From Acetobacteraceae bacterium (GTDB lineage: Bacteria; Pseudomonadota; Alphaproteobacteria; Acetobacterales; Acetobacteraceae), in NCBI GenBank assembly GCA_947475245.1, contig CANJLW010000008.1, positions 62,001 to 126,000 of the forward strand: a stretch of DNA of 64,000 nt. The letters run 5' to 3'. The notes under the pieces are model-generated. The model had not been told where the DNA came from and ran no database searches. It saw only the letters and a program-made list of their open reading frames with translations. How positions within the stretch are numbered: position 1 is the stretch's first letter; every line of letters begins with the position of its first letter. This document shows positions 1 through 64,000 of this stretch, in pieces. The translations under genes were made by a program, and so were the position numbers.

Positions 1-85
1 GATCTGGCGAACGAAATGCCGTAACGCCGTCGGCTCCTATGCCGGGTCCCAATGGCGGCGGGGATCGTGGTAACATTCCCCCGGC

Positions 86-2023
86 ATGAGCGACACGACC
101 GAATCCGACATCCAGCCGTCCCCCCCGCCCATGAAGGGCGTTGCGGTGATCGAAGCCGCGCTGACCACGATGCCCGCCGGCGCGGGCGTCTACCGCATGC
201 TCAACCAAAAGGGAGAGGCGCTTTACGTCGGCAAGGCGCGCAGCCTGAAACGGCGGGTCGTCTCCTATACCCAGATCGCGCGCTTGCCCGAACGGCTGCG
301 TCGGATGGTCTCCGAAACCGAGGCCATGGAGGTGATCACCACCCATACCGAGGCCGAGGCACTGCTGCTCGAAGCCAATCTGATCAAGCGCCTGAAGCCG
401 CGCTACAATATCGTGCTGCGCGACGACAAATCCTATCCCTGGCTGATGCTGACCGAGGATCACCCTTTCCCGCAGATCGCCAAGCATCGCGGCGCGCAGG
501 TGCGCAAGGCCAGCTATTGGGGGCCTTTCGCATCCGCCTGGGCCGTCAACCAGACCGTGACCGCCTTGCAGCGCGTATTCCTGCTGCGCTCCTGCGCCGA
601 TACCGTGTTCGCCAATCGCGCCCGCCCCTGCCTGCTGCATCAGATCAAGCGCTGTTCCGCCCCCTGCGTCGGCCGGATTGATCAGGCGGCCTACGGCAAG
701 CTGCTGGATCAGGCCCGCTCGTTCCTGGGCGGCAAGGTCGGCACCGTGCAGCGCGAACTGGCGGCGGAAATGGAACAGGCGGCGGAGGCGCTGGAGTTCG
801 AACGCGCCGCGACGGTGCGCGACCGTATTCGCGGGCTGACCCAGATCCAGGCCAGCGACGTCATCAACCCTGCCAGCCTGGAAGACGCCGACGTCATTGC
901 CGCCTGGCAAACCGCCGGGCAAACCTGCGTGCAGGTCTTCTTCGTGCGCGGCGGACGCAACAACGGCAATCGCGCCTTCTTCCCGACCCATTCCGCCACC
1001 GCCGACGCCGCCGAGGTAACCGCCGCCTTCATCGCGCAGTTCTACGACGACAAACCGCCTCCCCCGCTGCTGCTGGTGAACCAAACCCTGGCCGAGGAAG
1101 CCCTGACGGCCGAAGCCCTGTCGCTGAAAGCCGACCGCAAGGTGGAAATCCACCAACCCCAGCGCGGCGAAAAGCGCGCCGTCGTGCTGCACGCCGAAAC
1201 CAACGCGCGGGAGGCACTGGAACGACGCCTGGCGGAATCCGCCGGACAGGCCAAACTGCTCGACGGCGTGGCCGAGTTGTTCAAACTGGCGGAAACCCCG
1301 CGGCGGATCGAGGTCTACGACAACTCCCACATCATGGGCACCAACCCGTACGGCGTCATGATCGTCGCCGGCCCCTTGGGCTTCATCAAAGCCGCCTATC
1401 GCAAATTCGCCATTCGCGGCGCGATTACCCCCGGCGACGATTTCGCGATGATGCGGGAAATGCTGCAACGCCGCTTCAGCCGCGGGCTGAAGGAACAGGC
1501 CGCCAAGGCGAATGAGTCCGACGACGACGACTCCAACTGGCCCGATGTCGTGCTGATCGACGGCGGCGCCGGCCAGCTTTCCGCCGCGCGCGCGGTTCTG
1601 GAGGAACTGGGCATCGCCGACGTCAAGCTGGTGGGCATCGCCAAGGGACCGGACCGCGACGCCGGGCGGGAATGGTTCCACATCGACGGACAGGCACCAT
1701 TCCAATTGCCGCCGCGCGACCCCGTGCTGTATTTTTTGCAACGCCTGCGCGACGAGGCGCACCGCTTCGCCATCACAACCCACCGCTCCGGCCGTTCCAA
1801 ATCCATCCGGCAAAGCGAACTCGATGAAATTTCCGGTATCGGCGCCAACCGCAAACGCGCGCTGCTGAACCATTTTGGATCGGCCCGCGGGGTGAAAAAC
1901 GCCGGTTTGACCGATCTGGAAAGCGCGCCGGGCATCAGCAGCGAGATCGCCCGCCGCATTTACGCCCACTTTCATCCCGGCGTGCGGATGGAGGGCGTTC
2001 CCTATACGCGCAAGCCGCCGTAA
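86..2023 (+). CDS. uvrC: UvrABC excinuclease subunit C
   Basis: UvrC makes the 3' and 5' incisions around bulky DNA lesions handed over by UvrA/UvrB, in the cytoplasm. The 645-residue product has the family layout: an N-terminal GIY-YIG nuclease (GVYRM ... ALYVGKA, about residues 30-60), a UVR motif that contacts UvrB (about 225-255), an RNase H-like nuclease with EVYDNSHI near 408 and LIDGGAGQ near 490, and C-terminal helix-hairpin-helix repeats ([19 protein letters not shown]). Length is normal. The ATG gives a short variable N-terminus before the GIY-YIG domain; the next ATG, 45 bases on, would also keep all domains. pgsA follows after 11 bases, a pairing common in proteobacteria. Confidence 0.97.
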
Positions 2024-2034
2024 GTTGCGCCCGC

Positions 2035-2628
2035 ATGCTGACCGACCTGCCCAACCTGCTGACCTTATCGCGGATCGCGACCATACCCGTGCTCGTCCTG
2101 TTGGTCGCATGGCAACAGCCGATCGGCGACATGCTGGCCTGCGTGCTGTTCGGCCTCGCCGGTATCACCGATTATTTCGACGGCAAGCTCGCCCGCTCCC
2201 GCCGGCAGCAATCCGATCTGGGACGCATGCTGGACCCGATCGCGGACAAGCTGCTGGTCGGGGCGACGCTGATGATGCTGGCCGGGCACGACCGGCTGTC
2301 CTATGCGGCGCTGTATCCCGCGACCGTGATCATGCTGCGGGAAATCCTGGTCAGCGGGCTGCGCGAATATCTGGCCGAACTGCGGATCGGCCTGCCCGTC
2401 ACCAAGCTCGCCAAGTGGAAGACCGGCTTTCAGATGGGCGCGCTGGGCACGCTGCTGGCGGGCAACACCGGGGCCAGGCTGATCGGACTGGATTTCCTGC
2501 CGGTCGGCACGATCGGAGAAATCATGCTCTGGGTCGCCGCCGCGCTGACCCTCATCACCGGCTGGGACTACCTCATCGCCGGACTCCGCCACGCCGCTCG
2601 GCCTTTGCCGCCGTCCCCCTCCGAATGA
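2035..2628 (+). CDS. pgsA: CDP-diacylglycerol--glycerol-3-phosphate 3-phosphatidyltransferase
   Basis: Integral membrane enzyme that makes phosphatidylglycerophosphate, the committed step to phosphatidylglycerol and cardiolipin. The 197-residue protein carries the CDP-alcohol phosphatidyltransferase signature DG(x2)AR(x8)G(x3)D(x3)D, seen as DGKLAR ... GRMLDPIAD around residues 44-67, and several hydrophobic segments. Its stop overlaps the start of mobB (ATGA), so the two are probably translationally coupled. Length and motif are typical of PgsA. Confidence 0.95.
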   Translation: MLTDLPNLLTLSRIATIPVLVLLVAWQQPIGDMLACVLFGLAGITDYFDGKLARSRRQQSDLGRMLDPIADKLLVGATLMMLAGHDRLSYAALYPATVIMLREILVSGLREYLAELRIGLPVTKLAKWKTGFQMGALGTLLAGNTGARLIGLDFLPVGTIGEIMLWVAAALTLITGWDYLIAGLRHAARPLPPSPSE

Positions 2629-3131
2629 TACCCAGGGTTCTGGGCGTCGTCGGCTGGTCCGGCAGCGGCAAGACCGCCCTGCTGGTCGCCATCCTGCCCT
2701 TGCTGCGACAGGCGGGGCTGCGCGTGTCCACCATCAAGCACGCCCATCACGGTTTCGACATGGACCGCCCGGGCAAGGACAGCTACCGCCACAGGGAAGC
2801 CGGCGCGCACGAAGTCCTCGTCGCCTCCTCCGGCCGTTGGGCGCTGCTGCACGAACTCGAAGGCCCCGAACCGACACTGCCCGATCTGCTCACGCGGCTG
2901 GAACCGGTCGATCTCGTGCTCGTCGAAGGCTTCAAGAGCCATCCCTTCCCAAAGCTGGAAGTCTTCCGCGCCGATCTCGGCAAGCCGCCGATCTGGGAGA
3001 CGGAGCCCGACGTGATCGCGGTCGCCACCGACACGACGCCGCCGATCGGCGATCGGGCGCTGCTGCCGCTGAACGCGCCGGAAATTGTCGCGACGTGGGT
3101 TCGGAACTATGTTAGGGCTGAGATGGCGTAA
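2625..3131 (+). CDS. mobB: Molybdopterin-guanine dinucleotide biosynthesis protein B
   Basis: GTP-binding accessory protein of molybdenum-cofactor maturation, thought to help MobA attach GMP to molybdopterin. The 168-residue product has a P-loop (GWSGSGKTAL, residues about 9-18), then STIKHAHH and LVLVEGFK, both typical of MobB. The ATG is chosen because it overlaps the pgsA stop and places the P-loop at the usual distance. moaD and moaE lie just downstream, while mobA is a separate minus-strand gene near 19.4-20.0 kb. Confidence 0.93.
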   Translation: MIPRVLGVVGWSGSGKTALLVAILPLLRQAGLRVSTIKHAHHGFDMDRPGKDSYRHREAGAHEVLVASSGRWALLHELEGPEPTLPDLLTRLEPVDLVLVEGFKSHPFPKLEVFRADLGKPPIWETEPDVIAVATDTTPPIGDRALLPLNAPEIVATWVRNYVRAEMA

Positions 3132-3235
3132 GGCCTCGATCCCGGCACACTCCGGGCCCGAGGCCGAACGCCGGCTTGAGACGCGGCTCCGGCCGTGTCT
3201 GCCTTCGGCACCAACTCCTCGGGGAACCTTCCCGC

Positions 3236-3808
3236 ATGCGGCTTATCGCCCTGCTCGGACTGACGCTGACACTCGGCGGCTGCGGCTTCAACACTTGGTG
3301 GAACCCACCCTTCACCACCGGATTCGACCCTAATCAGCCCCAGGGCGACAGCGCGAACCTGCGCCGCATCATGGGCGACCCGACGGCGGCGGAGCCTTTG
3401 ATGACGGAAGTCGGCAACATCTGGCCCGGCCCCCTGCCCCCGACTCCGACCTTGCAGGACCTGCAGGATCGCGGCCTGACCGGTGACAGCGTGTTCCCCG
3501 CGCCGCATTCCTCCCCCGGCAGTTCGGTGCCGCCCGCATCGTCCTACCTGCCGCAAGCGCCGCGCGCCGCCGTTCCCGCCGGTCTGCCGTCTCCGTCGTC
3601 GCCCGGCGCGGCACCCCCGCCGCGGGAGCGCACCGGACAGGTCTACAACACACCCAGCGGCCCCGTCGTCACGACCGGCGGCACCGCGGGCTACCAAACC
3701 ACCACCCTGCCCGGCGGCGGCACCGGCGTGATCGTTCCGAACGGCAACGGCACCAGCACCATCATCCGCTCCGACGGGCGGGTTGAAACGATCCAGACAC
3801 CGCGATGA
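3236..3808 (+). CDS. Small proline/glycine-rich lipoprotein
   Basis: A 190-residue hypothetical protein with a clear lipoprotein signal: a hydrophobic stretch ending in a lipobox (TLGGC), with the lipidated Cys at residue 16. After processing it should be anchored to a membrane facing the periplasm. The mature part is low complexity, rich in Pro, Gly, Ser and Thr, with no recognised domain. The start is chosen because it opens directly on the signal peptide; upstream in-frame sequence does not look like an export signal. Its stop overlaps the moaD start (ATGA), so it is cotranscribed with cofactor genes, although nothing in it suggests a role in that pathway. Confidence 0.8.
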   Translation: MRLIALLGLTLTLGGCGFNTWWNPPFTTGFDPNQPQGDSANLRRIMGDPTAAEPLMTEVGNIWPGPLPPTPTLQDLQDRGLTGDSVFPAPHSSPGSSVPPASSYLPQAPRAAVPAGLPSPSSPGAAPPPRERTGQVYNTPSGPVVTTGGTAGYQTTTLPGGGTGVIVPNGNGTSTIIRSDGRVETIQTPR

Positions 3809-4077
3809 ACGCGCCGACCACGCCGGTCACGATCCTGTACTTCGCCTGGATCCGCGAACGGGTCGGCCGGTCCGAGGAATCGCTGGTCCTGCCCGCCGCC
3901 ATCGCCACCGTCGCCGATCTGATCGACCATCTGGCCGAACGCGGCGGCGGCTACGCTTCTGCCTTCGTCACCCGCCGCACCATCCGCTGCGCCGTCAATC
4001 AGGAATTCGCCGATCAGTCCGCCGCCATCGCGCCCGGCGACGAAATCGCGTTCTTCCCCCCGGTGACCGGAGGCTGA
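3805..4077 (+). CDS. moaD: Molybdopterin synthase sulfur-carrier subunit
   Basis: Small ubiquitin-fold subunit of molybdopterin synthase. Its C-terminal glycine is adenylated and thiocarboxylated and donates sulfur to precursor Z. The 90-residue protein ends in the diagnostic Gly-Gly (PPVTGG), with the preceding PGDEIAFFPP typical of MoaD. moaE begins two bases after the stop codon, as expected for the two subunits of one enzyme. Confidence 0.95.
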   Translation: MNAPTTPVTILYFAWIRERVGRSEESLVLPAAIATVADLIDHLAERGGGYASAFVTRRTIRCAVNQEFADQSAAIAPGDEIAFFPPVTGG

Positions 4078-4079
4078 CC

Positions 4080-4556
4080 ATGGCCACGATCAAGGTCCAG
4101 ACCGAAGATTTCGACGTCAGCCGGGAAATCGCCGCCCTGACCGCCGGACGCTCCGATATCGGCGGCATCGGTTGCTTCGTCGGCGTCGTTCGTGAACGAG
4201 CCGGGGCCGATCAAGCTCCCGAACCGGTCGCGGCGATGACGCTTGAACACTACCCCGGCATGACCGAACGCGCGATCGCGCGCATCGCCGAACAGGCCGA
4301 ACAGCGCTTCGACATTCTCGGCTGCACCGTCATCCATCGCGTCGGCACGCTGCGTACCGGCGACAATATCGTCCTGGTGCTGGCCGTCAGCGCGCACCGC
4401 CAACCGGCGCTCGACGCCACGGCGTTCCTGATCGATTGGCTGAAGACCAAGGCCCCGTTCTGGAAGCGGGAAGAATTCGCCGACGGCTCCGGCGCATGGG
4501 TCGACGCGCGGGAAGCCGATGACGCCGCCGCCGAACGCTGGTCGCGCGACGGCTAA
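4080..4556 (+). CDS. moaE: Molybdopterin synthase catalytic subunit
   Basis: Large subunit of molybdopterin synthase, which converts cyclic pyranopterin monophosphate to molybdopterin using MoaD thiocarboxylate. The 158-residue product has the family landmarks: GGIGCFVGVVR near residues 28-38, the VIHRVG segment and the lysine motif LKTKAPFWKRE near the C-terminus that holds the catalytic lysines. It directly follows moaD. Its last four bases overlap tail-to-tail with the minus-strand deacetylase gene. Confidence 0.95.
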   Translation: MATIKVQTEDFDVSREIAALTAGRSDIGGIGCFVGVVRERAGADQAPEPVAAMTLEHYPGMTERAIARIAEQAEQRFDILGCTVIHRVGTLRTGDNIVLVLAVSAHRQPALDATAFLIDWLKTKAPFWKREEFADGSGAWVDAREADDAAAERWSRDG

Positions 4557-5491
4557 CTCAGACTGCCGTCGTAATCGCGCCAGACGCTGGGCTCCAGACG
4601 CAGCGATTCGTCCGGCGGAAACGCCCCGGTCCAATGATCGGCAATCGCCGAACCGGTCGCATTCCACAGCCCGACATGACCGCTCATGTGCTGAAAAAAC
4701 TGCTCCAGCATCCGAATGCGATGGGCGAAGCCGATCGCGAAGGGGTGGAGCGTCATGTGGAAATGCCGCCCGCGCCGATACTGCGCGTCGAACTCCGCCC
4801 GCCAGTTGCGAAACAGCGAGTCCGCGTGCTCCAGCCCCGTCCCCTTGGTCGGGAACAACAGGAAAAACTGATCGTCGTAATGGTAATAGTACGGCAACGT
4901 CAGCAAAGCCCGCCGACGCGCGAAATCGCTGACCCAGTAATGCGGCGCATCGTCCGCCAGACCGTTGCCGAACCAGCGATACCCCGCATCGATCAGCAGA
5001 TCGATCGTGTTCGGGCTGATCGTGCCGCCGGCGAAGGGATCGCCCTGACGCGGCAACGAGTACCAGCCATTCGGCCGCACCCCCGTCACATCCGCCAGCA
5101 CATCCGTCGCGAAGGCGATCCTGTCCGCTTCCTCCGCCCGATCCAAAGCGGAGACGTCTTCATGCCGCACCCCATGCGCGGCGATCTCGTGCCCATCTTC
5201 CCGCAGAGACCGGAGCAACGCCGGATCGATCCGCGCCGTGACCGCTGGCACCGCGAACGTCGCCCGCAGCCCATAGCGATCCAGCGCCCGCCGCAGGTGA
5301 TCCATCCCGTCGCCGGCGCCGAACCGCGCGCGGGGGCTGGTCAGATCGCGCTCGGTGATCCCCGCGCCGGTCGACGCGACGCTCAGGTCGACCGTGATCG
5401 CCACGCAGCAGCGATTGCCCGACGGCCAGACGATCGCTTCGTCCCGCACGCCGATTTCGTCTGAAATCGTATAACCCTGCTTCCACGGCAT
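4553..5491 (-). CDS. Polysaccharide deacetylase family protein (PuuE/allantoinase-like)
   Basis: 312-residue NodB-homology enzyme, a metal-dependent amide hydrolase. Visible motifs are the first catalytic Asp in AITVDLS (about residue 35) and the metal-binding HxxxH in HEIAAHGVRHED (about 110). No signal peptide is visible, so it is probably cytoplasmic. This subfamily includes PuuE-type allantoinases and other small-amide hydrolases as well as sugar deacetylases, so the substrate is unknown. The gene lies three bases downstream of a second, homologous deacetylase on the same strand; the two form an operon that could encode partners or divergent duplicates. Confidence 0.8.
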   Translation of the reverse strand: MPWKQGYTISDEIGVRDEAIVWPSGNRCCVAITVDLSVASTGAGITERDLTSPRARFGAGDGMDHLRRALDRYGLRATFAVPAVTARIDPALLRSLREDGHEIAAHGVRHEDVSALDRAEEADRIAFATDVLADVTGVRPNGWYSLPRQGDPFAGGTISPNTIDLLIDAGYRWFGNGLADDAPHYWVSDFARRRALLTLPYYYHYDDQFFLLFPTKGTGLEHADSLFRNWRAEFDAQYRRGRHFHMTLHPFAIGFAHRIRMLEQFFQHMSGHVGLWNATGSAIADHWTGAFPPDESLRLEPSVWRDYDGSLS

Positions 5492-5494
5492 CGA

Positions 5495-6376
5495 TCAGCC
5501 CTCCTGCCCGTCGGCGGGGAAATGCGTCAGACAATGGCGCGCGACCTCCTCGCAGGTCGAGAACCAGACGCCCGGCAGCGTCTTCATCCGTTCGATCAGC
5601 CGATCCAGCATCGCGATGCGCTGCGCCCGACCCGACACGAAGGGATGCAGGCAAACGTTCAGATAGCCGCCGGCCTCGTACTGTTGCAGGAACGCGTCCC
5701 ACCACATGTCGAACACGCGGTCTGTATCGGTGATGCGTTGCGCGCCGTTGTCCGACCCCAGCCAGGCAAAGCTGTAGAACATCGCGTCGTCGATCGCGTA
5801 GTGAAACGGCAGGTTCAACATCGTCGCCCCGCCCTCGGCGTCGGTCACATAGTACGGCAGATGATCGGCGGTATCGTGGGAGATGTAGAGAAACCCCGCC
5901 TCCTGCAACAAAGCCAACGTGTGTTCACTGCGCGAGCCGACCGGACGGCGCCCGGTGATGGATGCCAAGGCGTCGCCGGTCTTGGTCAGATGATCGACCT
6001 CCCGCTGCAAATCGCGGGGTACGTGGTGTTCCCACATATGATCGGCGATCTCGTGCCCCGCCGCATGCGCGGCGCGCAGAGCGTTGGGATACAGTTCGAC
6101 GATGCGCCCCGGCGTAAAGATCGTCGCCTTGATCGCGTGGCGATCGAACAGCTCCAGCAGCCGCCAGATGCCGACCCGCCCGCCGAATTCCCCCTTGGCA
6201 AGCTGCATCGGCGGCTCGTTCAACAGCCTCCGCAGCAGCATCGCATCGAAATCGGCGGTAAAGTTCACCGCGATCCGCGCGCCGCCCGGCCAGGTCAGCC
6301 CCTTGATCCGCCGATGCCTCGCGGCATGGGCGCGCGCGATGGCGGTCAGTGCGGCAACGTCGTGCTCCAAGGTCAT
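5495..6376 (-). CDS. Polysaccharide deacetylase family protein, second copy
   Basis: 293-residue NodB-domain protein related to the neighbour just downstream. It has AVNFTADFD with the catalytic Asp (about residue 41) and the metal-binding HMWEH (within EIADHMWEHH, about residue 110). The start is the ATG preceded by a purine-rich ribosome-binding site (GGGGAAGAAG); a longer open frame continues upstream but would run through the opposite-strand carbonic anhydrase. No signal peptide is evident. Substrate unknown: an N-carbamoyl, allantoin-like or acetylated small molecule is as likely as a polysaccharide. Confidence 0.8.
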   Translation of the reverse strand: MTLEHDVAALTAIARAHAARHRRIKGLTWPGGARIAVNFTADFDAMLLRRLLNEPPMQLAKGEFGGRVGIWRLLELFDRHAIKATIFTPGRIVELYPNALRAAHAAGHEIADHMWEHHVPRDLQREVDHLTKTGDALASITGRRPVGSRSEHTLALLQEAGFLYISHDTADHLPYYVTDAEGGATMLNLPFHYAIDDAMFYSFAWLGSDNGAQRITDTDRVFDMWWDAFLQQYEAGGYLNVCLHPFVSGRAQRIAMLDRLIERMKTLPGVWFSTCEEVARHCLTHFPADGQEG

Positions 6377-6523
6377 GCCTTCTTCCCCTGTGCTGCCCAA
6401 ACGGTATCGGTCCGATCGCGCGGAATGGCAACGCCTTGCGCAATCTACACATTCCCCCCGTTGGTTTCCGAACCGCGGCCTGATACTGCAACGCGCTGAT
6501 ATGTGACGGACGAGGCTTTGGGT

Positions 6524-7141
6524 ATGGAACGGATGTTGGACGGCTATCACCGGTTTCGCGCGGGCCAATGGGCCGATCGCCGCCGACAGTTCGAACGTCT
6601 GGCCGATGCCGGGCAGTCGCCGCGCGCGATGATCGTGTCCTGCGCCGACAGCCGAGTCGACCCCGGCATGATTTTCGACGCCGGACCGGGTGAAATTCTG
6701 GTGGTGCGCAACGTCGCCAACCTCGTGCCGCCCTACGCCCCCGACAGCGCCTATCACGGCACCAGCGCGGCGCTGGAATTCGGCGTGCGCGTGCTGAAAG
6801 TGCGGGATCTGATGGTGATGGGCCACGGCCTGTGCGGCGGCGTGCGCGCGATGCTGGAAGGCGCCCCGCCGGAAGCGTCCGACTTCATCGCCCCATGGAT
6901 CGGCATCGCCGATCGGGCGAAACGCCGAGCACTGGCGTGCGATGACGGGGCGGATCGTCAGCTTTGCTGCGAGCAGGAAGTCATCAAACTCTCGCTCGAC
7001 AATCTGCTCGGCTTTCCCTGGATCGCCGAACGCGTGGCGGAGGGATCGCTGCGCCTGCACGGCGCGCATTTCGACATCCGCACGGGACGGCTGAGCGTGC
7101 TGGGCGCGGACGGCGAGTTCACCGCGGTCGCGGCGGGGTAA
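6524..7141 (+). CDS. Beta-class carbonic anhydrase
   Basis: Zinc enzyme interconverting CO2 and bicarbonate in the cytoplasm. The expected ligands are present with this start: Cys40 and the Asp42-Arg44 dyad in CADSR, then His101 and Cys104 in GHGLCGG. The product is 205 residues, normal for the family. The ATG is preferred because GAGG lies eight bases upstream; a GTG 21 bases earlier is in frame but has no clear ribosome-binding site. The gene stands alone, divergent from the deacetylase pair. Confidence 0.92.
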   Translation: MERMLDGYHRFRAGQWADRRRQFERLADAGQSPRAMIVSCADSRVDPGMIFDAGPGEILVVRNVANLVPPYAPDSAYHGTSAALEFGVRVLKVRDLMVMGHGLCGGVRAMLEGAPPEASDFIAPWIGIADRAKRRALACDDGADRQLCCEQEVIKLSLDNLLGFPWIAERVAEGSLRLHGAHFDIRTGRLSVLGADGEFTAVAAG

Positions 7142-7162
7142 TCCCCCGCCGCACCGGATCGA

Positions 7163-8137
7163 TCAGGCGAAGATTTCGCCCAGGCGGCGGATGGAGTTCA
7201 GGACCTTTTCCTGCTCCAGCCCGGGCCATTGCACGCGCATGCTGAAATGGTTGACGCCCAGGGCCTCTGTCCAGCGGGCGATTTCCTCCTTCACCGACAC
7301 CTTGTCGCCGATGATGAAGCGATCCCGTGCCATTTCCTCGAACGTCATGTTCGCGGTCGGGCTTTCCATGCCCCACGCCGCATAGGAGTTGTATTTATAC
7401 TCCAACGCCGCGCGGCATTCTTCCATCGCCGTCTTGTGGCTCGACCCGACATAGCATTCCCGCGCGATCGGGAATTCTTCCACCGTCTTGCCGAGGGAGG
7501 CCAACGTCTCTCGATACAGCGTCATCAGCGGCAGCGTCGCGCCCAGCGTCGTGGCGTTCGCGATCAGCCAGGCATCCCCGATCCGCGCGGCGCGCTTGAC
7601 CGCGGCTTCGACCAACCCCGCGACCCAGACCGGCGGACCGCCGGGGCGATGCGGCTTCAGGCTGATGCCGTGATCCTTGACCGAGTAGAACTTGCCCTGG
7701 AACGTCGTTTTGCCGCCGGCCCAGAGTTGCCGCATCAGGCGGATGCTTTCGGAAAACCGCGCCGCGCGCTCCGTCAGCGAAATGCCGAACGCGTCGAACT
7801 CGCCCTCCCGATAGCCGAGACCGACACCGAGGACGAAATTGCCCTCGCTCAGCACGTCCATCGTCGCGGCTTCCTCGGCGACGTGCACGGGGTTCAGCAG
7901 CGGCAGCAGCAGGATATTGCCGCCGATCGTCATCCCTTTGGCTTCCGGCAGCAAATACGCCATCAGCGGCGCGATTTGCAGCATTTGCAGCGGGTCGGTC
8001 AGATAATGGTGCGGGAACAGCAACGACGAGAAGCCCGACGCGCGCGCCAGACGCACCTGTTCCACCAGTTCCGGGACGCGGGCGGCGACGTTGTCGCCTT
8101 CCGGGAACTGGGTGTTGATGAACATACCGACTTTCAT
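7163..8137 (-). CDS. LLM-class (luciferase-like) flavin-dependent oxidoreductase
   Basis: 324-residue member of the bacterial luciferase / F420-FMN TIM-barrel family (N-terminal KVGMFINTQFPEG, central VLGVGLGYREGEFDAFG and GGPPVWVAG). Such enzymes oxidise small organic substrates using reduced flavin. The chosen ATG follows GGGAGAG; an ATG six codons upstream lacks a good site. It is monocistronic here, with no flavin reductase next door, so the substrate cannot be named. Confidence 0.87.
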   Translation of the reverse strand: MKVGMFINTQFPEGDNVAARVPELVEQVRLARASGFSSLLFPHHYLTDPLQMLQIAPLMAYLLPEAKGMTIGGNILLLPLLNPVHVAEEAATMDVLSEGNFVLGVGLGYREGEFDAFGISLTERAARFSESIRLMRQLWAGGKTTFQGKFYSVKDHGISLKPHRPGGPPVWVAGLVEAAVKRAARIGDAWLIANATTLGATLPLMTLYRETLASLGKTVEEFPIARECYVGSSHKTAMEECRAALEYKYNSYAAWGMESPTANMTFEEMARDRFIIGDKVSVKEEIARWTEALGVNHFSMRVQWPGLEQEKVLNSIRRLGEIFA

Positions 8138-8205
8138 GATCGCTCTCCCGCGCAATGGTTTGCGCGGCAGGCGATATCATGGGCGGACGGCAGGCTCAAA
8201 CCTGG

Positions 8206-9150
8206 CTAAGCAGGTGTCGAGCGCGACACCTTCCCCGTAGGCGGCTTGGCACCGGCGTTACGGATGTTGATGACGGATTGCAGCGTATCGAACCAGAACG
8301 GAGCACCCAGCGAAACCGCGAAGGCCGTTACGATCCACCCCAGGATCAGAGTGACAAAGCCCATGACACCGCCGCCGAACACCCGCGAACAGATCGGCTT
8401 CCAGAACTCCGACTCATTCTTGCAGCAGGCGGGCACCGTGGCCGGCGTGGTCCAGCCGATCGGCAGACCCAGCGAATCGACGACCTTTTTCGCCGCTTCC
8501 GCGCGCTTTTCGACCTCCGCCGGGTCGGCGTTCGGCGCAAGTTTGGCCAGTTGCTCGGTGGCCTGCCCGACGACGGCATCGCGCATCGGCTTATCCAGAT
8601 AAAGCACGCGCGCGATTTCGAACGAATTCACGTTCATCGACACCGCGATCAGCATCCCGAACAGCAGCGTGAACACCTGGGTCCAGCGCTTATACGCCCC
8701 CGAAACCCGGTTCATCGCGCTGTCGAACCAATGCTCGATACCGTGCTGCAAAGCCTCCAGATCGTTCCCCGCCTCCCGCGACAACGCCATCAGCGCCTGC
8801 TTTGCTCGGCCTTCCGGCAAATTCCCGATGGCCGTGTTGACCTCGGCCAGCTTCGGCGCGGCCTTGCCGCCCATCAGCGTATCCAGCACGGCGGTGGAGA
8901 AACTGGTGGCGGAGACATAAGACGGAAGCCCGTCGGCTTCCTTGTCGCGGACCAGGCTGTGATCCCAGATGCCCCGGAAGAAGGCGGTGTCCGTCCCGGC
9001 CAACAATGACCGCAGGCCAGTCTCTAACTCCTTGCCGCGCTTGTTGATCAGCCCGGCAAACGTTTCCTGCGCCGCCGTGGCAACCAGCGACAGCAGCAGA
9101 TAGATGAACATCAGCCCGATGGCGACATCCAGCACGGGTCCCAGCGACAT
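8206..9150 (-). CDS. Conserved membrane protein of unknown function
   Basis: 314 residues. A hydrophobic helix spans about residues 5-25 (IGLMFIYLLLSLVATAA), followed by a soluble region, a second helix near 150 (VFTLLFGMLIAVSM) and a third near 265-285 (VMGFVTLILGWIVTAFA). The soluble segment before the third helix contains adjacent cysteines (PACCK) and a charged helical stretch. The start is set by AGGAAG upstream. I do not recognise the family. The topology resembles a membrane-anchored protein with a large soluble loop, and no neighbour suggests a job. Confidence 0.72.
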   Translation of the reverse strand: MSLGPVLDVAIGLMFIYLLLSLVATAAQETFAGLINKRGKELETGLRSLLAGTDTAFFRGIWDHSLVRDKEADGLPSYVSATSFSTAVLDTLMGGKAAPKLAEVNTAIGNLPEGRAKQALMALSREAGNDLEALQHGIEHWFDSAMNRVSGAYKRWTQVFTLLFGMLIAVSMNVNSFEIARVLYLDKPMRDAVVGQATEQLAKLAPNADPAEVEKRAEAAKKVVDSLGLPIGWTTPATVPACCKNESEFWKPICSRVFGGGVMGFVTLILGWIVTAFAVSLGAPFWFDTLQSVINIRNAGAKPPTGKVSRSTPA

Positions 9151-9285
9151 GTCGTTTCTTCCTGTTTCGTCCGATCCCGGCACAGTGGTTCCCATCCCGG
9201 ACCGGTGTCAACGCGCCCGCCGCCGCCCCCTCCCCGCCCCCCGCGATTTCTGCCACCATGAAAGCGCCGAGCAGGAGAGCAGCTT

Positions 9286-10677
9286 ATGGGATCACGGGAA
9301 GGCGCCGTCGCGCGCGCATTGGCCCATTTCGACACCAACGCCTTTCGCGACCACCTGGCCGAACTGGTCGCCATCCGCAGCACGTCCCAGGACCCGGGGC
9401 ACGAGGCTGACGTGATGCACTATCTGTCCGCCGCCATTCAGCCCTGGCTGGAACGCATGGGCTTTACCGTCGCGATCCATGCCAACCCCCGCGCCGGGTT
9501 CGGCCCGATCCTGACGGCGGAGCGGATCGAAGATCCGTCGCTGAAGACCATCCTGACCTACGGCCACGGCGATACCGTGCGCGGCCTGGAGGATCAGTGG
9601 CGCGCCGGGCTCGACCCCTGGACCCTGACGGAAGAAGGCGATCTTTGGTACGGGCGCGGTTCGGCCGACAACAAAGGCCAGCACGCGATCAACCTGTCCG
9701 CCCTGGAAGCCGTGCTGGCCGAACGCGGCGGCAAGCTGGGCTTCAACCTGAAGATGGTGCTGGAAACCAGCGAGGAACGCGGCTCTGTCGGATTGCGGGA
9801 GTTCGTGGCGGCCAACAAGGACGCGCTGGCCGCCGACGTGCTGATCGCCAGCGACGGGCCGCGCGTCACGCCGGACGTGCCGACGATCGCGACCGGCACG
9901 CGCGGGACGTATCATTTCGACCTCGTGCTGGACCTGCGTCCGGGCGGGGTGCATTCCGGCCATTGGGGCGGGCTGACCGCCGATCCCGCCGTGCTGCTGA
10001 CTCATGCGCTGGGCTGCATCGTCGATCGCAAGGGCAAGATCCTGGTGCGCGACTGGCTGCCGAGGAACGGCGTGCCGGCGTCGGTGCGATCCGTGCTGGC
10101 CGGCTGCCCGGTCGGCGGCGGCGGAGAGGCCGCGCGGATCGATCCGGACTGGGGCGAACCCGGCCTGACCTCGGCCGAGAAGATTTACGGCTGGAACAGT
10201 TTCATTGTGCTGGCGATGCTGTCGGGGCGGCCGGAAAACCCGGTGAACGCGGTGGCGCCGAACGCGCGCGCGCATTGCCAGATTCGCTACACCGTCGATA
10301 CCGACCCGGCGGATTTCGGCCCCGCCCTGCGCGCGCATTTGGATGCGGAGGGCTTTGCCAATGTGCGGATCGAAAACGCCGGCATCCGCATGCCCGCCAG
10401 CCGCACCGATCCCGCGCACCCCTGGGTGGGCTGGGCGGTTACCAGCATGGAACGGTCCATCGGCAAGCGGGTGCAGGTGATCCCGAACTCGTCCGGCGGT
10501 CTGCCCGGCGATGTGTTTGTCGATCATCTGGGCGTGCCGCTGATCTGGATCCCGCACAGCTATAACGGCTGCAAGCAGCACGGCCCGGACGAGCATTTCC
10601 TGAAGGGCCCGGCGCGGGAGGGCATGGCCGGCTACGCCGGGATTTGGTGGGATTTGGGCGCGGGGGGAACGCCTTAA
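9286..10677 (+). CDS. M20 family metallopeptidase
   Basis: 463-residue zinc peptidase or deacylase of the M20 (ArgE/DapE/CPG2) family. Metal-ligand motifs are visible: YGHGDTV (about residue 88), GRGSADNKGQ (about 125) and TSEERGS (about 160), with a dimerisation domain in the middle and HSYNGCKQHGPDEH near the end supplying a late ligand. It cleaves a terminal amide in a small peptide or acyl amino acid; specificity is not evident. The ATG follows GGAGAG. A palindrome downstream probably terminates it and the convergent gene. Confidence 0.88.
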   Translation: MGSREGAVARALAHFDTNAFRDHLAELVAIRSTSQDPGHEADVMHYLSAAIQPWLERMGFTVAIHANPRAGFGPILTAERIEDPSLKTILTYGHGDTVRGLEDQWRAGLDPWTLTEEGDLWYGRGSADNKGQHAINLSALEAVLAERGGKLGFNLKMVLETSEERGSVGLREFVAANKDALAADVLIASDGPRVTPDVPTIATGTRGTYHFDLVLDLRPGGVHSGHWGGLTADPAVLLTHALGCIVDRKGKILVRDWLPRNGVPASVRSVLAGCPVGGGGEAARIDPDWGEPGLTSAEKIYGWNSFIVLAMLSGRPENPVNAVAPNARAHCQIRYTVDTDPADFGPALRAHLDAEGFANVRIENAGIRMPASRTDPAHPWVGWAVTSMERSIGKRVQVIPNSSGGLPGDVFVDHLGVPLIWIPHSYNGCKQHGPDEHFLKGPAREGMAGYAGIWWDLGAGGTP

Positions 10678-10712
10678 CGGTTGGGGGGACGTAAACACGC
10701 GCTCCGCGCGTC

Positions 10713-10732
10713 AAAGGGGGCGCGCCCCCTTT
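10713..10732. terminator. Perfect 20-base palindrome, likely bidirectional terminator
   Basis: AAAGGGGGCGCGCCCCCTTT reads the same on both strands and lies between two convergent genes (M20 peptidase and the FGE-like gene). It is preceded by a second small inverted repeat, ACGCG-CTCCG-CGCGT, at about 10697-10711. The A-tract and T-tract flanks suit termination in both directions. The paired arrangement also resembles a REP-like dispersed element; no second copy was noticed in this window. Confidence 0.6.
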
Positions 10733-10776
10733 GGATACCCCGCAAGAGGTAAGGAGGCGAGGATACAGGACCAAAA

Positions 10777-11916
10777 CTAGGTTCTGACAACGCGGAAACC
10801 GATAGCGGCGCGCAGCCTGCTGCGGTCGCTGATGTCGCTGCCGAAGCGATATCCCGCGCGAGTGATGCGCGGGATAACGCTCCAGGAACCGCCGCGCGCA
10901 ACCCGCAAAGCGGTAACTGGGCCTGCGGTCCAAACAGAACCATCCGTCGGCGCGCCGCGATAATTGTTGTGCCACGGGTCGGCGCACCATTCCCAGACAT
11001 TGCCGAGCATGTCGTAGAGACCGAAAGGGTTAGGGAGAAAAGACCCGACGGGGGACGTGAACGCAAACCCGTCGTCGCCGGGAAAATACTGACCGGCATC
11101 GAAGGACGCGCCCAGCGCGGTCATCAACGACCGATCCGCGACATTGGCATAGCGACAGGCCTGGTCGCGATCGTCGCCCCAGAAGCGCGCCGATTGCGTG
11201 CCGCCACGCGCCGCATATTCCCACTCCGCCTCGCTCGGCAATCGATAGGAGTTTCCGAGCCAGGCCGCATAGGCGACTGCGTCTTCGTGCGTCACTCGCA
11301 CCACCGGGTCACGGTCGGTTTGTGCGAAGTCCCGGTCGAGCCAGCTGTGATCCCCCAATTCGACAGCGTTCCATATGCGCGCGATAGGGTCTAATTCGTC
11401 CACTTGAAAGGTCGGCATGACACGACCGGTATCGGCGACGAAGGCGGCGAATTCGCTGCGAGTGACAGGGTATTTACCGATCCAGAACGGGCGCGGGATC
11501 GTCACGCGATGGACCGGGCGGGCTTCCTCGTCGATGTCCCCGGATTGTTCGCGTTTCGACTCCGCCGTCGGAATCCCCATGTCGAAGGACCCGGCGGGGA
11601 TTTCCACCATCTCCGGCCCCGGCGGTTCCCGCAGTTCGCGCGATCGCGGCCTTCCCCGCACGTTGTCGAGCGTCGCGTTCACCAGCACCAGCGTGTCTGT
11701 CCCGCGCGCTTGCGTCAGATCGGCCCCGGTCAGATCGGCCTCGGCGAAGTTGAACCCCGACAGGTCGGAAGTCTTGAAGTCCACCCCGCGTAGATTGGCG
11801 CGGATGAAGGCAAAGCGTTTGTCCAATCCTGCGGCCCGAACCATGTCGGAGAATGGCAGGTCCCGCGCGGCGTGAAGAGCTTGGAACCGTGCCTTTTGTT
11901 CCTCGGTCAGGATCAT
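10777..11916 (-). CDS. Pentapeptide-repeat / FGE-sulfatase-fold (SUMF1-like) protein
   Basis: 379 residues in two parts. Residues about 35-80 form pentapeptide repeats (FIRANLRGVDF, DLSGFNFAEADLTGADL). Residues about 100-379 are a formylglycine-generating-enzyme-like domain (VEIPAGSFDMG, YRLPSEAEWEYAARGG, LGNVWEWCADP, RVARGGSW, IGFRVV). The two active-site cysteines of true FGE after the RGGS motif are absent (the region reads GGSWSVIPRI), so this is probably a C-lectin-fold binding domain or a non-FGE iron enzyme. GGAGGAAG precedes the ATG, which overlaps the upstream gene's stop (ATGA). Such domains also serve as targets of diversity-generating retroelements and as parts of conflict systems. 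Confidence 0.82.
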   Translation of the reverse strand: MILTEEQKARFQALHAARDLPFSDMVRAAGLDKRFAFIRANLRGVDFKTSDLSGFNFAEADLTGADLTQARGTDTLVLVNATLDNVRGRPRSRELREPPGPEMVEIPAGSFDMGIPTAESKREQSGDIDEEARPVHRVTIPRPFWIGKYPVTRSEFAAFVADTGRVMPTFQVDELDPIARIWNAVELGDHSWLDRDFAQTDRDPVVRVTHEDAVAYAAWLGNSYRLPSEAEWEYAARGGTQSARFWGDDRDQACRYANVADRSLMTALGASFDAGQYFPGDDGFAFTSPVGSFLPNPFGLYDMLGNVWEWCADPWHNNYRGAPTDGSVWTAGPVTALRVARGGSWSVIPRITRAGYRFGSDISDRSRLRAAIGFRVVRT

Positions 11917-12941
11917 CGCGCTTCCTCCCACACAAACGTCGCGTCGCCGAGATCGAAGCCCCAGGCCGTGTCCGGCGGGCAAAGTTTCAGAAAAGCTTCG
12001 AGCACGGCTTCATAGGCACGATCGGTTTCCTCCGGCTTATCGCGCAGGTCGAGATGCAGGCAGGTCGGATCGGGAATATAGACCTTGATGCTCGGCGGCT
12101 TTGGTTCGGCTGTAACGGCTCTTTTAAGCCGGACAAGCGGGTCGGATTCCTTCAGAGACGGCTGCGCGCCCCGCAGCGCGGAGGCGTTGTCCGAGGCGCT
12201 GAAGATCCACATCCGCGCCAATGCCTCGCAATGCGGCAGTGCGCGATCCGCGTTAAACTGTTCGGACTGGGTATATCCGTCGGAGGTCAGGTGAACCGCG
12301 ACTTTGGAGGTCCCGAGCATCGCGGTCGTGCCATCGGGCAGTTCGACCTGCGTGAGGCCGAACATCATGGACAGAAAAAGCAGGAAGTCGTCGGAACTTC
12401 CCTGCGAACCGGAAATCGAGAAGTCCGCCAATCTGGGAAAGCGCGGGCGGGGGTCGGATACCGTATGCATGCGGGTGCCGCCGGCGGTTTTTTTGTCCTT
12501 GCCAGGCGGCTCGGAACCGAAGGACGCATCGCCGCCAGGGTCGTCGGAGGGCGTCGAAGACGATAACCCAATAGTATCAGGGTCGATTTGGCCACCTATG
12601 GCTTTGGCGAACCTGACGAACTTGCGGTCTTCGTAGGTGTCTGTTTGGAACAGCGCGTTCCGCATGCCGATTAATGTTCCGGGCTGCGGTTTTTTGGATT
12701 TGCCCGTGACCAAAAGGTCATATGCCTTTTTCGTATAAGCTCCGCGCCCTTTAATGCCTTTGCCGACTGCGAGACAAAAATCGGGTATGTGCCAAGCCGC
12801 GCGCGGACCATTCGCCCGCGTGCCGTTCACCTCAACATGCCATTTCAGAAGTTCCCCGAAATTCCGAACTTCCGGAGACTTCCATGAATTACTTCCGGAT
12901 TCTTCACCAAAAGTCCCATTTTCGGGTTTCATAACTTCCAC
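11913..12941 (-). CDS. Unrecognised protein translationally coupled to the FGE-like gene
   Basis: 342 residues, function not recognised. The first ~115 residues are basic and helical (NFGELLKWHVEVNG ... GTLIGMRNALFQ) and could be a helix-turn-helix or DNA-binding module. Residues about 120-165 form a low-complexity Ser/Pro/Gly/Asp linker. The C-terminal half (LPDGTTAMLGTSKVAVHLTSDG ... CEALARMWIFSASD) is a compact unknown domain. Codon use is less GC-biased than in the neighbours, suggesting acquisition. The coupling to the pentapeptide/FGE-like gene indicates a two-gene unit in which this could be the regulator or effector. Confidence 0.7.
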   Translation of the reverse strand: MEVMKPENGTFGEESGSNSWKSPEVRNFGELLKWHVEVNGTRANGPRAAWHIPDFCLAVGKGIKGRGAYTKKAYDLLVTGKSKKPQPGTLIGMRNALFQTDTYEDRKFVRFAKAIGGQIDPDTIGLSSSTPSDDPGGDASFGSEPPGKDKKTAGGTRMHTVSDPRPRFPRLADFSISGSQGSSDDFLLFLSMMFGLTQVELPDGTTAMLGTSKVAVHLTSDGYTQSEQFNADRALPHCEALARMWIFSASDNASALRGAQPSLKESDPLVRLKRAVTAEPKPPSIKVYIPDPTCLHLDLRDKPEETDRAYEAVLEAFLKLCPPDTAWGFDLGDATFVWEEAR

Positions 12942-13006
12942 TCACTTCCTTATGACTTGGTCAATACATGGGATAGTCTTCAGCATCCAATTGGAGACAC
13001 GCTCCG

Positions 13007-13198
13007 ATGACCCGCTTCGACATCGCCCAAACCGCGCTCGAACTCTTCCGCCAACACATCGCGATCCTGATGGCGGACCACGACCGTTTCCACAAGACGG
13101 TGTTCGCCTCCCTGTACCTTTGCTTGGCGGCGGAGCATCTCGAGGACGGGAAATGGCGGATCTACGGCCTCATGGCCCTCGCCTCCCTCCTCCTCTGA
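13007..13198 (+). CDS. Small hypothetical protein
   Basis: 63 residues, with a strongly GC-biased third codon position and a GGAGA ten bases before the ATG, which support a real gene. The C-terminus is hydrophobic (YGLMALASLLL). No family recognised. It sits between the FGE-like pair (divergent) and the SDR gene, and a 74-codon antisense frame across it looks less convincing. Confidence 0.45.
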   Translation: MTRFDIAQTALELFRQHIAILMADHDRFHKTVFASLYLCLAAEHLEDGKWRIYGLMALASLLL

Positions 13199-13329
13199 CC
13201 GCAAACCGCACCGCGCGCTCCGACCTCTCCCACCGCCAGAGGTTCAATCGACGCGCACCCACTTTTCGGCGACCCCGTCACGGTCCATCATGGACCCGGA
13301 GTCACAGTTCAAACGGGAGGAACCACCCA

Positions 13330-14076
13330 ATGGCAGATCGTATCGCCGTCATCACCGGCGCGGGCAGCGGAATCGGACGCTCATCCGCACTCGAACTCTG
13401 CGCCACCGGCTGGTCGGTCGCCCTGCTCGGCCGGCGCCGGGACGCGCTGGAAGAAACCGCCGGCCTCGCCACCGGCGGACGCACCCTGATCTGCCCAACC
13501 GACGTCAGCGACCCCGATGCCGTCGCCGCGACCTTCGCCAAGGTCCTGGCCACCTACGGACGCATCGACATGCTGTTCAACAACGCCGGCGGCAACGTGC
13601 CGATGACCAATTTCGGCGACATGACGTGGGAAGCCTGGAAAAGCGTCGTCGACGTCAACCTGAACGGCATGTTCCTCTGCGCCAACGCCGCGTTCCGCAT
13701 CATGCGCGACCAAAAGCCGATGGGCGGACGGATCATCAACAACGGCTCGATCTCCGCGCATAACCCGCGCCCGGGATCGTCGGCCTACACCACCACCAAA
13801 CACGCGGTCACCGGGCTGACCAAGTCGATCGCGCTCGACGGGCGGCAGTTCGACATCGCCTCGTCGCAGATCGACATCGGCAACGCCGCCACGCCGATGA
13901 CGGCGAAATCCACCAACGGACAGTTGCAGCCCTATGGCGGCATGGCCGTGGAACCGCGCATGGACGTGACCCATGTCGGCCAACAGGTCGCCTTCATGGC
14001 CAACCTGCCGCTGGAATCCAACATCCAGTTCGTCACCATCATGGCCACGAAGATGCCCTGGATCGGCCGCGGCTGA
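13330..14076 (+). CDS. SDR-family NAD(P)-dependent oxidoreductase
   Basis: 248-residue Rossmann-fold dehydrogenase. It has the cofactor motif TGAGSGIG (residues about 8-15), NNAGG, and the catalytic Ser with YxxxK (NGSISAHN ... AYTTTK). GGGAGGA precedes the ATG; a longer upstream frame overlaps the divergent accessory gene and is not credible. It heads a run of same-strand catabolic genes (esterase, NHL protein, two hydrolases) and may act on an alcohol or ketone in that pathway; the substrate is unknown. Confidence 0.9.
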
Positions 14077-14080
14077 CGCC

Positions 14081-15694
14081 ATGTTCAGCCGTCGGGGATT
14101 GATCGGAACGGCGGCGGGGCTACTGGGTTCGGCGAACGCCTTCGCCGCGTCCAAACCCGCCGCCAACGCCAGCGTCGTCGCCGCCACCCATCGCGGCAAG
14201 GTGCGCGGCGCGATGCAGGACGGCATTCGCGTCTTCAAGGGCATCCCCTATGGCGCATCGACCGAGGGCGGCAACCGCTTCCGCCCGCTGAAACCGCCCA
14301 AGCCGTGGAACGGCGTGCGCGACGCATTGTCCTTCGGGCCGATGTGTCCGCAACTGACCGGCGAACGATCCAGCCTGACCGCGTCCTGGACCTATGACAA
14401 GGACAGCAGCGAGGAATGCCTGGTCCTGAACGTCTGGACCCCCGGGCTGCGCGATCACCGTAAACGCCCGGTCATGGTGTGGTTCCACGGCGGCGGATTC
14501 TCGTCCTTGTCCGGCTCGCGCAACGTGTTCGACGGCACCCGTCTCTGCCAAAAGGGCGATGTCGTCGTCGTCACGCTCAACCACCGCCTGAACATCTTCG
14601 GGCACCTGTACCTGGCGGGTCTGGCGGGCACCGAATTCGCGGAATCCGGCAATGTCGGCGTGCTCGATCTGATATCGGCGCTGCGCTGGGTGCACGACAA
14701 CATCGCCGAATTCGGCGGCGATCCCGCCAATGTCACGATTTTCGGCCAATCCGGCGGCGGCGGCAAAGTCAGCACCCTGATGGCCATGCCGCAGGCGCGC
14801 GGGCTTTACCACCGCGCCATCGTGCAAAGCGGATCGCATCTGGAAGGCCTGACGCCGGACGAGGCGACGAAACACACGCTGACCCTGATCGCCGCGCTCG
14901 GGATGAAACCGAATGAGGCCGCGCAACTGGCGAAACTGCCGGTCGAACGCCTGCTCGACGCCCTGCGCAAGGTCATGTCCGCCCCCGGCGTTCGGCCAAA
15001 CTACAGCCCGGTGGTCGACGGGCACACGCTGCCAAAGGGCATGTGGCTGCCCGACGCGCCGCCCGTGTCGGCCAACGTGCCGATGATGATCGGCACCACG
15101 CGCACGGAAACCACGGCGCTGATCGGCGCCGGCGACCCGACGACATTCGAACTCGACGAACCGACCCTGCGTAAGAAACTCGCCGCCTGGGTGCCGGAAA
15201 AGGAGATCGAGCGCGTCATCGCCGGCTTCCGCCAGAAACAACCCAACGCCACCCCGTCCGACCTGTTTTTCGCCATCACCACCGCTCGGCGGGTGCGCCA
15301 GCAGGCGTGGGTGCAGGCCGAACGCAAGGCCGCGCAGAACAGCGCGCCAGTCTGGCTGTACGAGGTCGAATGGGCAACGCCGGTCGAAGGCGGCAAGTGG
15401 CGGTCCCCGCACTCCCTGGAACTGGCCTTCGTGTTCGACAATGTCGCGAAGTCAGAGGCGATGGTCGGCACCGGTTCGGCGCCGCAAGCCCTGGCGGATC
15501 AAATGAGCGCGGCCTGGCTGGCCTTCGCCAAATCCGGCAACCCGAACACACCGGCGATCCCGCAATGGCCGGCGTTCAAGCCCGCGGAACGCGCGACGAT
15601 GGTGTTCGACGTGAAGTCGAAAGTCGTCAACGATTTTCGCGGCGACGAACGCACGCTGCTGGCGTCGCTGCCGCTTTATCGGGTCAACCGCTGA
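14081..15694 (+). CDS. Type-B carboxylesterase with Tat-type signal
   Basis: 537-residue alpha/beta-hydrolase esterase. The N-terminus ([14 protein letters not shown] ... AFA) looks like a twin-arginine signal, implying export of a folded enzyme to the periplasm. Motifs: oxyanion hole HGGGF, nucleophile elbow FGQSGGGG (usually GESAGG in the family), and the family start HRGKVRG with FKGIPYG. The start codon lies four bases after the SDR stop. It hydrolyses a carboxylic ester; natural substrate unknown. Confidence 0.88.
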
Positions 15695-15718
15695 CCCCAA
15701 TTCCCAATGGAGACGTCC

Positions 15719-16675
15719 ATGTCGATCGTAATCGGAGACGGCGATTATCGTTACGAAGTGATCGAAAACTGGGGCCGGCTGCCCGATGGCTGGCGCTATG
15801 GCGAAGTCGCCGCCGTCGGCGTGGACAGTAAAGATCAGGTCTACGTCTTCAGCCGCGGCAAGCACCCGATGACCGTGTTCGACCGCCAAGGCAACTTCCT
15901 GCGCTCCTGGGGAGAGGGCCTGTTCAGCCGCCCGCACGGCGTTCATGTCGGCCCCGACGATTCGATCTGGTGCACCGACGACGGCGATCATACCGTGCGG
16001 CAAATGACCCCCGAGGGCAAAATGCTGCTGGAAATCGGCGTGCCCGGCAAACCCGCGCCGTACATGAGCGGCGATCCGTTACACCGCTGCACCCACACCG
16101 CCCTGTCCCCGTCGGGCGATATCTACGTCGCCGACGGCTACGGCAACGCGCGGGTGCATAAATACGCGCCAAACGGCAAATTACTGTTCTCCTGGGGGCA
16201 GCCCGGCACCGATCCCGGCGAATTCAACATCGTCCACAATATCTGCTGCGACGAAGACGGCTGGGTCTATGTCGCCGATCGGGAGAACCACCGCATCCAG
16301 GTGTTCGACGGCAACGGCAAGTTCGAGACGCATTGGCACAACATGCACCGCCCCTGCGGGCTGTGCATGACGCGCGGCAAGAACCCGATCGCTTATATCG
16401 GGGAAAGTGGGCCGAGCATGTCGGTGAATGTGAACAGTCCGGGGATCGGGCCGAGGGTGAGTTTGTGGACGCTGGACGGCAAGCGTATCGCCCGCGTCGG
16501 CGACGCAACGTCGGCGGCCCCCAGCCAGTTCACCTCCCCGCACGGCGTAGCGGTCGACTCCCGCGGCGATATCTATGTCGGAGAGGTCGCGCGCACCGCG
16601 ATGAAGAACAAGGGCACCCCGATCCCCGACGACCAGGACATACGCTGCATGCAAAAGCTGGTGCGGCTGCCTTGA
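15719..16675 (+). CDS. NHL-repeat beta-propeller protein
   Basis: 318 residues of repeating NHL blades (RPHGVHVGPDDSIWCTDDGDH, GDIYVADGYGNARVHKYAPNG, GWVYVADRENHRIQVFDGNG, FTSPHGVAVDSRGDIYVGE), as in six-bladed propellers such as peptidyl-alpha-hydroxyglycine lyase or lactonase-like enzymes. No signal peptide. The second in-frame ATG is chosen because GGAGA precedes it at good spacing. Its stop overlaps the TTG start of the next hydrolase. Likely an enzyme or sensor of the same catabolic operon. Confidence 0.83.
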   Translation: MSIVIGDGDYRYEVIENWGRLPDGWRYGEVAAVGVDSKDQVYVFSRGKHPMTVFDRQGNFLRSWGEGLFSRPHGVHVGPDDSIWCTDDGDHTVRQMTPEGKMLLEIGVPGKPAPYMSGDPLHRCTHTALSPSGDIYVADGYGNARVHKYAPNGKLLFSWGQPGTDPGEFNIVHNICCDEDGWVYVADRENHRIQVFDGNGKFETHWHNMHRPCGLCMTRGKNPIAYIGESGPSMSVNVNSPGIGPRVSLWTLDGKRIARVGDATSAAPSQFTSPHGVAVDSRGDIYVGEVARTAMKNKGTPIPDDQDIRCMQKLVRLP

Positions 16676-17427
16676 TCCGCCTGCACCGCCGGGGCAAAGG
16701 ACCGCCCTTGGTGCTGCTGCATTGCCTGGGCATGTCGCATCGCATGTGGGGCTGCCTCGACACGCTGGCGGACAGCTTCGAACTGATTACCTGCGACTTT
16801 CCCGGCCATGGCGACGCGCCGGTGCCCGACGCCGCCTATCGGATCGAGGATCTGTCGGATCGCCTCGCCGTCGCCCTGCGTCAGGCCGGGATCGCGCGCG
16901 CGCACGTGCTGGGCCTGTCGCTGGGCGGGTGCGTGGCGCAGTATCTGGCGGCGGAGACGCCCGATCTCGTGGATCGGCTGATCCTGTGCGACACCACGCC
17001 CTGCTACGACGACGACGCGCGCGGTAATTGGCGCGTCCGGGCCGCCGCCGCGCGCGAATACGGGCCGACAAGCCTGCTGCGTCAGGTCGAACCGGTCTGG
17101 TTCACCCCGGACTATCTGGCGCGACAACCGACGCCGCCCGGTCTGGCGCTGATGCGCGAAAGCTTCGCCGCCTGCCCGCCCGAAGGCTACGCTCTGGCCT
17201 GCGAGGCGCTGGCGGTGGTCGATCTGACCGAACTGATGGACGAAATCCACGCGCGCACCCTGGTGCTGTGCGGCGATCACGAACGGCTCGCCTTCCGAGA
17301 GGCCGCCGACTGGCTGGCACAGAGCATTCGCGGCGCGAAACTGGCCTGGGTGCCGAAGGCCGCGCATGCCTCGGTGCTTGAACAACCCGCCTGGATCGCG
17401 GCCGTGCTGCGTTCGTTTTTGGGATAA
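16672..17427 (+). CDS. Alpha/beta hydrolase (3-oxoadipate enol-lactonase-like)
   Basis: 251 residues. Nucleophile elbow GLSLGG (about residue 82), oxyanion segment LHCLGMS, acid residue in VLCGDHERL and catalytic His in KAAHASVLEQP give a complete triad. The overall pattern resembles PcaD-type lactonases. The TTG start (TTGA) overlaps the upstream stop and gives the normal short N-terminus; no ATG or GTG is better placed. Substrate unknown. Confidence 0.85.
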   Translation: MIRLHRRGKGPPLVLLHCLGMSHRMWGCLDTLADSFELITCDFPGHGDAPVPDAAYRIEDLSDRLAVALRQAGIARAHVLGLSLGGCVAQYLAAETPDLVDRLILCDTTPCYDDDARGNWRVRAAAAREYGPTSLLRQVEPVWFTPDYLARQPTPPGLALMRESFAACPPEGYALACEALAVVDLTELMDEIHARTLVLCGDHERLAFREAADWLAQSIRGAKLAWVPKAAHASVLEQPAWIAAVLRSFLG

Positions 17428-17450
17428 ATTTTGGGGAAAGGAAGTCCGCC

Positions 17451-18200
17451 ATGCCGTTCTACGAAAGAGGCGCCACCCGTATTCATTACGAGGAATCCGG
17501 TTCCGGCTATCCGCTGCTGATCATTCCCGGCGGCGGTCTGAACTCCACCCTGGGGTTCTTCACCGGCAGCGCGCCGTTCAATCCGATGGAGGTCTTCAAG
17601 GACGAATATCGCTGCATCGCGATGGATTTGCGCAACGCCAACACCGGGCAATCGACCGGCCCGTTGGAAGTCGATCGCCCCTGGGACTCCCACGCCGACG
17701 ATCAGCTTGGGCTGATGGATCACCTCGGCATCGACAAATTCCTGGTGATGGGCTTCTGCATCGGCGGGCCGTTCATCTGGAACCTGCTGCGCAGGGCGGG
17801 AGGCCGGATTCCCGCGGCGGTGCTGGCACAGCCCAGCGGCGGGCGGCCGGAAATGCCGGATTTGTTCTATAACAACAACATCACCGGCTGGGCGCCGACC
17901 CTGATGGCGCAAAACCCCGACATCACGCTGCCGATGGTCGAAGCGTTCCTGGGCAAGATGTACGGCGCGAACAAGGATTTCGTCTTTACCGTGCCGCGCG
18001 ACTTCGTGCGCCAGTGCCAGACCCCCGTGCTGATCCTGCCCGACGACGTGCCCGCCCATCCCTTCGCCGTGGCCATGGAATCCGCTCGTTTGGCCCCGCG
18101 GTCAGAAGTCTGCCTGTATCCCTGGAAAGACCCCAAGGACCTGATCCCGCTGGTGACGCGTCAGGTGCGTTCCTTCATGCGCGCGCACCGGCCGCGCTAA
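17451..18200 (+). CDS. Alpha/beta hydrolase with cysteine nucleophile
   Basis: 249 residues of alpha/beta-hydrolase fold (HYEESGSGYPLLIIPGGG at the start). The nucleophile elbow is GFCIGG, so Ser is replaced by Cys as in dienelactone hydrolases. A possible acid lies in LILPDDVPAHP, but the expected C-terminal catalytic His position reads YPWKDPKDL, with no His. It may have altered chemistry or be a binding protein. GGAAAGGAAG precedes the ATG. Last gene of the SDR-esterase-NHL-hydrolase run. Confidence 0.82.
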   Translation: MPFYERGATRIHYEESGSGYPLLIIPGGGLNSTLGFFTGSAPFNPMEVFKDEYRCIAMDLRNANTGQSTGPLEVDRPWDSHADDQLGLMDHLGIDKFLVMGFCIGGPFIWNLLRRAGGRIPAAVLAQPSGGRPEMPDLFYNNNITGWAPTLMAQNPDITLPMVEAFLGKMYGANKDFVFTVPRDFVRQCQTPVLILPDDVPAHPFAVAMESARLAPRSEVCLYPWKDPKDLIPLVTRQVRSFMRAHRPR

Positions 18201-18230
18201 GTCCGCGCAAAACCGATCCGACGGGGGTGG

Positions 18231-18566
18231 CTACGGCAACTCCGTCGGGTCGGGAAAGCTGAACGCGATCGGTGCCAGCACCAGCCCGATTGCCCAGGCC
18301 AGATAAATCGTAATCAGAAAATCGCGCGGCTTATAGGTCGCGGCGAATCGTTTCGCGATCCACCAGGGCGCGACCAGGGGCACCAGCACGACGATCGGAC
18401 TGATCGTCGCCCAGGCGGAAATGCCCATGAAAAAGACCATCACGATGGAGACAAAGACCGGCGGGATGCACCCCATGATCAAGGTTTCGTGGCGAAACCG
18501 CGCGCTGGCATACAGCACGAAGATGAACATGGTCAGAGTGGCGCCGTAAAACAGCGCCTCCATCAC
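18231..18566 (-). CDS. Small membrane protein
   Basis: 111 residues with three or four hydrophobic segments (ALFYGATLTMFIFVLYA, CIPPVFVSIVMVFFMGI, ISPIVVLVPLVAPWW, FLITIYLAWAIGLVLAPIAF). No family recognised. It follows the aspartate-dehydrogenase-like gene by 17 bases and is probably cotranscribed with it and mobA. Two adjacent ATG codons make the exact start uncertain by one residue. Confidence 0.65.
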   Translation of the reverse strand: MMEALFYGATLTMFIFVLYASARFRHETLIMGCIPPVFVSIVMVFFMGISAWATISPIVVLVPLVAPWWIAKRFAATYKPRDFLITIYLAWAIGLVLAPIAFSFPDPTELP

Positions 18567-18583
18567 CGCCAGAAACGGGGTGA

Positions 18584-19387
18584 TCAGCTTCCGACTCGCA
18601 ACGGGGACACCAGACCGCGCAAACAGGCCAACATCGACAGCGCCGTCAGCTTCCCGGTCTTCGGGTTATCCTCGCTCGGCACGTTTTCGATGGTCATGGT
18701 AAAGCGCGCGGCGTCGGCTTCAACCCGAATGATGTGCACGTTGCGGGTCAGCGACGGATCGGCCCAGATTTCCACCTTGGTGCGCACCGGGCCGATACCG
18801 GCCAGCGCCAGGGCCGCCGCGACATTCACATTGGCCGGGAAGCCCGCCGCCGCGTCGAACGCATTGCCCTGGAACACCAGCAGCGGCGCGATCAGATCGG
18901 ACAGGTCGATGTTGTTCTTCTCCAGCCACGGCGCGCCCATCAGGCCGCCGGGCGGCTTGCGGGTTTCGATCGTGATGCTCTCCACCGGCCCTTCCGCCGC
19001 CGCGCGCACCGCGTCCAGCCCCAGCAGCGCGCCGGTCGGGACGATGATCCGCGCCCCCGTCTTCAGCGCACGCCGCACCAGATGCATGCGCGGCAACAAG
19101 GCCCCCGCCGAAGCCGGGATGAAAATCCGCCCCGCGTCGATCGCGGGAATGGCCACGCGTTCGAACACCGCGGCCGGCGCGGCCTCTACCACAATGTCGG
19201 CTTCCGCCAGATCGGCCAGATCGACCAGGCGCGGCGGATGGCGGAACCCGGCGAGGTTGGCCAACCCCTTGACCTGATCGCGCGTGGCGACCGCGATCAG
19301 GCGCAGCCCGTCGACACCGTTGTCCAGCGCGCGGGCCAGCGGCAGCCCGATTGCCCCAAGCCCGGCCAGCGCGACGGTTTTTGTCAT
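18584..19387 (-). CDS. L-aspartate dehydrogenase-like protein
   Basis: 267 residues. N-terminal Rossmann motif GLGAIG and a C-terminal domain with FPANVNVAAALALAG, characteristic of L-aspartate dehydrogenase (NadX type), which oxidises aspartate to iminoaspartate with NAD(P) and can feed NAD synthesis. The start overlaps the mobA stop by four bases. The neighbours do not include nadA or nadC, so a different amino-acid dehydrogenase role is possible. Confidence 0.8.
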   Translation of the reverse strand: MTKTVALAGLGAIGLPLARALDNGVDGLRLIAVATRDQVKGLANLAGFRHPPRLVDLADLAEADIVVEAAPAAVFERVAIPAIDAGRIFIPASAGALLPRMHLVRRALKTGARIIVPTGALLGLDAVRAAAEGPVESITIETRKPPGGLMGAPWLEKNNIDLSDLIAPLLVFQGNAFDAAAGFPANVNVAAALALAGIGPVRTKVEIWADPSLTRNVHIIRVEADAARFTMTIENVPSEDNPKTGKLTALSMLACLRGLVSPLRVGS

Positions 19388-19992
19388 GATCGCCCCTTGG
19401 TAAACGCCTGATCGGCTAACCCCCGCGCCTGCATCAGGTCGGCCGGACTATTGATATTAGTGAATGGGTCCCACTTCCCGACCGGGAAATCAACCTGCCG
19501 CATCCCGATCGCCTCGGCAAATCGCGCCACATGCCGCGGCCCGGGGGTTGAGAGCAGCGCCCGCAGGCGCTCAGCCTCCCGCACCGGCCAGAGCGCCACA
19601 AGGTGATGCGCCTGCCCCAGCGTCGCCGAACAAGCCGGCGCGGGGGTCAGCGCGGCCAATAAATCCGTGGGGGCAAAGGGGGTGTCGCCGGGAATGCTCA
19701 TCACTGCGTCGGCACCCAGCCCGCGCGCCCAGATCATGCCGGCCAGAATGCCCGCCAAGGGTCCCTGCCCCGCAAAGGCGCCGTCATCGATGACCGGCAA
19801 CCCAAACGCCGCGAACCGCGCCGGGTCCCCGTTCGCCACGATGGCGCGACCGACAAACGCGGCCGGATCGAGCAAGTCGAGGATATGTGCCAATATGGAA
19901 CGCGACCCGACGGTCAACAGCGGCTTGTCGCCCCCGCCCATGCGTCGAGCAGCCCCACCCGCCAAAACAATGGCCGCGACCCGATCCGACAT
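19384..19992 (-). CDS. mobA: Molybdenum cofactor guanylyltransferase
   Basis: MobA transfers GMP from GTP to molybdopterin to form the guanine dinucleotide cofactor. The 202-residue product has the nucleotide-binding motif LAGGAARRMGGGDKPLL near the N-terminus, SIPGDTPF in the middle and a late WDPFTNINSPADL typical of MobA. The start places the motif at residue ~8; a longer frame would run into the tRNA gene. It lies about 16 kb from mobB/moaD/moaE in this window. Confidence 0.93.
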   Translation of the reverse strand: MSDRVAAIVLAGGAARRMGGGDKPLLTVGSRSILAHILDLLDPAAFVGRAIVANGDPARFAAFGLPVIDDGAFAGQGPLAGILAGMIWARGLGADAVMSIPGDTPFAPTDLLAALTPAPACSATLGQAHHLVALWPVREAERLRALLSTPGPRHVARFAEAIGMRQVDFPVGKWDPFTNINSPADLMQARGLADQAFTKGRS

Positions 19993-20031
19993 CGGTGGTC
20001 TCGCTTTCGGGTAGTCGGGAAGAAATTCGGA

Positions 20032-20108
20032 TGGGGCGAGCAACGGGACTCGAACCCGTGACATCCAAGACCACAACCTGGCGCTCTACCAACTGAGCTA
20101 TGCCCGCC
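20032..20108 (-). tRNA. tRNA-His (GTG)
   Basis: Read on the minus strand, the sequence folds into a full cloverleaf: acceptor GCGGGCA / TGCTCGC, D arm AGCTCAGTTGGTAGAGC, anticodon stem CCAGG/CTTGG around the loop TTGTGGT (anticodon GTG) and a T arm with GGTTCGAGTCC. The extra 5' G (-1) opposite C73, the hallmark of tRNA-His, is present, and the 3' CCA is encoded. Confidence 0.97.
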
Positions 20109-20184
20109 ATCCGAGGGGCGGCGTGTAGGACAGACGACCCCGGTTCGTCAACACACGTTCACGCAGGGAAGAACGGCGCCTGCC

Positions 20185-21363
20185 CTACACCGCCCCAAAA
20201 TGTCTCGTAAGCCGAGCGACGGCTTCGTCGAGGATGGGGAGGCGCTTGCAGAAGGCGAAGCGGGCGAAATGCTTCGGCGCGTCGGCGCCATCGTAGAAAG
20301 CCGACACCGGGATCGCCGTCACCCCCGCCTGTTCCGTGATATGGCGGCAGAAATCCACATCGTCACCGTTGAAGCCTCGGCGCTTGGCAAGCGCGGTGAA
20401 ATCGACGGTCAAAAAATAGGTGCCCTGGCAGGGCAGCACATCCAACCCGATGGCGGTCAGCCCCGCGCGCAGTCGATCGCGGCGCACCTGCAAATCGCCG
20501 GCAAGGGACGCAAAATAATCGTCGTCCTTGCCCAAACCGACGGCAACGGCGCGTTGCAGGTTGGGCGCGGTGGTAAAGGTCAGGTTTTGATGGGCCTTCT
20601 GCACAAGCGGGGTCAGCGCCGCCGACGCCGTCACGTACCCGACCTTCCAACCCGTCAGCGAGAACGTCTTGCCCGCGCTGCCGATGCGCAGGCAGCGTTC
20701 CGCCATGTCCGGCAGGCTCATCAACGGGATATGGCGCAACCCGTCGAAGATCAGATGCTCATAGACCTCATCGCAGATCGCATAGGTGTCGTGACGACGC
20801 ACCAGATCGGCGACGAATGTCAGTTCCTCCAGCGTGAACACCTTGCCGGCGGGGTTCATCGGCGAGTTCAGCAGTATCGCCTTGGTTTTCGGCCCGAACG
20901 CCGCCGCCAACTCCGCGCGCGGCAGTTCCCAGCTTGGCGGGCGCATGCGCACGATGCGCGGTATGCCGCCCAACAGGCGGATCATCGGCACATACGTGTC
21001 GTACAGCGGCTCGATCACCACCACCTCGTCGCCGGGATCGACCACGGCGGCGAGGCTCGCGGCCAGTGCCTCCGTCGCGCCGGAGGTCACGGTGACCTGA
21101 CGCGCCCAATCGATGTCGAGGTCGTAGAACCGCTTTGCCGCCGCCGCCACCGCCTGGCGCAGTTCCGGCACGCCGGGCATCGGCGGGTACTGGTTGCGCC
21201 CGTCGAACAGCGCGTCGGCCGCGGCGCGCAGGATGTCGTCGGGGCCGTCGGTGTCGGGGAAACCCTGGCCGAGATTGATCGATTGATGTTCGGCCGCCAG
21301 CGACGACATCACCGTGAAGATCGTGGTGCCGATCGAGCCGAGATAGGAGTTTGTGGCGCGCAT
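20185..21363 (-). CDS. Class I/II PLP-dependent aminotransferase (YbdL/methionine aminotransferase-like)
   Basis: 392 residues. The PLP lysine lies in GSAGKTFSLTGWKVGY, the pattern of the YbdL / kynurenine-aminotransferase-like branch. Other landmarks are NLGQGFPDTDGP near the N-terminus, TSGATEAL and NSPMNPAGK. It moves an amino group between an amino acid (often Met, Phe or a sulfur amino acid in this branch) and an oxo acid. The ATG is chosen because the preceding ~39 in-frame codons do not resemble the family N-terminus. Confidence 0.88.
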   Translation of the reverse strand: MRATNSYLGSIGTTIFTVMSSLAAEHQSINLGQGFPDTDGPDDILRAAADALFDGRNQYPPMPGVPELRQAVAAAAKRFYDLDIDWARQVTVTSGATEALAASLAAVVDPGDEVVVIEPLYDTYVPMIRLLGGIPRIVRMRPPSWELPRAELAAAFGPKTKAILLNSPMNPAGKVFTLEELTFVADLVRRHDTYAICDEVYEHLIFDGLRHIPLMSLPDMAERCLRIGSAGKTFSLTGWKVGYVTASAALTPLVQKAHQNLTFTTAPNLQRAVAVGLGKDDDYFASLAGDLQVRRDRLRAGLTAIGLDVLPCQGTYFLTVDFTALAKRRGFNGDDVDFCRHITEQAGVTAIPVSAFYDGADAPKHFARFAFCKRLPILDEAVARLTRHFGAV

Positions 21364-22044
<681 letters not shown>

Positions 22045-22074
22045 TCGGCGGCCTCCCAAGCGATTAACCGCTTT

Positions 22075-22105
22075 CGGCCCCTGGCGGAAACGAATATAGG
22101 GGCCG
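22075..22105 (+). other. Inverted repeat in the glnB-glnA intergenic region
   Basis: CGGCCCCT (22075-22082) pairs with AGGGGCCG (22098-22105) around a 15-base loop. No T-tract follows, so it is more likely an RNA-processing or partial-attenuation hairpin between glnB and glnA than a full terminator. A short direct repeat (GGAGTCCG ... GGAGTCCG) follows near 22111-22136. Confidence 0.35.
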
Positions 22106-22215
22106 GCCCATAGGAGTCCGCGCGGTGCGGAGTCCGAACCGACGACGCTCGGTTCAAATGTGAAGCAATCTGGCCGGAAACGGTCGCATTTCTCTAAGGA
22201 CGGGGAACAGCAGGC

Positions 22216-23649
22216 ATGGCGAAGAAGCCGACAGGCACGACCTCCAGCGTGAGCAAGGTGCTGGAGATGCTCAAGGAGCACTCCGTGGAATACGTGGACC
22301 TGCGGTTCACCGACCCCCGCGGCAAGTGGCATCACACGGCGCAGCACGTCTCCACCATCGATGAAGACGTCTTCCGCGACGGCATCATGTTTGACGGCTC
22401 CTCCATCGCCGGATGGAAGGCCATCAACGAATCCGACATGATCCTGATGCTCGACCCAGACACGGCGGTCATGGACCCGTTCTCGGCCAAGCCCCAGATG
22501 ATCATCATCTGCGACATCATCGAACCCTCCACCGGTCAGCCCTACGCCCGCGACCCCCGCGGCACCGCCAAAAAGGCCGAGGCTTATGTCAAGTCCTCCG
22601 GCATCGGCGACGCCGTCTACATGGGCCCGGAAGCTGAATTCTTCATCTTCGACAGCGTGAAGTTCGGCACCGGCGGCAACTTCGGCACCTACCAGCTCGA
22701 CAGCCAGGAAGGCCCCGGCGCGTCGATGAAAGACTACCCCGAAGGCAACATGGGCCATCGCCCGACCGTCAAGGGCGGCTACTTCCCCGTTGCCCCGGTC
22801 GACAGCGAATCCGACCTGCGCGCCGAAATGCTCTCCACGATGGGAGAGATGGGCCTCGCGATCGAAAAGCATCACCACGAAGTCGCGCAGAGCCAGCACG
22901 AACTCGGCACCAAGTTCGGCCCGCTGACCATGCAGGCCGACCACATGCAGATCTACAAGTACTGCGTGCACAACGTCGCCCACAGCTACGGCAAGACCGC
23001 GACCTTCATGCCGAAGCCGATCTATGGCGATAACGGCTCGGGCATGCATGTCCATCAGTCGATCTGGAAGGGCGGCAAGCCGCTGTTCGCCGGCAACGCC
23101 TATGCCGACCTGTCGGAAACCTGCCTGTATTACATCGGCGGCATCATCAAGCACGCCAAGGCGCTGAACGCCTTCACCAACCCCTCGACCAACAGCTACA
23201 AGCGGTTGATCCCCGGGTTCGAAGCGCCGGTGCTGCTGGCCTATTCCGCCCGCAACCGTTCGGCCTCCTGCCGCATCCCCTATGCGACAAACCCCAAGGC
23301 CAAGCGCGTCGAAGTCCGCTTCCCCGACCCGACCGCCAATCCGTACCTCGCCTTCGCGGCGATGCTGATGGCCGGTCTCGACGGCATCAAGAACAAAATC
23401 CATCCGGGCGACCCGATGGACAAGGACCTCTACGACCTGCCCCCCGAAGAACTCAAGGGCATCCCGACGGTCTGCGGCAGCCTGCGCGAAGCGCTCGGCG
23501 CGCTGCAAGCCGACCATGAATTCCTGCTCGCCGGCGACGTGTTCTCCATCGACCAGATCGAGAGCTACATCGAACTGAAGTGGACCGAAGTGCACCGCTT
23601 CGAACACACGCCGCACCCCGTCGAGTTCGAAATGTACTACTCGGTCTGA
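22216..23649 (+). CDS. glnA: Glutamine synthetase type I
   Basis: ATP-dependent ligation of ammonia to glutamate, the entry point of ammonium assimilation. The 477-residue sequence is a standard dodecameric GSI-beta: FDGSSIAGW near residue 60, [10 protein letters not shown] and the [25 protein letters not shown] active-site region (split across about residues 273-295). Tyr406 in [11 protein letters not shown] is the adenylylation site used by GlnE, so activity should be switched off in nitrogen excess through the PII cascade. A strong terminator follows. Confidence 0.98.
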
Positions 23650-23679
23650 TCCACCCACCCGGATCGATCGTCGAAACAG

Positions 23680-23709
23680 CCCGCCATCCGAAAGGATGGC
23701 GGGTTTTTT
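23680..23709 (+). terminator. Rho-independent terminator of glnA
   Basis: A 10-base perfect stem, CCCGCCATCC / GGATGGCGGG, around a GAAA tetraloop, followed directly by TTTTTT. It lies 31 bases after the glnA stop. Confidence 0.95.
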
Positions 23710-23748
23710 CATGCCCGAATTCCCCAAACATGACGGGGAAGCAATTTA

Positions 23749-23766
23749 AGCAACTGCCTAGTTGCT
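23749..23766. promoter_or_regulatory. Inverted repeat upstream of the glnK promoter, candidate NtrC site
   Basis: AGCAACT-GCCT-AGTTGCT is a perfect inverted repeat (7-base arms, 4-base spacer) centred about 77 bases upstream of the -24 element, where an enhancer-binding protein would sit. It only loosely resembles the NtrC consensus (GCAC-type half-sites), so the assignment rests mainly on position. Confidence 0.4.
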
Positions 23767-23833
23767 AAGCACAATTGTAAAAATCCCTCCAGAAATACCC
23801 GCCAACACGTTGAAACATCGTGAATTTATGAGT

Positions 23834-23849
23834 TGGCACGAATGTTGAA
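23834..23849 (+). promoter_or_regulatory. Sigma-54 (RpoN) promoter for glnK-amtB
   Basis: TGGCACG-AATG-TTGAA has a perfect -24 half and a -12 half with TTGA in place of TTGC. Spacing is correct. It is ~88 bases upstream of glnK. glnK-amtB operons are known NtrC/sigma-54 targets. Confidence 0.75.
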
Positions 23850-23936
23850 AGGAACTGTGCATGCCCTGCCGTTCCAGTCCGGGGCGGCAACAAGGAGAGA
23901 GGCAATGCACGGCACCACACATAAGGACGGTCTGAG

Positions 23937-24275
23937 ATGAAACTCATCATGGCGATCATCAAGCCCTTCAAACTCGACGACGTGCGCGAAGCGCTCACGC
24001 CGCTCGGCGTGCAAGGGCTGACCGTCTCCGAGGTCAAGGGCTTCGGACGACAAAAGGGACAGACCGAGATCTATCGCGGCGCCGAATACCACGTCAGCTT
24101 CCTGCCGAAGATCAAGATCGAAGTCGTCATCTCCGACGACATGACCGATCAGGTCATCGAGGCGATCTCCAAGGCCGCGCATACCGGCAAGATCGGCGAC
24201 GGCAAGATTTTCGTCATGGATATCGAACGCGCTCTGCGGATCCGCACCGGCGAAGCCGATACCGAAGCCCTCTGA
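23937..24275 (+). CDS. glnK: Nitrogen regulatory protein P-II, GlnK paralogue
   Basis: Second 112-residue PII protein, with the same T-loop (GFGRQKGQTEIYRGAEY) and Tyr51. It differs from GlnB chiefly in the core. Its place 27 bases upstream of amtB is diagnostic of GlnK, which plugs the AmtB channel when nitrogen is abundant. Expressed from the sigma-54-type promoter upstream, so probably made only under nitrogen limitation. Confidence 0.97.
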   Translation: MKLIMAIIKPFKLDDVREALTPLGVQGLTVSEVKGFGRQKGQTEIYRGAEYHVSFLPKIKIEVVISDDMTDQVIEAISKAAHTGKIGDGKIFVMDIERALRIRTGEADTEAL

Positions 24276-24302
24276 TAAAGCGATAAAAGGGAAACAACAG
24301 CG

Positions 24303-25649
24303 ATGACGAGACCCCGCCTGAGTTGGGGCATGGCGGCCCTGCTGCCTACGCTTCTGGCCGCGACACCGGCTTTCGCCGAACCGCAGATCGACAGCGGCGA
24401 CACCGCATGGATGCTGACCAGCACCGCGCTTGTGCTGATGATGACCATCCCCGGACTCGCCCTGTTCTATGCCGGCATGGTGCGCAAGAAGAACATCCTC
24501 GCCACCATGATGCAGTCCTTCGCGATCTGCTGCCTCGTCACCATCGTCTGGGTGGTCGCCGGCTACAGCATCGCCTTCACCAACGGCAACGCCTATATGG
24601 GCGACTTCTCCCGTATCCTGCTCAAGGGCATCGGCGACAACATCTCCAAGGGCGCGGATATTCCGTTCACCCTGGGCGCGGGCAGCCCCGGCGAGACCGT
24701 GCTGACCATCCCCGAAACCGTTTACATGATGTATCAGCTGACCTTCGCGATCATCACCCCGGCCCTGATCGCCGGCGCCTTCGCCGATCGCATGAAGTTC
24801 TCCGCCATGTGCATCTTCATGGTGCTGTGGTCCCTGTTTGTTTACTCGCCCGTCGCCCATTGGGTCTGGGCACCGACCGGCTGGGCCTTCGGCCTGGGCG
24901 TTCTCGACTTCGCCGGCGGCACCGTCGTGCACATCAATGCCGGCGTCGCCGGCCTGGTCTGCGCCCTGGTTCTCGGCAAGCGCGTCGGCTACGGCTCCGA
25001 CAACATGGCGCCGCATAACCTGGTCTATGCCGTGATCGGCGCTTCCCTGCTTTGGGTGGGCTGGTTCGGCTTCAACGCCGGCTCCGCCACCGCCGCCAAC
25101 GGACGCGCCGGCATGGCCATGGCCGTCACCCAGATCGCCACCGCCGCCGCCGCCCTCGGCTGGATGTTCGCGGAGTGGATCACCAAGGGCAAACCCTCCG
25201 TCCTCGGCGCCATCTCCGGCGCGGTTGCCGGCCTGGTCGCTATCACCCCGGCTTCCGGCTTCGTGCTCCCCGGCTCCTCGATCATCATCGGCGTCGTTGC
25301 CGGCGTGGTCTGCTTCTGGGGCGCTACCGGCCTGAAGCACATGCTTGGCTACGATGACAGCCTCGACGCCTTCGGCGTGCACGGCATCGGCGGTATCGTC
25401 GGCGCTTTGCTCACCGGCATCCTCTCCTTCGGCCCGCTCTCGGCGACCGATGCCACCCCCGACGGTTCGCCGGGCGGCCTCGACCAGCTCAAGCTCCAGG
25501 CCATCGGCGTCATTACGACAGTGATTTACAGCGGTGTCATGACGGCGGTCCTGCTCTACATCACCAAGGCGCTTGTCGGCCTGCGGCTGGCCCCTGACGA
25601 AGAGCGCGAAGGCCTCGACATCGTCCTGCACGGCGAACAGGTCTTCTGA
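24303..25649 (+). CDS. amtB: Ammonium transporter
   Basis: Inner-membrane ammonium channel, 448 residues with an N-terminal signal sequence (about 25 residues, LLPTLLAATPAFA) followed by the Amt core starting DTAWMLTSTALVLMMTIPGLALFY in two halves. The twin-histidine pore residues are present as His186 (VAHWVW) and His360 (GVHGIGG). The operon with glnK gives PII-controlled gating. An outer-membrane porin gene follows after a long hairpin. Confidence 0.97.
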   Translation: MTRPRLSWGMAALLPTLLAATPAFAEPQIDSGDTAWMLTSTALVLMMTIPGLALFYAGMVRKKNILATMMQSFAICCLVTIVWVVAGYSIAFTNGNAYMGDFSRILLKGIGDNISKGADIPFTLGAGSPGETVLTIPETVYMMYQLTFAIITPALIAGAFADRMKFSAMCIFMVLWSLFVYSPVAHWVWAPTGWAFGLGVLDFAGGTVVHINAGVAGLVCALVLGKRVGYGSDNMAPHNLVYAVIGASLLWVGWFGFNAGSATAANGRAGMAMAVTQIATAAAALGWMFAEWITKGKPSVLGAISGAVAGLVAITPASGFVLPGSSIIIGVVAGVVCFWGATGLKHMLGYDDSLDAFGVHGIGGIVGALLTGILSFGPLSATDATPDGSPGGLDQLKLQAIGVITTVIYSGVMTAVLLYITKALVGLRLAPDEEREGLDIVLHGEQVF

Positions 25650-25659
25650 TCGATCCAAC

Positions 25660-25691
25660 CGGCGGTGCCCGAAACGATCCGGGCATCGCCG
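25660..25691 (+). other. Intercistronic hairpin between amtB and porin gene
   Basis: CGGCGGTGCCCG (25660-25671) pairs with CGGGCATCGCCG (25680-25691), 12 pairs with one G-T wobble and an 8-base loop. No T-tract follows. It could protect the upstream mRNA or partially terminate, lowering downstream expression relative to amtB. Confidence 0.5.
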
Positions 25692-25723
25692 CACGACCCC
25701 GGAACATTCCATAGAGACGAAAG

Positions 25724-27016
25724 ATGGAAACGAAAGCAATGAGACGTTCAAACACATCGTTCGCAGGCTGGCTCACCGCGACGACCTGCATCGTCGCCGC
25801 GTCGATGCCCGCCGCGGCCCAGCCCGCGTCCCCCAACCTGTGGACAGACACGGTCAAATTTAATCTGCAAATCCAGGGCGGCATCATCGGCAACTCCGCC
25901 AAGCAGACAACCGGAAGCGGCGGCAATTTCGGCCAGCTCTTCACCGACAAGGCAAACGACTTCCAGTTGAACCAGGTGCTGGCGACAGTCGCCCGCCCGC
26001 TGGATCCGAAAGCCACCGGCTTCGACTTCGGCTTCAAGCTGCAAGGCCTGTTCGGCACCGATGCGCGCTACACGCGCTGGGTGAACTTCGGCCAGGGCCC
26101 CACCGGTCGCTATCAGGGTGACATCACCGAGGCCAACATCCTCGTCCACACCCCCTGGATCACCGAAGGCGGCCTCGACTTCAAGCTCGGCATGTTCTCC
26201 ACGCCGATGGGCTTCGAAACCATCGACCCGATCACCAACCCGTTCTACTCGCACTCCTATATCTTCAACTTCGGCCTGCCGCTGAAGCACACCGGCGTGC
26301 TCGCCACCCTGCACGCGACGGACATCGTCGACCTCTATCTCGGCGTCACGTCCGGCGTGAACACAACGCTCGGCGCGTACCGCGGCGACAATAACTCCGC
26401 CGGCTCCTTCATGGCGGGCGTCGGCCTGAACCTGATGGGCGGCGACCTGACCATCCTCGGCCTGACCCATATCGGGCCTGAAAACCCCGGCCAGGCCGGC
26501 GGCACTGCCTCCATCCCGCTCGCCAACCGTTCGAACCGCTATTATTTCGACGTGCTGACGACTTACAAGGCGACCGAAAAGCTGACCCTGATCGCCGAAC
26601 TGAACTATGTCCGTGACGAACTGCCCGGCCTGACCCCATCCGCCTACGGCGCGGCGGTTTATGCCGGTTACGAACTCACCGACATGGTCACGTTGAACGC
26701 CCGCGCCGAAGTGTTCCGCGACGAAAAGAACTTCTTCGTCGCCGCCTTCCCCGGCGCCAACGACTTCAACAACTTCCAGTCAGGCCGAGCGACCGGCCCG
26801 ATTGTGAGCGGCGTCGCCGGACAGGCAACGACGTACGGTGCCATCACCGTCGGCCTGACCGTCAAGCCGCCCATCGAAATGCTGAAGCTGCCGGGCGCGC
26901 TGATGATCCGTCCGGAAGTCCGCTACGACACATCGCTGAATGGCAAAAAGCCGTTCCGCGGCGGTCGCGATACCGGCGCCTTCACCTTCGGCACGGATTT
27001 CGTGCTGACGTTCTGA
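25724..27016 (+). CDS. Outer-membrane beta-barrel porin (BBP2/OmpL-like)
   Basis: 430-residue protein with a signal peptide ending near AAAQPA and a mature part of alternating amphipathic strands (KFNLQIQGGIIGNSA, TGFDFGFKLQGLFGTDARY, GLDFKLGMFSTPMGFET) ending in Phe (FVLTF), as usual for outer-membrane barrels. It resembles the putative beta-barrel porin-2 family. Located 74 bases downstream of amtB on the same strand with no strong terminator between, it may allow ammonium, urea or another small nitrogen compound across the outer membrane under nitrogen limitation; that role is inference. A second ATG five codons in is an alternative start. Confidence 0.82.
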   Translation: METKAMRRSNTSFAGWLTATTCIVAASMPAAAQPASPNLWTDTVKFNLQIQGGIIGNSAKQTTGSGGNFGQLFTDKANDFQLNQVLATVARPLDPKATGFDFGFKLQGLFGTDARYTRWVNFGQGPTGRYQGDITEANILVHTPWITEGGLDFKLGMFSTPMGFETIDPITNPFYSHSYIFNFGLPLKHTGVLATLHATDIVDLYLGVTSGVNTTLGAYRGDNNSAGSFMAGVGLNLMGGDLTILGLTHIGPENPGQAGGTASIPLANRSNRYYFDVLTTYKATEKLTLIAELNYVRDELPGLTPSAYGAAVYAGYELTDMVTLNARAEVFRDEKNFFVAAFPGANDFNNFQSGRATGPIVSGVAGQATTYGAITVGLTVKPPIEMLKLPGALMIRPEVRYDTSLNGKKPFRGGRDTGAFTFGTDFVLTF

Positions 27017-27038
27017 TCCACGCCAAATCCGCTACGGA

Positions 27039-27073
27039 AAGGCCGGAGCCCCAGGGGTTCCGGCCTTTTTTTT
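27039..27073 (+). terminator. Rho-independent terminator after the porin gene
   Basis: AAGGCCGGA pairs with TCCGGCCTT, with CCCC/GGGG pairs possible in the loop, followed by a run of eight T. It ends the glnK-amtB-porin transcript and isolates the next gene. Confidence 0.93.
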
Positions 27074-27095
27074 ATTTTCCCGACAATCCGATAAT

Positions 27096-27111
27096 TGGCC
27101 CGAGACTTGCT
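27096..27111 (+). promoter_or_regulatory. Sigma-54 (RpoN) promoter for the secreted 164-residue protein
   Basis: TGGCCCG-AGAC-TTGCT matches the consensus TGGCACG-N4-TTGCW with a single A-to-C change, and GG/GC spacing is exact. It lies between the porin terminator and the next gene, ~80 bases before its ATG. Its location next to two other sigma-54-like promoters supports it. Confidence 0.72.
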
Positions 27112-27190
27112 TAGAAATTAATGTCTCAGCCCGATCGGCCTGGGCAAAACGCTAACAACCGCTCTACAGAAGCCCAAAAAGGGGAATACG

Positions 27191-27685
27191 ATGCGTAAAT
27201 TGACAGCACTCTTCGCCGCCTGCGCCCTCACCCTGCTCTGCTCGACCGCATCCATGGCGGCGACGTATTCCGCCCTGATCAGCAGTGAGAATCAGGTCGC
27301 CAAAGCCGCCAACACCCCCTACGTCGTCACCATGACCGGCGACGCCACGCCCGGCTTCAAGGTCGACGGCTCCAAGGTAACCGTCCTTAAGGGCGGCGAT
27401 TACTTCGTGTGCGGCGCGGCCCAGGTCGGCGGCAGCACCGCGGGCAACATCTATCTCTGGGTGCGCGTGAACGGTAAGGACGTGCCGGACTCCAACTCCA
27501 TCCAGAACATTCCCTCCAAGGACTTCACCACCGTGCTGGTGTCCCAGGGCGAAATGACCTTCAAGGCCGGCGACGTGTTCGAATTCGTCTATTCCGCCAC
27601 TGCACCCGGCCTGGGCCTGATCGCTTCCAAGCCCGCCAACATGCCTGCCGTGCCGTCCATCATCTTCACCATCTTCAAGAACTAA
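27191..27685 (+). CDS. Secreted 164-residue protein, C1q/TNF-like pattern
   Basis: The N-terminal signal peptide (LTALFAACALTLLCSTASMAA) implies export. The mature ~140 residues have a beta-rich pattern (GGDYFVCGAAQVGG, IYLWVRVNGKDVPDSNS, VLVSQGEMTFKAGDVFEFVYSA) reminiscent of C1q/TNF-type jelly-roll domains; this is by eye and tentative. No catalytic motif. AGGGGAA-like purines precede the ATG. It has its own sigma-54-type promoter and terminator, directly after the glnK-amtB-porin operon, so a role in nitrogen starvation (envelope, adhesion or a scavenging complex with the porin) is plausible but unproven. Confidence 0.75.
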   Translation: MRKLTALFAACALTLLCSTASMAATYSALISSENQVAKAANTPYVVTMTGDATPGFKVDGSKVTVLKGGDYFVCGAAQVGGSTAGNIYLWVRVNGKDVPDSNSIQNIPSKDFTTVLVSQGEMTFKAGDVFEFVYSATAPGLGLIASKPANMPAVPSIIFTIFKN

Positions 27686-27710
27686 GCCTACCCCTTCTCC
27701 CCCAACGCGG

Positions 27711-27749
27711 ACGGGCCGGAACCCCAGGGTTCCGGCCCGTTTTCGTTTT
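27711..27749 (+). terminator. Rho-independent terminator after the secreted protein gene
   Basis: ACGGGCCGGAACCC and its complement GGGTTCCGGCCCGT form a near-perfect 14-base hairpin followed by TTTCGTTTT. It closes a single-gene transcript. Confidence 0.92.
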
Positions 27750-27803
27750 CGCCTCCGCCCGTGACAATTGCCAAAAATTGCGCCACATCGGCGCGGGGAT
27801 GCC

Positions 27804-29366
27804 CTAGGGCCCGAAACGCGCCTGATTCAGCAGCCATTTCTCCACCTCATGCCGCTGAATTTTCCCGGTGGTGGAACGCGGCAAATCCTCCGCGCGAATG
27901 AAGTGAACGCCCTTCGGCCGCTTATAGCCGGCAAGCTCGCTCCGACAGCGCGCCAACAGGTCCTCCTCCGATACGCCGTCGTCGCGCCGAGCGACGAAGG
28001 CCACCGGAACCTCGCCCCAGCGCGCGTCGACACGGCGTACCACCACGGCATCCGCCACCCGCGGATCGGCCAGCAACACCCGCTCGATCTCCGCCGGATA
28101 GATGTTTTCTCCGCCCGATTTGATCATGTATTTGACCCGATCGACGAAATCGACCGTGCCGTCGGGATTGCGCCGACACACATCGCCCAGATGAAACCAC
28201 CCGCCGCGAAAATCCTTCGCGTTCGTCTCCGCCGCATTCCAATAGCCGCTGAACAGCGTCGGCCCCCGCACCGCGACCTCCCCGGGTTCGCCGTCCGCGA
28301 CATCGTTGTCCTGGGCATCCACCAACCGAAAACTGCAACTGGCGCTGGGGATCTTCGACAGCGACGTCGGCACCGTGCCCGGCTGAATGCGCCCGGCGGA
28401 AAACGGCGGCAACCCGGTTTCGGTGGAGCCGAACGTATTGGCATACGGCGTGCGCAGCAGCGCGGTGATTTCCGCCAGTTGATGCGGCGGCACCAGATCG
28501 GCCATCGCGCCGGCCAGCTTGATCGGCGCCGGCACGATCCGCCGGCGGCGCAGCGCGTCGATCATGTCGCCGATCATGCCGGGCATCAGCAGCAGCCACC
28601 ATTGCGGCGTGGTCTCGATCGCGTCGATGATCCGATCCGCGTCGTAGCGCGGCACCACGACGATCTTGCCCCCCAGACACATCGCCGACAGCGACTGTTC
28701 GGCGGAGGCCATGTGATACATCGGCGCCCAGGCGACGAAATTATCCCCCGCCGTCAGATCGAACTCGACGCAGGATGAAAACATCCGCGCCACCTGCGCC
28801 CGATGACTGATCACCGCGCCCTTCGGCAGCCCGGTCGTGCCGCTGGTATAAAGGATCATCAGCCCGTCTTCCCCGGCGACCTCGGCAACCGGTTCGGCAG
28901 CGGACGCCCGCGCCAGACGCGCCTCGTAATCCTCGCCGAGGGCAACGATCTCCCCGGTCGGAATGCGCAGGCGCGGCACGGTATCGACATAATCCGGCGC
29001 GACCAGCAGCGCTTTGGGTGAGACCAGCCCGATGCAGTGGCGCAGTTCGGCGTCCGACAGACGCCAGTTCAGCGCCGCGACGATCGCGCCGATCTTGCCC
29101 GCCGCGAACAGCAACTCCAGATATTCCAGCCGGTTTTCCGACAGGATCGCCACCCGGTCGCCATGCCGGATATCCAGCCCGCGCAGCACATGCGCCAACC
29201 GGTTCACCCGCGCATTGAACGCCGCGAAGCTCAGCCGTCGCGCCCCGTCCTCCACCGCCGGATGATCCGGGCGCACCCGCACCTGATGCATCAGCAGCCG
29301 CCCAACCGTCATCCCCGCCGCCTGGCCTGCGAGGATGTCGTTCAGCCCGTCGCGCCCGTGCGCCAT
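27804..29366 (-). CDS. AMP-dependent acyl-CoA synthetase/ligase
   Basis: 520-residue adenylate-forming enzyme. AMP-binding motif ILYTSGTTGLPKGA (about residue 175), the A8 region HLGDVCRRNPDGTVDFVDR and GGENIYPAEIE, and the C-terminal lysine motif PRSTTGKIQRHE are all present. It activates a carboxylic acid to the acyl-CoA; substrate unknown. The start lies one base after the upstream amidohydrolase stop, so the two form an operon, possibly hydrolysing an N-acyl or amide compound and then activating the released acid. Confidence 0.9.
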   Translation of the reverse strand: MAHGRDGLNDILAGQAAGMTVGRLLMHQVRVRPDHPAVEDGARRLSFAAFNARVNRLAHVLRGLDIRHGDRVAILSENRLEYLELLFAAGKIGAIVAALNWRLSDAELRHCIGLVSPKALLVAPDYVDTVPRLRIPTGEIVALGEDYEARLARASAAEPVAEVAGEDGLMILYTSGTTGLPKGAVISHRAQVARMFSSCVEFDLTAGDNFVAWAPMYHMASAEQSLSAMCLGGKIVVVPRYDADRIIDAIETTPQWWLLLMPGMIGDMIDALRRRRIVPAPIKLAGAMADLVPPHQLAEITALLRTPYANTFGSTETGLPPFSAGRIQPGTVPTSLSKIPSASCSFRLVDAQDNDVADGEPGEVAVRGPTLFSGYWNAAETNAKDFRGGWFHLGDVCRRNPDGTVDFVDRVKYMIKSGGENIYPAEIERVLLADPRVADAVVVRRVDARWGEVPVAFVARRDDGVSEEDLLARCRSELAGYKRPKGVHFIRAEDLPRSTTGKIQRHEVEKWLLNQARFGP

Positions 29367-29367
29367 C

Positions 29368-31104
29368 TCAGCCGACGCTTTCCGCCCGCGCGCCGGCGTG
29401 CCCGTGGCGCAACAACCGCCCGGAATAGGTATGCGTTTCCGTGTCGTCCTCGATCGTCACCTGACCGTTGACCAACACATAGCGATACCCCTTGGCCCGC
29501 TGAATCCGCCGCCACTCTCCCCCCGGCAAATCATGCGTCACCACGCTCGGCTCCACCGCCAGGGCGGCGTAGTCGTAAATCACGATGTCGGCGGGCGCGC
29601 CGATCTTCAACACGCCGCGGTTCTCGAATCCCGCCAACATCGCCGGCAGCGCCGACAACCGCCAATGCGCCTCCTCCAGGCTCAGCAGCCCGTGCTCGCG
29701 CACCAGCTTCACCAATGTCTCGGTCGGGTAACGTCCCGCCGTCAGGAACTTGGTGTGCGCCCCGCCGTCGGACACGCCCAGCAACACGTAGGGATCGTCG
29801 ATGATGTCCTTCAGATGCTCCAACTTCACGTTCGGCGGCGCGGCATAGAATTCCGTGTGCAGCCCGTCGGCGACGGCGATGTCCAGCATCGCGTCCACCG
29901 GATGCACCCCGAGAGTCTCGGCGATCTGCCCGATCGTGTGATCGCGCCAGCGCTCCGTCGCGTCGGAACACGGGCCGACCACCACTATGGCCGAAATCGG
30001 CCCGGTCACCGTCATCGGCGCCTGGGAGCGTAAGGCCGGGCGCAGCTCCGGATCGGACAGCTTCGCCAGCCGTTCGGCGGTGGTGCCCAGGGTTGCCTCG
30101 CGCCAGGCGGGACGGTCGTCCCAGAGGTTCCAATCCTCAAACGTGAAGGCGAAACCGGCATCGGTGGTCATGCCCTGCCCGTAGACGCGAATCCCCGCCT
30201 CGCGGCAGCGCGCCAGCCATTTCAGACCCTCGCGATGAACTTCCGGCTTATGGTCGTAGGCCTGCACGACGTTCCACAGCAGCGGTCGGCCGGAGATTTT
30301 CGCCAATGTCTCCATATGCGTGCGGTCGTGCTGATAGCTGCCGGTGGAAATCGTCATCTGCATGAAGCCCTGATTGCGCCGACCGAGAACACCGGCCAGG
30401 GCCTCGCAGGTTTCGTCGTGCATGACGTCGGTGACCATCGCGGTCCCGTCATGATCGAGTTGCACGGCCGACGGCCCATCCGGATGCAGCCGTTGCGCCG
30501 ACCAGCCGCAGCCGCCGGCATCCATCGCCTGCTCGAACAGGGCGCAGATCGCCTCGTGTTCGGCCTCCGTCGGCTTGCGCCCGGCCTTGGCATCGTCGAA
30601 GCCCAAAACCTCGATCAACAGCGGCGCGATCGGCACATAGGGCAGGATGTTGATCGCCTTGGGCGCGCGATCGACGCTGTTGAGGTATTCCGGGAAGCTC
30701 ACCCAATCCCATGGCATGCCTTCCTGCATACATTTCAGCGGAATGGCCTCGACGCGGGTCATGCTGCGCATCGCGCGCTCCCGCATTTCGGGCGCGACGG
30801 GGGCGAAGCCGAAGCCGCAATTGCCGATGACGACGGATGTCACGCCGTGCCAGCCCGACAGCGTGCAGTAGGGGTCCCAGAACAATTGCGCGTCGTAATG
30901 CGTGTGCAGATCGATGAAGCCAGGCGCGACATGCAGCCCCTCCGCATCGATCGCGCGGGTCGCCGCGGCGGCGGGAATATGCCCGATCGCGGCGATGAGC
31001 CCGTCCTTGATCGCGATGTCCGCGCGATAGCGCGGCACCCGGGCGCCGTCGAAGATCAGGCCGTTTCTGATGACGATATCGTACTCTGCCTGGGTGCTCG
31101 CCAT
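29368..31104 (-). CDS. Amidohydrolase, N-acyl-D-amino-acid deacylase family
   Basis: 578 residues. Typical D-aminoacylase-type amidohydrolase: YDIVIRNGLIFDGARVPRY at the start, metal-binding HTH in FIDLHTHYDAQLFWDP (about residue 66), and late SDGGAHTKF and RGVLKIGAPADIVIYD. It would hydrolyse an N-acyl or cyclic amide bond in the cytoplasm. The chosen ATG has GGAG nine bases upstream; an ATG three codons earlier sits against that GGAG and is less likely. Coupled to the acyl-CoA ligase. Confidence 0.88.
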   Translation of the reverse strand: MASTQAEYDIVIRNGLIFDGARVPRYRADIAIKDGLIAAIGHIPAAAATRAIDAEGLHVAPGFIDLHTHYDAQLFWDPYCTLSGWHGVTSVVIGNCGFGFAPVAPEMRERAMRSMTRVEAIPLKCMQEGMPWDWVSFPEYLNSVDRAPKAINILPYVPIAPLLIEVLGFDDAKAGRKPTEAEHEAICALFEQAMDAGGCGWSAQRLHPDGPSAVQLDHDGTAMVTDVMHDETCEALAGVLGRRNQGFMQMTISTGSYQHDRTHMETLAKISGRPLLWNVVQAYDHKPEVHREGLKWLARCREAGIRVYGQGMTTDAGFAFTFEDWNLWDDRPAWREATLGTTAERLAKLSDPELRPALRSQAPMTVTGPISAIVVVGPCSDATERWRDHTIGQIAETLGVHPVDAMLDIAVADGLHTEFYAAPPNVKLEHLKDIIDDPYVLLGVSDGGAHTKFLTAGRYPTETLVKLVREHGLLSLEEAHWRLSALPAMLAGFENRGVLKIGAPADIVIYDYAALAVEPSVVTHDLPGGEWRRIQRAKGYRYVLVNGQVTIEDDTETHTYSGRLLRHGHAGARAESVG

Positions 31105-31280
31105 GGGGGACATCTCCGCGCTTTGTGATTGCGGGAAGTATTGGGCCACCGCGCCGAACTGTCGAGGGCATGGCGGGCCGCACAGCAGGCGCCCCATTTG
31201 TTATCATTGGTTATCTAATTGACGTCACTGCGACCGATGGCTAGGGTGGGGCGTCGCGTACGAATTTACAGGAGGGTCAC

Positions 31281-31529
31281 TCGGCCTCACTTAATATTCG
31301 GCAGCTTGATCCGGTGTTGACGGAGCAACTGCGTATCCGTGCCGAACATAACGGACACTCGATGGAGGCGGAGGCCCGCACCATCCTTCAAGAGGTGCTG
31401 ACCGGCGGTAATCTTAAAACCGGCGCTGACCTCGTTGAGGCCATTCGCGGCCGCTTCGCCCCCTTGGGCGGTGTCGACCTTGACCTGCCCCCGCGTGGGT
31501 CGGCACGGGAACCTCCGCGCTTCGAATGA
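31281..31529 (+). CDS. FitA/VapB-type ribbon-helix-helix antitoxin with no standard start codon
   Basis: The frame encodes a typical FitA-like antitoxin: the ribbon strand ASLNIRQLD, helices ending HSMEAEARTILQEVL, and a C-terminal toxin-binding tail. A good GGAGG lies five bases before the codon where the family's initial Met should be, but that codon is TCG. The first standard start (GTG at 31314) would delete the DNA-binding strand. Its stop overlaps the toxin ATG (ATGA). It may be translated from a non-standard codon, start inside and lack autoregulation, or be decaying. Confidence 0.6.
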   Translation, partial: SASLNIRQLDPVLTEQLRIRAEHNGHSMEAEARTILQEVLTGGNLKTGADLVEAIRGRFAPLGGVDLDLPPRGSAREPPRFE

Positions 31530-31951
31530 TCATCCTTGATACCAATGTGATCTCGGAACTGATGCGACCGGTGCCCGACGCATCAGTGCTGCATTGGTTG
31601 TCTGCCCAACCCGCGGGCGTGATCCATGTCACCACGATCTCTTACGCCGAAATCCTGTTTGGGCTGCATGTGATGCCGGATGGCCGTCGTCGGCAACTTC
31701 TGACCGACCAGGCAAACAGCATGTTTCTCGAGGATTTCGCCGGTCGCATTCTGCATTTCGATATGGCGGCGGCCCCCGCGTATGCAACGATCGTCGGCAC
31801 GCGACGGTTAGCCGGGCAACCGCTGCATCCGATAGACGGCATGATCGCGGCAATCGCACACGCCCATGGCGCGGCGGTTGCTACACGGGACAGTGACCTG
31901 TCCGACTGTGGCGTTCCCGTCGTCAATCCTTGGACTGCCGCGTCAATCTGA
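31526..31951 (+). CDS. vapC: PIN-domain toxin (FitB/VapC type)
   Basis: 141-residue PIN-fold ribonuclease. The acidic residues that bind Mg are present: Asp5 in ILDTNVISEL, Glu in SYAEILFG, Asp in PIDGMIAAIAHAHG and Asp in TRDSDL. It cleaves RNA (tRNA or rRNA in studied relatives) when free of its antitoxin. The start overlaps the antitoxin stop. Intact and full length although the antitoxin's start codon is abnormal. Confidence 0.9.
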   Translation: MIILDTNVISELMRPVPDASVLHWLSAQPAGVIHVTTISYAEILFGLHVMPDGRRRQLLTDQANSMFLEDFAGRILHFDMAAAPAYATIVGTRRLAGQPLHPIDGMIAAIAHAHGAAVATRDSDLSDCGVPVVNPWTAASI

Positions 31952-32117
31952 ACAGACCATTTGCGCTCCTTGCTTCGTCGCTGCCCGCTCTCAATCTCGG
32001 TGAGGTCGGCCACAAGCGTCGTTCGATCGTCCCTTCCCGATTAACGGCAACAAGTGACCTTGCCGAACCGCCGGGGCCGGTTACGATCCCGCCGACAAAA
32101 CTAAAGGGAAACAGATC

Positions 32118-33059
32118 ATGTGGGAACCGAACCGGCGCTACCCCGACCCGTCCGTTCAGGTGCTGGATGCCAGCTTCAACCAGTATCGCCTGCCGCTCGC
32201 CTCCGTCGAGCAACTCTATGACGGCTGCCGCTGGTCAGAAGGCCCGGTCTGGTTCGGCGACGGGCGCTATCTGTTGTGGAGCGACATTCCCAACGACCGC
32301 ATCCTGAAATGGGAAGAAGAAACCGGCGCCGTCAGCGTCTTCCGCAAGACCTCGTGGAATGCCAACGGCAATACCCGCGACCGCCAGGGCCGGCTGATCA
32401 CCTGCGAACATCGCGGCAGGCGCGTCACCCGCACCGAGTATGACGGCACCATCACCGTGCTGCAGGACGGCTTCGAGGGTAAGCGCCTGAACTCCCCCAA
32501 CGACGTCGTCGTGAAATCCGACGGCTCCATCTGGTTCACCGACCCCGCCTTCGGTATCAGCGGCTATTACGAGGGCGAAAAAGCGGACTCCGAACTGCGT
32601 CCGGCCGTCTGGCGGCTTGACCCGCAAACGGGGCAGGCGCGCATGATGGCCGACGACATCGACGGGCCGAACGGGCTCGCCTTCTCCCCGGACGAGTCCA
32701 AACTCTACGTCGTCGCCTCCCGCGCCACCCCGACGCGCAAGCTGGTCGTGCTTGATGTGCTCGACGATGGCCAACGGCTCGCCAATAATCGCGTGTTCAT
32801 CGACGCGGGCCCGGGCACCCCGGACGGCTTCCGGGTCGATATCGACGGCAATCTGTGGTGCGGCTGGGGCATGGGCGATCCGTCGCTGGACGGTGTGCGC
32901 GTGTTCAACCCGGCCGGGGAGCCGATCGGCCATATCGAACTGCCCGAGCGCTGCGCCAATCTGTGCTTCGGCGGCAAGTTCCGCAACCGACTGTTTATGG
33001 CGGCGAGCCACGGACTGTATTCGCTGTACGTGAACACCCAGGGCGCCATCGGCGGCTGA
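32118..33059 (+). CDS. SMP-30/gluconolactonase family lactonase
   Basis: 313-residue six-bladed propeller. Metal-site motifs: RWSEGPVWF (Glu), NSPNDVVVKSDGSIWFTDP (Asn) and NGLAFSPDESKLYV, with a later DGFRVDIDGNLWCG supplying the Asp. Members hydrolyse sugar or aromatic lactones. No signal peptide. The next gene, a purine-type permease, starts 23 bases on. Confidence 0.9.
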   Translation: MWEPNRRYPDPSVQVLDASFNQYRLPLASVEQLYDGCRWSEGPVWFGDGRYLLWSDIPNDRILKWEEETGAVSVFRKTSWNANGNTRDRQGRLITCEHRGRRVTRTEYDGTITVLQDGFEGKRLNSPNDVVVKSDGSIWFTDPAFGISGYYEGEKADSELRPAVWRLDPQTGQARMMADDIDGPNGLAFSPDESKLYVVASRATPTRKLVVLDVLDDGQRLANNRVFIDAGPGTPDGFRVDIDGNLWCGWGMGDPSLDGVRVFNPAGEPIGHIELPERCANLCFGGKFRNRLFMAASHGLYSLYVNTQGAIGG

Positions 33060-33082
33060 ACGAAGACGAAGGACAGGCCGCC

Positions 33083-34360
33083 ATGTTCGATCCCGCCGCC
33101 CACGGCAGTTCGGTGCGCACCGAAATCCTCGCCGGCGTCACCACGTTTTTGACCATGGCGTATATCGTCGTGGTCAATCCGGGCATCCTGGCCGCCGGCG
33201 GCATCGATCACGGGGCGGCCTTCGTCGCCACCTGCCTGGCGGCGGCGATCGGATCGGCGGCGATGGGTCTGTTCGCCAATCTGCCGCTCGCGCTCGCGCC
33301 GGGCATGGGGCTCAACGCCTATTTCACCTTCGTCGTGGTCAAGGGCATGGGCGTGCCCTGGCAGGTCGCCCTGGGCGCGGTGTTCCTGTCGGGCTGCCTG
33401 TTCCTGATCGTCAGCCTGCTGCGCCTGCGGGAGTGGCTGATCGTCGCCATCCCGATTTCGCTGAAACTCGGGATCGGCGCCGGGATCGGCCTGTTTCTCG
33501 GCCTGATCGGGTTGAAGGAAATGGGCCTGGTCGTCGCCCATCCCGCCACGCTGGTCACTTTGGGCGACCTGTCCGCGCCGGCCACGCTGCTGTCCTGCCT
33601 GGGCTTCGTCGTCATGGCCGGGCTGACCGCGCGCAACGTGACCGGCGCCATCCTGATCGGCATCGTCGGCATCGCGCTGCTGGGCATTCCCTTCGGCCTG
33701 ACGCATCTGAACGGCATTGTCGCCGCCCCGCCCTCCCTCGCGCCGACCTTCCTGCAACTGGATATCGCGGGCGCGCTGCGCCTGGGCGTGCCGGTGGTGG
33801 TGCTGACCTTCTTCCTGGTCGATGTGCTGGACAACGCGGGCACGTTGATCGCCACGACCCAGCGGGCCGGTCTGGTCCGCCCCGACGGCTCCGTGCCGAA
33901 CCTGAAACAGGCGCTGCTGGCGGATTCCGGCGGCGCGATCCTGGGCGCCGTCCTCGGCACCAGCACGACCACGAGCTATATCGAAAGCGCCGCGGGCATT
34001 CAGGCCGGCGGCCGCACCGGCCTGACTGCGCTGGTCGTCGCCGCGCTGTTTCTGCTGTGCCTTTTCTTCGCCCCGCTGGCCACCGCCATCCCCGCCTTCG
34101 CCACGGCCCCCGCCCTGGTCATCGTGGCCTGCCTGATGACGGCATCGCTGCGCGCGGTGGACTGGGACGACGCCACGGAATTCGCCCCCGCCGTGGTGAT
34201 CGCCCTGGCGATGCCGTTCAGCTTTTCGATCGCCACCGGCATCGGCCTGGGCTTCCTGGCTTATGCCGCCGTAAAACTCGTCGCCGGTCGTTGGCAGGAG
34301 GTACCCGGCGCGGTCTGGCTGATCGCCGCGCTGTCGGCGCTGAAGTTCGCGCTGGCCTAG
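33083..34360 (+). CDS. NCS2 family permease (AzgA-type adenine/guanine/hypoxanthine)
   Basis: 425-residue polytopic transporter. The N-terminal EILAGVTTFLTMAYIVVVNP, LPLALAPGMGLNAYFTF and GTSTTTSYIESAAGIQAGGRTGLTAL are hallmarks of the AzgA-like NCS2 branch, which imports purine bases with protons. An upstream extension overlaps the lactonase gene and lacks membrane character, so the internal ATG with a GAAGGA site is used. Substrate identity is inferred from the family. Confidence 0.9.
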   Translation: MFDPAAHGSSVRTEILAGVTTFLTMAYIVVVNPGILAAGGIDHGAAFVATCLAAAIGSAAMGLFANLPLALAPGMGLNAYFTFVVVKGMGVPWQVALGAVFLSGCLFLIVSLLRLREWLIVAIPISLKLGIGAGIGLFLGLIGLKEMGLVVAHPATLVTLGDLSAPATLLSCLGFVVMAGLTARNVTGAILIGIVGIALLGIPFGLTHLNGIVAAPPSLAPTFLQLDIAGALRLGVPVVVLTFFLVDVLDNAGTLIATTQRAGLVRPDGSVPNLKQALLADSGGAILGAVLGTSTTTSYIESAAGIQAGGRTGLTALVVAALFLLCLFFAPLATAIPAFATAPALVIVACLMTASLRAVDWDDATEFAPAVVIALAMPFSFSIATGIGLGFLAYAAVKLVAGRWQEVPGAVWLIAALSALKFALA

Positions 34361-34433
34361 CCCCTCCGCAAGGCCGAGCGTACGACCGCTCCCGCGCCCC
34401 GGTTGATCCAGCCAGGGAAACGCCGAAAGCCCA

Positions 34434-35078
34434 TCACCCCCGATCCGGCCAGGGATAAATCCGCGCTCCGACGAACACCGACGCCTCCGTAATCGCCCCG
34501 CCGAACCGACGCGACAATGCCCCGGTCAGATCGGCCGCGACCGGCGGGCGATCCGCCCACTCCGCCACCACCATGCAGCGCGGCCGAAACGTCGGATTGC
34601 GCGGATGATCCACCCCGCGCACCGCATAGCGCAGCCTGATCGCGCCCAACCCCGCCGCCTCCGCCCGCAAAAACGCCGCCAGCGCATCGTCGAGGTCGGG
34701 CGGCACGGCGAAGCGCACCACCGAGAGGTAATCGCCGTTCAACCAAGCCCCCGGCGTATCCGGCGCGATCAGCCGCTGCTCGTAGACCGTGTGCGCCTTG
34801 TTGCGCCGCTTTTCCATCAACGCCGCCATATAGGGATCGCGCCCGCGCATCCCCAGATAGCGCTGCGTGCCGAACACTTCCGATCCCGGGATTTCGTAAA
34901 TGTCGAACAGGTTCATCTCACCCGCCGACGTGCCCTCGATCGCCCGATAGCAGGCGCAGGTCAGAAAACCGCACTGGTAGACATCCGGCGCGTGCCGCCC
35001 GGCGTACCAGGCGTTGAAGGCCTCGACATCGTCCTCGGCCAGATCCAGTTCGGCGGTATACAGCAACGGCGTGGACAT
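34434..35078 (-). CDS. Hypothetical protein with dimeric alpha-beta barrel-like halves
   Basis: 214 residues. Two repeats of a short strand-helix pattern (LLYTAELDLAEDDVEAFNAWYAGRH near the start, LSVVRFAVPPDLDDALAAFL in the second half) suggest a tandem ferredoxin-like or dimeric alpha-beta barrel fold, common in small hypothetical proteins near catabolic genes. No catalytic motif recognised. A GGGAGGGG ribosome-binding site supports the start. Confidence 0.65.
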   Translation of the reverse strand: MSTPLLYTAELDLAEDDVEAFNAWYAGRHAPDVYQCGFLTCACYRAIEGTSAGEMNLFDIYEIPGSEVFGTQRYLGMRGRDPYMAALMEKRRNKAHTVYEQRLIAPDTPGAWLNGDYLSVVRFAVPPDLDDALAAFLRAEAAGLGAIRLRYAVRGVDHPRNPTFRPRCMVVAEWADRPPVAADLTGALSRRFGGAITEASVFVGARIYPWPDRG

Positions 35079-35179
35079 GACGGACCCCTCCCTTTCCGCG
35101 CGACCGTCTCGACAATCGCGTCATCAAGATGGCAGAGTCATAACGAACGACCAACCGCGCCCCACCACCGGAGGCCACG

Positions 35180-35419
35180 ATGCCCACTTACGATTACGAA
35201 TGCGAGAATTGCGGCCCATTCCGGGAGCAACGGCCGATGGCGGAGTACGATCTGCCGCAGCCATGCCCCGACTGCGCCGAACCCGCCCCGCGACTCCTCA
35301 CCCTCGCCATGTTCGGCGGCGGCGCGACGGAAGATGCCGGCCCGTCCCCCGCCCGCGCCCATGCCGGCGGCTGCGCCTGCTGCGCCGGACCGCGCAGCTT
35401 CTCGGCCGAAGCGGTCTGA
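35180..35419 (+). CDS. FmdB-type zinc-ribbon regulatory protein
   Basis: 79 residues. It begins PTYDYECENCG, then has CPDC, two CxxC knuckles that define the FmdB zinc ribbon, and ends with a low-complexity tail containing further cysteines (GGCACCAG). FmdB proteins were named as regulators of formamidase; their function is poorly known. Five bases separate it from the gamma-glutamyltransferase start. Confidence 0.88.
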   Translation: MPTYDYECENCGPFREQRPMAEYDLPQPCPDCAEPAPRLLTLAMFGGGATEDAGPSPARAHAGGCACCAGPRSFSAEAV

Positions 35420-35423
35420 CGAC

Positions 35424-37097
35424 GTGACCCAACCCACGACCTTCACGTGCGAGAAGCACCCCGCCACCGGCAAGCGCGGCATGGTGGCCACCAACCACCC
35501 GCTCGCGTCCGCCGCCGGGGCGGAAATGCTGGCCGCCGGCGGCAACGCCGTCGATGCCGCCATCGCCGCCTTCTTTACGCTGACGGTCGTGGAACCGATG
35601 ATGGTCGGCGTTCTCGGCGGCGGCATGGCGCATATCCGCCTCGCCGACGGTCGCCATATCGTGATCGACGGCCAGAGCATGGCCCCGCGCGCCACCGGCC
35701 CCACCACCTATACCCCCGACCCAACCGCGCCCCCCGGCACGATGGATACGATCGGGCGCAAGAACGCCGTCGGCCCGACCTCCGTCGCCACCCCCGGCAA
35801 TCTGATGGGCTGGACAGAGGCATTGGCCCGCTTCGGCACCTTCCCGCTCGCCGATGTCATGGAACCCGCCATCCGCCATGCCTCCCGCGGGTTTCGCGTG
35901 ACCCCGTACCTGTCGGAATGCGTCACCGATTGCGCCGCCGACATGGCGATGGACCCGGAAATCTCGAAGCTCTATCTGCCCGGCGGCACCCCGATCGCCC
36001 CCGGCACGCGGCTGGTCACCGGGGATTACGCGGAAACCCTGCGTTCCATCGTGCGCGAAGGCCCGGGCATTCTCTATCAGGGCAGCCTCGGGCGGCACTA
36101 CGCCGATCACATGGCGGCTTCCGGCGGGCATATCCGCATGGAAGACCTGACCGGCTATGCCACCATCACCCGCGAAGCCCTGCGCGGCACCTATCGCGGG
36201 CACGAGATCGTCGGCCCGCCGCCGCCATCCTCCGGCCCGCTGCACATCATCCAGATGCTGAACATCCTGGAAGGCTACGACATCGGCGCGCTGGGCTTCG
36301 GCACGCCGGAAACCGTGCATCTGCTGGCGGAAGTGCTGAAGATCGCCTTCGCCGATCGCGCCGCCGCCACCGCCGATCCGGCCTTCGTCAAGGTACCCGT
36401 CGAAAAGCTGCTGTCCAAGGACTACGCCGCCGATCGGCGCGCGCGCATGACGGACCAGGCCCAGGCCTGGACGGCGGAGGTAGAGCCCGGCGAATTGTCG
36501 TCCCACACCACCCATCTGACCATCGCCGACGGCATGGACAACGTCGTCGCCAGCACGCAGACCATCAACTCCCTGTTCGGCGCGCGCTATATCGTGCCCG
36601 GCACCGGCATGATCCCGAACAACTACATGTTCGTGTTCGACCCGCGCCCAGGACGCGCAAGCTCCGTCCAGCCCGGCAAGCGCGTGACGTCTTCCATGTC
36701 GCCGGTCATCGTCCTGCGCGACGGCAAGCCGAAATACGCGCTGGGCCTGCCCGGCGGGCTGCGCATCTTCCCATCCGTCATGCAGGCGCTGTCCAACCTG
36801 ATCGACCACGGCATGACCGTGCAGCAGGCCGTTGAAGCCCCGCGCGTCTGGACCCAGGGCCACGCCCTGGAAATGGAGCTGGGCTTTGGCGAGGCCATGT
36901 TCGCCGCCCTGCGCGCGCGGGGCCACGACGTCGCCACCGTGGGCAATGTCGCCGGCGGGATGAGCGCGATTGACTTCCACGCCGACGGCACGCTGGAAGG
37001 TGCCGCCTGCTGGCGCGCCGACGGCACGCCCATCGCCATCGGCGGCGGTCTCGCCCGCGCCGGCGTGCGCTTCAGGCCGGAGGCCACGCGCACATAA
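35424..37097 (+). CDS. ggt: Gamma-glutamyltransferase
   Basis: 557-residue Ntn-hydrolase that cleaves gamma-glutamyl bonds (glutathione and related amides) after autoproteolysis. The self-cleavage/nucleophile site is Thr362 in SSHTTHLTIADG, splitting it into large and small subunits; GGNAVDAAIAA and MVGVLGGGMAHIR are family landmarks. No signal peptide is visible, so it may act in the cytoplasm. The GTG start is used because upstream in-frame sequence runs antisense through the preceding genes. The TAA stop overlaps the unusual ATA start of the next gene. Confidence 0.9.
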   Translation: MTQPTTFTCEKHPATGKRGMVATNHPLASAAGAEMLAAGGNAVDAAIAAFFTLTVVEPMMVGVLGGGMAHIRLADGRHIVIDGQSMAPRATGPTTYTPDPTAPPGTMDTIGRKNAVGPTSVATPGNLMGWTEALARFGTFPLADVMEPAIRHASRGFRVTPYLSECVTDCAADMAMDPEISKLYLPGGTPIAPGTRLVTGDYAETLRSIVREGPGILYQGSLGRHYADHMAASGGHIRMEDLTGYATITREALRGTYRGHEIVGPPPPSSGPLHIIQMLNILEGYDIGALGFGTPETVHLLAEVLKIAFADRAAATADPAFVKVPVEKLLSKDYAADRRARMTDQAQAWTAEVEPGELSSHTTHLTIADGMDNVVASTQTINSLFGARYIVPGTGMIPNNYMFVFDPRPGRASSVQPGKRVTSSMSPVIVLRDGKPKYALGLPGGLRIFPSVMQALSNLIDHGMTVQQAVEAPRVWTQGHALEMELGFGEAMFAALRARGHDVATVGNVAGGMSAIDFHADGTLEGAACWRADGTPIAIGGGLARAGVRFRPEATRT

Positions 37098-37699
37098 TCG
37101 CCCTCCGCACCCGCAAGGCGCGGGCCGCGGCGGGCGTTTCCCTGGCGCTGCTGCCCTTCGCCATCGGCTTTGTCTGGTTCGTCCACCTGACCTACCTGCC
37201 GGCCGATCCCGCGCCGCGCGCCGACGGCATCGTCGTGCTGACCGGCGGTGCCGAACGCATAGAGGTCGCGCTGCGCCTGCTGGCCGACGGACGCGCGGAA
37301 AAGCTGCTGATCAGCGGCACCGGCGGCGGCGCCGATCTGCGCGGCTTCGCCGGCCGAGCAGGGGTGGACGCGGAACGGTTCGCGGATCGGGTGACGTTGG
37401 GGTACAGTGCCACGACAACCCACGGCAACGCGGCGGAAACCGCAGCCTGGGCCAAAGACAACCATATCGGATCGCTGATCGTCGTGACTGCCTATTATCA
37501 TATGCCCAGAGCCATGTTGGAGTTTCGCCGCGTCGTGCGGAACGTCGAATTACTGTCCTTTCCCGTCGATCGCTCGCAGCGCAACGGCCTCGGGCGCATG
37601 CTCGCCGCGCGCCTGTTGGTCGAGGAGTACTGCAAGTACCTCGCCGTCACGGTCGGCGTGACCGACTGGCTGCCGCCCCGCGCCGGGAGGCCCGCGTGA
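37094..37699 (+). CDS. YdcF-family (DUF218) protein with apparent ATA start
   Basis: 201 residues if begun at ATA. Residues about 14-35 form a membrane helix (GVSLALLPFAIGFVWFVHL), followed by DGIVVLTGGAERI, LLISGTGGG and SLIVVTAYYHMPRAM, the YdcF/ElyC pattern (envelope-related proteins). No ATG, GTG or TTG occurs in frame until a GTG inside the conserved VVLTGG motif, which would remove the helix. A good GGAGG sits ten bases before ATA, and ATAA replaces the usual ATGA overlap with the ggt stop. Confidence 0.78.
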   Translation: MIALRTRKARAAAGVSLALLPFAIGFVWFVHLTYLPADPAPRADGIVVLTGGAERIEVALRLLADGRAEKLLISGTGGGADLRGFAGRAGVDAERFADRVTLGYSATTTHGNAAETAAWAKDNHIGSLIVVTAYYHMPRAMLEFRRVVRNVELLSFPVDRSQRNGLGRMLAARLLVEEYCKYLAVTVGVTDWLPPRAGRPA

Positions 37700-38424
37700 T
37701 CCTGTTGCGCTCGCTCCTGTTCAATATCGTCTTCTACGGTTCCACCTTTCTGATCGTGCTTCCCGCCACCGTGGTCCGGCTGATCTCCCCCGCCGGCGTG
37801 ATGCCGCTCGCGCGGTTCTGGACCCGCTTCGTGCTGGCCAATCTGCGCCTGATCTGCCGCATTCGGATCCAGATCGACGGGCTGGACAATCTGCCCGCCG
37901 GCCCCGCGCTGATCGCATCCCGCCATGAATCCGCGTTCGACACGCTGCTGTGGCCGACGCTGGCGCCGCGCTTCTGCTTCGTTCTGAAGCAGGAGTTGCT
38001 GCGCATTCCGCTGTTCGGCAAGCTGCTGCTGGCCACCGGCATGATCGCCATCGACCGCGACGGCGGCGGCGCGACGATCCGATCGATGGTGCGCCAGGCC
38101 GAACAGGCGGTGAAGGACGGGCGGCAGATCGTCATTTTCCCCGAGGGCACGCGCGCCCCGCCCGGCGTGCTGTTGCCGCTGCACCCCGGCGTCGCCGCCT
38201 TGGCCTCACGCACCGGCCTGCCGGTCATCCCCGTGGAAACCGATTCCGGCACGCTGTGGGGCCGAGAATCCTTTCTGAAGCGCCCCGGCGTCATTCGCGT
38301 CGTCATCCATCCGCCGCTGGGAACCGATCTCGGCCGGGTCGAACTGATGCGCCAGTTGGAAGCCGCGCTGAGCAAGACGTTGAAGGCGCGTCGCGCCGCA
38401 CCGATGCCGTCGGAAGAGTCCTGA
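37696..38424 (+). CDS. plsC: 1-acyl-sn-glycerol-3-phosphate acyltransferase
   Basis: 242-residue membrane acyltransferase that makes phosphatidic acid from lysophosphatidic acid. The catalytic HX4D motif is ASRHESAFDT (about residue 76) and the substrate motif is IFPEGTRA (about 150), followed by VIPVETDSG. The hydrophobic N-terminus (LLFNIVFYGSTFLIVLPATVV) anchors it in the inner membrane. The GTG start overlaps the YdcF stop (GTGA). Confidence 0.92.
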   Translation: MILLRSLLFNIVFYGSTFLIVLPATVVRLISPAGVMPLARFWTRFVLANLRLICRIRIQIDGLDNLPAGPALIASRHESAFDTLLWPTLAPRFCFVLKQELLRIPLFGKLLLATGMIAIDRDGGGATIRSMVRQAEQAVKDGRQIVIFPEGTRAPPGVLLPLHPGVAALASRTGLPVIPVETDSGTLWGRESFLKRPGVIRVVIHPPLGTDLGRVELMRQLEAALSKTLKARRAAPMPSEES

Positions 38425-38425
38425 C

Positions 38426-39484
38426 ATGCCATTCCGGTGGCGCTTCAACCCCCGCCGGGTCGGCGCCGCCGCCGGGGTCGGCTTCGGCCTGCTGGTCGGC
38501 TTTGCCTCGCTGGACTGGTACTGGACCGGACGCCAACTCGACGCCGGGCTGCGCGATTGGGCGGAGCGCGGCAAGATCGCCGGATGGTCCTTCACCTATG
38601 CGCGCGCGACGCATGGCGGCTGGCCGCTCGCCGCCACGCTGACGCTGAGCGATGTCGAACTGAAAGCCACCCATGGCAGCCTGCCGGTCGATCTGACCTG
38701 GAACGCGGATCGCGTGATCCTGCAGGTCAAACTGACGGCGCCGAGCACCTTGGGGTTGGAAACCCAGGGTATTCAGCGGCTGCGCCTGTGGGACTGGCAG
38801 GAAATTCTGTTCACGGCGGAACGGCTGACGGCCTACCTGCCGCTGGGCATCGATCCCGGCGGCGCATACGGCATCGAGGCCGCCAACCTGCGCGCCGCCA
38901 TCCCGCTGGATCAGGATCGCAGCGGCACGCTCAGCATGGCCGCGATCAGCGCCGAACTGGGCATCGCCACCGCCGGTACCGGATCGGCACGGGTTTCGAT
39001 CACGGCGGAAAAGATCGGCCTGCCGCCGCAGTTCCGCTGGCCGCTGGGCGCCGATATCGCGACCTTCGCGCTGGAGTCCGCCCTGGACGGGCCGATGCCG
39101 CCGCTGCGCGACCTTGCCTCCGCCGCCGCCGCCTGGCGCGATGGGGGCGGATCGATGGAAGTGCAGAAGCTGGCGCTGACCTGGGGCCCGCTGAACGTGC
39201 AGGGGACGGCGACGCTGGCGCTGGACGAGCAGTTGCAGCCGATGGGGGCGGGCAGCGGCAAGCTGATCGGCTATATGGCGACGCTGGACGCGCTGAGCGG
39301 CAACGGCGTGCTGAGCCGTTCGGCGGTGACCGCCGCGAAGGCGGTGCTGGCGCTGCTGGCCGACGCGCCGGCCGAGGGGGAGCAGCCGGAGGTCGAAGTG
39401 CCCGTCACCTTGCAGTATCGCACCCTGTCGATGCGCCAGATTCCGCTGCTGCGACTGCCGGAGCTGGACTGGCCGGGGCAGTGA
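38426..39484 (+). CDS. DUF2125 family protein
   Basis: 352 residues. One N-terminal hydrophobic segment (VGAAAGVGFGLLVGFASLDWYW) followed by a large beta-rich domain (WSFTYARATHGGWPLAATLTLSDVEL, LTWNADRVILQVKL), typical of DUF2125 proteins of alphaproteobacteria. Likely anchored in the inner membrane facing the periplasm. The position right after ydcF and plsC suggests an envelope or lipid role, but no function is established. Confidence 0.82.
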   Translation: MPFRWRFNPRRVGAAAGVGFGLLVGFASLDWYWTGRQLDAGLRDWAERGKIAGWSFTYARATHGGWPLAATLTLSDVELKATHGSLPVDLTWNADRVILQVKLTAPSTLGLETQGIQRLRLWDWQEILFTAERLTAYLPLGIDPGGAYGIEAANLRAAIPLDQDRSGTLSMAAISAELGIATAGTGSARVSITAEKIGLPPQFRWPLGADIATFALESALDGPMPPLRDLASAAAAWRDGGGSMEVQKLALTWGPLNVQGTATLALDEQLQPMGAGSGKLIGYMATLDALSGNGVLSRSAVTAAKAVLALLADAPAEGEQPEVEVPVTLQYRTLSMRQIPLLRLPELDWPGQ

Positions 39485-39649
39485 AGTCTCGGGCATAAAT
39501 ACTTGTCATCCAACTATTTTATACAAATATCGCCGCCGGTGGGAAAATAACGGAAAAATCACGTCATCAAGACAGGGCGCGTCATAGCGCCCGAGTACAA
39601 CCGCAAGCGACACGCTCCGGACCGGCCGGAGCCTGGGCGAGGGTTGCAG
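39485..39649. other. AT-richer intergenic region before the terpene synthase gene
   Basis: 165 bases. The stretch 39495-39565 is much richer in A and T than its surroundings (CTATTTTATACAAATAT), so it probably holds the promoter for the following gene. No clear -35/-10 pair with standard spacing could be picked out. Confidence 0.4.
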
Positions 39650-40753
39650 ATGACGGCTACGGCTTCGATGGAACGGACAGCGCCGCGAGTGGTATCGTTG
39701 ACATCGAAAGCGGTGCCGCCGCCTCGGACTCACTACCCGGACAATACGACCGCCGAGGTTGCCTGGGCGATGTCGTCCATTCGCGCAATGGTCAAACAAC
39801 TTCCATACGAAACAGTATCAGGAACGACAACTCTGGGTTGGAGCACGACCATTCCGGGATGGCCGCACGGTTCGCCACCGGACGATCCCGACATTCTCGA
39901 CAGGATCGACCGATTTCTGGGGGGTCACGGGGTTTTCGCGGAAAATCCGCACGCGGCAAAAACAGTCGCGAAACTGGGGCCGGCCGAGATCGCGCGTTAT
40001 TGGTTCCCGCGCGTCGAGCAAAAGAAAAGCGACATTCTCGTCATCTATAATCTGGTCTGGTGGCTGTACGACGATTCCGTTGAAACCTGTTCGGACGCGG
40101 AGCAGGCGCGCGCCATCGCCGCGACGGTCGGCGATCTGACCGATCCCGCCGACGAACCCCGATCCGTGCTGCGCGCTTTCAACGCACTGGGACAGGCGTT
40201 CGGCACCATGCCGGCGTCGTGGAAAGACCTGCTGCATCTTGCCCAATCCGACTGGTTCGCCTCCCACGGTCGCGAACTGGATCTGATCCGACGGATGGAA
40301 GAAACCGGGCGCCATCCGGACTGCGAGACGTTTCTGACCTGGCGTTACGTCAATATCGCCGCCTTCGCCCTGGCCGTCCTGACGGATTACGCGATGTCCG
40401 CGCCGCTCGACGAGCAACGTTGGGGCACGCACATCGACAGTATTCGCACGCAGTTCAACTGGATGTGCATCCTCCAAAACGACATGACCTCCATGAACTG
40501 CGGCAAGGACGGCGCTCGGCTGAACATGGCCAAGGCCCTGTGCGCGGAATTCGACATCGACCTCGCATCCGCTTTCCACATCATGACCCGCCTGCACGAA
40601 CAATGCGTCGGCAAGTTATCGGCGGCCTGCACCCAATTCGCGCACGACGCCGATTACGATCCGCTGGTCATGGAATGGATCGCGCTGAACGTGGATCTGG
40701 CCCGCGGACTGGCGATTTTCCATGCCACGGCGCTGCGCTACGGCGATCACTGA
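39650..40753 (+). CDS. Class I terpene synthase
   Basis: 367 residues. The Asp-rich metal motif is DDSVE within WWLYDDSVE (about residue 135). An NSE-like motif NDMTSMNCGKD lies near 280 and a C-terminal RY pair (ALRYGDH) occurs where cyclases have it, with WIALNVDLARG before it. Spacing within NSE differs from the usual NDxxSxxKE by two residues. Such enzymes cyclise farnesyl or geranyl diphosphate. No prenyltransferase or P450 is adjacent, so the product cannot be predicted. An ATG with CGAGGG upstream is used. Confidence 0.72.
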   Translation: MTATASMERTAPRVVSLTSKAVPPPRTHYPDNTTAEVAWAMSSIRAMVKQLPYETVSGTTTLGWSTTIPGWPHGSPPDDPDILDRIDRFLGGHGVFAENPHAAKTVAKLGPAEIARYWFPRVEQKKSDILVIYNLVWWLYDDSVETCSDAEQARAIAATVGDLTDPADEPRSVLRAFNALGQAFGTMPASWKDLLHLAQSDWFASHGRELDLIRRMEETGRHPDCETFLTWRYVNIAAFALAVLTDYAMSAPLDEQRWGTHIDSIRTQFNWMCILQNDMTSMNCGKDGARLNMAKALCAEFDIDLASAFHIMTRLHEQCVGKLSAACTQFAHDADYDPLVMEWIALNVDLARGLAIFHATALRYGDH

Positions 40754-40757
40754 CGTC

Positions 40758-41537
40758 CTATCGTTTCCGGCGCGCGACGAACGCCCCCATCAGCCGCTTG
40801 GTTTCCTCCGTCCCATGCGCCGCCGCGACCGCGCGGATGCCCTGCTGCACGGAATCGGCGATCGACATGCGTTCCCAGTCGCGGATCAGTTCCTTTTGCG
40901 CGCGGATCGCATTCGGCCCGGCCGACAGGATCGCCGCCACCCATTCCTCGACCGCCGCATCCAACCCCTCGGGCGTCGCGATGCGTTCGACCAGATGGCA
41001 CTCCGCCGCTTCCCTCGCGTCGATATGCCGCCCCGTGAACACCAGTTCGCGCGTCTTGCCCCAACCGATCAGTTGCGGCAGCAAACAGGCTTCCATGCCC
41101 GACGGCAGGCCGAACAGCACCTCCGGCATGCCGAACCGCGCGGTATCGACCGCGGCACGCATGTCGCAGGCCACCGCGATTTCCAACCCGGCGCCGAAGC
41201 AATAGCCGTTGATCCGCGCGATCACCGGCACCGACGCGCGTCGGATCGCCTCGCACGCGCGATGCGTCAGCGCCGGCCCTTCGGACGCCTGGGCGTCGTG
41301 ATGCCCGAAACCCGACATTTCCTTAAGGTTCGCGCCGCCGATAAAGGCGCGATCCCCCGCCCCGGTCAGCACGATCGCCCGCAGCCTGGGATCGGCGGAG
41401 ACGCGTTCAATCGCCTCCGCCAGTTCCCGCTTCCCCGCGTTTCCCAGCGCGTTGCGCTGTTCGGCGTTGTTCACCGTCACGCGGGCAAGCGTCCCGGCCT
41501 CCCCGCGATCGTCGATCGCGACGAGGATCAGGCTCAT
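40758..41537 (-). CDS. Enoyl-CoA hydratase/isomerase family protein
   Basis: 259-residue crotonase-fold enzyme: RAFIGGANLKEM (CoA and oxyanion region), INGYCFGAGLEIAVACDMR, and ARFGMPEVLFGLPSGM. Likely hydrates or isomerises an acyl-CoA. Its start overlaps the upstream isomerase stop by four bases, so it belongs to an operon with thioredoxin-fold enzymes that may process an aromatic or xenobiotic compound. Confidence 0.87.
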   Translation of the reverse strand: MSLILVAIDDRGEAGTLARVTVNNAEQRNALGNAGKRELAEAIERVSADPRLRAIVLTGAGDRAFIGGANLKEMSGFGHHDAQASEGPALTHRACEAIRRASVPVIARINGYCFGAGLEIAVACDMRAAVDTARFGMPEVLFGLPSGMEACLLPQLIGWGKTRELVFTGRHIDAREAAECHLVERIATPEGLDAAVEEWVAAILSAGPNAIRAQKELIRDWERMSIADSVQQGIRAVAAAHGTEETKRLMGAFVARRKR

Positions 41538-42145
41538 CCGCGGCGGGCCAGCACGGCGGCGCGGATCAGCGGCATGCGATCGTTGCCGAAATACATGTCG
41601 TCGCCGCCGACGAACATCGTCGGCGATCCGTAGCCGCCGCGATCGATCAGTTCCTGCGTGTTATTGCGCAGACGATCCTTCGTCGGTTGCAGGTCGATGC
41701 CCGCGAGCACTTCCTGCGGATCGACGCCGGCCTTGGCGCAGATTTCCGCCAGCACCGGGACCTGGGAAATATCCTTGTCGTCGCCCCAATAGGCGTCGAA
41801 GGCGGCCAGCGCGAAGGGCACCAGGTGATCCGTGCCTTCCAGGAAGCAGCAGGCGCGCATCACCTTGACGCTGTTCACCGGGAACACGCTGGGGCGGTAC
41901 ATCACCCGCAGGCCCAGGAAGCGCGCCCAGTCCAACTGGTCCTTTTTGTTTTGCGCGGCTTTCGCCGGGACCGGCTTGGTGGTGCTGTTGTGCACGCTGG
42001 GGTTGACCGCGTTGAACACGCCGCCCACCAGATGCGGACGGAACGCGATCGTGCAGTCGATCTCCTTTTGCATCTCCAACAGGCTGTGGAACGCGAAATA
42101 CGTCCAGGGGCTGGAACAGTCGAAGAAGCACTCGATTTCGGCCAT
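41534..42145 (-). CDS. 2-hydroxychromene-2-carboxylate isomerase family protein
   Basis: 203-residue DsbA-like (kappa-GST) fold protein. The N-terminal FDCSSPWTYFAFHSL is the family's glutathione/serine site, and the C-terminal GGYGSPTMFVGGDDMYFGNDRM is typical. Members isomerise aromatic intermediates in naphthalene-type degradation, though most homologues have unknown substrates. Coupled to the enoyl-CoA hydratase and 29 bases downstream of a GST gene. Confidence 0.85.
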   Translation of the reverse strand: MAEIECFFDCSSPWTYFAFHSLLEMQKEIDCTIAFRPHLVGGVFNAVNPSVHNSTTKPVPAKAAQNKKDQLDWARFLGLRVMYRPSVFPVNSVKVMRACCFLEGTDHLVPFALAAFDAYWGDDKDISQVPVLAEICAKAGVDPQEVLAGIDLQPTKDRLRNNTQELIDRGGYGSPTMFVGGDDMYFGNDRMPLIRAAVLARRG

Positions 42146-42174
42146 TTTGTCGTCTCCGTAAGTTTATGTCGTGA

Positions 42175-42900
42175 TTATTCCGCGGGCACCGGACGGGCGC
42201 GCTGATTGTAAAGCATCCTGGCGCGCCGTTCCTGCTCCTCCCGCGACAGGCTCGCGGGATCGTTCTGCAGGTGCGCGCCGGCCGCCATGCCGCGCTGCAC
42301 GCCGGGGCGCGCGGCCAGTTCGTCGAACCAGCGCTTGAAGTAGGGGAATTCCTCGATATCCTGGCCCTGGGCTTTCCAGTTGATGGTCCAGGGATAGCAG
42401 ATCATATCGGCAATGGTATAATCGTCGCCGATCAGATACCGGTTCTTGTACAACTGGTTGTTCAGCACGCCATAGATGCGGTTCACCTCGTCGGTGAAGC
42501 GGCGCACGGCATAGGACTGATCGCCCTGATTATCGCCCAGCCGGCGGAAATGGCCGCATTCGCCGGATTTCGGCCCCTGATTGGCCATCTGCCAGATCAG
42601 CCATTCCTGCACCGCGTGCTTGCGACGCAGGTCCTGCGGATAAAACTTCCCGACCTTTTCGGCCAGATACAGCATGATCGCGCCGGATTCGAAGATCGCG
42701 ATCGGCTCGCCGCCGCCCGTCGGCAGGTGATCGACCATCACGGGCATGCGATGGTTGGGGTTCATGCGCAGGAATTCCGGCGTGAACTGATCGCCCGCGC
42801 CGATGTTGCAGGGGATCAGGTTGAACGGAATCCCCGCTTCCTCCAGCAGAATTGTCACCTTCTTGCCGTTCGGCGTTGGCCAGAAATGCAGATCGATCAT
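42175..42900 (-). CDS. Glutathione S-transferase (Nu class, YghU/YfcG-like)
   Basis: 241 residues. The N-terminal thioredoxin domain has WPTPNGKKVTILLEEAG, the Nu-class glutathione disulfide reductase signature, with IFESGAIMLYLAEK and an all-helical C-terminal domain (DYTIADMICYPWTINW). The start follows GGAAGGAACC. First gene of the GST-isomerase-hydratase operon. Confidence 0.9.
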   Translation of the reverse strand: MIDLHFWPTPNGKKVTILLEEAGIPFNLIPCNIGAGDQFTPEFLRMNPNHRMPVMVDHLPTGGGEPIAIFESGAIMLYLAEKVGKFYPQDLRRKHAVQEWLIWQMANQGPKSGECGHFRRLGDNQGDQSYAVRRFTDEVNRIYGVLNNQLYKNRYLIGDDYTIADMICYPWTINWKAQGQDIEEFPYFKRWFDELAARPGVQRGMAAGAHLQNDPASLSREEQERRARMLYNQRARPVPAE

Positions 42901-42992
42901 GCTCGGTTCCTTCCCCATTCGCGTCCCGACAACCTAGCGCTTCCGCGCGGATCAGGCCACACTGCGGCTTTATCAGGCTGGATGACCGTCAC

Positions 42993-43706
42993 GTGACCAA
43001 CGCTTCCGACATCGTTCTTGTTCACAGTTCCGACCTTCACGTCGACAGCGACCCGCACCAGGGCCCGTACGGCGATGACGGCACCACCGGTTTGCGCGTG
43101 GTGCTGGACGCCGGCAAGGCGCACAATGCCGACTTCGTGCTGCTGCTGGGCGACGTGTTCGACAATAATCGCCAGCCCGAGGAGATCATGCAACGCTCGG
43201 TCGAACTGCTGGCCGATGCCGGTCGCCACGTCGTGATCCTGCCCGGCAACCACGACCCGCTGACCCCCGACACGGTCTGGCGGCGCGGCGGCATCAACCG
43301 CCTGCCGCATGTCCATATTCTCGGCGAAACCCACGAAAAGGCCGTGCATTTCCCCGATTTCGACGTGGAATTCTGGGGCCATGCGCATGTCGATTACGAC
43401 AACATGGTGCCGCTGCGCACGCCGAAGCAGCGTTCCGCCCGCTGGCACATCGTGCTGGCGCATGGGCATTACGAGGAAGACGGCGCCATCCCGCTGCGCC
43501 CGTCCTGGCTGATCAGCGACGCCGAGATCGCCGCCACGCAGGCGGATTATCTGGCCCTCGGCCATTGGAACCGCGCCGCCCAGGTCGGCCCCGGCACTGT
43601 GCCCGCCTGGTATTCCGGCTCCCCAGACCTCGCCAAGACCGTGAACGTCGTGCGCCTGACCGGCAACGGCACGGTGACCGTCACCCGCGAACCGATTTCC
43701 TGGTAA
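42993..43706 (+). CDS. Metallophosphoesterase
   Basis: 237-residue calcineurin-like phosphoesterase. Metal-ligand blocks in order: SSDLHVD, LLGDVFDNN, LPGNHDP, LAHGHYEED and ALGHWN. Residue order resembles SbcD-type nucleases, but there is no SbcC partner. The GTG start is chosen because it precedes the first motif at the usual distance. Divergent from the GST gene. Confidence 0.87.
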   Translation: MTNASDIVLVHSSDLHVDSDPHQGPYGDDGTTGLRVVLDAGKAHNADFVLLLGDVFDNNRQPEEIMQRSVELLADAGRHVVILPGNHDPLTPDTVWRRGGINRLPHVHILGETHEKAVHFPDFDVEFWGHAHVDYDNMVPLRTPKQRSARWHIVLAHGHYEEDGAIPLRPSWLISDAEIAATQADYLALGHWNRAAQVGPGTVPAWYSGSPDLAKTVNVVRLTGNGTVTVTREPISW

Positions 43707-43709
43707 GTT

Positions 43710-44351
43710 TCAGTCGGAGAAGATCAGCCGGGGCGGCGCGCCCTTTTCGTGCGCGCAATCCCAGAACAGCCAGGCGTGATGGTGCTGCCCGGCGTTGGTG
43801 TTCGGCCCCATGTCGAACCAGCGGATGCGCCGGGTCAGCACCACGACATGGCTGAGCGGGCCGGACGAAATCAACGTCGCCGCCCGCTTGCCCGCCATCC
43901 ACTGAAACCGCACCAGCAGCCCCAACTGCCCATTCGCCGCGATGGTCAGATCCAGCGCGTGCCGCACGAAGCGCAGCATCCCGAGTGAGGCGTTGCTCGC
44001 CCGCGTCATTTCGCCGCCGTCGCCATAGGGCGGGTTGGTGATCAGCGCCGAACACCCCGCGTGGAATGTCTTACAGGCGAAAATATCGACCCCGCCGATC
44101 CCGTAGCCGCGATCGACCAGGTCGGTGCCGACGACCAGATGACCGGCGCGTTCGATCACGCGCGCCATCGCGCCGTCGCCGCAACAGGCCTCCCACACCG
44201 GACCACGCAGCGGCACATGCTTCAGCAGTGCCTCCGTCACCCAATCCGGGGTGGGATAGAAATCATGCGTCTGCCGATCGTAGCCGGAAATATGGATCGG
44301 ACGATACGTCAGGTCCGGGCCGCTGCGCGTGGGATCGTTGCTGTCGCTCAT
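43710..44351 (-). CDS. N6-adenine-type DNA methyltransferase-like protein
   Basis: 213 residues with a SAM-binding motif (WEACCGDGAMARVIERAG, about residue 45) and the catalytic NPPY motif (LITNPPYGDGG, about 95), as in adenine-N6 DNA methylases of phages and mobile elements. It is short, lacks an obvious recognition domain and no restriction enzyme lies nearby. It may be an orphan methylase or a decoy-type phage gene. The start ATG follows a weak purine stretch. Confidence 0.75.
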   Translation of the reverse strand: MSDSNDPTRSGPDLTYRPIHISGYDRQTHDFYPTPDWVTEALLKHVPLRGPVWEACCGDGAMARVIERAGHLVVGTDLVDRGYGIGGVDIFACKTFHAGCSALITNPPYGDGGEMTRASNASLGMLRFVRHALDLTIAANGQLGLLVRFQWMAGKRAATLISSGPLSHVVVLTRRIRWFDMGPNTNAGQHHHAWLFWDCAHEKGAPPRLIFSD

Positions 44352-44457
44352 GGTGGGCGGCTGGCTCCGGTTGCCCGTCCGTCGCATCGACGTCGCGGAT
44401 CGGGGTCGGACGAACTCTATCCGCCCGCCTCTCGATTCGCGAGACCGGCAGCCGAGA

Positions 44458-45564
44458 TCAGCCCGTCGCGGCGACTTCCAGGACATGATCGGCGATCGCC
44501 AACGATGCCGTCAGGCCCGGGCTTTCGATACCGAACAGATTGACCAGACCGGCCACGCCATGCGTCTGCGGCCCCTGCACCACGAAATCCTGCCCCGGCG
44601 CGCCGCGCGGCACGGTCTTCGGGCGGATCCCCGCATAGCCCGGCTGCAACCCGCCGTCCTTCAACCCCGGCCAATACGTCCGCACCGCCGCATAGAAACT
44701 GTCGGAGCGCGATGGATCGACCCGATAGTCGATCGCGTCGATCCACTCCACGTCCGGCCCGAAGCGCGCCTGCCCGCCCAGATCGATGGTCAGATGAACG
44801 CCCAGACCGCCGGGCACCGGCACCGGATAGATCAGCCGCGAAAACGGCGAACGGCCGCTCAGGGTGAAGTAATTGCCCTTGGCGAAGTATTCGGTCGGAA
44901 TCCGTTCCGCCGGCATGCCGACGATGGAACGCGCCAACTTGGGCGCGTGCAGCCCGGCCGAGTTGATCAGCAGCCGACACCGCAGCGTCATCGGATCGTC
45001 GCCGCCGACATCGATTTCGATCTGGCGGCCGACCACCCGCCCGCCGGTCATCGGGCTGTAGATCGCCAGCACGGCGCCGGCGTTCTCCGCGTCGCCCTGC
45101 AGCGCGACCATATAGGCGTGGCTGTCGATAATCCCCGTGGACGGCGAAAGCAGCGCGCTGGTGCAGGCGAGGTTCGGCTCCATCTCGATGGCTTCCTCAC
45201 GCGACAACACGCGCATGCCCTCGACGCCGTTCACCTCCGCCCGCTGTTTGATCCCGGCCAGCATGGCGTCTTCCCGCTCACTGGTGGCCACGATCAGCTT
45301 GCCGCAATTGCGGTGCGGCACCCCCTTCTCGGCGCAGTACGGATACAGCTTGCGCCGCCCCTCCACGCAGAACCGCGCCATCAGACTGTTCGCGGGATAG
45401 TAGATTCCGGCGTGGATCACCTCGCTGTTGCGCGACGACGTCTCGGTGCCGATCCCTTCCGCCTGGTCCAGAATGATCACATCGCGACCGGCAAGCGCCA
45501 GCCCGCGTGCGACCGCAAGGCCAACGACCCCGGCACCCACCACCACGCAATCGACTTCTTCCAC
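44458..45564 (-). CDS. FAD-dependent oxidoreductase (L-2-hydroxyglutarate oxidase-like)
   Basis: 368-residue DAO-family flavoprotein: dinucleotide motif [16 protein letters not shown] at the N-terminus, [15 protein letters not shown] (the LhgO hallmark), [13 protein letters not shown], and a C-terminal flavin contact [16 protein letters not shown]. It likely oxidises a 2-hydroxy acid to the 2-oxo acid. Confidence 0.88.
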
Positions 45565-45629
45565 GCTCCGCCCCCTTCTCGCACGTCCTGATCGAACGCG
45601 TTACGCTGGGGCAAAACAGGAGTCCAGAC

Positions 45630-46553
45630 ATGCGCATTGCAGTGATCGGCGCCGGCGGAGTCGGCGGCGGATTCGGAGCGGCTTTGGCCCAGGCCGGCGG
45701 CGACGTAACCTTTGTCGCGCGCGGCGCGCATCTGGCCGCGATGCGCGCCAACGGCCTGCGCATCGTCGGCGATCGCGGCGAAACCCTGATCCAGCCGGTT
45801 CAGGCGACCGACGATCCCGCCACAATCGGCCCGGTCGATTTCGTGCTGTTCTGCGTCAAGCTGTGGGATGTGGAATCCGCCGGCGAGGCGATCCGCCCGC
45901 TGATCGGCCCGGATACCGCCGTGATCCCCCTGCAGAACGGCATCGATTCCGCCGAACGCCTGCTGCCGATCCTGGGCGCCGGCGCGTTGATGAGCGGCAC
46001 CGTCGGCATCAGCGCCACCATCGCCGAACCCGGCGTCATCAAACAGACCGGCACCTTCATGAGCATGGCCTTCGGCGAGCGCGCGGGCGGCCCGTCGCCG
46101 CGCGGCGAACGCCTGCTGGCGCTCTGCAAACAGGCCGGCTTCGCCACCATGCTAAGCCCGAACATCGACGTGCAGATCTGGGAGAAATTCCTTCTCCTTA
46201 CCGCCGTCAGCGGCCTGACCGCCGTCACCCGCCTGCCTCTCGGCAAGCTGCGCGACGATCCCGACATCTGGCCGCTGTTCGAAAGCGTCATGCGCGAAAC
46301 GGACGCCGTCGGACGCGCGAGCGGCGTGGCACTGCCGCTCGACGCGGTGGAAAAGCGGCTGACAATGATCCGCGCCCAGGCACCGACCGTCATGGCGTCG
46401 ATGGCCGTGGATCTGTTGCGCGGCAACCGGCTCGAACTCCCCTGGCTCGCCGGTAAAATCGTGCAGCTTGGCCGCCGCTTCGGCATCCCCACGCCGTCGA
46501 ACGCGGCCATCTTCGCGGCGCTGAAACCCTATGCCGACGGCGCGCCCGCCTGA
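45630..46553 (+). CDS. 2-dehydropantoate 2-reductase family protein
   Basis: 307-residue ketopantoate-reductase-fold protein. N-terminal GAGGVGGGFGAALA, FVLFCVKLWD with the catalytic-type Lys, QNGIDS and NIDVQIWEKFLLLTAVSGLTA are characteristic. PanE itself makes pantoate for CoA; many paralogues exist, so the exact substrate is uncertain. CAGGAG precedes the ATG. The aldose epimerase gene begins in the stop codon (TGATG). Confidence 0.88.
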   Translation: MRIAVIGAGGVGGGFGAALAQAGGDVTFVARGAHLAAMRANGLRIVGDRGETLIQPVQATDDPATIGPVDFVLFCVKLWDVESAGEAIRPLIGPDTAVIPLQNGIDSAERLLPILGAGALMSGTVGISATIAEPGVIKQTGTFMSMAFGERAGGPSPRGERLLALCKQAGFATMLSPNIDVQIWEKFLLLTAVSGLTAVTRLPLGKLRDDPDIWPLFESVMRETDAVGRASGVALPLDAVEKRLTMIRAQAPTVMASMAVDLLRGNRLELPWLAGKIVQLGRRFGIPTPSNAAIFAALKPYADGAPA

Positions 46554-47410
46554 TGCTGACGCTGCGCGCGGGGGCAAATGCCGTCGTCCTGACGCCGGAG
46601 CATGGCGGCGCGATCCTCGGCTGGCGACACGGCCCCACCCCGATCCTGCGCCCCCCCGGCGCGGATGCCGCCCTGCGGGGCGATCCCGGGGCGATGGGGT
46701 GCTTCCCCCTGCTGCCTTATGCCAACCGCATCGCCGCCGGCCGCTTTACCTGGGCGGGCCGGACGCACGCGATCCGCCGCAATTTCGGCGATCATCCCCA
46801 TGCCATCCACGGCGTCGGCTGGCGCGCGCGCTGGACGGTGGATCATGCCGCCCCCGATCGCGCCCGCCTTGGCCTGCGCCACGACGGCGACGCCGATTGG
46901 CCCTTCGCCTTCGATGCCACGCTCGACTACACGCTCACCGAGGCCGCGCTGACGGTGCGGATCGGCGCGACCAACCGCCATTCCGCCCCGGCCCCCATGG
47001 GGATCGGGCTGCATCCCTACTTCCCCCGGAAGACCGGACAATCGCTGCGCTTTGAGGCCGACGGAGTCTGGTTGAACGACCGCGATGCCCTGCCCGACCG
47101 CCACGTCGCCATCCCCGACGCCTGGAACCACGCGCAAGGCCGCGTCATCGGTTCGACGCGGCTGGATAATTGCTTCACGGGTTGGGCGGGTACGGCCGAT
47201 CTCGGTTCGCTGACGATCGAAGCCGATCCCGTGTTCGCCGACCTGCCCGTGTTCGCCGACCTGCAGGTGTTCACGCCGGAGGGCGCGGACTTCTTCTGTG
47301 TCGAACCCGTCAGCCATGCCCCCGACGCGCTGAACCGGACGCACCGACCGATGCGAACGCTGCAAACCGACGAAACTCTCGCCGGCTCGGTAACTTTCCG
47401 CCTGGCTTGA
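46553..47410 (+). CDS. Aldose 1-epimerase family protein
   Basis: 285-residue mutarotase-fold protein. It has FPLLPYANRIAAGRFTWAG (substrate-binding Arg), HPHAIHGVGWRA with the catalytic His, MGIGLHPYFPR and FFCVEPVSHAPDALN with the late Glu. It interconverts sugar anomers. The start is shared with the preceding stop codon. Confidence 0.9.
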   Translation: MLTLRAGANAVVLTPEHGGAILGWRHGPTPILRPPGADAALRGDPGAMGCFPLLPYANRIAAGRFTWAGRTHAIRRNFGDHPHAIHGVGWRARWTVDHAAPDRARLGLRHDGDADWPFAFDATLDYTLTEAALTVRIGATNRHSAPAPMGIGLHPYFPRKTGQSLRFEADGVWLNDRDALPDRHVAIPDAWNHAQGRVIGSTRLDNCFTGWAGTADLGSLTIEADPVFADLPVFADLQVFTPEGADFFCVEPVSHAPDALNRTHRPMRTLQTDETLAGSVTFRLA

Positions 47411-47523
47411 TGAAATTGGGGCAATATTGTGTCTGGGCGCTTGCCGATGGCAACGCAGTGTATCCATACTGACCCGACGAACGAGTCCAGGGAGCGCCGA
47501 TCGCGGCGAATAAGGCAAACGCC

Positions 47524-48147
47524 ATGTGGTCTTGGGTAAATGCTTGCGTCGATCTGGTGGTGCAATATCCAAACTGGGCCCTGGGCCTGGCGTTTCTGGC
47601 CGCGATCATCGAGGCCGTGGCCCTGTTCGGCACCATCATCCCCGGCACCTTCATCCTGATGGCCATCGCCGGCGCGGCCGGCGCGGCCGGGCATTCCATG
47701 CTGCCCTATCTGATCCTGGCCATCATCGGCGCGGTGATCGGCGACTTCATTTCCTATTGGGTCGGCCATCGCTATCGCATGACCTTGCGCAGCGCCTGGC
47801 CCTTCGCATCGCGCCCGCATCTGCTTGAACACGCCGATCGATTCTTCCACCGCTTCGGCTCGTTCAGCGTCGCGATCTGCCGGTTTATCCCGGTGCTGCG
47901 CTCCACCGTTCCGCTGGCCGCGGGCGTCGCGGGCATGACCCGGCGGCGCTTCGTGGTGGCCAACGTGCTGTCAGCCTTCGTCTGGGCACCCGCGCATGTC
48001 TACCCCGCCCAGTTCGCCGGGATCACCATCGATCGGTTGCAGCACGGGGAAGCCGAGAACGCCGTCATGTGGGCCGGCGCGGCGCTGCTGTGCGGCCTTG
48101 GCATCTGGATGGCGCACAGGCAACTTATCCGCCGCACCCGCATCTGA
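47524..48147 (+). CDS. DedA family membrane protein
   Basis: 207 residues with four or five membrane segments. DedA/VTT landmarks: EAVALFGTIIPGTFILMAIAGAAGA, GAVIGDFISYWVGHR and FSVAICRFIPVLRSTVPLAAGVAGM with the conserved Arg. Members move undecaprenyl phosphate or phospholipids across membranes or support membrane homeostasis. Monocistronic, convergent with the nucleotidyltransferase gene. Confidence 0.9.
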   Translation: MWSWVNACVDLVVQYPNWALGLAFLAAIIEAVALFGTIIPGTFILMAIAGAAGAAGHSMLPYLILAIIGAVIGDFISYWVGHRYRMTLRSAWPFASRPHLLEHADRFFHRFGSFSVAICRFIPVLRSTVPLAAGVAGMTRRRFVVANVLSAFVWAPAHVYPAQFAGITIDRLQHGEAENAVMWAGAALLCGLGIWMAHRQLIRRTRI

Positions 48148-48153
48148 TCGAGG

Positions 48154-48984
48154 TTAGAGGCTTTTCGGCGGTAGGTCTCGATAGCGTTCCAGCATGGCCG
48201 ATCCGATCTCCGACGATGACGGCCAATGGCCACGCCGAGCGCCGTGGTGCCGCCGATATCGACCGAGATCGGCGAGGTCCGGCTGGACGACCCGATCCCC
48301 CTCCAGGAACACCACTCCAACCGCCTCACTGGGCAACCGCGCCAAAAAACCCGCCGCATCGTCCAGCATCGCCTTGATCCGCTTGTGCAGCGCCCGAGGA
48401 TCGATCGGCCGATCGGTCGCCAGCACCTGAAATTCATCGGCCGTAAAGGTTCCGTGCCGCCGGATCTCGTCCAGCATTTCCTCCGGGCTCATCCCCAGAA
48501 ACCGTCCGACCGCGGCGGAAATCACCGCACCCAGCGGCAAGACCGTCTCATGGATCGTCACCAGATCGACGATATCTCGCGGCACCCGCCGATCCGCCGC
48601 CGCCGAGGCCTTGTTCGTCGCGAGGTCCGCCGGATGCAGCACGTACCCGAACAATTCATCTTTCACCGCCGGGAAAAAGCGGAAATCCGCGTCGGCGACC
48701 CATTCCAGTTGAGTTGCCTCGTCCAGTCCGCGGACCATGGCCGAACGCTTCCCGGTGCCGCGCGCGGGTAGCCAGGCGACATCGAACCCCGCCGCCGCCA
48801 TGACCGCGCCATCGCTCTCGGCGATCTCCACCAGGCGTTCGTCGCCGTCCTGAAAAATATCGATATCCGCCGAAAAGCGCGGCCCGTCGCGATTAATCGC
48901 GATCCCACCCGCAACATAACTGTCCGGGCTGCGGTGACTGGCCAGCAGACGCAACAATTGGGACTGGAGATTACGTAACGGCAT
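48154..48984 (-). CDS. AbiEii-type nucleotidyltransferase
   Basis: 276 residues. The nucleotidyltransferase motif is GGIAINRDGPRFSADIDIF (about residues 28-46), followed by LHPADLATNKASAAADRRVPRDIVDL, a signature of the AbiEii/AbiGii toxin-like family. In studied systems these modify tRNA or other targets and act in toxin-antitoxin or phage-abortive modules. The ATG lies inside the end of the upstream small gene (14-base overlap), so the pair is coupled. No AbiEi-type antitoxin is present; the upstream 70-residue protein is the only candidate partner. Confidence 0.8.
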   Translation of the reverse strand: MPLRNLQSQLLRLLASHRSPDSYVAGGIAINRDGPRFSADIDIFQDGDERLVEIAESDGAVMAAAGFDVAWLPARGTGKRSAMVRGLDEATQLEWVADADFRFFPAVKDELFGYVLHPADLATNKASAAADRRVPRDIVDLVTIHETVLPLGAVISAAVGRFLGMSPEEMLDEIRRHGTFTADEFQVLATDRPIDPRALHKRIKAMLDDAAGFLARLPSEAVGVVFLEGDRVVQPDLADLGRYRRHHGARRGHWPSSSEIGSAMLERYRDLPPKSL

Positions 48985-49183
48985 GGCACAGAAACTCGAT
49001 TTCCTCCGCCAGCCGCCGTCCGTCCATGGAACCGTACGTCCGTAGCGCCGATGTGATCGCCAGCGCCGAACCAGCCGTTGGATGCGCGACGGGCGCCATG
49101 CTCCACAGCGCCACCGCCCCGTACTCGGCAAAAGCCCGCCGGTACAGCCGCTCGATCTCCCTGCCGCGCTCAACCTCGTCCAT
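48971..49183 (-). CDS. Small protein coupled to the AbiEii-like gene
   Basis: 70 residues, mostly helical and charged at the start (DEVERGREIERLYRRAFAEYG), without a recognised domain. It overlaps the nucleotidyltransferase start by 14 bases, so the two are translated together. It could be an antitoxin or accessory subunit, but no DNA-binding motif is visible. The internal ATG is preferred to one 13 codons earlier because it starts the charged helix. Confidence 0.6.
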   Translation of the reverse strand: MDEVERGREIERLYRRAFAEYGAVALWSMAPVAHPTAGSALAITSALRTYGSMDGRRLAEEIEFLCHAVT

Positions 49184-49230
49184 ACGCCGCAAGATAGGCC
49201 CTCCCGCCGCCCCAAACAACAACCGCCCCC

Positions 49231-49259
49231 TTGCGTCCCCTCCCCCCGCCCTCTATATC
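49231..49259 (+). promoter_or_regulatory. Sigma-70-type promoter for the leu leader
   Basis: TTGCGT (-35) and TATATC (-10) are separated by exactly 17 bases. The predicted transcription start, about 49266, is at or within two bases of the leader-peptide ATG, so the leader would be leaderless or nearly so. Confidence 0.6.
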
Positions 49260-49267
49260 CCCCGCCC

Positions 49268-49369
49268 ATGACCCGCGCTCGGCACGCCTCTGCCCTGATC
49301 GCACACGCCCCAGCGTGTGCACGGACGCGCCCGTCCAACCTCCTCCTCCTTCGACTTACCCACCCCTGA
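49268..49369 (+). CDS. leu operon leader peptide
   Basis: A 33-codon frame ending SNLLLLRLTHP, with four leucine codons in a row and a fifth two codons later, just before the competing hairpins that precede leuA. This is the classical design for sensing charged tRNA-Leu by ribosome stalling. No ribosome-binding site is visible, which suits a leaderless start given the promoter position. The peptide itself is probably not functional. Confidence 0.78.
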   Translation: MTRARHASALIAHAPACARTRPSNLLLLRLTHP

Positions 49370-49417
49370 GCGTCCCGCCGGGTAGGTAAACGCCGGCATC
49401 GCTCAGGGGTCCCTGAG
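49301..49417 (+). promoter_or_regulatory. Leucine attenuator with alternative hairpins
   Basis: Three hairpins: GCACACGC/GCGTGTGC (49301-49320, inside the leader peptide, a pause candidate); CCCCTGAGCG (49363-49372) pairing with CGCTCAGGGG (49400-49409); and CTCAGG (49402-49407) pairing with CCTGAG (49412-49417). The second and third share the same strand segment and exclude each other. Ribosome stalling at the Leu codons could shift the balance. No strong T-run follows, so termination may be Rho-dependent or control may act on translation. Confidence 0.65.
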
Positions 49418-49454
49418 GCAAGTCGCGCGAATAAAAATCCAGGAGCACAAGGCA

Positions 49455-51038
49455 ATGACCATCAATCATCCCAGCTTCGGTAAGCTGGAACCCGGCCGCG
49501 TCATCATCTTCGACACCACACTGCGTGACGGCGAGCAATCGCCGGGCTTCTCGATGAACCTGAACGAGAAAATCCGCATGGCGGAAGCCCTGACCGAACT
49601 GGGCGTCGATGTGTTGGAAGCCGGCTTCGCCATCGCCTCCCCCGGCGATTTCGAGTCCGTGAAAACCATCGCCGAAACCATCGGCCAGCGCGCCGACACC
49701 CCCGTTCTGGCCAGCCTGTCCCGCGCCGGCTCGCAGGACGTGCTGCGCTCCGCCGAGGCGCTGAAGAACGCCAAGCGCAAGCGCATCCATATCGTGATCG
49801 CCACATCCGATCTGCACATGGAACACAAGCTGCGCCTGACCCGTGACGAGGTCGTCGCCGCCACCGTCGAATCCGTCAAACTGGCCCGCAACCACGCCGA
49901 CGACGTCGAATGGTCGGCCGAGGACGCCACACGCTCCGACTTCGACTTCCTGGCGCGCGTCGTGGAAGCCGCGATCAAGGCCGGCGCGACCACCATCAAC
50001 CTGCCGGACACCGTCGGCTACGCGATGCCGGCGGATATGGAGGCGATGTACTCCCACATCCTGAACAAGGTGCCGGGCGTCGAGAACGTCGTCCTGTCCA
50101 CCCACAACCATAACGATCTGGGCATGGGCGTCGCCAACACCCTGGCCGCCATCCGCGCCGGCGCCCGCCAGATCGAAACCACCATCAACGGGATCGGCGA
50201 ACGCGCGGGCAACGCATCGCTGGAAGAAGTCGTGATGGCCATCCGCACCCGGCCCGACGCCTTCCCCTATCAAAACAACATCAAGACCAAAAACCTGCTG
50301 AGCCTGTCTCGCCTGCTGGCCACCGTCACCGGCTTCGACGTTCAGCCGAACAAGGCCATCGTCGGGCGCAACGCCTTCGCGCACGAAGCCGGCATCCATC
50401 AGGACGGCGTGCTGAAAAACGCCGCCACCTACGAAATCATGACCCCCGAGTCCGTCGGCTGGGCCAAGAACTCCCTGGTCCTGGGCAAGCACTCCGGCCG
50501 AGCGGCGTTCCGCGATAAGCTGAATACGCTGGGTTATAAGATTGGTGATAACCAGTTGAACGACGCCTTCCGCCGCTTCAAGGATCTGGCCGATCGTAAA
50601 AAGGTCGTGTTCGACGACGACATCGTGGCCCTGGTCGACGACGAGGTGATGCGCGATCACGAGCGCATCAAGTTCGTGTCGCTGGATGTCTCCTCCGGTT
50701 CCAAACGCCAACCGACGGCGGAGCTGGAGCTGTCAGTCGACGGCGTCGTGAAATCCGGCTCCGCCACCGGCGACGGGCCGGTGGACGCGACCTTCAAGGC
50801 TATTCAGTCGATCTTCCCGCACACCGCCAACCTGACCCTGTTCCAGATCGGCGCCATCACCGAAGGCACCGACGCGCAGGCCAAGACGACGGTGCGGCTG
50901 GAAGAAAACGGCAAGATGGTCGATGGCCAGGGTGCCGACACCGACACCATCGTCGCGTCCGCCCGCGCCTATGTTCATGCGCTGAACAAGCTGCTGGTGA
51001 AGCGCGAACGCACCGAACCGGCCGCGCTGTCGGCCTGA
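49455..51038 (+). CDS. leuA: 2-isopropylmalate synthase
   Basis: First committed enzyme of leucine synthesis, condensing acetyl-CoA with 2-oxoisovalerate. The 527-residue product has the DRE-TIM motif DTTLRDGEQSPG near residue 18, the metal-site STHNHNDLGMGV near 215, and the C-terminal LeuA allosteric domain that binds leucine (GSKRQPTAELELSVDG). AGGAG precedes the ATG. Controlled by the leader attenuator upstream and probably by leucine feedback on the enzyme. Confidence 0.97.
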   Translation: MTINHPSFGKLEPGRVIIFDTTLRDGEQSPGFSMNLNEKIRMAEALTELGVDVLEAGFAIASPGDFESVKTIAETIGQRADTPVLASLSRAGSQDVLRSAEALKNAKRKRIHIVIATSDLHMEHKLRLTRDEVVAATVESVKLARNHADDVEWSAEDATRSDFDFLARVVEAAIKAGATTINLPDTVGYAMPADMEAMYSHILNKVPGVENVVLSTHNHNDLGMGVANTLAAIRAGARQIETTINGIGERAGNASLEEVVMAIRTRPDAFPYQNNIKTKNLLSLSRLLATVTGFDVQPNKAIVGRNAFAHEAGIHQDGVLKNAATYEIMTPESVGWAKNSLVLGKHSGRAAFRDKLNTLGYKIGDNQLNDAFRRFKDLADRKKVVFDDDIVALVDDEVMRDHERIKFVSLDVSSGSKRQPTAELELSVDGVVKSGSATGDGPVDATFKAIQSIFPHTANLTLFQIGAITEGTDAQAKTTVRLEENGKMVDGQGADTDTIVASARAYVHALNKLLVKRERTEPAALSA

Positions 51039-51063
51039 GTCGGCGCCGTCAGACGAACGCGTA

Positions 51064-51092
51064 ACGGCCGCGGAGCAATCCGCGGCCGTTTT
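51064..51092 (+). terminator. Rho-independent terminator after leuA
   Basis: ACGGCCGCGGA pairs with TCCGCGGCCGT (11 base pairs) around a short loop and is followed by TTTTC. It also abuts the end of the convergent lipoprotein gene. Confidence 0.9.
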
Positions 51093-51286
51093 CAATTATA
51101 CCCAAAAAATTTCCCGCTCCCCGTGCTCGGCGTTACCGAGGGGCCATAAAACGTGCCGGGCATCCCCCCATCCTCTCGCGCCACGGGCGGGGCTGGGGCG
51201 CGCGCGCCGGTGATGCCGTAGTCGCGCGGATCGCCCGCGCAGGCCGTCAGGGCGAGAAGCAGGATGAACAGGGGGATGAGGCGCAT
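51092..51286 (-). CDS. Small lipoprotein
   Basis: 64 residues. The hydrophobic N-terminus MRLIPLFILLLALTAC carries a lipobox with the lipidated Cys at residue 16, followed by a short Pro/Gly-rich tail ending GSGKFFGYN. No known domain. The start is chosen at the signal peptide; a longer in-frame start adds ten residues that do not fit. Confidence 0.65.
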   Translation of the reverse strand: MRLIPLFILLLALTACAGDPRDYGITGARAPAPPVAREDGGMPGTFYGPSVTPSTGSGKFFGYN

Positions 51287-51340
51287 CTCGGGATGATGAG
51301 CTTTTGCCTGGGGCATATCAAGGTGGTGGGGAATTTGTTC

Positions 51341-51368
51341 GGACGGGCTGTGTTTTGTCAGCCCGTCC
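51341..51368. repeat. Perfect inverted repeat, 10-base arms
   Basis: GGACGGGCTG and CAGCCCGTCC flank an 8-base loop (TGTTTTGT). It lies in a ~200-base gap between the small lipoprotein gene and the secreted unknown protein. No T-tract follows on either strand, so it is not a clear intrinsic terminator. It could be a protein-binding palindrome or a short dispersed repeat. Confidence 0.5.
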
Positions 51369-51488
51369 GCAAGGTTTCGCGCAGCGGCCGGCTATGCCGC
51401 AGCCTACGGTCAAGATGTCGCGTTGGAGATCATCGTCTGACTGAACTCCATGTCTGTAACGACAAATTGCGCCTTCTGATCCAGCGAT

Positions 51489-52457
51489 TTAATCGCATTT
51501 AGCATAGGTCGTTTTGGTTGGTGCGGAGGGATCCGCCCACTGCGAATCCTGAAGGTTTACGAGCAAGGTCAGCGCGCGCTTGGCGACCTCATGCGACACG
51601 CTATGCCCTTTCGTCTCATACTTGTAGGAAATCTCGGCGATGTACGGTTGGCTGTGATCACCCGCGTCTGGATACCAAACTGTCAAGGCGAACTCGGCTT
51701 CAGTATCACCGTGGACCATTAGCTTCTTGCTCTCGTAAACCCGCTCAAGGAACTTTTCGCCCGGGACGAGTTTGAGCAACATGTCGGCTGTACTAAAGGC
51801 GGCATTCAGTCCGGGCTCAAACATGGGGTTGAGCTTTGCTACCGCCGCGAGATCAGCGGGGAAGGAAGTCGCGGACGTCTCATGTGAACAGGATTGCGAA
51901 AACTGACTGCGGACACTGCGCGGATTTGCTATGACCCCGGAGCCCGCTTCGGTGCGGACGGCGACAGGGGTGAGGTCCTCCTCAAATTTACAATCACTGC
52001 CGCCGGACTTGCGGCTCGCTGCCGCAAGGAAGATGTCCGGACTGCGGAACTTGAAGGTCCCCGTAGCTTCGCCCGACCGTTCACCGGAATTGTTAAGCTT
52101 GAAACGCTCGCGCCAAGCGAATCCATTATGCGAGAGCAGGCACTTTTCCGTATCCTTGAACTGCACGATACGCGATTTTTCCAGCTTCAGGCCCCTATCT
52201 TGAAGCCTCTCGGCAGCCGCCGCAGACCAGTGCGCCCTTACCAAGAGTGTTAGCTCCTCTCGGACGAAGCGGTCGATATTGGCGCGTGGGTCAGTGCCGG
52301 CGAATTCACCCGGCTTAAGCATCAGCTTATATTCGCGCGAATCGATCTTGATGTCGCTGGCTAATCCTTGCCGCAGCGGCAACAACGTGAGCGCCGCGAA
52401 CGCTATCGCCGCAAGAGTTACACAATTATGCCTGATGTCCCAACTGGTCCTGAACAT
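51489..52457 (-). CDS. Secreted protein of unknown function, CYTH-like pattern
   Basis: 322 residues with an N-terminal signal peptide (about 33 residues, LAAIAFAALTLLPLRQGLAS). The mature part has REYKLMLKP, RIVQFKDTEKCLLSHNGFAWRERF and GTFKFRS, a spacing of charged residues reminiscent of CYTH/triphosphate-tunnel proteins, though this is by eye and may not be real. Four cysteines occur in the mature part. Codon use is less GC-biased than in core genes. It follows the endolysin-like gene by 62 bases and is probably cotranscribed. Confidence 0.7.
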   Translation of the reverse strand: MFRTSWDIRHNCVTLAAIAFAALTLLPLRQGLASDIKIDSREYKLMLKPGEFAGTDPRANIDRFVREELTLLVRAHWSAAAAERLQDRGLKLEKSRIVQFKDTEKCLLSHNGFAWRERFKLNNSGERSGEATGTFKFRSPDIFLAAASRKSGGSDCKFEEDLTPVAVRTEAGSGVIANPRSVRSQFSQSCSHETSATSFPADLAAVAKLNPMFEPGLNAAFSTADMLLKLVPGEKFLERVYESKKLMVHGDTEAEFALTVWYPDAGDHSQPYIAEISYKYETKGHSVSHEVAKRALTLLVNLQDSQWADPSAPTKTTYAKCD

Positions 52458-52519
52458 ACATTTCCTCCTGGCTCGACTGTGGAATCAGATACGCGACTTT
52501 CGTAGGAACCTGATGCCTG

Positions 52520-53770
52520 TCATGCTGACGAGTGGTGATGATCGTCAGCTGGCGGATCAATGTCGGGAGATTCGACCGGGCGGAGCCTGCTGTGGAAATC
52601 CGTCACTTGCCCGATGAACTTGATCCATCCTTTGTTGTTGTCGGCGCGCAGTACGCTGGGACAGTCCTTGCCCGACCAGTCACGGTGCTGCATTACGCCC
52701 ACAGGGACCTGGATCTTTAGCCGATACGCGAGCCAAGCCGTAAGCAGCGCCGCACGATCGTAAGCCGCGTCCGCGTTCAGATCTGAATTCATGCAGATTT
52801 CGATGCCGATGCTGGTGTGGTTTCCTTCGTCTTTGCCACAATGCCAGCCGATCTCGGTCGTCGGTAGGCTTTGGAAAACGAACTCGTCGTCAACCGTGAA
52901 GTGCCACGAGACTTGCCGCTTCTGCGCATCCGCACCCTTCATGTATTTGGCATGGGCGGCCGCATTGGCACCCTTCGACGTGTTGTCTGTGTTGTGAATG
53001 GTGATGGAAGTGGCAGTCAGCTTGGTACCAGGCCGGTTGTGGTTACCGATGGGTACATAATCCTGGACAAGCTTCAGCATGACCTGGGCCTCGTCTAACG
53101 GTATCGGCATCGTTGCCGAAACCGCGGCCAACCTGGCCACCTCGGTCAGTCCATGACCTCCAGCGGACGCTTTTTCATTATGGTCCGCCGCATCGGCCGG
53201 CTCCAGGAAAGTCTCTGCGGCGGCGAGGGCCTTGTTCCAGCGATTCACCAATCCCTTCCAGAAGACGCTCGTTTCGCTCCGGCCAACGACGTTGCGTTCG
53301 TAGCCCTCTCGCTCCTCCCTCAAGGCGCGAAGAAGCTTGCTCGGCTCCCGTTCCGCCGTCCGGAGCGCGGCGCGCGTGTCCTTACCGACTACACCGTCGT
53401 CTTCCACGCCAACGGCGCGCTGCAGAATCCTCGCTGCGCCGCGAGGGCCGCGATTGAACGCGGTGTCGCGAAGATAGAACTCGACCGATGCAGTCTCAGC
53501 CCAGCCAACGACCGAATCCGTGAATGTCTTGATGAAGGCAATGGCTTTGTCTTCAGCTTCCTGGTGACGACCGGACCTGATGAGATCCGCGAGTTCCTGC
53601 GCTTCCATCGGATGGTAGCGTTCATTGATCCCCGCTACTTCATACGTCCCACCGCCGTCTTCAGCCGGCAGTGAATAGACCGCGAGGCGCCCCGACGCGT
53701 CGCGACGCGCCTCGTAGCCCAGAATGATCGCGGCCATCTTCCGCCGTTGCTCTATTGTTACCACTACCAT
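52520..53770 (-). CDS. Bifunctional peptidoglycan hydrolase (GH108-like plus N-acetylmuramoyl-L-alanine amidase)
   Basis: 416 residues without a signal peptide. The N-terminal ~150 residues resemble GH108 lysozymes of phage/secretion origin: IILGYEARRD with a candidate catalytic Glu, DGGGTYEVAGINERY, and the FNRGPRGAARILQRAVGVEDDG peptidoglycan-binding segment. Residues about 230-400 are an Amidase_2 domain with Zn ligands in SITIHNTD, SWHFTVDDEF, IGWHCG and QHRDWSGKDCP. It would cut both glycan and stem-peptide linkages. A GGAGGACA site precedes the ATG. Possible phage endolysin remnant or antibacterial effector. Confidence 0.82.
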   Translation of the reverse strand: MVVVTIEQRRKMAAIILGYEARRDASGRLAVYSLPAEDGGGTYEVAGINERYHPMEAQELADLIRSGRHQEAEDKAIAFIKTFTDSVVGWAETASVEFYLRDTAFNRGPRGAARILQRAVGVEDDGVVGKDTRAALRTAEREPSKLLRALREEREGYERNVVGRSETSVFWKGLVNRWNKALAAAETFLEPADAADHNEKASAGGHGLTEVARLAAVSATMPIPLDEAQVMLKLVQDYVPIGNHNRPGTKLTATSITIHNTDNTSKGANAAAHAKYMKGADAQKRQVSWHFTVDDEFVFQSLPTTEIGWHCGKDEGNHTSIGIEICMNSDLNADAAYDRAALLTAWLAYRLKIQVPVGVMQHRDWSGKDCPSVLRADNNKGWIKFIGQVTDFHSRLRPVESPDIDPPADDHHHSSA

Positions 53771-54109
53771 GGGATGTCCTCCAGTGCGATCAAACAATCA
53801 GAAGTCGCCTTCGAATCCCAGTGACCGTAAACCGCTCACCGAATACCGTCGGCAGACTGGCTGCCCGATCAGGCCGCCATTTTGAGAAGTCCAGGCCGAC
53901 GCTTTGACCGGTGGCGGGCTCCACCAGTCATTCCGCCGCAAGTGTGAACCGGCTGTTCAAGGCGAAGTCGGGGCCGATAGCGGTCTGCGGCGACTTATCG
54001 ATCCTACACGTCAGCCGCCCAAGGACCAGAACTGCTGAGAAGTGTGGCACACTATTTGTTCTTGTGATGTGATATGCTTCACAGATTGGCGGCACAGGTG
54101 GCCCAAAAT
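53771..54109. other. Intergenic region with a possible decayed coding frame
   Basis: About 340 bases without an intact gene. On the minus strand one frame from about 54060 to 53790 reads like protein (GRLTCRIDKSPQTAIGPDF, then GQSVGLDFSKWRPDRAASLP) but is broken by a TGA at 53928-53930 and has no start. It may be a gene remnant or a dispersed non-coding element. Nothing else is recognisable. Confidence 0.3.
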
Positions 54110-55024
54110 TCAGGTCATTGCCAAAACTCTGTCAGGTGGCGGACGAGTGCCGCGCCCACTGAGTTGACCCGCGATCGCGCCCCGCACAGGCAACCTTCCA
54201 GCAACACCGTCCGGCGCGTCACCCCCCACCCGCTTGCTCATATAAACCGCAACCCCAAGCCCCGATTCTTCCTCGCGATCCACCCCGTAACCCACCCCGC
54301 CGTAAAGCCGCACATTCGCGGCAAACAGCTTATTCGTGAACAATCTGACAACCGAATACCCCGCTTCCACAGCCACCTGCTCCGCATGAGCCAAAAGCCT
54401 GCGCCCCCAACCCCTGCCCTGACACGCGGGGGACACGGCGATGTTCTCGATCAGCAGGTGATCGTCTTTCGCAATCATCTCGATCAGAGCCACCAGCGCG
54501 CCATCCACATACAGAAGGTCGATACGGTGCATCCGCACGGCTGCGTCATAATCCACGGTCATCGGCAAAGGCTCCCGCCCGATGACCGGAATCCATTTGG
54601 CATAGGCCTCCCGCGTCAAAGCGCGAATGGCCGCGGCATCCTCCGCGTTTGCCGACCGCAGTGAAAAAGCCGAACAAAGCCGGGGAGGCCCACTCTTGAA
54701 CCAGGCCTTTGCGATTTTGCCGTTCTCGACTTCATAGATCGCAATGACATCCACCTCACCGGGACCATCCGGGAAGCTCCGCGTCACCGTCTCATGATCG
54801 ACCACCACGTTGCCGACCGTTATCCGCGAAAGCAGCCGGCCGTACAGGTTGGGTTCCCGGAACCGAGCAACGTGACGCTCGCGGACCTCCGCCGTCCCCC
54901 GCGCCAGCAGGCGGTCGGGGAATTCGTAGTATTCACAATCCTCCGCCCACCACGGCATGAAGGCGTCGATGTCGCGGGCGTTATAGGCGTCAAGCTGCTT
55001 CTGAACGGGAAGCGCGGTGTCCAT
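54110..55024 (-). CDS. SnoaL-like domain fused to a GNAT acetyltransferase
   Basis: 304 residues. The N-terminal ~115 residues are SnoaL/nuclear-transport-factor-2-like (QLDAYNARDIDAFMPWWAEDCEYYEFPD ... GEVDVIAIYEVENGKIAKAWF). Residues about 120-265 are a GNAT acetyltransferase (LLIENIAVSPACQGRGWGRRLLAHAE). The last ~38 residues are Gly/Arg/Pro-rich and look like read-through past a lost stop. An intrinsic-terminator-like hairpin lies about 20 bases before the ATG. The fusion is unusual. Confidence 0.78.
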   Translation of the reverse strand: MDTALPVQKQLDAYNARDIDAFMPWWAEDCEYYEFPDRLLARGTAEVRERHVARFREPNLYGRLLSRITVGNVVVDHETVTRSFPDGPGEVDVIAIYEVENGKIAKAWFKSGPPRLCSAFSLRSANAEDAAAIRALTREAYAKWIPVIGREPLPMTVDYDAAVRMHRIDLLYVDGALVALIEMIAKDDHLLIENIAVSPACQGRGWGRRLLAHAEQVAVEAGYSVVRLFTNKLFAANVRLYGGVGYGVDREEESGLGVAVYMSKRVGGDAPDGVAGRLPVRGAIAGQLSGRGTRPPPDRVLAMT

Positions 55025-55352
55025 TGTCGTCTCTCCAAATAAAAACCCCCGCGACGGATGTCGCGGGGGTTGAAACATGTCCTTGCAGGAGCCTCGGCTC
55101 AGGTGACGGTCTTATCCATCACGGGCGAAGCCAGACCTCGGCAGACACGACGAACCCGCCGCAATTGCCACGGCGTCGGCGTCGGTCGGCGGTGGTCCGG
55201 TTCTCGCGCATCCCGGCAACAGAGTGCAGCCTCGCGTTTCGTCGCGTCAAGCGCCTTCCAGCCCGCCAAACCCCCACCGCTTGACCCACATCAACGCGCC
55301 TCCCCCCGATCCATGCGCCAGTGGCGGTTTCGATAACCCCAGGAGGCGACCC
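55025..55352. other. Intergenic region between divergent genes
   Basis: About 330 bases. On the minus strand it includes the terminator-like hairpin next to the SnoaL-GNAT start and, just upstream of that, a GAGCC-GA-GGCTC mini-hairpin near 55088-55099. A transcript of a small RNA, or an attenuated leader, ending at that hairpin is possible. No convincing coding frame. Confidence 0.4.
55034..55071 (-). terminator. Intrinsic terminator or attenuator before the SnoaL-GNAT gene
   Basis: On the minus strand AACCCCCGCGAC pairs with GTCGCGGGGGTT (12 base pairs, ATCC loop) and is followed by TTTATTT. It sits only about 20 bases before the ATG of the downstream gene, so it must either end an upstream small transcript or attenuate this gene. 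Confidence 0.75.
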
Positions 55353-55859
55353 ATGACGCTTAAAGCCCAATCGGCCCACCCGCCGCGTCGCTCGCTCGAT
55401 CGGTTGTGGATCGTCGTCGCCGACGGCGGCGTCGCGCGTATTCTCGCCATCTCCGACGAGCGCGACCATCTGCGCGTCCTGCGAGAGCATCATTCGCCCG
55501 ACGCCCATCTGAAAACGCACGAACTGGTCGATGCCCCGGTCGGGCGGTCGTTCGAAAGCGCCTCTTCCACCCGGCACGGCATCGCCTCCCGCCTCGACCC
55601 GCACGCCGAACAAAAGCATCATTTCATTGCCGGCCTGGCGGAGGCGTTGAACCAGGACAGCGACGCCGATCTGTTCGATCAACTCGTCCTGATCGTCACC
55701 CCCGCCCAGAGCCATCTGCTGCTGGCGGGATTGAACCCGCGCGCCGCCGCCAAGGTCCTGGACTCCATCCACAAGGACCTGACGAAAGAACTGCCGCAGG
55801 CGATCTGGGAACGGCTGATCGCGGCGAAACTGATGCCGCCGCGCCGCCCGGCCGCTTAG
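55353..55859 (+). CDS. Host attachment protein family (AtsE-like)
   Basis: 168 residues of the family annotated as host attachment protein (LDRLWIVVADGGVARIL near the start, FIAGLAEALN, DQLVLIVTPAQSHLLLAGL, KDLTKELPQAIWERL). The name comes from plant-attachment genes in rhizobia and Agrobacterium, but the biochemical role is unknown; the fold resembles eRF1/ribosome-associated domains. AGGAGG precedes the ATG at ideal spacing. Confidence 0.85.
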   Translation: MTLKAQSAHPPRRSLDRLWIVVADGGVARILAISDERDHLRVLREHHSPDAHLKTHELVDAPVGRSFESASSTRHGIASRLDPHAEQKHHFIAGLAEALNQDSDADLFDQLVLIVTPAQSHLLLAGLNPRAAAKVLDSIHKDLTKELPQAIWERLIAAKLMPPRRPAA

Positions 55860-55866
55860 GCCCGGA

Positions 55867-56763
55867 TCAGGTCTTGTCGCCGGGCAGCGCGATCCCGGCC
55901 AGGGCCTGCCAGACCCGGATCACGAAGGCGTCGTCCTTCGCGCCCTGCCCATTGGCGGCGGCCGCCAGAAACAACTGGTGCGCCGCCGCGGCCAGCGGCA
56001 GCGGGAAGGTCAGCGCGCGCGCCTGATCCAGCACGATGCCCAAATCCTTGACGAAGATATTCACCGCCGACAGCGGCGTGTCGTCACCTTCCAGAATGTG
56101 CGGCACGCGGTTCTGCCACATCCACGAACTGCCCGCGGAAGCCGAGATCACGTCGTACAGCGTCTGCGGATCGGCCCCGGCGCGGATGCCCAGCGCCATT
56201 GCCTCCGCCGCCGTCGCAATGTGCACGCCGGCCAGCAACTGGTTCACCATCTTCACCGTGCTGCCGACGCCGATCGCATCGCCCAGGCGCCAGACCTTGG
56301 TGGAAATCGAGTCCAACACCGGTTGCGCCTTGGCAAAGGCGGCGTCGGAGCCGGACGCCATGACCGTCATGGTGCCGCCATGCGCGCCGACCTTGCCGCC
56401 GGACACCGGGGAATCGAGCATCAGATGGCCCGCCTCGGCGATACGCTGTTCCAGCCCGCGCGCCGCTTCCGGCGCCACCGTGGCGCAGCACAGAATAACC
56501 GCGCCCTTGTTCATGTGCGCCAGGCAGCCGCCCTCTCCGAACAGCACCTGTTCGGTCTGCGCGGCGGTGATCACGAACACCACGACGGCATCCAGATCGG
56601 CGGGCAGTTCCGCCGGCGTCGCCACCGCGCGCGCCCCGGCCGCGACGAATTCCGCCCGCGCGCCCTCGCGCACCTCGCATCCCGTGACCTCGTGGCCCTT
56701 GCGATGCAGGTTCAACGCGGCCCCCATGCCCATGGTGCCGAGACCGATAACGCCGACTTTCAT
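55867..56763 (-). CDS. 3-hydroxyisobutyrate dehydrogenase family oxidoreductase
   Basis: 298-residue beta-hydroxyacid dehydrogenase. Rossmann motif GLGTMGMGAALNLHRKGH, substrate signature LDSPVSGGKVGAHGGTMTVM and catalytic Lys in VKMVNQLLAGVH. Oxidises a 3-hydroxy acid (3-hydroxyisobutyrate, tartronate semialdehyde or threonate type). Downstream of the prolyl aminopeptidase gene by 21 bases. Confidence 0.9.
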   Translation of the reverse strand: MKVGVIGLGTMGMGAALNLHRKGHEVTGCEVREGARAEFVAAGARAVATPAELPADLDAVVVFVITAAQTEQVLFGEGGCLAHMNKGAVILCCATVAPEAARGLEQRIAEAGHLMLDSPVSGGKVGAHGGTMTVMASGSDAAFAKAQPVLDSISTKVWRLGDAIGVGSTVKMVNQLLAGVHIATAAEAMALGIRAGADPQTLYDVISASAGSSWMWQNRVPHILEGDDTPLSAVNIFVKDLGIVLDQARALTFPLPLAAAAHQLFLAAAANGQGAKDDAFVIRVWQALAGIALPGDKT

Positions 56764-56784
56764 GCTGTCTTCTCCTACCGCGCC

Positions 56785-57735
56785 TCAGCGCCCGTGCCGG
56801 AACCGCTCCACCGCCGCGACCAGGGCGCGCCTGACTCCGGTTTCCAACGCCGAGTGCCCGGCATCGGGGATGATCGTCAGCCGAGCGTTGCGCCAGGCGG
56901 CCTGGAGTTCGAATGCGGTGGTGGCGGGGCAGACCATGTCGTAGCGCCCCTGCACGATTTCCGCCGGCAGATGCGCGATGCGGTCCATCCGGCCCAGCAG
57001 CCCCTCGGGCGGCAGAAACAGGTCGTGCACGAAATAATGCGCCTCGATCCGCGCCAATCCCAGGGCGGAGCGATCCTGGCTGAACGCGGCCACGGTGTCG
57101 GGGCTGGGCAGCAGCGTGCTGCATGTGCCCTCGTACACCGACCAGGCGCAGGCGGCGGGGCCGTGCACCGCCGGGTCCGGGTCGTTCAACCGGCGCATAT
57201 AGGAACCAAGCACGTCGCCGCGCTCGCTTTGCGGCAGGAACCCGACGAAACGGGCATGCGCGTCGGGGAACACCGTGGCCATGCCGTGCAGAAACCAGTC
57301 GACTTCCGACCGCCGCCCCAGGAACACGCCGCGCAGCACGCAGCCGCCGACACGATCGGGATGCGACTGGGCATAGGCCAGAGCCAGGGTGGACCCCCAG
57401 GAACCGCCGAACAGCAACCAGTGCTCGATCCCCAGATGGCGGCGCAGGATTTCGATATCCGCGACCAGATCGGGCGTGGTGTTGGCGGTCAGGCTGCCCA
57501 GCGGCCGAGACCGCCCGGCCCCGCGCTGATCGAACACGACGATGCGCCAATGCGCGGGATCGAAGAACCGCCGATGCACCGCCCCGGCCCCGGCGCCCGG
57601 CCCGCCGTGCAGAAACAGCACCGGCTGACCGCGGGGGTTGCCCGCCTGCTCCCAGTACATGGTATGGCCGGAGGACAACGGCAGATAGCCGGTCTCGTAC
57701 GGGCCGATCTCGGGAAACAGGTCACCGCGTGGCAT
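56785..57735 (-). CDS. pip: Prolyl aminopeptidase
   Basis: 316-residue alpha/beta hydrolase removing N-terminal proline. Landmarks: FLHGGPGAGAGAVHRRFFDP, DQRGAGRSRPLGSL, nucleophile GGSWGSTLALAYAQSHPDRV and catalytic His in IPDAGHSA. The HGGPG and GGSWGS motifs are diagnostic. Cytoplasmic. Confidence 0.93.
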   Translation of the reverse strand: MPRGDLFPEIGPYETGYLPLSSGHTMYWEQAGNPRGQPVLFLHGGPGAGAGAVHRRFFDPAHWRIVVFDQRGAGRSRPLGSLTANTTPDLVADIEILRRHLGIEHWLLFGGSWGSTLALAYAQSHPDRVGGCVLRGVFLGRRSEVDWFLHGMATVFPDAHARFVGFLPQSERGDVLGSYMRRLNDPDPAVHGPAACAWSVYEGTCSTLLPSPDTVAAFSQDRSALGLARIEAHYFVHDLFLPPEGLLGRMDRIAHLPAEIVQGRYDMVCPATTAFELQAAWRNARLTIIPDAGHSALETGVRRALVAAVERFRHGR

Positions 57736-57786
57736 GATGCCGCATGGTATAGAAGTCCGGCACGATACGGCAAAGGGTGATTGCGC

Positions 57787-58149
57787 ATGCGGCGTTTATG
57801 GATCGGACTCGGGGGCCTCGCCGGTCTGGGCACCGTCGCCCTCAGCGCCTTCGCCGCGCATGGGCTTGGCCGGCTCGACCCCGCGGAAATGCGCATGATG
57901 CAGAGTGCCATTCAGATGCAGGGCTGGCACGCACTGGCCCTGCTCGCCACCGGCCTGTGGGCGCCCAACGGCGGCTGGCTGACCCAGGCCGCCGGTGCCG
58001 CCTTTGCCGCCGGGTTGCTGCTGTTTTGCGGCGCGATCTACGCCCTCGCCCTCGCCCACCTTTCCGTCGGTCCGCTCGCGCCGATCGGCGGCACAATGCT
58101 GATGATCGGCTGGGGCCTGCTCGCCGCGTCCGCCCTGCGCCGCGCATGA
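57787..58149 (+). CDS. DUF423 family membrane protein
   Basis: 120 residues with four membrane segments: LWIGLGGLAGLGTVALSAFAAHGL, WHALALLATGLW, AFAAGLLLFCGAIYALAL and IGGTMLMIGWGLLAASA. AFAAHGL near the N-terminus is typical of DUF423 (YgdD). Function unknown. Its stop overlaps the RlmM-like start (ATGA), an arrangement often seen in proteobacteria. Confidence 0.88.
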   Translation: MRRLWIGLGGLAGLGTVALSAFAAHGLGRLDPAEMRMMQSAIQMQGWHALALLATGLWAPNGGWLTQAAGAAFAAGLLLFCGAIYALALAHLSVGPLAPIGGTMLMIGWGLLAASALRRA

Positions 58150-59078
58150 TCCGTTCGGCCTATCTGGCGGCGGAGGGGTTTGAGACCCCGCTGACCGAGG
58201 AACTGGCCCGTCGCCATGTCACCATCGCCGCCTGGCATGGAAGGCTGGCGCTGTCGCCGGACCCGCCGGTTGCGGCCGCCTGGGCGCTGGATGTCTGGAC
58301 CGATGTGCGGGAGGTCGAAATCGCCTCGGTCAAATCCGCCGCCGACGTGTTGCGGGCGGTGCAGCGCAACTGGGCGGTCTGGGCGGTGGCGCATCACCGC
58401 CGCATCGCGTTGATCCAGGACCGCCTGCCGCCGGTCAAGGCGCGCGCGCTGATCTTCCCGGAGGCCGCGCCGCTTGCCCACCTGGGGGCCTGGACGCTGC
58501 TGGCCCCGGATCGGCTGCTGTTCAGCCCGACCAAGACCAGCCCCTTCGTCAACGGCGTCTGCCTGTTCGAGGAGGACCGCATCGGCCCGCCCAGCAGAGC
58601 CTATTTGAAATTGTGGGAGGTTCTGTGTCGGCTGCGGCGCTGGCCGCAACCGGGGGAAACCTGCCTGGACCTGGGCGCATCGCCCGGCGGCTGGACCTGG
58701 GCCATCGCGCAATTGGGCGCGCATGTGACGGCGATCGACAAGGCCCCGCTCGATCCGCGCGTGTCCGCGCTGCCGACGGTGACGGAACGGCGGGAAAGCG
58801 CGTTCGCCCTGTCGCCGGAGCCGGTGGATTGGCTGTTCAGCGACGTGATTGCCTATCCCGACCGGCTTCTGGTTCTGGTGCGGCGCTGGATCGAGTCCGG
58901 CCTGGTTCGGCGCGTGGTTTGCACGATCAAGTTCCAGGGCGAAACGGATCACGCGGCGGCGGAAGCCTTCGCCGCGATCCCCGGCGCGACGGTGGCGCAT
59001 ATGAGTCATAACAAGCACGAGTTGATGTTTGCGTGGTTCGCCGCTGGTCTGACCGGTGCCCCCGACGCCGAGCGGTAA
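58146..59078 (+). CDS. RlmM-like rRNA 2'-O-methyltransferase family protein
   Basis: 310 residues. The N-terminal ~150 residues resemble the THUMP-like part of RlmM, and the C-terminal Rossmann-fold methyltransferase has the SAM motif DLGASPGGWTWAIAQLGAHV and the K-D-K-E type residues (SDVIAYPDR, CTIKFQGETDH). RlmM methylates 23S rRNA C2498 in E. coli. Shorter than E. coli RlmM, so the exact target is inferred. Confidence 0.85.
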   Translation: MIRSAYLAAEGFETPLTEELARRHVTIAAWHGRLALSPDPPVAAAWALDVWTDVREVEIASVKSAADVLRAVQRNWAVWAVAHHRRIALIQDRLPPVKARALIFPEAAPLAHLGAWTLLAPDRLLFSPTKTSPFVNGVCLFEEDRIGPPSRAYLKLWEVLCRLRRWPQPGETCLDLGASPGGWTWAIAQLGAHVTAIDKAPLDPRVSALPTVTERRESAFALSPEPVDWLFSDVIAYPDRLLVLVRRWIESGLVRRVVCTIKFQGETDHAAAEAFAAIPGATVAHMSHNKHELMFAWFAAGLTGAPDAER

Positions 59079-59088
59079 CGGGGCGGCC

Positions 59089-59757
59089 TTATGCACACGC
59101 CTCGGGCTTTGCCCAGGGCATACGCCGCGCGATACCCAGCAGGCCCATGGCGGCGCCGAGAAGAAACAGCGCGTTGGGTTCGGGAACGCTGGTCGCCGCG
59201 CGCGCGGCGACGTTGTCGAATTCGAAGCAGCAGGTGTTGATGTTATTGAAGATGACGACCCGATTGAAATACTCACTCGGGTTCGACGCAAAGAAGTTGG
59301 TGAACGTGTTGGTGACGACGCTGTTGTTGTAAGGACCGGCAATCAATGTCGCGCCGTTATACAGTGAGAACTGATTGTAGGTGTCCGGCGTTCCCCACGC
59401 CAGGCCGACATAGTCCAACAGCGTGGTGAAGGTGATCGTCGTCCCGGTCAAATTGACCGCCGCCGCGAAATTGCCGCCGCCGCCCGGACTGGATCCGGTA
59501 TTCAGCGCGTAGCCGGCGCCGATCGACGACACCAGCGGCCCGTTCGCGAGATCGAAGGTGATCTGCGTCGATGCCCCGGCAACCGAAGTCGTCGTCCCCG
59601 CCGACCCACTGATAACAATGGCCCCGCTCGGCGTGGCAAATGTCACCACCCCCAACAGCATCGCCACCATCGGCAGCGCGAAAGACAAAGCGGACCGCGC
59701 CGTCTTCGTCGCGACCTGACGAAACCCCTGGGGATCGACTGGAGAATGGCCCCTCAT
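59089..59757 (-). CDS. PEP-CTERM sorting-domain protein
   Basis: 222 residues. A long signal peptide (ALPMVAMLLGVVTFATPSGA), a beta-rich Gly/Thr/Asn-rich body, and the C-terminal sorting tail: VPEPNALFLLGAAMGLLGIARR followed by basic residues. The tail is recognised and cut by an exosortase; no exosortase is in this window. Two close cysteines (NTCCFEF) occur before the tail. Start uncertain; an ATG 17 codons upstream is possible. Confidence 0.8.
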   Translation of the reverse strand: MRGHSPVDPQGFRQVATKTARSALSFALPMVAMLLGVVTFATPSGAIVISGSAGTTTSVAGASTQITFDLANGPLVSSIGAGYALNTGSSPGGGGNFAAAVNLTGTTITFTTLLDYVGLAWGTPDTYNQFSLYNGATLIAGPYNNSVVTNTFTNFFASNPSEYFNRVVIFNNINTCCFEFDNVAARAATSVPEPNALFLLGAAMGLLGIARRMPWAKPEACA

Positions 59758-60020
59758 CGCACATGATTCCTTGCTGCCTGAAGTGTGGTGCGGAGTGGCC
59801 TCCGGCACCGTGTTCAGGCCAAGTGATCATGCTTCGGCGTGTGGGGGCTGTGGGAAAAGTCACATCGGTGACGTGGCCGCAGTTCTTGAAATCAACACGC
59901 GCCCCATAAGCGTGACACACAACCCTTTGATTTTACAGGCGCGATTCTCCGTCTCGCCACATATCGTTTGCGCACTATCTTACCCAGTTGCACGTACCAA
60001 CCGCCGCGTAATGCCGAATC

Positions 60021-60980
60021 TCATGGATTGATGACGTTGATCGGTGCCCCCGCGGCAAAGGCGTTGATCTGGTCGAAAACATCCGCGAACTGAAGATCAA
60101 ACTCCTCGACGGTGACGTAGCCGATATGCGGCGTCGCCACGACATTGGGCATGGACAGCAGCGGATCGGTCGTATCGACAAGCGGTTCGGTTTCAAAAAC
60201 ATCGACCGCCGCCATGCCCGGTCGGCCCGCGCGCAACGCAGCAACCAGCGCACCCGGCTCGATCAGACCTGCTCGGCTGGTGTTCACGAGGATCGCCGAC
60301 GGCTTCATGGCGGCAAGATCGGCAGCACCGACAATGCCGCGCGTCGCAGGCACCAACCGCATATGAAGCGATATGACGTCGCAATTGGCAAAGAAGGCCG
60401 CCTTGCTGTCCGCGACCGCCCACCCTTCACGGGCAGCCCGCATCCGGGACTCCTCGCGTGCCCACACCTGCACGTCCATCCCGAACGCTCGGCCGTATCC
60501 GGCAACCGTCGCGCCAATTCTGCCCCAGCCATAAATGCCGAGCGTCTTGCCCCGGAGGGTGTGGCCAACCCCCATCATCCAGTTGCCTGTCTGGAGCGAA
60601 GCCACCTGGGCGGGAATCTGCCGAGCGACCGCGAGCAACAACGCCCAGGTTAACTCAGCAGCGGCATACGACGGAGTATCGGCATGAAGGTTCGAGCAAA
60701 GGAGGACGCCATTGCGGGTGCAGGCCTGAACATCGACATGAGGAAAGACGCTGCGTTGGCTGATCAATCGAAGATTGGGGAGGCGGTCAAGCAACGAGCC
60801 CGTGATGCGGGTCCTCTCGCGGATCAGCACAAGAGCTTCGATGTCGGCAAGCCGGTGGACGAGTTCATCCTCGTCTTCAACATGATCCGTCCAGACGGTT
60901 ACATCATGCCCCGACAGCTTTGCGAAGCACGGAAGCGACCGCAGCGTATCAAACCAGTCGTCAAGAATCGCAACCTTCAT
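60021..60980 (-). CDS. D-isomer-specific 2-hydroxyacid dehydrogenase
   Basis: 319 residues with substrate and NAD-binding halves. Motifs: [21 protein letters not shown] (NAD), and the catalytic Arg ([12 protein letters not shown]), Glu (VDVFETEPL) and His (ATPHIGYVT). Reduces a 2-oxo acid or oxidises a D-2-hydroxy acid; could be phosphoglycerate-dehydrogenase-like. An internal ATG is chosen for the family's short N-terminus. Confidence 0.9.
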
Positions 60981-61237
60981 GCGTGCCCCCATTATCCAAC
61001 GGCTTAAGGTCGAATAAAGCGGAGGGACGGGCAAGGTGCGTCCCCGGAGCCGCCGACCGGGGTTTGTCGGCAGGTGAACGTTGAAATCGTGCAGCGTTCC
61101 GAGACCTGCCGGTTCGTTTACTTACCCGAACTATGGATCGAGGAACGCACGATCGGCTGCAAGCATTCCTACTTTGGGCGTCCGTACTCGTAACGGTCAG
61201 AAAGCTTCGTCAAACCGCCCAATGATCCCGCCAAAAC
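60981..61237. other. Intergenic region between the dehydrogenase and PEP-CTERM genes
   Basis: About 255 bases with no intact gene and no clear hairpin with a T-tract. Short open frames present are not supported by codon bias or a ribosome-binding site. Confidence 0.4.
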
Positions 61238-61969
61238 TCACCCCCGGCGCCGCCGCCGCCCACGCAGCCAGGGCACCGCCAACCCCAGCAGCACCGCGCC
61301 GATCCCCGTCGGCTCCGGAATCTCCAGCCCCGCGATCTGGAAATTGTCCAGATACACGCCGTCCCCCGACGCCGCGAAGCCGTCGGTCAGCACCACCGAC
61401 CCGATCTCCCGCGTCGCCGAGGCCAGGCCCATGAACACCTGATTGCCCAACTGGAAATTATACGACGGCAAAGTAAACGTGCCCAACGATGCGCCGGTGC
61501 CGTTCGCGCCGCTGAACGCCTCCAACACCACCGCATCGGTGCCGAACGGATCGTAGTGATCGCCGACATACAGCCCGAACCCCGAGACCGGCATCGCGAA
61601 CGACACCGTCAGCGTCGCCTGATCGCGATAGAACAGGATGCGAGAGAACGGCATCTGCCCCTCACCCGACGAACACGGGCAATTGGTCGAACCGGTGGGC
61701 ACGCTGGTGTAGTCAGCCACGCCGGAATCAATCGGCGCGACAATGTTCATCGTCACGCCATGGCTGCCCTGGTACCAGGACCCGTCGAGCGTGCCGATCG
61801 GATGGGACTCGAAATCAATGCCGGTGTTGACGGGCTGCCCGGTACCGGCGACGTAATTGCCCCAATCTGCGGCATTGCCGCCGACATTGCCGACAAACCC
61901 GGTGACGGCCGCTTGGGCCACCCCCGTCGCCAGAACAAAACCAAACGCCAACGCGACGATCGACCGCAT
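61238..61969 (-). CDS. PEP-CTERM sorting-domain protein
   Basis: 243 residues. N-terminal signal peptide (SIVALAFGFVLATGVAQAA), a beta-sandwich-like body (VSFAMPVSGFGLYVGDHYDPF, YLDNFQIAG) and a C-terminal sorting tail IPEPTGIGAVLLGLAVPWLRG followed by a run of arginines. This is the exosortase-type PEP-CTERM signal, so the protein should be cell-surface displayed or secreted. Upstream in-frame codons do not look like signal sequence, so the ATG shown is used. Confidence 0.83.
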   Translation of the reverse strand: MRSIVALAFGFVLATGVAQAAVTGFVGNVGGNAADWGNYVAGTGQPVNTGIDFESHPIGTLDGSWYQGSHGVTMNIVAPIDSGVADYTSVPTGSTNCPCSSGEGQMPFSRILFYRDQATLTVSFAMPVSGFGLYVGDHYDPFGTDAVVLEAFSGANGTGASLGTFTLPSYNFQLGNQVFMGLASATREIGSVVLTDGFAASGDGVYLDNFQIAGLEIPEPTGIGAVLLGLAVPWLRGRRRRRG

Positions 61970-62139
61970 ATCCCACCCTTTGAAATCCAGCCCATCAAAA
62001 CCCCGCCGGCGTCGCGTTGGCAACCGGAAATCACGCCGAACTCGCCAGTCCCGCCTTGCACGGAAGCCCCGGCCAAGGCAGTTTGCGCGCACTGGATCGT
62101 ACCCTTATGGAACGCATCCGGTGGAACTTGGGGGAGACG

Positions 62140-62853
62140 ATGGCGGTCAATAAGATTTTCCCGGATGCGACATCGGCCATGGCCGGTCTGCTGCGCGACG
62201 GCATGACGATCATGGCGGGCGGCTTCGGCCTCAGCGGCATCCCCTCCGCCTTGATCGAGGCGATTCGCGCCAGCGGCGTCAAAGACCTGACCTTCATCTC
62301 CAACAACGCCGGCGTCGACGATGCCGGTCTGGGCGTGCTGCTGGTCACCCGGCAGGTGCGCAAGATGATCAGCTCCTACGTCGGTGAAAACGCCACCTTC
62401 GCCCGCCAGTACCTGGCCGGTGAGCTGGAAATCGAATTCAACCCGCAGGGCACGCTGGCCGAACGCATCCGCGCCGGCGGGGCGGGCATCCCGGCGTTCT
62501 TCACCGCCACGGGCGTCGGCACCCAGATCGCCGAGGGCAAGCCCACGCAGGTGTTCGACGGACGCACCTATGTGATGGAACGCGGCCTGCGCGCCGATCT
62601 CGCCATCGTGCACGCCTGGAAGGCCGACACCGAAGGCAATCTGGTCTATCGCAAGACCGCGCGGAACTTTAATCCGATGATGGCCACCGCGGCCGAAATG
62701 GTCGTCGCGCAGGTCGAACATCTGGTTCCCGCCGGCGAAATCGACGCCGACCACATCATCACCCCCGGCATCTTCGTCAACCGCGTCGTCAAGATCGACA
62801 ACGTCGAAAAGCGAATCGAACAGCGCACCGTGCGCAAGCGTGAAGGAGGCTGA
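62140..62853 (+). CDS. 3-oxoacid CoA-transferase subunit A
   Basis: 237 residues. Typical family-I CoA-transferase alpha subunit: GMTIMAGGFGLSGIPSALIEAI near residue 21 and GGAGIPAFFTATGVGTQIAEGK, with GLRADLAIVHAWKADTEGNLVYRKTARNFNP. Transfers CoA between succinyl-CoA and a 3-oxo acid. GGGGAGAC precedes the ATG. The beta subunit follows after three bases. Confidence 0.93.
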   Translation: MAVNKIFPDATSAMAGLLRDGMTIMAGGFGLSGIPSALIEAIRASGVKDLTFISNNAGVDDAGLGVLLVTRQVRKMISSYVGENATFARQYLAGELEIEFNPQGTLAERIRAGGAGIPAFFTATGVGTQIAEGKPTQVFDGRTYVMERGLRADLAIVHAWKADTEGNLVYRKTARNFNPMMATAAEMVVAQVEHLVPAGEIDADHIITPGIFVNRVVKIDNVEKRIEQRTVRKREGG

Positions 62854-62856
62854 ACC

Positions 62857-63519
62857 ATGCCCTGGACCCGCGATGAAATGGCTGCCCGCGCCGCTCAGGA
62901 ACTGCGCGACGGCTTCTATGTGAACCTTGGTATCGGCATCCCGACCCTCGTGGCGAACCACCTCGCCGAGGGCATGTCCATCCAGCTCCATTCCGAAAAC
63001 GGAATGCTCGGCACCGGCCCCTTCCCGTTCGAGGGCGAGGAAGACGCCGACCTGATCAACGCCGGCAAGCAGACCGTCACCCAGTTGCCGACCACCAGCT
63101 TCTTCGACAGCGCCGCCAGCTTCGCCATGGTGCGCGGCGGGCATATCGATATCTCGATCCTCGGCGCGCTCCAGGTCGCGGAAAACGGCGACCTCGCGAA
63201 CTGGATGATCCCCGGCAAGATGGTCAAGGGCATGGGCGGCGCCATGGACCTCGTCGCCGGCGTCCGCCGCGTCGTCGTGCTGATGGAACACACCGCCGGC
63301 GGTAAGCCCAAGCTGCTGCACCGCTGCACCCTGCCGCTGACCGGCGCGGGCGTTATCGACCTCGTCATAACCGAACTCGGCGTCTTCGAAATCGCCGAAA
63401 AGGGCAAGGATGGCGGCATGACCCTGATCGACGTCGCCCCCGGCGTGACGCTCGACGAAATCCGCGCCAAGACCGAAGCCCCCTATGCGATCGCCGCCAA
63501 CCTGAAGGTCGCCGCCTGA
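62857..63519 (+). CDS. 3-oxoacid CoA-transferase subunit B
   Basis: 220 residues. The catalytic Glu lies in [13 protein letters not shown] (about residue 47); other landmarks are [32 protein letters not shown] and [19 protein letters not shown]. Forms the active CoA-transferase with subunit A, used for acetoacetate or 3-oxoadipate metabolism. The next gene begins within its stop codon (TGATG). Confidence 0.94.
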
Positions 63520-64000
63520 TGCGCGCGAACCGGCTGCGGGAACTGCTTGCGGCCGGTAAGCCGACCCTGGGCACGCATTTGTTGTCGGCCTGGCCGACGC
63601 TGGTCGAACTGATCGGCGCGAGCGGGCAGTACGACTACGTCGAATTCACCGCCGAATACGCGCCCTTTGACCTGCACGATCTGGATAATCTGGGGCGAGC
63701 CCTGGAACTGTCCGGCCTCGGCGGCATGCTGAAGGCGGAACAGACCCAGTGGACGCATCAGGCCATGCGCGCCATCGGGTCGGGCTTCCAAAGCATTCTG
63801 TTCGCCGACATCCGCACCCAGGCCGACGCCGTCGCCTGCGTGCAGGCCGTGCGGGCGGAAACCCCGCGCGATCGCGGCCTGATGGGCGTCGGCATGCGCC
63901 GCGACGTCGGCACCCTGCGCGAGGCCGGCGCGCCATCGTATGTTCAGGCGCTGAACGACGTGGTCGTGGCGATCATGGTCGAAAAACGCCAATGCGTCGA
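63519..64000 (+). CDS. HpcH/HpaI aldolase family protein (partial)
   Basis: The first ~160 residues of a TIM-barrel aldolase, cut by the window end. TLGTHLLSAWPTLVELIGASGQYDYVEFTAEY and KAEQTQWTHQAMRAIGSGFQSILFADIRTQADA match 2-oxo-acid (HpcH/HpaI, macrophomate-synthase-like) aldolases, which split or condense pyruvate-type substrates. Translationally coupled to the CoA-transferase B subunit, suggesting one degradative pathway. Confidence 0.8.
   Translation, partial: MRANRLRELLAAGKPTLGTHLLSAWPTLVELIGASGQYDYVEFTAEYAPFDLHDLDNLGRALELSGLGGMLKAEQTQWTHQAMRAIGSGFQSILFADIRTQADAVACVQAVRAETPRDRGLMGVGMRRDVGTLREAGAPSYVQALNDVVVAIMVEKRQCV

Follow-up and report, generated by a model that had tools for sequence, protein, structure and literature searches.

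The stretch analysed (the window) comprises 64,000 nucleotides of a genome assigned to Acetobacteraceae (contig CANJLW010000008.1, positions 62,001 to 126,000 of the forward strand). Its plus strand carries, in this order, glnB (21706), glnA (22216-23649; named by eye), glnK, amtB, a porin gene, and an ORF of 164 amino acids with its ATG at 27191, which we call gene X (27191-27685). The P-II protein GlnK (23937-24275; Pfam PF00543, E = 4.2e-33), the ammonium transporter AmtB (24303-25649; PF00909, E = 3.6e-122) and a BBP2-type outer-membrane porin (25724-27016; PF07642, E = 1.6e-68) are followed by an intrinsic terminator at 27036-27070, a 16-pair hairpin with a T run, which closes the glnK-amtB-porin group on the 5' side of the X promoter. 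A second intrinsic terminator, with a 15-pair hairpin and a T run, lies 3' of X at 27709-27742. Checking the sequence, we found that the range from 27096 to 27685 consists of a candidate sigma-54 (RpoN) -24/-12 promoter, TGGCCCG-AGAC-TTGCT (27096-27111), and gene X. All these features are on the plus strand. The initial annotation had placed X between strong terminators as a unit of its own, and the two hairpins bear this out. At the locus L005 of a related genome, X is situated between amtB and the porin gene, behind its own promoter, which argues against X being a read-through product.

The putative X promoter differs at one position from TGGCACG-N4-TTGCW, has the exact spacing and lies 95 bases before the ATG, confirming the match claimed initially; the consensus is the one given in PMC3224663. 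The -24 GG and -12 GC elements and the fixed spacing that mark the RpoN promoter class are all present. Sites with up to two mismatches occur 12 times in the window versus 11.6 expected, and the single X site is by itself not beyond chance. We therefore looked at its rank and its conservation. With an approximate RpoN weight matrix typed from recall, the X site ranked second among 127,970 window positions, right behind the glnK promoter, and the stricter pattern TGGCMCRNNNNTTGCW occurred 8 times in the 5.2-Mb genome compared with 3 times for the reversed control. Nine X-type genes are available (that of the window and L002 to L009), eight of them with readable upstream DNA; L003, whose sequence begins 33 bases before its ATG, was excluded from the promoter comparison. 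A -24/-12 element is present at -90 to -95 from the ATG in all eight genes, the window included. The initial annotation had staked its claim on conservation of this element in homologous loci, and the outcome favours that claim. The seven X genes at glnK-amtB-porin loci, again including that of the window, all have a strong site at this distance (scores of 12.4-16.1), and each of these scores was reached by none or one of 500 shuffles of the gene's own upstream sequence. The copy located elsewhere, L002, has a weak site at an equal distance, with a score of 9.9 that 12 of 500 shuffles reached. In the alignment of the upstream regions, 9 of the 12 specified site positions are invariant, and the invariant bases amount to 30 of the 184 in the window's stretch, including these nine positions and the ATG; the eight sequences are related and do not represent independent trials, with a leader that is largely similar among L004 to L009. 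As a control, we scored 400 bases of the plus strand after the porin gene in 21 amtB loci lacking X and obtained a maximum of 9.4, which the site of L002 barely exceeds. Five paralogous genes elsewhere in genomes of the genus had promoter scores of 3.6 to 8.3. Hence, the predicted X promoter appears well supported and above chance: it is conserved among X genes, ranks second in the window and scores above the control loci without X, and the stricter pattern outnumbers its reversed control in the genome.

How widely X occurs was addressed at several taxonomic levels. A protein query matched 9 of the 33 genomes of the window's genus, eight with an X-type gene and one (G415) with a paralogue only. 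Some of the 24 genomes without a match are nearly complete, which makes X an accessory gene that only part of the genus carries; absent from most genomes of the genus, it cannot be central to nitrogen limitation. In a sample of the family, 7 of 397 genomes matched, one of them outside the genus (G082); in all, X is known from 8 of 33 genomes in one genus of the Acetobacteraceae and from a single genome in another. Profile searches gave matches in 10 of 395 genomes at the level of the order, in 3 of 385 for the class and in 1 of 378 for the phylum. The hits in the order were six from the genus and four partial, weak ones from genus g31 (E = 0.0009-0.009), which we rejected as covering only the C-terminal ~60 residues inside frames of ~400 residues. 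Those in the class were the window's own, a full-length homologue in G779 (E = 3.6e-23) and a match in G560 that covers 37 residues only and was set aside, and the hit in the phylum was the window itself. A scan of genome contigs yielded ten loci from eight bins, of which seven carry the label Acetobacteraceae and one that of Nitrosovibrio. The public label of the latter genome (G265, loci L002/L029), Nitrosovibrio sp. Nv4, looks wrong, as the genome search placed it in the window's own genus.

Among the eight X-bearing genomes of the genus, seven have X in the glnK-amtB-porin neighbourhood. The exception is G265, in which X, with its weak site, follows a glycosyltransferase gene and precedes a pair resembling thrS-infC by eye. 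Paralogues and distant homologues have other neighbours. A Peripla_BP_6 gene adjoins the paralogues in G358 (L032:7396-8453, two copies in tandem; the other genes of this ABC operon were named by eye) and the paralogue in G156 (L034:6310-6882), and the G779 homologue (L050:9136-9633, 34% identity) is divergent from an ABC operon encoding SBP_bac_8 and TOBE_2 proteins. No transporter evidently adjoins the paralogues in G345 and G415. Such transporters are common and the comparison had no control, and we regard these uptake genes as a lead only. The paralogue in G345 is located beside flgH (L036:867-1424; L010:6054-6371); a second, partial copy there is no longer similar beyond ~60 residues, close to the end of the contig. 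In a midpoint-rooted tree with a very long outgroup branch, the five paralogues form one group (98/99), and on this tree the sequences would fit either gain of the promoter in X or its loss in the paralogues. Hypothetical proteins 38% identical over 115 residues are encoded in 32 records of Vibrio plasmids, predicted to be mobilizable and many of them from shrimp-disease isolates.

We next considered the protein. By eye, its N-terminus (MRK, a hydrophobic stretch, and A-x-A or similar before A24) is of the Sec signal peptide type; the pattern is clear in X and its close orthologues, with a helix at residues 2-17 in the structural model. X is apparently exported, with a signal peptide of approximately residues 1-23 and a mature domain of residues 24-164. 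The alignment of 14 family sequences, inspected by eye, contained no conserved cysteine lipobox or surface anchor. None of the 14 members passed a curated cut-off in Pfam or NCBIfam (best E = 0.0054; this rests on the scores of the first member and on the best E-values of all 14), and the sub-threshold Pfam matches to YbgS, Cu_bind_like and FAA_hydrolase were rejected. Searching the PDB by sequence gave nothing convincing, the SIR2/DSR2 and galactanase matches (E = 0.014 and above) being rejected. Across eleven sequence pairs, including one pair of paralogues, the dN/dS of the mature part was 0.12-0.41, values that indicate purifying selection on the coding sequence. Eight residues are invariant among the 14 sequences (W90, R92, N94, G95, D97, V98, S101 and N102), suggesting a specific fold or function.

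The initial annotation had noticed a beta-rich, C1q/TNF-like pattern and called for structure prediction. An AlphaFold2 monomer model built from the 14 members of this one family had a mean pLDDT of 86.5 and a pTM of 0.75, with ten strands after the signal helix, as in the jelly roll of the C1q/TNF-like superfamily (about ten strands). Foldseek returned 332 PDB matches at E ≤ 0.001, and 49 of the 50 matches listed are named as C1q/TNF-type proteins; the remaining one of these 50 is a domain of a cyanophage short tail fibre. Among the matches listed are the C-terminal domain of BclA (E = 3.7e-7), BxpB/ExsFA and F-BclA (TM 0.64), as well as EDA-A1, 4-1BBL, APRIL, BAFF, TNF and C1QTNF5; we take BclA, BxpB and ExsFA to have the C1q/TNF-type fold. 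Pfam BclA_C gave weak sub-threshold matches in 3 of the 14 members and in the G779 homologue. The model and the fold search agree with the pattern noticed initially, and a C1q/TNF fold is well supported, as far as a predicted monomer can show.

We think it fairly probable that X is a single-gene, RpoN-dependent unit induced by nitrogen limitation and that its product is an exported C1q/TNF-fold protein, probably trimeric, which binds glycans or surfaces. Ammonium shortage would lead an enhancer-binding protein, most likely NtrC, to activate RpoN-RNA polymerase at 27096-27111. The mRNA would start near 27120 and end at the 27709-27742 terminator. The product would be exported by the Sec pathway and lose its signal peptide at about residue 23, and the mature domain of ~141 residues would fold into the jelly roll and probably trimerise. 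X could then act as a binding protein, a lectin or adhesin, in the periplasm, at the surface or outside the cell, and help the cell to hold on to a surface or to polymers that contain nitrogen, with ammonium uptake being the task of GlnK, AmtB and the porin. A role as an exported trimeric binding protein is proposed because, by analogy, bacterial TNF-like domains of known function bind glycans: BC2L-CN and PLTL do so (PMC12914763), and the Bd2439 tip of Bdellovibrio binds GlcNAc (PMC10769870). On this analogy, binding is the probable function of X.

The predicted transcript may begin with a stem-loop (27120-27146, plus strand), which was found within the first ~30 nucleotides in 8 of 8 folds. 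The shuffle z-scores of the folding energies were unremarkable in 7 of the 8. In six aligned sequences the stem is 89.6% paired, a value reached by 22 of 500 shuffles; all 500 shuffles reached its number of further pair types, and there is one compensatory pair. Perhaps the structure stabilises the mRNA.

Which activator would act at the X promoter was approached through the regulators and the glnK promoter. The genome encodes one RpoN (E = 8.7e-67), one NtrC over the cut-off (702 bits versus 558.6) and five further proteins matching the NtrC model with 312-394 bits. A strong amtB match was present in 32 of the 33 genomes of the genus, and the locus was retrieved for 29, with G099, G398 and G414 left out (partial or only second-type matches); three of the retrieved loci, in which glnK is missing or at a contig edge, are outside the glnK count. 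A TGGCACG-N4 element precedes glnK in all 26 loci examined (scores of 12.5-16.3), the GC at -12 being replaced by GA or, in a single locus, by GG. In the window this RpoN-type promoter reads TGGCACG-AATG-TTGAA (23834-23849, plus strand), with GA for GC. A further RpoN-like sequence, TGGCACG-CCGC-GTGCA at 21597-21612, lies 5' of glnB-glnA and ranks third by weight matrix in the window; glnB-glnA may be RpoN-regulated as well.

The NtrC dyad consensus is GCAC-N7-GTGC. An exact match lies at 26991-27005, ~90 bases before the -24 element, but we rejected it as support for NtrC acting on X, since it is inside the porin gene, is accompanied by two other exact matches in the window and is not conserved: with up to one mismatch, the dyad was absent from the upstream regions of 7 further X genes and of 7 glnK genes. 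We also counted gapped palindromes over 200 bases upstream of each of 25 glnK and 8 X promoters. In this count, made without a chance control, the palindrome most shared by glnK promoters (GCCC-N7) occurred in at most 5 of 25, GCCG-N12 occurred in 4 of 8 X and 0 of 25 glnK promoters, and no gapped palindrome was shared well by both sets. The NifA-type sequence TGT-N10-ACA was present in 1 of the 25 glnK and none of the 8 X promoters. With no conserved NtrC or NifA site found in the X or glnK upstream regions, it is the location of X that suggests NtrC as the most likely activator.

The same results bear on the alternative that X is RpoN-dependent but responds to an activator other than NtrC and to another signal, such as the surface, flagellar or carbon state, its proximity to amtB being incidental. 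In its favour, the genome has the five additional matches to the NtrC model, the upstream regions of both X and glnK lack a conserved NtrC-like site, and one paralogue (L036) is the neighbour of flgH. However, the position beside glnK-amtB is kept in all but one of the X-bearing genomes of the genus, and every glnK upstream region examined has an RpoN-type element of its own. We consider this alternative doubtful, though deserving of some weight.

Alternatively, an RpoN-dependent X might go no further than the periplasm or outer membrane, serve the BBP2 porin there as an assembly factor, plug or periplasmic tether, and adjust outer-membrane permeability under nitrogen limitation. X adjoins the porin gene in 7 of the 8 X-bearing genomes of the genus, a second porin gene directly follows X in L009, and a protein without lipobox or surface anchor would suit such a location. 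But the porin gene still follows amtB in 22 of 22 retrieved loci without X (one porin is cut by a contig end), showing that the porin does not need X, and G265 has X and amtB on different contigs. C1q/TNF domains typically bind ligands, which also speaks for a binding protein rather than a porin partner, and we hold the porin-partner role to be unlikely. In G156, X is followed by another porin gene of this type (L033:6998-8170).

We consider it very unlikely that X is a domesticated phage-fibre tip which, at times when nitrogen limitation causes the porin to be made, works as a soluble decoy or blocks the surface and so competes with phages for the porin or surface glycans. Viral models do match X more closely than PDB structures (TM 0.59-0.82 among the 50 listed), so that phage proteins are the closest of the listed fold matches (TM ~0.8), with identities of 18-28% in the best 35 rows. 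The majority are phage proteins without a name, and several are named as C1q-domain, collagen-repeat or tail-fibre proteins. X also gave weak tblastn matches in 7 phage records (best E = 4e-5) and weak matches to PHROGs tail proteins (best E = 0.0021), and its place beside the porin gene would suit a decoy. However, the fold is common to very many unrelated proteins, and no relative was confirmed in a scan of viral contigs that used only two peptide patterns; with the phage-record matches so weak, we rejected a mobile or phage origin of X.

The amino acid composition was examined as well. The side chains of X contain 0.177 nitrogen atoms per residue, the second lowest value after AmtB among 52 window ORFs (median 0.368), which were chosen mechanically and probably include some wrong frames that raise the median; the named genes compared range from 0.174 to 0.408. 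A low nitrogen content fits production under nitrogen shortage, but the argument is weak because the paralogues without the promoter share it. That X is merely an abundant, nitrogen-poor envelope filler valued for its low nitrogen cost, as this low rank might suggest, is highly improbable, given that these promoterless paralogues share the low nitrogen content, that such a composition is common in exported beta proteins and that the invariant residues suggest a specific fold or function.

Returning to the exported binding protein that we favour, a more specific version is a hitherto undescribed Ntr output, in which under nitrogen limitation the stand-alone C1q/TNF-fold trimer captures nitrogen-bearing polymers, or holds cells there, coupling capture to the porin and AmtB. 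We offer this version as speculative and, on balance, improbable. If it were true, the X relatives beside genes for solute-binding proteins would represent a like arrangement for other solutes.

Overall, X resembles several known systems in part. As in the NtrC/RpoN (Ntr) regulon, it has a -24/-12 promoter and adjoins glnK-amtB, in a genome encoding RpoN and NtrC. For E. coli, PMC3224663 names operons of assimilation, transport, catabolism and regulation as members, with no exported C1q-like protein among those named; X further differs in that no conserved NtrC site was found upstream of it. Exported proteins under RpoN have been heard of before: the genes with RpoN-like sites given in a study of RpoN in Bradyrhizobium include a 'secreted protein or signal peptide protein' (PMC13207237). 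Among the titles listed, a search of the open-licence literature found no paper on a C1q-like exported protein beside glnK-amtB linked to RpoN or nitrogen limitation.

Structurally, X is like the N-domain of BC2L-C from Burkholderia cenocepacia and PLTL from Photorhabdus laumondii in being a small TNF/C1q-type jelly-roll domain of a Gram-negative bacterium, but differs in its signal peptide, recognised by eye, and its RpoN-type promoter. Lectins of this kind have a fucose-binding pocket between protomers. The sequence matches to X in the PDB set searched, which may lack BC2L-C and PLTL, included no chain of either up to E = 10. The fibre tips of phages and of Bdellovibrio (MAT) share the C1q/TNF-like type of fold, and the best viral model matches to X are phage proteins; X differs from them as a single domain without collagen, beta-helix, fibre shaft or S74 protease. 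The Bacillus exosporium proteins BclA (C-terminal domain) and BxpB (ExsFA) are among the top PDB fold matches, but X has no collagen-like stalk, is no spore protein and shares 11-19% identity in the matches listed. The combination of a conserved RpoN-type promoter of its own, an Ntr neighbourhood and an apparently exported stand-alone protein with a predicted C1q/TNF fold is unusual. The Ntr regulon is usually seen in terms of transport, assimilation and regulation, and if X belongs to it, nitrogen limitation would be linked to events outside the inner membrane. X would then offer a C1q-like protein of bacteria that stands alone and whose ligand can be tested, since the condition under which it is expressed is predicted.
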